From a bacterium (GTDB lineage Bacteria > Patescibacteria > Microgenomatia > Levybacterales > GWA1-39-11), in assembly GCA_021825285.1 (NCBI GenBank), contig JAKAHW010000031.1, positions 1-9,411 on the forward strand: 9,411 nt of DNA, written 5' to 3'. The notes beneath the pieces were generated by a model that saw only the letters and a list, made by a program, of their open reading frames with translations, was not told the origin of the DNA and searched no databases. Below are positions 1 through 9,411 of the stretch, piece after piece. Each line of letters opens with the position of its first letter. The first letter of the stretch is position 1. A program made the translations under genes and the position numbers.

Positions 1-314
1 CCAACCGCTCCTCTTGGGACATTATTGGTCTGCCCTTCCTCAGTAACCTGAGCATCATAGGAAACCTCATACTCAACCGCTTTTATGCCTTCAAGTTTGG
101 TTATCTCCATAACGACCGCCTTTTTATCCGGCCTGAGGCTCAGTTTTAAGCCTATTTCGTCGGGATTTACGCTTTTAACCTGTTTTTCCTCGGTTGTCGG
201 GGCAAGTGCTTGTTTCTTGGAGCTTCCTGAAATAAAGAACAAACCGCCTGCAGCAATAACCAGAACTACTGCAAGAGCGATAAACAAAACCTTATTCTTC
301 TTAATAAATTCCAT
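1..314 (-). CDS. N-terminal part of a membrane-anchored extracellular protein (cut by window edge)
   Basis: The reading frame starts at the ATG at 314 and stays open for 104 codons to the window edge, so the C-terminus is missing. Residues 1-7 are basic (MEFIKKN). Residues 8-28 form one hydrophobic membrane segment, followed by a Ser/Lys linker (29-50). From about residue 53 there is a soluble part with alternating hydrophobic residues (around IGLKLSL, KAVVMEI and VEYEVSYDA) that looks like the first strands of a beta-sandwich. I infer an N-in, C-out protein with an extracellular Ig-like or similar beta domain; no named family is recognised. The gene follows purF by 35 bases and has its own promoter in that gap, with no Shine-Dalgarno. 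It could be co-transcribed with purF, but a functional link is unproven. Confidence 0.75.
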   Translation of the reverse strand, partial: MEFIKKNKVLFIALAVVLVIAAGGLFFISGSSKKQALAPTTEEKQVKSVNPDEIGLKLSLRPDKKAVVMEITKLEGIKAVEYEVSYDAQVTEEGQTNNVPRGAV

Positions 315-321
315 AATTTAA

Positions 322-349
322 TTAATACAAAAAAAATATACGTTGTCAA
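322..349 (-). promoter_or_regulatory. Promoter of the anchored protein gene, starting directly at the purF stop
   Basis: On the minus strand a perfect -35 TTGACA (344-349) follows the purF stop codon (350-352) with no base between. A 16-base spacer leads to the -10 TATTAA (322-327, 4 of 6 consensus). Seven bases then separate the -10 from the ATG at 314, which predicts a transcript starting at or next to the start codon. Confidence 0.65.
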
Positions 350-1894
350 CTAGTTCCAGCTACCCAAAGACTGAGGGTTTATTGAATAGACATCATTTGC
401 CCCACACCCCAACTCCTGAATCGGATGTGTACCCCCCATACAAGCAGTACAAACACCCAAATCTTTTCCGTCAATTGCATCTGTCAGACCTTTATTGTCA
501 AGAAAATTAATGCTATCAGCACCAATTATTTTTGCAATTTCGGCATTCGTTCTCTCATTGAAACTGGAATCTTTATCCAAAGCAATTAGCTCTTCTTTTT
601 TCGCAATATCTACGCCTAAATTACAAATTTCAACAAACCGTGGGGATCCTGAAAGCACATGAACCTCTATGGCCCCTGCTGCTTTTAAAGCTCTAACCAA
701 TCTTCCCGTAGTTTTGCCTCTAATTACTGAATCATCAACTATAACAAGCTTTAAACCTCTGACACTTTCAGAAATTGTGAATTTTCTTTCAAGCTCCACA
801 TCTCTTTCGCCATCCGATCCAAGCATAAAAGTTCTCTGTTTTGGACGGTAGCTATCCTTCTTAATAAAATCCTCAGCTACTTCTCCAAGCGCTCTGGCAT
901 AAGCATTTGCTATTTCACTCCCTGATGCAGGCACCCCGACTTTCGTATATTCACGTGGAAAAGGATACTTTTCTGCAAGCTGTGCTCCCATTCTTCCCCT
1001 TATGCCTCTCACTTCAAGTCCTCCGGCCTCAAAAGAGAAAGGATGCATGAGGTAAATGGATTCGACGGCGCATCTTGCTTGAGGAACCTTATCAAAAAGC
1101 TGATATAGATTTACGTCTCCTTCTGGTGTTACATGAACCATTTGGCCTGCTCCCACTTCTTTTCTTTTTAATACTCCGGGAATGTGCTCCAGCCCCCGGG
1201 TCTCCGAAAGAATTGCAAAACCATCATCAAGTCGTGCCGCAACAAGAGGCCTGATTCCTCTTGGATCTTTTATGCCAAACATGTCGCCTTGATCCGTCCC
1301 TATTACCAAGGAGTATGCTCCCGGTGCGCCATTAAGGCCGTTTTGCACTTTTTCTTTCCAATTGGCGCCCTCACTAAACATTATTCTCCAAGCAAGGATT
1401 TCGCTATCAACTATATTCTCACCCTCTCCTGATTGAAAAGGAATGCCGCTTGGCAACTCCGCCAGCATTTTTGCAGTGTATTCTTGGGGGAAATTACCAT
1501 TGTGAGCAAGAGAAAGCCATTTTCCTTTATGAGCAACAACGTATGGCTGAAGACATGCCCTAAGCTCTTCATCTTTTTGCGGACCGTCCTTTCCGGAGGT
1601 AGCATACCTATTGTGGCCAAAAACAAGAGATCCTTTAAAACGCCCATCCAGCTTTTCGGGTGCCAGGGCGTGCTGCACAAGACCGAGATCCTTATGGGAA
1701 TAAAAAGTCCCCGAGTACCCATCATAAACAGCAATTCCCGTTCCATCTTCTCCTCTATTTTGGGTATCATGAAGCATACTGACCGCTTCGGGGACAACAT
1801 TTCTGCCGGCAAAACTTCTCACTGCTACAACAGAACAGTGGACACGGGGTTTTCTATCAAGTTCAAAATAAGGTGCTGCCTCGGGACTTGCCAT
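350..1894 (-). CDS. purF: Amidophosphoribosyltransferase (glutamine PRPP amidotransferase)
   Basis: Catalyses the first committed step of de novo purine synthesis: PRPP plus glutamine gives 5-phosphoribosylamine, in the cytoplasm. The N-terminal class II glutaminase domain (about 20-270) shows a likely Cys20 nucleophile exposed by removal of a 19-residue propeptide, RGEDGTG (47-53), GHNRYATSG (93-101) and HNGN (131-134). The C-terminal phosphoribosyltransferase domain has the PRPP loop VIVDDSVIRGKTT (384-396). Cys275, Cys424, Cys482 and Cys485 match the four [4Fe-4S] ligands of the Bacillus-type enzyme. The 514 residues are a full length, slightly longer than B. subtilis. The usual Cys-Gly at the nucleophile is Cys-Ser here. 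The ATG at 1894 places the propeptide sensibly; there is no Shine-Dalgarno, and no convincing promoter is visible (a weak TACATT lies about 20 bases upstream). No other pur gene is in the window. Confidence 0.96.
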   Translation of the reverse strand: MASPEAAPYFELDRKPRVHCSVVAVRSFAGRNVVPEAVSMLHDTQNRGEDGTGIAVYDGYSGTFYSHKDLGLVQHALAPEKLDGRFKGSLVFGHNRYATSGKDGPQKDEELRACLQPYVVAHKGKWLSLAHNGNFPQEYTAKMLAELPSGIPFQSGEGENIVDSEILAWRIMFSEGANWKEKVQNGLNGAPGAYSLVIGTDQGDMFGIKDPRGIRPLVAARLDDGFAILSETRGLEHIPGVLKRKEVGAGQMVHVTPEGDVNLYQLFDKVPQARCAVESIYLMHPFSFEAGGLEVRGIRGRMGAQLAEKYPFPREYTKVGVPASGSEIANAYARALGEVAEDFIKKDSYRPKQRTFMLGSDGERDVELERKFTISESVRGLKLVIVDDSVIRGKTTGRLVRALKAAGAIEVHVLSGSPRFVEICNLGVDIAKKEELIALDKDSSFNERTNAEIAKIIGADSINFLDNKGLTDAIDGKDLGVCTACMGGTHPIQELGCGANDVYSINPQSLGSWN

Positions 1895-2191
1895 TAAGAT
1901 TAGGGATAAATTCTAATGTACCCATAGTAACTTGTTTACTAAAGCAAATCAATATAACAAATCATCTCAAGTTTAATATGACCTAAAATTGTTGACCCGA
2001 ACCTAATTGTTCGCCATTTGGACCGGAGTGCATGAGAATTGAGTGAACGAACGCCAGGAGAGAGGAAAGGTGAGAGCATGGAAATGCAGGAGTCCGGCTC
2101 TCTCAGTGAGTAAACGAAATTCGAAAGCACGAGGACCACATGGACGAGAGCTTTTGGTACTTTTGGCAATCCAAAAGTACAAGAAAAAGGC
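1895..2191. other. Gene-free stretch between glyQS and purF holding a structured, purine-rich element
   Basis: No credible gene is seen in these 297 bases. The part next to purF (about 1895-1990) is AT-rich and should hold the purF promoter. From about 1996 to 2156 the plus strand becomes more GC- and purine-rich than its surroundings. It contains a hairpin CGAAC/GTTCG (1998-2002 with 2009-2013) and a distant pairing CCGGA/TCCGG plus TGCAT/ATGCA (2023-2033 with 2084-2097). It also has a GCAT stem with a GGAA tetraloop (2076-2087), GAGAGAG (2058-2064) facing CTCTCTC (2098-2104), and the near-repeat GAGTGAACGAA (2041-2051) and GAGTAAACGAA (2108-2118). It ends in the strong hairpin at 2157-2180. 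This resembles a folded RNA or a dispersed intergenic repeat. Short open frames on both strands here have no promoter, no family and no coding character. Confidence 0.5.
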
Positions 2192-2193
2192 TC
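2148..2193. repeat. Long inverted repeat at the end of glyQS
   Basis: The core is a perfect 10-base-pair stem: GTACTTTTGG (2157-2166) pairs with CCAAAAGTAC (2171-2180) around the loop CAAT. An outer layer, GAGC plus TTTT (2148-2155) with AAAA and GCTC (2185-2193), extends it imperfectly to about 18 pairs and reaches into the glyQS TGA stop (2192-2194). No T-run follows the stem on either strand, so it is not a standard rho-independent terminator. It may block 3' exonucleases, or be the end of a repeated intergenic element. Confidence 0.7.
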
Positions 2194-3553
2194 ATTGTAA
2201 TTTCTCTTTTAAGTATTCCTGGAGCTTATCGATATTAATTCTTTCCTGTTTGGCTGTATCGCGGTCGCGAACTGTAACTGCATTGTCTTTTAGACTGTCA
2301 AAATCAATTGTTATACAAAATGGCGTTCCGATTTCATCTTGCGAAGCATATCTTTTCCCTATATTTCCCCTATCATCCCAAGCTATTAAGTGCTCTTTTC
2401 TTAAATTTTCATAAACTTCCCTTGCCTTCAAAACCAATTCTTCTTTATTTGCCAAAAGAGGAAATACTGCAGCTTTATAAGGCGCAAGTTTCGGATCAAG
2501 CTTCAAATATATCCTTCCATCCTGCTCAGTATAGGAATCAAACAATACTACACCAACCAAACGCGATAGACCAAATGTCGGCTCAATTACATGAGGAATA
2601 TATTTTTCGCCAGATACAGGATCCGTGTAGGACAAATCCCGTCCTGATTTTTCCGTATGGTTTTTTAAATCAAAATCTGTTCTGTAGGCAAGCCCAAACA
2701 TCTCTTTGAAACCGAAAGGATATTTATATTCAATATCCATAGTTCTTTTTGAATAATGGGATCGCTCAAATTCTTCATGCTCGCGCCACCTCAAGTTTTC
2801 GGTATTCAAACCTAATTCATGCGCCCAATCCCACATTTCTTTTTTCCATGATTCATAAATCTTTTCCCAATCTTTGGGGTTTATGAAATATTCAAATTCC
2901 ATTAAGTCAAATTCCAAAGTCCTGTGCACGAATTGGCCCAAAGTTATCTCATTTCTGAAAGCTTTTCCCTGCTGAGCAATACCGAATGGTACGCGGACAC
3001 GAGTTGTATCCAAAACATTCCTAAAATTAACAAAAATTCCTTGCGCAATTTCACCCCGGAGATACACTTTCTCTTTACCCTCTTCTATTATGCCTATCGA
3101 TGTTTCAAATAATAAATTAAACTTTCTGACTTCTGTCCAATCGGTTTTGCCGCATTTGGGACATTTAATTTTGTTTTCGCGGATTATTTTGGTCAATTCC
3201 TCAACAGGCAAACCCTCAACCTTTATGTCAGGAACATTGTCCTCGATCAAATGGTCTGCTCGGGTTCGGAAACGACACGTTTTGCAGTCAATTAAAGCAT
3301 CCGTAAAAGAAGCGACATGTCCTGAAGCTTCCCAAACTTTGGGATTCAAAAATATTGAGGCATCAATTCCCACCATATCGTCGCGCGAGAGAACAAATTT
3401 ATTCCACCACGAATCTCTAATATTGTTTTTGAGCAAAGTTCCCATGGGGCCAAAATCCCAAGTATTGGCAAGACCACCGTAGATTTCAGAAGACGGATAC
3501 GCAAAACCGCGTCTTTTCGCGAGCGCTACAACTTTTTCAAATAAATTCTCCAT
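2192..3553 (-). CDS. glyQS: Glycyl-tRNA synthetase, dimeric class II type
   Basis: Charges tRNA-Gly with glycine in the cytoplasm. At 453 residues it matches the single-chain alpha2 enzyme (about 460-510 in Staphylococcus and Thermus), not the two-subunit glyQ/glyS form. The N-terminus (KRRGFAYPSSEIYGG, 13-27, then WDFGP) is typical. A zinc ribbon is formed by Cys90, Cys93, Cys131 and Cys134. LRGEIAQGIFVNF (165-177) is the catalytic-core signature, motif 2 holds FRNEI (199-203), and motif 3 is EPTFGLSR (324-331) with its invariant Arg. The anticodon-binding domain runs from about 358 to the end. The start is the ATG at 3553, directly behind an extended -10 promoter, with no Shine-Dalgarno. 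The stop is TGA. It is monocistronic, divergent from the VOC gene, and followed by the inverted repeat at 2148-2193. Confidence 0.97.
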   Translation of the reverse strand: MENLFEKVVALAKRRGFAYPSSEIYGGLANTWDFGPMGTLLKNNIRDSWWNKFVLSRDDMVGIDASIFLNPKVWEASGHVASFTDALIDCKTCRFRTRADHLIEDNVPDIKVEGLPVEELTKIIRENKIKCPKCGKTDWTEVRKFNLLFETSIGIIEEGKEKVYLRGEIAQGIFVNFRNVLDTTRVRVPFGIAQQGKAFRNEITLGQFVHRTLEFDLMEFEYFINPKDWEKIYESWKKEMWDWAHELGLNTENLRWREHEEFERSHYSKRTMDIEYKYPFGFKEMFGLAYRTDFDLKNHTEKSGRDLSYTDPVSGEKYIPHVIEPTFGLSRLVGVVLFDSYTEQDGRIYLKLDPKLAPYKAAVFPLLANKEELVLKAREVYENLRKEHLIAWDDRGNIGKRYASQDEIGTPFCITIDFDSLKDNAVTVRDRDTAKQERINIDKLQEYLKEKLQ

Positions 3554-3560
3554 GCTTTTG

Positions 3561-3568
3561 ATTATACC
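3561..3568 (-). promoter_or_regulatory. Extended -10 promoter of glyQS
   Basis: On the minus strand TATAAT (3561-3566) is preceded by TGG, giving the extended -10 TGnTATAAT. No good -35 is seen, which is normal for extended -10 promoters. Only seven bases (CAAAAGC) lie between the -10 and the ATG, so the transcript should begin at or just before the start codon. Confidence 0.75.
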
Positions 3569-3639
3569 AATTTAATTTTAAAACTGAAACTCTTACAAAA
3601 AATTAATTATTCCCTTACCCAAAATCAGCATTTACTTCG

Positions 3640-3645
3640 TAAAAT
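3640..3645 (+). promoter_or_regulatory. -10 element of the VOC protein gene
   Basis: TAAAAT (5 of 6 consensus) ends six bases before the ATG at 3652. No -35 of quality is visible. The spacing implies a leaderless transcript, as at the neighbouring genes. Confidence 0.55.
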
Positions 3646-3651
3646 AGAATA

Positions 3652-4038
3652 ATGATAAAAGTTGGAACGGTAAATATTTTTGTGACAGATCAGGATAAAG
3701 CAATTGATTTTTATGTAAACAAACTTGGATTTGAAAAACAAATAGATATGCCTATGTCGCCCAACTCCCGCTGGGTACAAGTGGGGCCAAAAGGAAAAGA
3801 AACGGGAATTGCGCTTCTCGTGCCCGAAAAAGAAATGCCGAATTTTGAGGACCTTAAAAAACGAATTGGCCAAATGTCAAACCTTATTTTCGAAGCAGAT
3901 GATGTTGAAAAGATTTTTGAGGAATTTAAGAAAAAAGGTGTGAAAATTATAGAGGAACCCAAGAAAATGCCTTGGGGATGGTGGGGAGTTTTTGCAGATC
4001 AAGACGGGAATACCTTCGGCGTCCACTCAAGCCCATAG
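3652..4038 (+). CDS. VOC (glyoxalase/bleomycin-resistance fold) family protein
   Basis: A 128-residue protein with the two beta-alpha-beta-beta-beta halves of a vicinal oxygen chelate domain. The first half is VNIFVTDQDKAIDFYVNKLG (7-26), continuing to RWVQVGP. The second half starts at SNLIFEADDVEKIFEEFKKKG (76-96) and ends in the family tail PWGWWGVFADQDGN (107-120). Members include glyoxalase I, dioxygenases and antibiotic-binding proteins; the substrate cannot be read from sequence. The usual first-strand metal His is Asn8 here and the end of the domain reads GVH rather than E-x-H, so metal binding is uncertain. The length is normal for a single-domain member. The gene is divergent from glyQS. 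Downstream there is only a pyrimidine-rich tract (4041-4080) and no clear terminator hairpin. Confidence 0.88.
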   Translation: MIKVGTVNIFVTDQDKAIDFYVNKLGFEKQIDMPMSPNSRWVQVGPKGKETGIALLVPEKEMPNFEDLKKRIGQMSNLIFEADDVEKIFEEFKKKGVKIIEEPKKMPWGWWGVFADQDGNTFGVHSSP

Positions 4039-4041
4039 ATC

Positions 4042-4101
4042 CTATTTCTTCTGTTTTGGTTTTTTCTTTTCCTTCTTTTTGTGAGTGTGTCTTTCAGCCA
4101 T
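4042..4101 (-). CDS. Possible 19-residue lysine-rich peptide
   Basis: An ATG at 4101 opens 19 codons that encode MAERHTH followed by a run with nine lysines, ending in TAG at 4042-4044. It begins 18 bases after the stop of the secreted 84-aa gene on the same strand and ends 3 bases from the VOC stop. No Shine-Dalgarno is present; TAGCAT (4/6) lies five bases before the ATG. Tiny Lys-rich proteins exist as ribosome-associated peptides, but a purine-rich termination region would read the same way. Treat as unproven. Confidence 0.25.
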   Translation of the reverse strand: MAERHTHKKKEKKKPKQKK

Positions 4102-4119
4102 ATATAATGCTATGAAAAT

Positions 4120-4374
4120 TCAGCGAAATCGTAAGCGAGAACTTCTGTAAGGATTCACATATCCTTTTCTCCCAGTGTAAGGGTTATAATTCCCTTTCGT
4201 GCTGAAATTATTAAACTTGGTTTTATCCGGACTTGTTTTAAAATGAGGAGCAACATACGTACCATTTCGCTTAACATATCCTCTTGTTCTTACGGTTCGC
4301 GCCTCGACATATGGAGAAAAAATCAAGAATAACGAAAAGACTGCTAGAGCTGAAATAATTATTTTTCTTTTCAC
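4120..4374 (-). CDS. Small secreted protein with conserved NGTYVAPH and NPYTGRKGYVNPY motifs
   Basis: The 84-residue product has a classical Sec signal peptide: a basic start (MKRK), hydrophobic core 5-20, and a likely signal peptidase I cut after VEA (residue 25). The mature part is about 59 residues, very basic and rich in Tyr, Asn, Gly and Arg, without Cys. It carries GYVKRNGTYVAPH (32-44) and NPYTGRKGYVNPY (64-76), and NFSTKGN in between. I know this motif set from small exported proteins in other bacteria, with no established function. The start is GTG at 4374; no in-frame ATG would keep the signal peptide, and the GTG sits six bases behind a -10. It is divergent from the nuclease-like gene at 4445. 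A cell-wall or surface location is inference. Confidence 0.8.
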   Translation of the reverse strand: MKRKIIISALAVFSLFLIFSPYVEARTVRTRGYVKRNGTYVAPHFKTSPDKTKFNNFSTKGNYNPYTGRKGYVNPYRSSRLRFR

Positions 4375-4380
4375 AGTTTA

Positions 4381-4409
4381 ATTCTACTACTTTTTGCTCG
4401 GCATTTCCA
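4381..4409 (-). promoter_or_regulatory. Promoter of the small secreted protein
   Basis: On the minus strand TGGAAA (4404-4409, 4/6 match to -35), 17-base spacer, TAGAAT (4381-4386, 5/6 match to -10), then six bases (TAAACT) to the GTG start. A leaderless transcript is predicted and this supports the GTG start. Confidence 0.6.
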
Positions 4410-4444
4410 TTTCCCCTTCTCTTGTGCTAATAATTAATATATAT

Positions 4445-4762
4445 ATGAGAGCTCCGACAAAATACGTTATTGAGTTAAGGAATGCTCTTGAAAGCCGGGG
4501 TGTAAAAACTGAAGTAGAACATGACGATGGTCATAAACGTATAGACCTATACTTAAAGGAAGCAAGACTTAATATTGAAGTAGATGGAATTCAACACGTG
4601 ACAAATCCCGAACAAATAATGAAAGACTTTAGAAGAGACCACTTTTCAGAACTTGAAGGAATATATACCCTACACATAAGTAACTACATTGTTAACCACC
4701 ACCTAAAAGCACTCGCAGACGCGATAAAAGAAGTGGTTGAGGAGAGAAAGATTAGAACCTAG
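4445..4762 (+). CDS. Small endonuclease-like protein of the DUF559/Vsr type (PD-(D/E)XK-like fold)
   Basis: From the ATG at 4445 the product is 105 residues. An earlier TTG at 4394 would add 17 hydrophobic residues that do not fit the family, so the ATG is preferred. After an N-terminal helix (MRAPTKYVIELRNALESRG) comes the core KRIDLYLKEARLNIEVDGIQH (31-51). This matches the pattern 'DF.....LvIEvDG.qH' of DUF559 and Vsr-like nucleases, with candidate metal ligands Asp34, Glu45 and Asp47 and a conserved His51. Then DFRRDHF (61-67) and a strand GIYTLHISN (72-80) match the second conserved block (D..R...L...G..vlr..N). No partner methylase or helicase is nearby, so a role in restriction is not supported; repair or nicking activity is possible. 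Nuclease activity is inferred from family only. Confidence 0.75.
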   Translation: MRAPTKYVIELRNALESRGVKTEVEHDDGHKRIDLYLKEARLNIEVDGIQHVTNPEQIMKDFRRDHFSELEGIYTLHISNYIVNHHLKALADAIKEVVEERKIRT

Positions 4763-4824
4763 AACTTCATAAAAAAACGCATCTTTTTCCATTTTCCTAG
4801 ATCTCGGGGTTGTTCTCACAGTTT

Positions 4825-5073
4825 TTAAACGGTGTGGGGGACTTCGGTATAGGGGTTTCTTCCGGTGACAATCAAATTTATTCCTGCAAGCACTTCCAGC
4901 AATTGCTTATCATTCATTTGTCGACAAGCTAAAATGATAGTGTTAATGGGAACCAATGGTGCTGCTTCTGCATTTCCCTGAGCCAAAAGATGAGTAGAAG
5001 CAACAAACTCTCCATGGACACCTGCTCCATTTGAAGCTACTTCCCCTCTAGGTCCTCCTTCAAGTGTCCTCAT
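4825..5073 (-). CDS. Hypothetical protein, 82 residues
   Basis: Not recognised. I place the start at the ATG at 5073. A TTG at 5091 in the same frame would add six residues, but it lies upstream of the predicted transcription start: the -10 CATAAT ends six bases before the ATG. The product starts MRTLEGGPRGEVASNGAG, has a mildly hydrophobic middle with one Cys (APLVPINTIILAC, 38-50) and a leucine-rich helix NDKQLLEVLAGINLIVTG (54-71), and ends PYTEVPHTV. No signal peptide or membrane helix is convincing. The stop is TAA at 4825. It runs convergent to the nuclease-like gene and divergent from the candidate small RNA at 5192. The frame is probably coding because promoter, start and length agree, but there is no family support. 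Confidence 0.5.
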   Translation of the reverse strand: MRTLEGGPRGEVASNGAGVHGEFVASTHLLAQGNAEAAPLVPINTIILACRQMNDKQLLEVLAGINLIVTGRNPYTEVPHTV

Positions 5074-5079
5074 ATCCTT

Positions 5080-5107
5080 ATTATGCTCCAAATTTTGGAA
5101 TAATCAA
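5080..5107 (-). promoter_or_regulatory. Promoter of the 82-residue hypothetical protein
   Basis: On the minus strand TTGATT (5102-5107, 4/6), 16-base spacer, CATAAT (5080-5085, 5/6), then six bases (AAGGAT) to the ATG at 5073. This decides the start codon against the TTG at 5091, which lies upstream of the expected transcript. Confidence 0.6.
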
Positions 5108-5156
5108 TAGCTTCTTCATTTTTAATTTTGCTAGGTTTTGATATGGTTTTTGTCCA

Positions 5157-5185
5157 TTGACAAAGGATGGGGCAAGGGATATAAT
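5157..5185 (+). promoter_or_regulatory. Perfect consensus sigma-70-type promoter
   Basis: TTGACA (5157-5162), exactly 17 bases, TATAAT (5180-5185). Both boxes and the spacing are consensus, the strongest promoter in the window. Transcription should start near 5192-5193 and meet the terminator at 5248-5270. Confidence 0.85.
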
Positions 5186-5191
5186 GATACA

Positions 5192-5270
5192 TACTTTAAA
5201 TATGAAAGTATTTAAGGTAGGAATTCTAGCAATAGAGTTTCGGCAGGAAAACCCCGCAAGGGGTTTTTTT
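5192..5270 (+). ncRNA. Candidate structured small RNA of about 80 bases
   Basis: The unit lies between a perfect promoter and a rho-independent terminator in a gap without a credible gene. Three hairpins can be drawn. The first is ATACTTT (5191-5197) with AAAGTAT (5205-5211), loop AAATATG. The second has nine pairs including two G-U, 5220-5228 with 5233-5241, and a GCAA tetraloop at 5229-5232. The third is the terminator stem, also with a GCAA loop. The linkers are purine-rich, and AGGAA occurs before both GCAA hairpins (in GTAGGAA and GCAGGAA). An ATG at 5202 opens 29 codons (MKVFKVGIL and onward), but that frame runs straight through the terminator stem and T-run, lacks a Shine-Dalgarno and does not follow the leaderless spacing of its neighbours. 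A non-coding RNA is therefore more likely than a peptide. It matches no RNA family I know. Confidence 0.6.
5248..5270 (+). terminator. Rho-independent terminator
   Basis: AAAACCCC (5248-5255), GCAA tetraloop (5256-5259), GGGGTTTT (5260-5267), inside a run of seven T (5264-5270). It ends the candidate small RNA. Read on the minus strand the stem is followed by only four T, so it may weakly stop transcription coming from the 198-aa gene as well. Confidence 0.88.
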
Positions 5271-5341
5271 GTGCCCATTTTTCCACGATAATAAAGACAC
5301 TAATCATCTAAGCTCAAGGAATTAAAAGGCTTCAACTACGA

Positions 5342-5938
5342 TTATGGGGTTTCGGATTGCCCTTGTTGGGCTTGCTGGATATATTTTTGAATATCCTGCT
5401 CATTTACCTGAGGGACACCATTGCCTTTGCCTGACGGTACTTGCAGTAATTTTGACATATCTTGAAAATTTACATTTGACGGAGGAGTGAAAAGACTATC
5501 CGAAACGACAGCCGGTTTGCATGAGCTTTTATATTTTTCAATTTCATTTACCACTTCCTTGTCTTTTGTAATTTCATTTGCTTGACTATTTACTTCTTTT
5601 TGCGCTTCATCCGTTAGGGTCAGGGAAATTGCGCTTTTTGCATTCCAAAAATACATTTTCTTATCTTTTACAATTGTAGAACCTGACTCATCAGCATTTG
5701 AAGAAGCCACATCTGCCCTGACTGCCCCGTTTTTGATCCATGACTTTACTTTTCTTCCGGTTTCATCAGTATAATCGCACTCAAGACTAATTGATTTTGA
5801 AAGCGCATCCTTAATTGAAGTAAAACTATTTGTTGCGGAACTCAGAGGATTAGCTCCTTTTTTGCCCATAACCAAATATCCACCGACTCCTGCCAAGACT
5901 AAAACTGCAACAATTATTAGAGGTAATAATTTTTTCAT
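5342..5938 (-). CDS. Membrane-anchored extracellular protein with one Cys pair
   Basis: 198 residues. Residues 4-24 are a hydrophobic anchor (LLPLIIVAVLVLAGVGGYLVM) after MKK, followed by a Ser/Thr/Asn linker. The soluble part has a repeated strand pattern: SLECDYTDETGRKVKSWIKNG (51-71), AVRADV, STIVKDKKMYFWNAKSAISL (87-106). This is the succession of short antiparallel strands expected of a LolA/LppX-like sheet that binds lipid or ligand; that comparison is inference from pattern only. Cys54 and Cys140 are the only cysteines and may form a disulfide outside the cell. After a charged helix (112-137) comes a Pro-rich part (TPPSNVNF), and the tail is Gln-rich (QQAQQGQ). There is no lipobox Cys, so it is probably a signal-anchor protein. 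It is divergent from the HAD-like gene with interlocked promoters. Confidence 0.75.
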   Translation of the reverse strand: MKKLLPLIIVAVLVLAGVGGYLVMGKKGANPLSSATNSFTSIKDALSKSISLECDYTDETGRKVKSWIKNGAVRADVASSNADESGSTIVKDKKMYFWNAKSAISLTLTDEAQKEVNSQANEITKDKEVVNEIEKYKSSCKPAVVSDSLFTPPSNVNFQDMSKLLQVPSGKGNGVPQVNEQDIQKYIQQAQQGQSETP

Positions 5939-5950
5939 TAATCTTTTTTT

Positions 5951-5978
5951 AGCATATCACGATTTTCTTTTTTGTCAA
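5951..5978 (-). promoter_or_regulatory. Promoter of the 198-residue anchored protein
   Basis: On the minus strand a perfect TTGACA (5973-5978), 16-base spacer, TATGCT (5951-5956, 4/6). The -10 lies 12 bases before the ATG at 5938, giving an expected leader of about six bases with no Shine-Dalgarno. Confidence 0.6.
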
Positions 5979-5979
5979 A

Positions 5980-5988
5980 TGGTATAAT
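5980..5988 (+). promoter_or_regulatory. Extended -10 promoter of the HAD-like gene
   Basis: TGGTATAAT is a full extended -10 (TATAAT at 5983-5988). Seven bases follow before the ATG at 5996. It lies directly beside the -35 of the opposite-strand promoter (5973-5978), so both polymerases cannot bind at once. Confidence 0.75.
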
Positions 5989-5995
5989 TCGTCAA

Positions 5996-6481
5996 ATGGC
6001 AAAAATCGAAAGGGAACCTTTAGAAATACCGACTTCTCCCCATGCAATAATTTTTGATTGGAAAAGAACCCTTTATGACCCTGATAGCAAGACTTTAATT
6101 GATGGAGCAAACGAATTGCTTGAAACACTTTCCCAAACGGGAGCTCCCCTCTTCTTAATCGGAAAAGGCGAGGAAGAAATGTACAGGGAAGCAGATAGGC
6201 TTGGAGTTTCAAGATATTTTGATGGAATAAGGTTTGTCGAAGGAGAAAAAGATCCGGCCTACTTTGCTCCCTATATTGACCGCTTCAATCCGTCTGCCAC
6301 ATATGTTATAGGCGATAGGACAAGATCGGAGCTTCAAGCAGGAAAAAGCTTGGGCGCAACAACCATCTGGGTAAGACAAGGAAAATTTGCTGGTGAACTT
6401 CCTACTCCTGAAACTTCCCCTGATCACGAGATCTCTTCCCTCACGGGACTAAACGAGCTACTTCAAAAAATCATCGCTTAA
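5996..6481 (+). CDS. HAD-superfamily hydrolase-like protein with altered motif I
   Basis: 161 residues from the ATG at 5996. A TTG at 5972 in the same frame lies upstream of the -10 TATAAT, so it cannot be on the transcript. HAD motif I is IIFDWKRTLYD (18-28) with the nucleophile Asp21. The usual second Asp (D-x-D) is Lys23, as in only some HAD branches. The motif II region is PLFLIGKG (51-58), with Gly where Ser or Thr is usual. Motif III is likely Lys85 in EGEKDP, and motif IV is VIGDRTRSELQAGKSLGATTIWV (104-126), with Asp107. The end of the Rossmann core (GATTIWV) is typical of phosphatase-like HADs. The Asp+2 residue is the general acid/base in phosphatases, so activity may be changed or lost. 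The stop overlaps the recO stop by four bases in convergent orientation. Confidence 0.8.
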   Translation: MAKIEREPLEIPTSPHAIIFDWKRTLYDPDSKTLIDGANELLETLSQTGAPLFLIGKGEEEMYREADRLGVSRYFDGIRFVEGEKDPAYFAPYIDRFNPSATYVIGDRTRSELQAGKSLGATTIWVRQGKFAGELPTPETSPDHEISSLTGLNELLQKIIA

Positions 6482-7011
6482 GCCTTGAAGAAGTTTTTGC
6501 TCTTTAGTTTTCTTTCTATCACTGATTCTATAAATTGTCTCACATCCTCATCATTGTGGAATTCTTTCTTCCCGTCCCAAAATCCGAGAAGGGACAGAAT
6601 GTTTTTCTGAAAATCGCTGACTGCCGGCTCCTGCTCCAACTTCATACGGTCAAGAGTAGTTTTAATAAGCTCAAAAACGTCATCATGCTTTTGCCCCAAC
6701 GGACAAAGTTTGTCAATTAATTCGCATAAAAGAAACAGGATTTGGACATTTGGTAGATTATTTTTTAGAGTTTCGTAGGAAGAAATTAATTCTACTTCTG
6801 TAAGGATATGATTTTTTGAAGTCCTAACAGCCTGAAATCGCACAAGATTCAAAAGCTCGACAGATGAAGCACGGCGGCTTGTAAGTTTTCTCACTCCTTT
6901 TGCCACAACCTCAACCTTGCCATTGTATTTTGTAAAAATTGTAATGTAGCGGTCGCTTTCCCCGAAATTGGTGCGTTTAACAATAAATCCTAAATCCTTA
7001 AGAAATTGCAT
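6478..7011 (-). CDS. recO: DNA repair protein RecO (short form)
   Basis: RecO helps load RecA in the RecFOR route and anneals single strands. The N-terminal OB fold fits RecO: FIVKRTNFGESDRYITIFTK (9-28), GKVEVVAKGVRK (31-42), then a basic stretch SRRASSVELL. VRFQAVRTSKNHILTEVELISSY (57-79) is the next conserved block. The helical part follows (about 85-177) with FQKNILSLLGF. At 177 residues it is far shorter than E. coli (242) or B. subtilis (about 255). It lacks the four-Cys zinc module found in some RecO; only Cys96 and Cys103 are present. The C-terminus ends cleanly in a charged helix, so this looks like a natural short form and not a frameshift. The ATG at 7011 overlaps the DUF4012 stop (TAATG), pointing to translational coupling. 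Confidence 0.88.
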   Translation of the reverse strand: MQFLKDLGFIVKRTNFGESDRYITIFTKYNGKVEVVAKGVRKLTSRRASSVELLNLVRFQAVRTSKNHILTEVELISSYETLKNNLPNVQILFLLCELIDKLCPLGQKHDDVFELIKTTLDRMKLEQEPAVSDFQKNILSLLGFWDGKKEFHNDEDVRQFIESVIERKLKSKNFFKA

Positions 7012-8966
7012 TAAATATTAAGTTCCAGTTCCTTATCGGCGCGAAGATCAAAAGTTTGACTCTTTCTTCCGTTGACATAAATTTCAAAAGGAATAGCTTC
7101 GACACCCGGCTGTTTTTGAATAAGAAGCGGCAAAGGAGAGCCCTGCTTTAATTTAAACGGAAGTTTGTAATTGTAGGTTATTGACGCCATTCCCAAAGGA
7201 TTCACAGTAAAGAAAGATTCAAAATAACTTTTTCCAAGCTCCTTTTTGGTCTCAACCTTAACTTGAGAGCCTTTGCTTGACTCGAGAGAAGACCCTTCCG
7301 GCACATAAAGCCTTTGGAAATTACGAAGAATTGCATTAAGACAAAGTCCTCCCCGCTCAAGATTACAATCGGAATATTTCTCAGGATTCTTGTAGGTAAT
7401 TTTTACAGTTTTGGTAATTGAACCGTCGCTGCCGACATTGTAATCCATTCTTACGGCAGAAGTCGTATACATATTGGATTTTGCTCCTCCAAAATTGGCA
7501 TCATTTATATGAAGATAATCGCCTTCAAAAGATTTAATTTTCCCTCCCCAGTTAAGAGCATCTATTCCTTGTTGGGCACTAGCGTCATTAAGCGCAAATA
7601 GAATATGTTTTTCCGAAGCATCTGTCAGTGCTTTTTGGAAAAGCGAACCCCAATATTTCTTTGGGGAGCTTGAAAATGCTTTTTGCATTGTTGCGTACAA
7701 AAGCTCTCCAACTATGGCTTTCCTGTTTTCCCTGACATACCCAACAGGCTTTGTAGTATTAAGCTCTAACTGATATACAACTTGCGGGCAATTACATTGC
7801 GGATCATTCTTTGAAGTGAAAGTTTGTCCGCCTGCCTGAACCTCCCCCAAAACATCAATTATGTGAACCAAAAATTGCGTGTCTATCCCGATTATTCCAT
7901 CGTAGTCTGTTTTCATCGAAGACTTCGCATACATACCGTTAAACGCCTTCATGCTTTCACCAAAATCCGGAGAAAGATTTATATCGCGGATATTCAAAGT
8001 GCTTACTTGTGGAAGATACTTAAGGATTATGGCAGGCGCGGTTGGATGGTACCCGATGCTATCATCAAGTTTGTAAATATCCGAAGAGCTGTCAATATGG
8101 ATTACACCCTGGTCTACCCTAAAAATAGAGTAGTAGGTAAGAAATCCTCCGGTTGGACGAAGCTCTTTGTCGTTTTGGAACAAAACAAGATATTTTTTGG
8201 CCTTCGGTTCTCCCAAAAGTTCCGGTAAAACCTTTATAAGGGGCTTTCCTTGCTGTACGGCATTTACTCCTTGGTCTGCAAGGCTTTTTGCCATTTCCAT
8301 TTGGGTCCTAACCTTCTTCATTACCCAGAAATTCGGATACCTGTTTATGTTTACCTTATCCACTTCTTCTTTTGCTTTCAAAAGCTGAGTTTCAATATCG
8401 TCAATTTTTGGAACAACCTTGCCTAAAGTCTTAACGGCAAGTCTGATTCTGTCTTCCGCAGAACCTCCGACAAAACTTTTATCTCCTTTAAGACCTAAAA
8501 CGTCTGCATAAGGAATAATTGAGTCCGTTGTGACAATTGCGGCGTTAATTCCGTAAGAAGCCGCATTTACCAAATGTTCCCCGTCGCTATAATATCCACC
8601 AATAATAGGAATGAATTTGGTAAAGGCTAAGGAACCCATCTCCTTTTTAAGCTTTTTTGTTTCCTCCTGTGTTTTTACTAATTCGTCTTTAACAAGAACT
8701 ACATTTTGTTTTTTTGCCGCATCGCTTACCGCTTTTGACTGCTTGTATACCTTTTGCGCTTCTTTATAAATTGCAAAAGTTCGAAATGCCGAATAAACGA
8801 AAAGCAGTAAAAGAATTCCTACGACAGCAGCAGTTACTTTGAATTTTCTTGTTTTGAAAAGTTTTCTTCTTGGCATTTGGGTTTTAGGGCTTGGGTTTAC
8901 CGTCTCCTCTTTTTGTGGAGCAGGCGTAGCTTCGTTTAAATCTAATTTCTTAAATCCGTCATCCAT
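7011..8966 (-). CDS. DUF4012 membrane-anchored extracellular protein
   Basis: 651 residues. An acidic, Pro-rich cytoplasmic tail (1-32) and a basic stretch (RRKLFKTRKFK, 33-43) precede one membrane helix (44-60). A long helical, probably coiled-coil segment (66-115) follows. The DUF4012 signature is clear: YLVLFQNDKELRPTGGF (259-275), then SSDIYKLDDS (294-303) and LNIRDINLSPDFGESMKAF (324-342). The C-terminal third is beta-rich, with Cys pairs (391/393 and a later DCN/LCL pair) that may form disulfides outside the cell. The function of DUF4012 is not known; it is common in CPR and Gram-positive genomes near polysaccharide genes. The sugar transferase directly upstream fits a surface-glycan role. 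It probably forms an operon with recO downstream. A weak promoter lies before it, so it may be expressed alone. Confidence 0.9.
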   Translation of the reverse strand: MDDGFKKLDLNEATPAPQKEETVNPSPKTQMPRRKLFKTRKFKVTAAVVGILLLLFVYSAFRTFAIYKEAQKVYKQSKAVSDAAKKQNVVLVKDELVKTQEETKKLKKEMGSLAFTKFIPIIGGYYSDGEHLVNAASYGINAAIVTTDSIIPYADVLGLKGDKSFVGGSAEDRIRLAVKTLGKVVPKIDDIETQLLKAKEEVDKVNINRYPNFWVMKKVRTQMEMAKSLADQGVNAVQQGKPLIKVLPELLGEPKAKKYLVLFQNDKELRPTGGFLTYYSIFRVDQGVIHIDSSSDIYKLDDSIGYHPTAPAIILKYLPQVSTLNIRDINLSPDFGESMKAFNGMYAKSSMKTDYDGIIGIDTQFLVHIIDVLGEVQAGGQTFTSKNDPQCNCPQVVYQLELNTTKPVGYVRENRKAIVGELLYATMQKAFSSSPKKYWGSLFQKALTDASEKHILFALNDASAQQGIDALNWGGKIKSFEGDYLHINDANFGGAKSNMYTTSAVRMDYNVGSDGSITKTVKITYKNPEKYSDCNLERGGLCLNAILRNFQRLYVPEGSSLESSKGSQVKVETKKELGKSYFESFFTVNPLGMASITYNYKLPFKLKQGSPLPLLIQKQPGVEAIPFEIYVNGRKSQTFDLRADKELELNI

Positions 8967-8977
8967 TTTGTGGCAAT

Positions 8978-9007
8978 ATTCTATTTAAACATAATTTTAC
9001 AAAACAA
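8978..9007 (-). promoter_or_regulatory. Weak candidate promoter of the DUF4012-recO pair
   Basis: On the minus strand TAGAAT (8978-8983, 5/6 to -10) lies 11 bases before the ATG at 8966. TTGTTT (9002-9007, 3/6 to -35) is 18 bases upstream of it. No Shine-Dalgarno is present. The box match is weak and the area is AT-rich, so chance is possible. Confidence 0.35.
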
Positions 9008-9015
9008 ATCAAGTC

Positions 9016-9030
9016 GGGCCAATTTTGCCC
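9016..9030 (-). terminator. Weak hairpin after the sugar transferase
   Basis: On the minus strand GGGC (9027-9030) pairs with GCCC (9016-9019) around a seven-base loop, three bases after the sugar transferase stop. It is followed by a broken T-rich stretch (TTGATTTGTTTT). With only four pairs this is at best a leaky terminator between the sugar transferase and DUF4012 genes. Confidence 0.3.
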
Positions 9031-9033
9031 CCT

Positions 9034-9411
9034 CTACATTCCCGAAAGCATTGCTTGAGGAGTCCTAATAATTATGTAAATATCATATAAAATGTTTCTT
9101 CTTGCGGCATATTCTGCGTCAAGCTGTATTCTTTTGTCAAAATTAATTCCGCTTCTGCCTGAAACTTGCCAAACGCCTGTGATTCCCGGTTTTACCGATA
9201 AGACTATTTTGTCACAACCTTGGGTACTGGGATATTTTTTCTGTTGGTCACGAAGCTCATCAGGATAATAAGCTCGCGGGCCTACGATACTCATTTCCCC
9301 TCTTAAAACATTCAAGAATTGCGGAACTTCATCCAACGAATATTTTCTGATAAACCTCCCTACTCTTGTAATACGGGGATCATCTTTTAACTTATAACCG
9401 CTCTTTTTATA
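9034..9411 (-). CDS. C-terminal part of an undecaprenyl-phosphate sugar phosphotransferase (bacterial sugar transferase family)
   Basis: The frame is open from the window edge (9411) to the TAG at 9034, giving 125 residues of the C-terminal half; the N-terminus and any membrane helices lie outside. A shorter reading from a TTG at 9336 is only an internal codon, since the 25 codons before it are also conserved. Family motifs (PF02397 type) are KDDPRITRVGRFIRKYSLDE (9-28), PQFLNVLRGEMSIVGPR (30-46) and KPGITGVWQVSGRSG (74-88), followed by a Tyr/Arg-rich end (DAEYAARRN, DIYIIIRTPQAML). Such enzymes move a sugar-1-phosphate from a nucleotide sugar to undecaprenyl phosphate at the inner face of the membrane. 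That is the first step of exopolysaccharide, capsule or O-antigen-like glycan. The sugar cannot be told from this part. Confidence 0.93.
   Translation of the reverse strand, partial: YKKSGYKLKDDPRITRVGRFIRKYSLDEVPQFLNVLRGEMSIVGPRAYYPDELRDQQKKYPSTQGCDKIVLSVKPGITGVWQVSGRSGINFDKRIQLDAEYAARRNILYDIYIIIRTPQAMLSGM

Follow-up and report, generated by a model that had tools for sequence, protein, structure and literature searches.

A candidate family of three-hairpin non-coding RNAs with GNRA tetraloops in Microgenomatia

The bacterial small SRP RNA (4.5S) is a single hairpin of ~80-110 nt with a GNRA-type tip and internal loops that bind Ffh, and 6S RNA (SsrS) is one long hairpin of ~180 nt with a central bubble that resembles an open promoter. 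The CsrB/RsmZ sponge RNAs are defined by GGA in their hairpin loops, and the AbcR/NfeR-type sRNAs of alphaproteobacteria combine three stem-loops with their own promoter, a Rho-independent terminator and exposed anti-Shine-Dalgarno loops. The RNA described here is predicted from a 9,411-nucleotide stretch of a Levybacterales genome (contig JAKAHW010000031.1, hereafter the window) and shares features with each of these systems. It is similar in size to 4.5S RNA and has a GNRA-type tip, but has three hairpins and no RF00169 match. With 6S RNA it shares the proposed style of a stand-alone structural RNA that acts via protein binding, but it folds into three short hairpins, as do all of its relatives folded below, and the window RNA has no Rfam match. 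Tandem hairpins with the terminator last, and the proposed protein-binding style, recall CsrB/RsmZ; however, the loops are GNRA with a single exception (TTTT), unlike the GGA loops that define that type. The promoter, the three stem-loops and the Rho-independent terminator are arranged as in the AbcR/NfeR type, but the RNA has no single-stranded loop seed. A literature search whose broad queries covered the best-ranked matches found no title on small structured RNAs of Microgenomatia.

The window has no match to Rfam 15 at E≤1, and ARAGORN finds no tRNA or tmRNA in it. Thirteen member and analogue loci searched at E≤5 give seven matches, of which four are tRNAs elsewhere; the RNAs themselves match no family above threshold, and the overlaps below threshold are to Thr_leader (24.7 of 55 bits, L057) and EF0408_EF0409 (19.7 of 440 bits, L111). 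The small SRP RNA model RF00169 finds nothing in the 82 genomes of the order under stricter filters (11 of 14 controls positive) and nothing over its cut-off in 24 RNA-bearing genomes under laxer filters (four of the 24 match at E≤10, the best at 0.44). The Ffh M domain (PF02978) is found in none of these 24 genomes and in 14 of 14 controls. An earlier reading of the window, made from the sequence alone (the sequence-only reading), could assign the RNA to neither tRNA, tmRNA nor SRP RNA, which these searches bear out. SRP RNA is thus rejected as an identity, in the absence of an RF00169 match and of an Ffh M domain. We further note that the SRP itself, searched for as Ffh and small SRP RNA, seems to be missing from these genomes, whose bins may be incomplete.

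The unit lies on the forward strand. Its −35 box TTGACA (5157-5162) and −10 box TATAAT (5180-5185) are separated by a 17-bp spacer, giving a 12/12 match to the sigma-70 consensus (5157-5185) that ranks first among 30 promoter-like sites in the window (mean of 20.8 in shuffled sequence). An upstream promoter element, TTTGCTAGGTTTTGATATG, occupies 5127-5145 on the same strand and ends 11 bp before the −35 box; it consists of two TTTTGnTA units spaced about one helical turn apart. From this promoter an RNA of ~80 nt is predicted, with its 5′ end near 5191-5193, and the promoter's strength suggests that the RNA is abundant. The terminator at 5243-5272 has 13 pairs, the most among the 14 terminator-like sites listed for the window, and a T7 tract lies in the 3′ arm of its hairpin.

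The region 5190-5275 folds at -36.9 kcal/mol (z = -7.85), and none of 200 dinucleotide shuffles is equally stable. Its hairpins abut: within the 81 nt of 5192-5272, 34 base pairs and 12 loop bases leave a single linker base. Predicted fold and covariation define P1 (5192-5219, 12 bp, GAAA tetraloop at 5204-5207), P2 (5220-5241, 9 bp, GCAA tetraloop at 5229-5232) and P3, the intrinsic terminator (5243-5272, 13 bp, GCAA tetraloop at 5256-5259), all on the forward strand. The P2 apex, CUAGCAAUAG, is common also among members outside the order. The sequence-only reading had thus correctly recognised the perfect consensus promoter, the strong terminator and three successive hairpins, and had erred in details of the fold: its first stem, given as 5191-5211, stops short of the full helix, and the ATG that it put inside the first loop straddles the border of stem and loop (5202-5204). 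The two GCAA tetraloops that it named are those of P2 and P3, but GNRA loops number three. The AGGAA copies that it pointed out are present at 5219-5223 and 5245-5249, but both fall within stems, and they are not conserved together. Among close relatives, L024, L054 and L025 have the second copy alone, and L056 has neither; the larger sister clade keeps AGGA at the first place only. AGGAA repeats are accordingly rejected as a family motif, the pair not being conserved among homologues.

Judged by its GlyRS, the window very probably belongs to a Microgenomatia (CPR) genome: the protein shares 87% identity with its counterpart in Levybacteria CG2_30_37_29 and 81% with the one in Levybacteria RIFCSPLOWO2_12_FULL_39_17. 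The syntenic relative L002 shares 85% identity with the window RNA over 94 nt, or 76% over 157 nt once the promoter is included; the GlyRS gene is 75% identical over 1370 nt and recO/DUF4012 70% over 764 nt. With the window as query, blastn finds matches in 28 of the 82 order genomes (E≤0.01) at 31 places. Thirty of these were extracted, and those with a legible promoter, three hairpins and a terminator were kept as sequence homologues, 22 loci from 21 genomes. Eleven of the 22 were folded singly and give z of -4.2 to -8.5. The eight loci dropped are of several kinds: L070, at a contig end, is a member (L176); L077 was later counted in the 35-RNA set described below; the place of L078 was recovered as L109; L076 (L179) is without P1; L055 (L181) and L073 (L134) have three hairpins but count as analogues; and L079 and L080 are non-members.

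Covariance models extend this range, with E-values that are rough by the search tool's own account. Model R2 matches 32 of the 82 order genomes at E≤0.01 and 27 at E≤1e-6; drawings of all 27 show three hairpins in every case but one (G016, locus L179), which is without P1. Model R1, run over 373 genomes of the class, matches 78 at E≤0.01, mostly undrawn between that threshold and 1e-6, and 29 at E≤1e-6. Ten of these 29 fall outside the order's 82 (G261, G190, G129, G289, G254, G365, G301, G120, G298 and G309); nine carry three-hairpin RNAs and one (L110) has two hairpins. L111, in G257, is a further three-hairpin RNA (R1 E = 1.1e-6), and in G088 R1 finds two copies 0.8 kb apart. The fold is kept, with changed letters, in more than 30 other tiny, uncultured bacteria. 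Its distribution is patchy, as 55 of the 82 order genomes are without an R2 match at E≤1e-6: the RNA is either not universal in the order, or has diverged past the model, or has been lost in incomplete bins.

Beyond the class the signal fades. R2 matches 28 of 379 phylum genomes at E≤0.001, and the eight that match at E≤1e-10 had all been recognised before as members from the class, six being among the order's 82; this search gives no confident new group. Among 13 genomes of other classes and phyla, outside the order, five match R2 at E≤1, the best at 8.5e-4. Twenty-five weak places were drawn (all 22 from the phylum search and 3 of 10 from the 13 other genomes): 19 are without a promoter-like site of at least 10/12 just upstream, and many are plainly ordinary terminators. 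L129 in G612 (E = 7.2e-4) combines an 11/12 promoter with a CTAGCAATAG hairpin and may or may not belong to the family. A scan for the architecture, which ignores letters apart from promoter and GNRA loops, recovers 30 of 34 known members; in 61 other loci (1.07 Mb, including the 744-kb G006 contig) it finds only the L002 homologue, and in shuffled sequence none. A phage origin was considered through two exact patterns, which have no exact match in viral contigs.

Compensatory changes were assessed on MAFFT alignments built without structure, one of 15 order members (A2) and one of 18 members covering several subtypes (A4). The modelled pairs are formed in 95.2% of cells in A2 and 89.8% in A4. 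In A4, 25 of 31 pairs are altered on both sides, and all ten modelled P1 pairs are changed on both sides somewhere. The covariation scores, 0.349 for A2 (shuffle mean 0.221) and 0.540 for A4 (shuffle mean 0.254), are reached by none of 500 shuffles in either case; the shuffles ignore kinship, and the sequences tested are also those that supplied the structure. When the 3′ arms are slid by 1-3 columns, every measure drops in both alignments. Compensatory base changes, the mark of a structured non-coding RNA, are thus found under both shuffling and sliding controls. When all 23 RNAs (the window and its 22 homologues) are aligned without refinement, RNAalifold predicts only the top of P1 and P3; P2, variable in length, is misaligned there.

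A wider set of 35 RNAs joins the window and the 22 homologues with 12 others; it excludes L110, with its two hairpins, and L112, which is the same place as L107. All 35 fold with three hairpin loops. The five loop-proximal pairs are formed in 97.1% of cases in P2 and 94.9% in P1, against 59.9% and 67.6% with the arms shuffled, in counts anchored on loops that were placed by folding each RNA singly to minimum energy, a procedure biased towards pairing. GNRA loops make up 104 of the 105, the exception being TTTT (L075), in a count that is not blind, as later matches were picked partly by models carrying GNRA loops. In the background (loci of ten relatives, 280,236 bases with both strands counted), GNRA accounts for only 13 of the 416 tetraloop hairpins whose stems have at least 7 bp, and for 10 of 412 once the L002 RNA is masked. 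This count speaks against GNRA loops being usual in the terminators of these loci. Among the places found later, L180 has a UUCG loop and L181 has non-GNRA loops; because of these and the TTTT loop, selection may act on stability and not on GNRA recognition. P2 is the best-kept hairpin across subtypes: across the 35 RNAs its loop is GCAA in 32 and the second pair from the loop is U-A in 30, while in A4 its base pair is G-C or G-U in 18 of 18 and purine mismatches occur within it.

The promoter is conserved along with the fold. With the best-scoring site taken in each of the 23 RNA promoters, TTGACA is kept in 19, the spacer is 17 in 19 and 18 in 4, and the −10 box is exactly TATAAT in 7. The upstream element WTTGSTATNNTTTGAYATA is present with at most 4 mismatches over 17 positions at 18 of the 23, and its distance to the −35 box is 10 or 11 bp, also at 18 of the 23; L025 and L057 are without it (7 mismatches each). 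In 11 long loci scanned at up to 2 mismatches, it occurs elsewhere only at two places in L006, with no good promoter there. Across 20 genomes the pattern is uncommon, with 17 matches against 5 for the reversed pattern; seven of the 17 are at the three-hairpin RNA, and a promoter-like site of at least 9/12 follows just two of the other ten. The natural reading is that the element would be an activator site or an UP-like contact. The sequence-only reading had looked to related CPR genomes for homologues, for compensatory changes in the first two stems and for a conserved promoter, and all are found there: 27 of the 82 order genomes and 10 further class genomes match, A2 and A4 score above all of their shuffles, and the promoters keep TTGACA and the spacer as given above. 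On comparative sequence grounds, the unit looks like a real RNA family with a conserved fold and no Rfam match.

How such an RNA might work is suggested by its compactness. We give about even chances to a stand-alone non-coding RNA of Microgenomatia that acts in trans by its folded shape and is bound by a protein or RNP at P2. The strong promoter, with its own upstream element, would yield an RNA of ~80 nt that is little beyond three stacked tetraloop hairpins, the last one the terminator. This RNA would be very stable, recognised by its shape and bound by a protein or RNP partner, with P2 as the putative recognition hairpin through its GCAA apex, purine-rich internal loop and G-C or G-U closing pair. 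It would then serve as a sponge or scaffold RNA, of the 6S and CsrB style though not of their families. Action in trans through shape appears most likely because the window RNA has one unpaired base outside its loops and because the stems swap letters and keep their pairs; a constant shape, stable loops and the strong promoter point the same way. The binding site is placed at P2 because P2 is best kept across subtypes. The protein or RNP step rests on base pairing being disfavoured in the window clade.

That last point bears on a trans-encoded antisense sRNA, which would pair with target mRNAs through its hairpin junctions (AGGCAGGAG after P1 and CCCCGAAAA after P2) and which we regard as unlikely. 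A promoter of its own and an intrinsic terminator are present by consensus, as in such sRNAs, and in the larger sister clade the junction letters are well kept, partly single-stranded and could pair with RNA. In the window, however, the first junction sits within stems and the second is absent, and the AGGCAGGA that follows P1 is not kept in the window clade (L024, L054, L025 and L056). Seed pairing is unlikely for the window RNA because it has a single unpaired linker base, and GNRA loops are poor at base pairing.

The genomic neighbourhood points to an independent gene. In 30 loci drawn with ORFs called by length only, neighbouring genes differ and both orientations occur. obgE is present in 7 of 41 compared loci: in six it faces the RNA tail to tail, with 0-5 nt between it and the end of the match, and in one it lies upstream on the same strand. 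A gene for a secreted-looking protein recurs in 6 loci, of which L111 is from outside the order, and MscS-type, UPF0182 and recO/DUF4012 neighbours recur within small groups of loci. As the downstream genes vary in identity and strand, a cis-regulatory leader or riboswitch is rejected; the variation suggests an independent gene with some inherited synteny. The tail-to-tail obgE ends, together with T-rich stretches on either side of the terminator stem on both strands, would also suit a unit that works at the DNA level only, a bidirectional terminator and promoter insulating or interfering with the neighbours and yielding the RNA as a by-product. We consider this quite improbable, since P1 and P2 covary though a terminator does not need them, and the neighbours change in identity and orientation.

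A GNRA loop is a classic tertiary-contact module, and its near-constant presence on the three hairpins would fit an RNA whose tips dock onto a large RNA, for example that of the ribosome, a machine reduced in this class. This idea leans on Microgenomatia being reported to be without helix H78 of 23S rRNA (PMC12641178). The UUCG and TTTT loops and the patchy distribution across the order speak against it, and we hold docking to be very unlikely. More doubtful still is its fuller form, a class-specific structural RNA whose stacked GNRA-capped helices would dock onto the reduced ribosome or another RNP and replace a lost part in trans.

That the unit encodes a short peptide, in 29 codons starting with the ATG of 5202, is barely credible: the frame is open in the window and, from GTG, in three of the four closest relatives (L024, L054 and L056), but it is stopped in L025, an ATG lies near this place in only two of the other 22 RNAs (L067, stopped at once, and L059, stopped after 5 codons), and 5 of the 23 have no start codon at all in their first 60 nt, frames and ends varying. 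Starts and stops thus do not keep the frame (5202-5291) across the 23 RNAs, and their comparison supports the earlier impression that no credible gene lies between promoter and terminator. On the opposite strand of the window, an ORF at 4825-5091 (−) matches no Pfam family, and another at 5081-5278 (−), which overlaps the RNA, is most likely spurious.

An RNA that occurs across a class of uncultured bacteria, with an upstream element, strong covariation and, in the window, a perfect-consensus promoter, is a concrete first target for study, and its covariance model is usable for annotation. Shape-based binding of the three-hairpin RNA would also raise the question of which RNA-binding partner it has, in genomes apparently stripped even of SRP.

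Other units were also seen. L143, L146 and L147 (L146 at ~1000-1520, − strand) share a promoter that carries similar TTTGCTATAGGTTTGACAGACTTGACA repeats; behind it come a conserved ORF of ~46 aa and then a long, well-conserved, hairpin-rich stretch with no Rfam match at the gathering threshold. In two genomes of the phylum search, L115 and L119 (~1501-1581 of the match) contain a similar unit of a hairpin and a GCAA terminator near the RNase P RNA gene. Genome G068 has two more short units of tandem tetraloop hairpins (L113 and L134) with little sequence likeness to the three-hairpin RNA, whose promoters match the consensus at 8/12 in L113 and 10/12 in L134.
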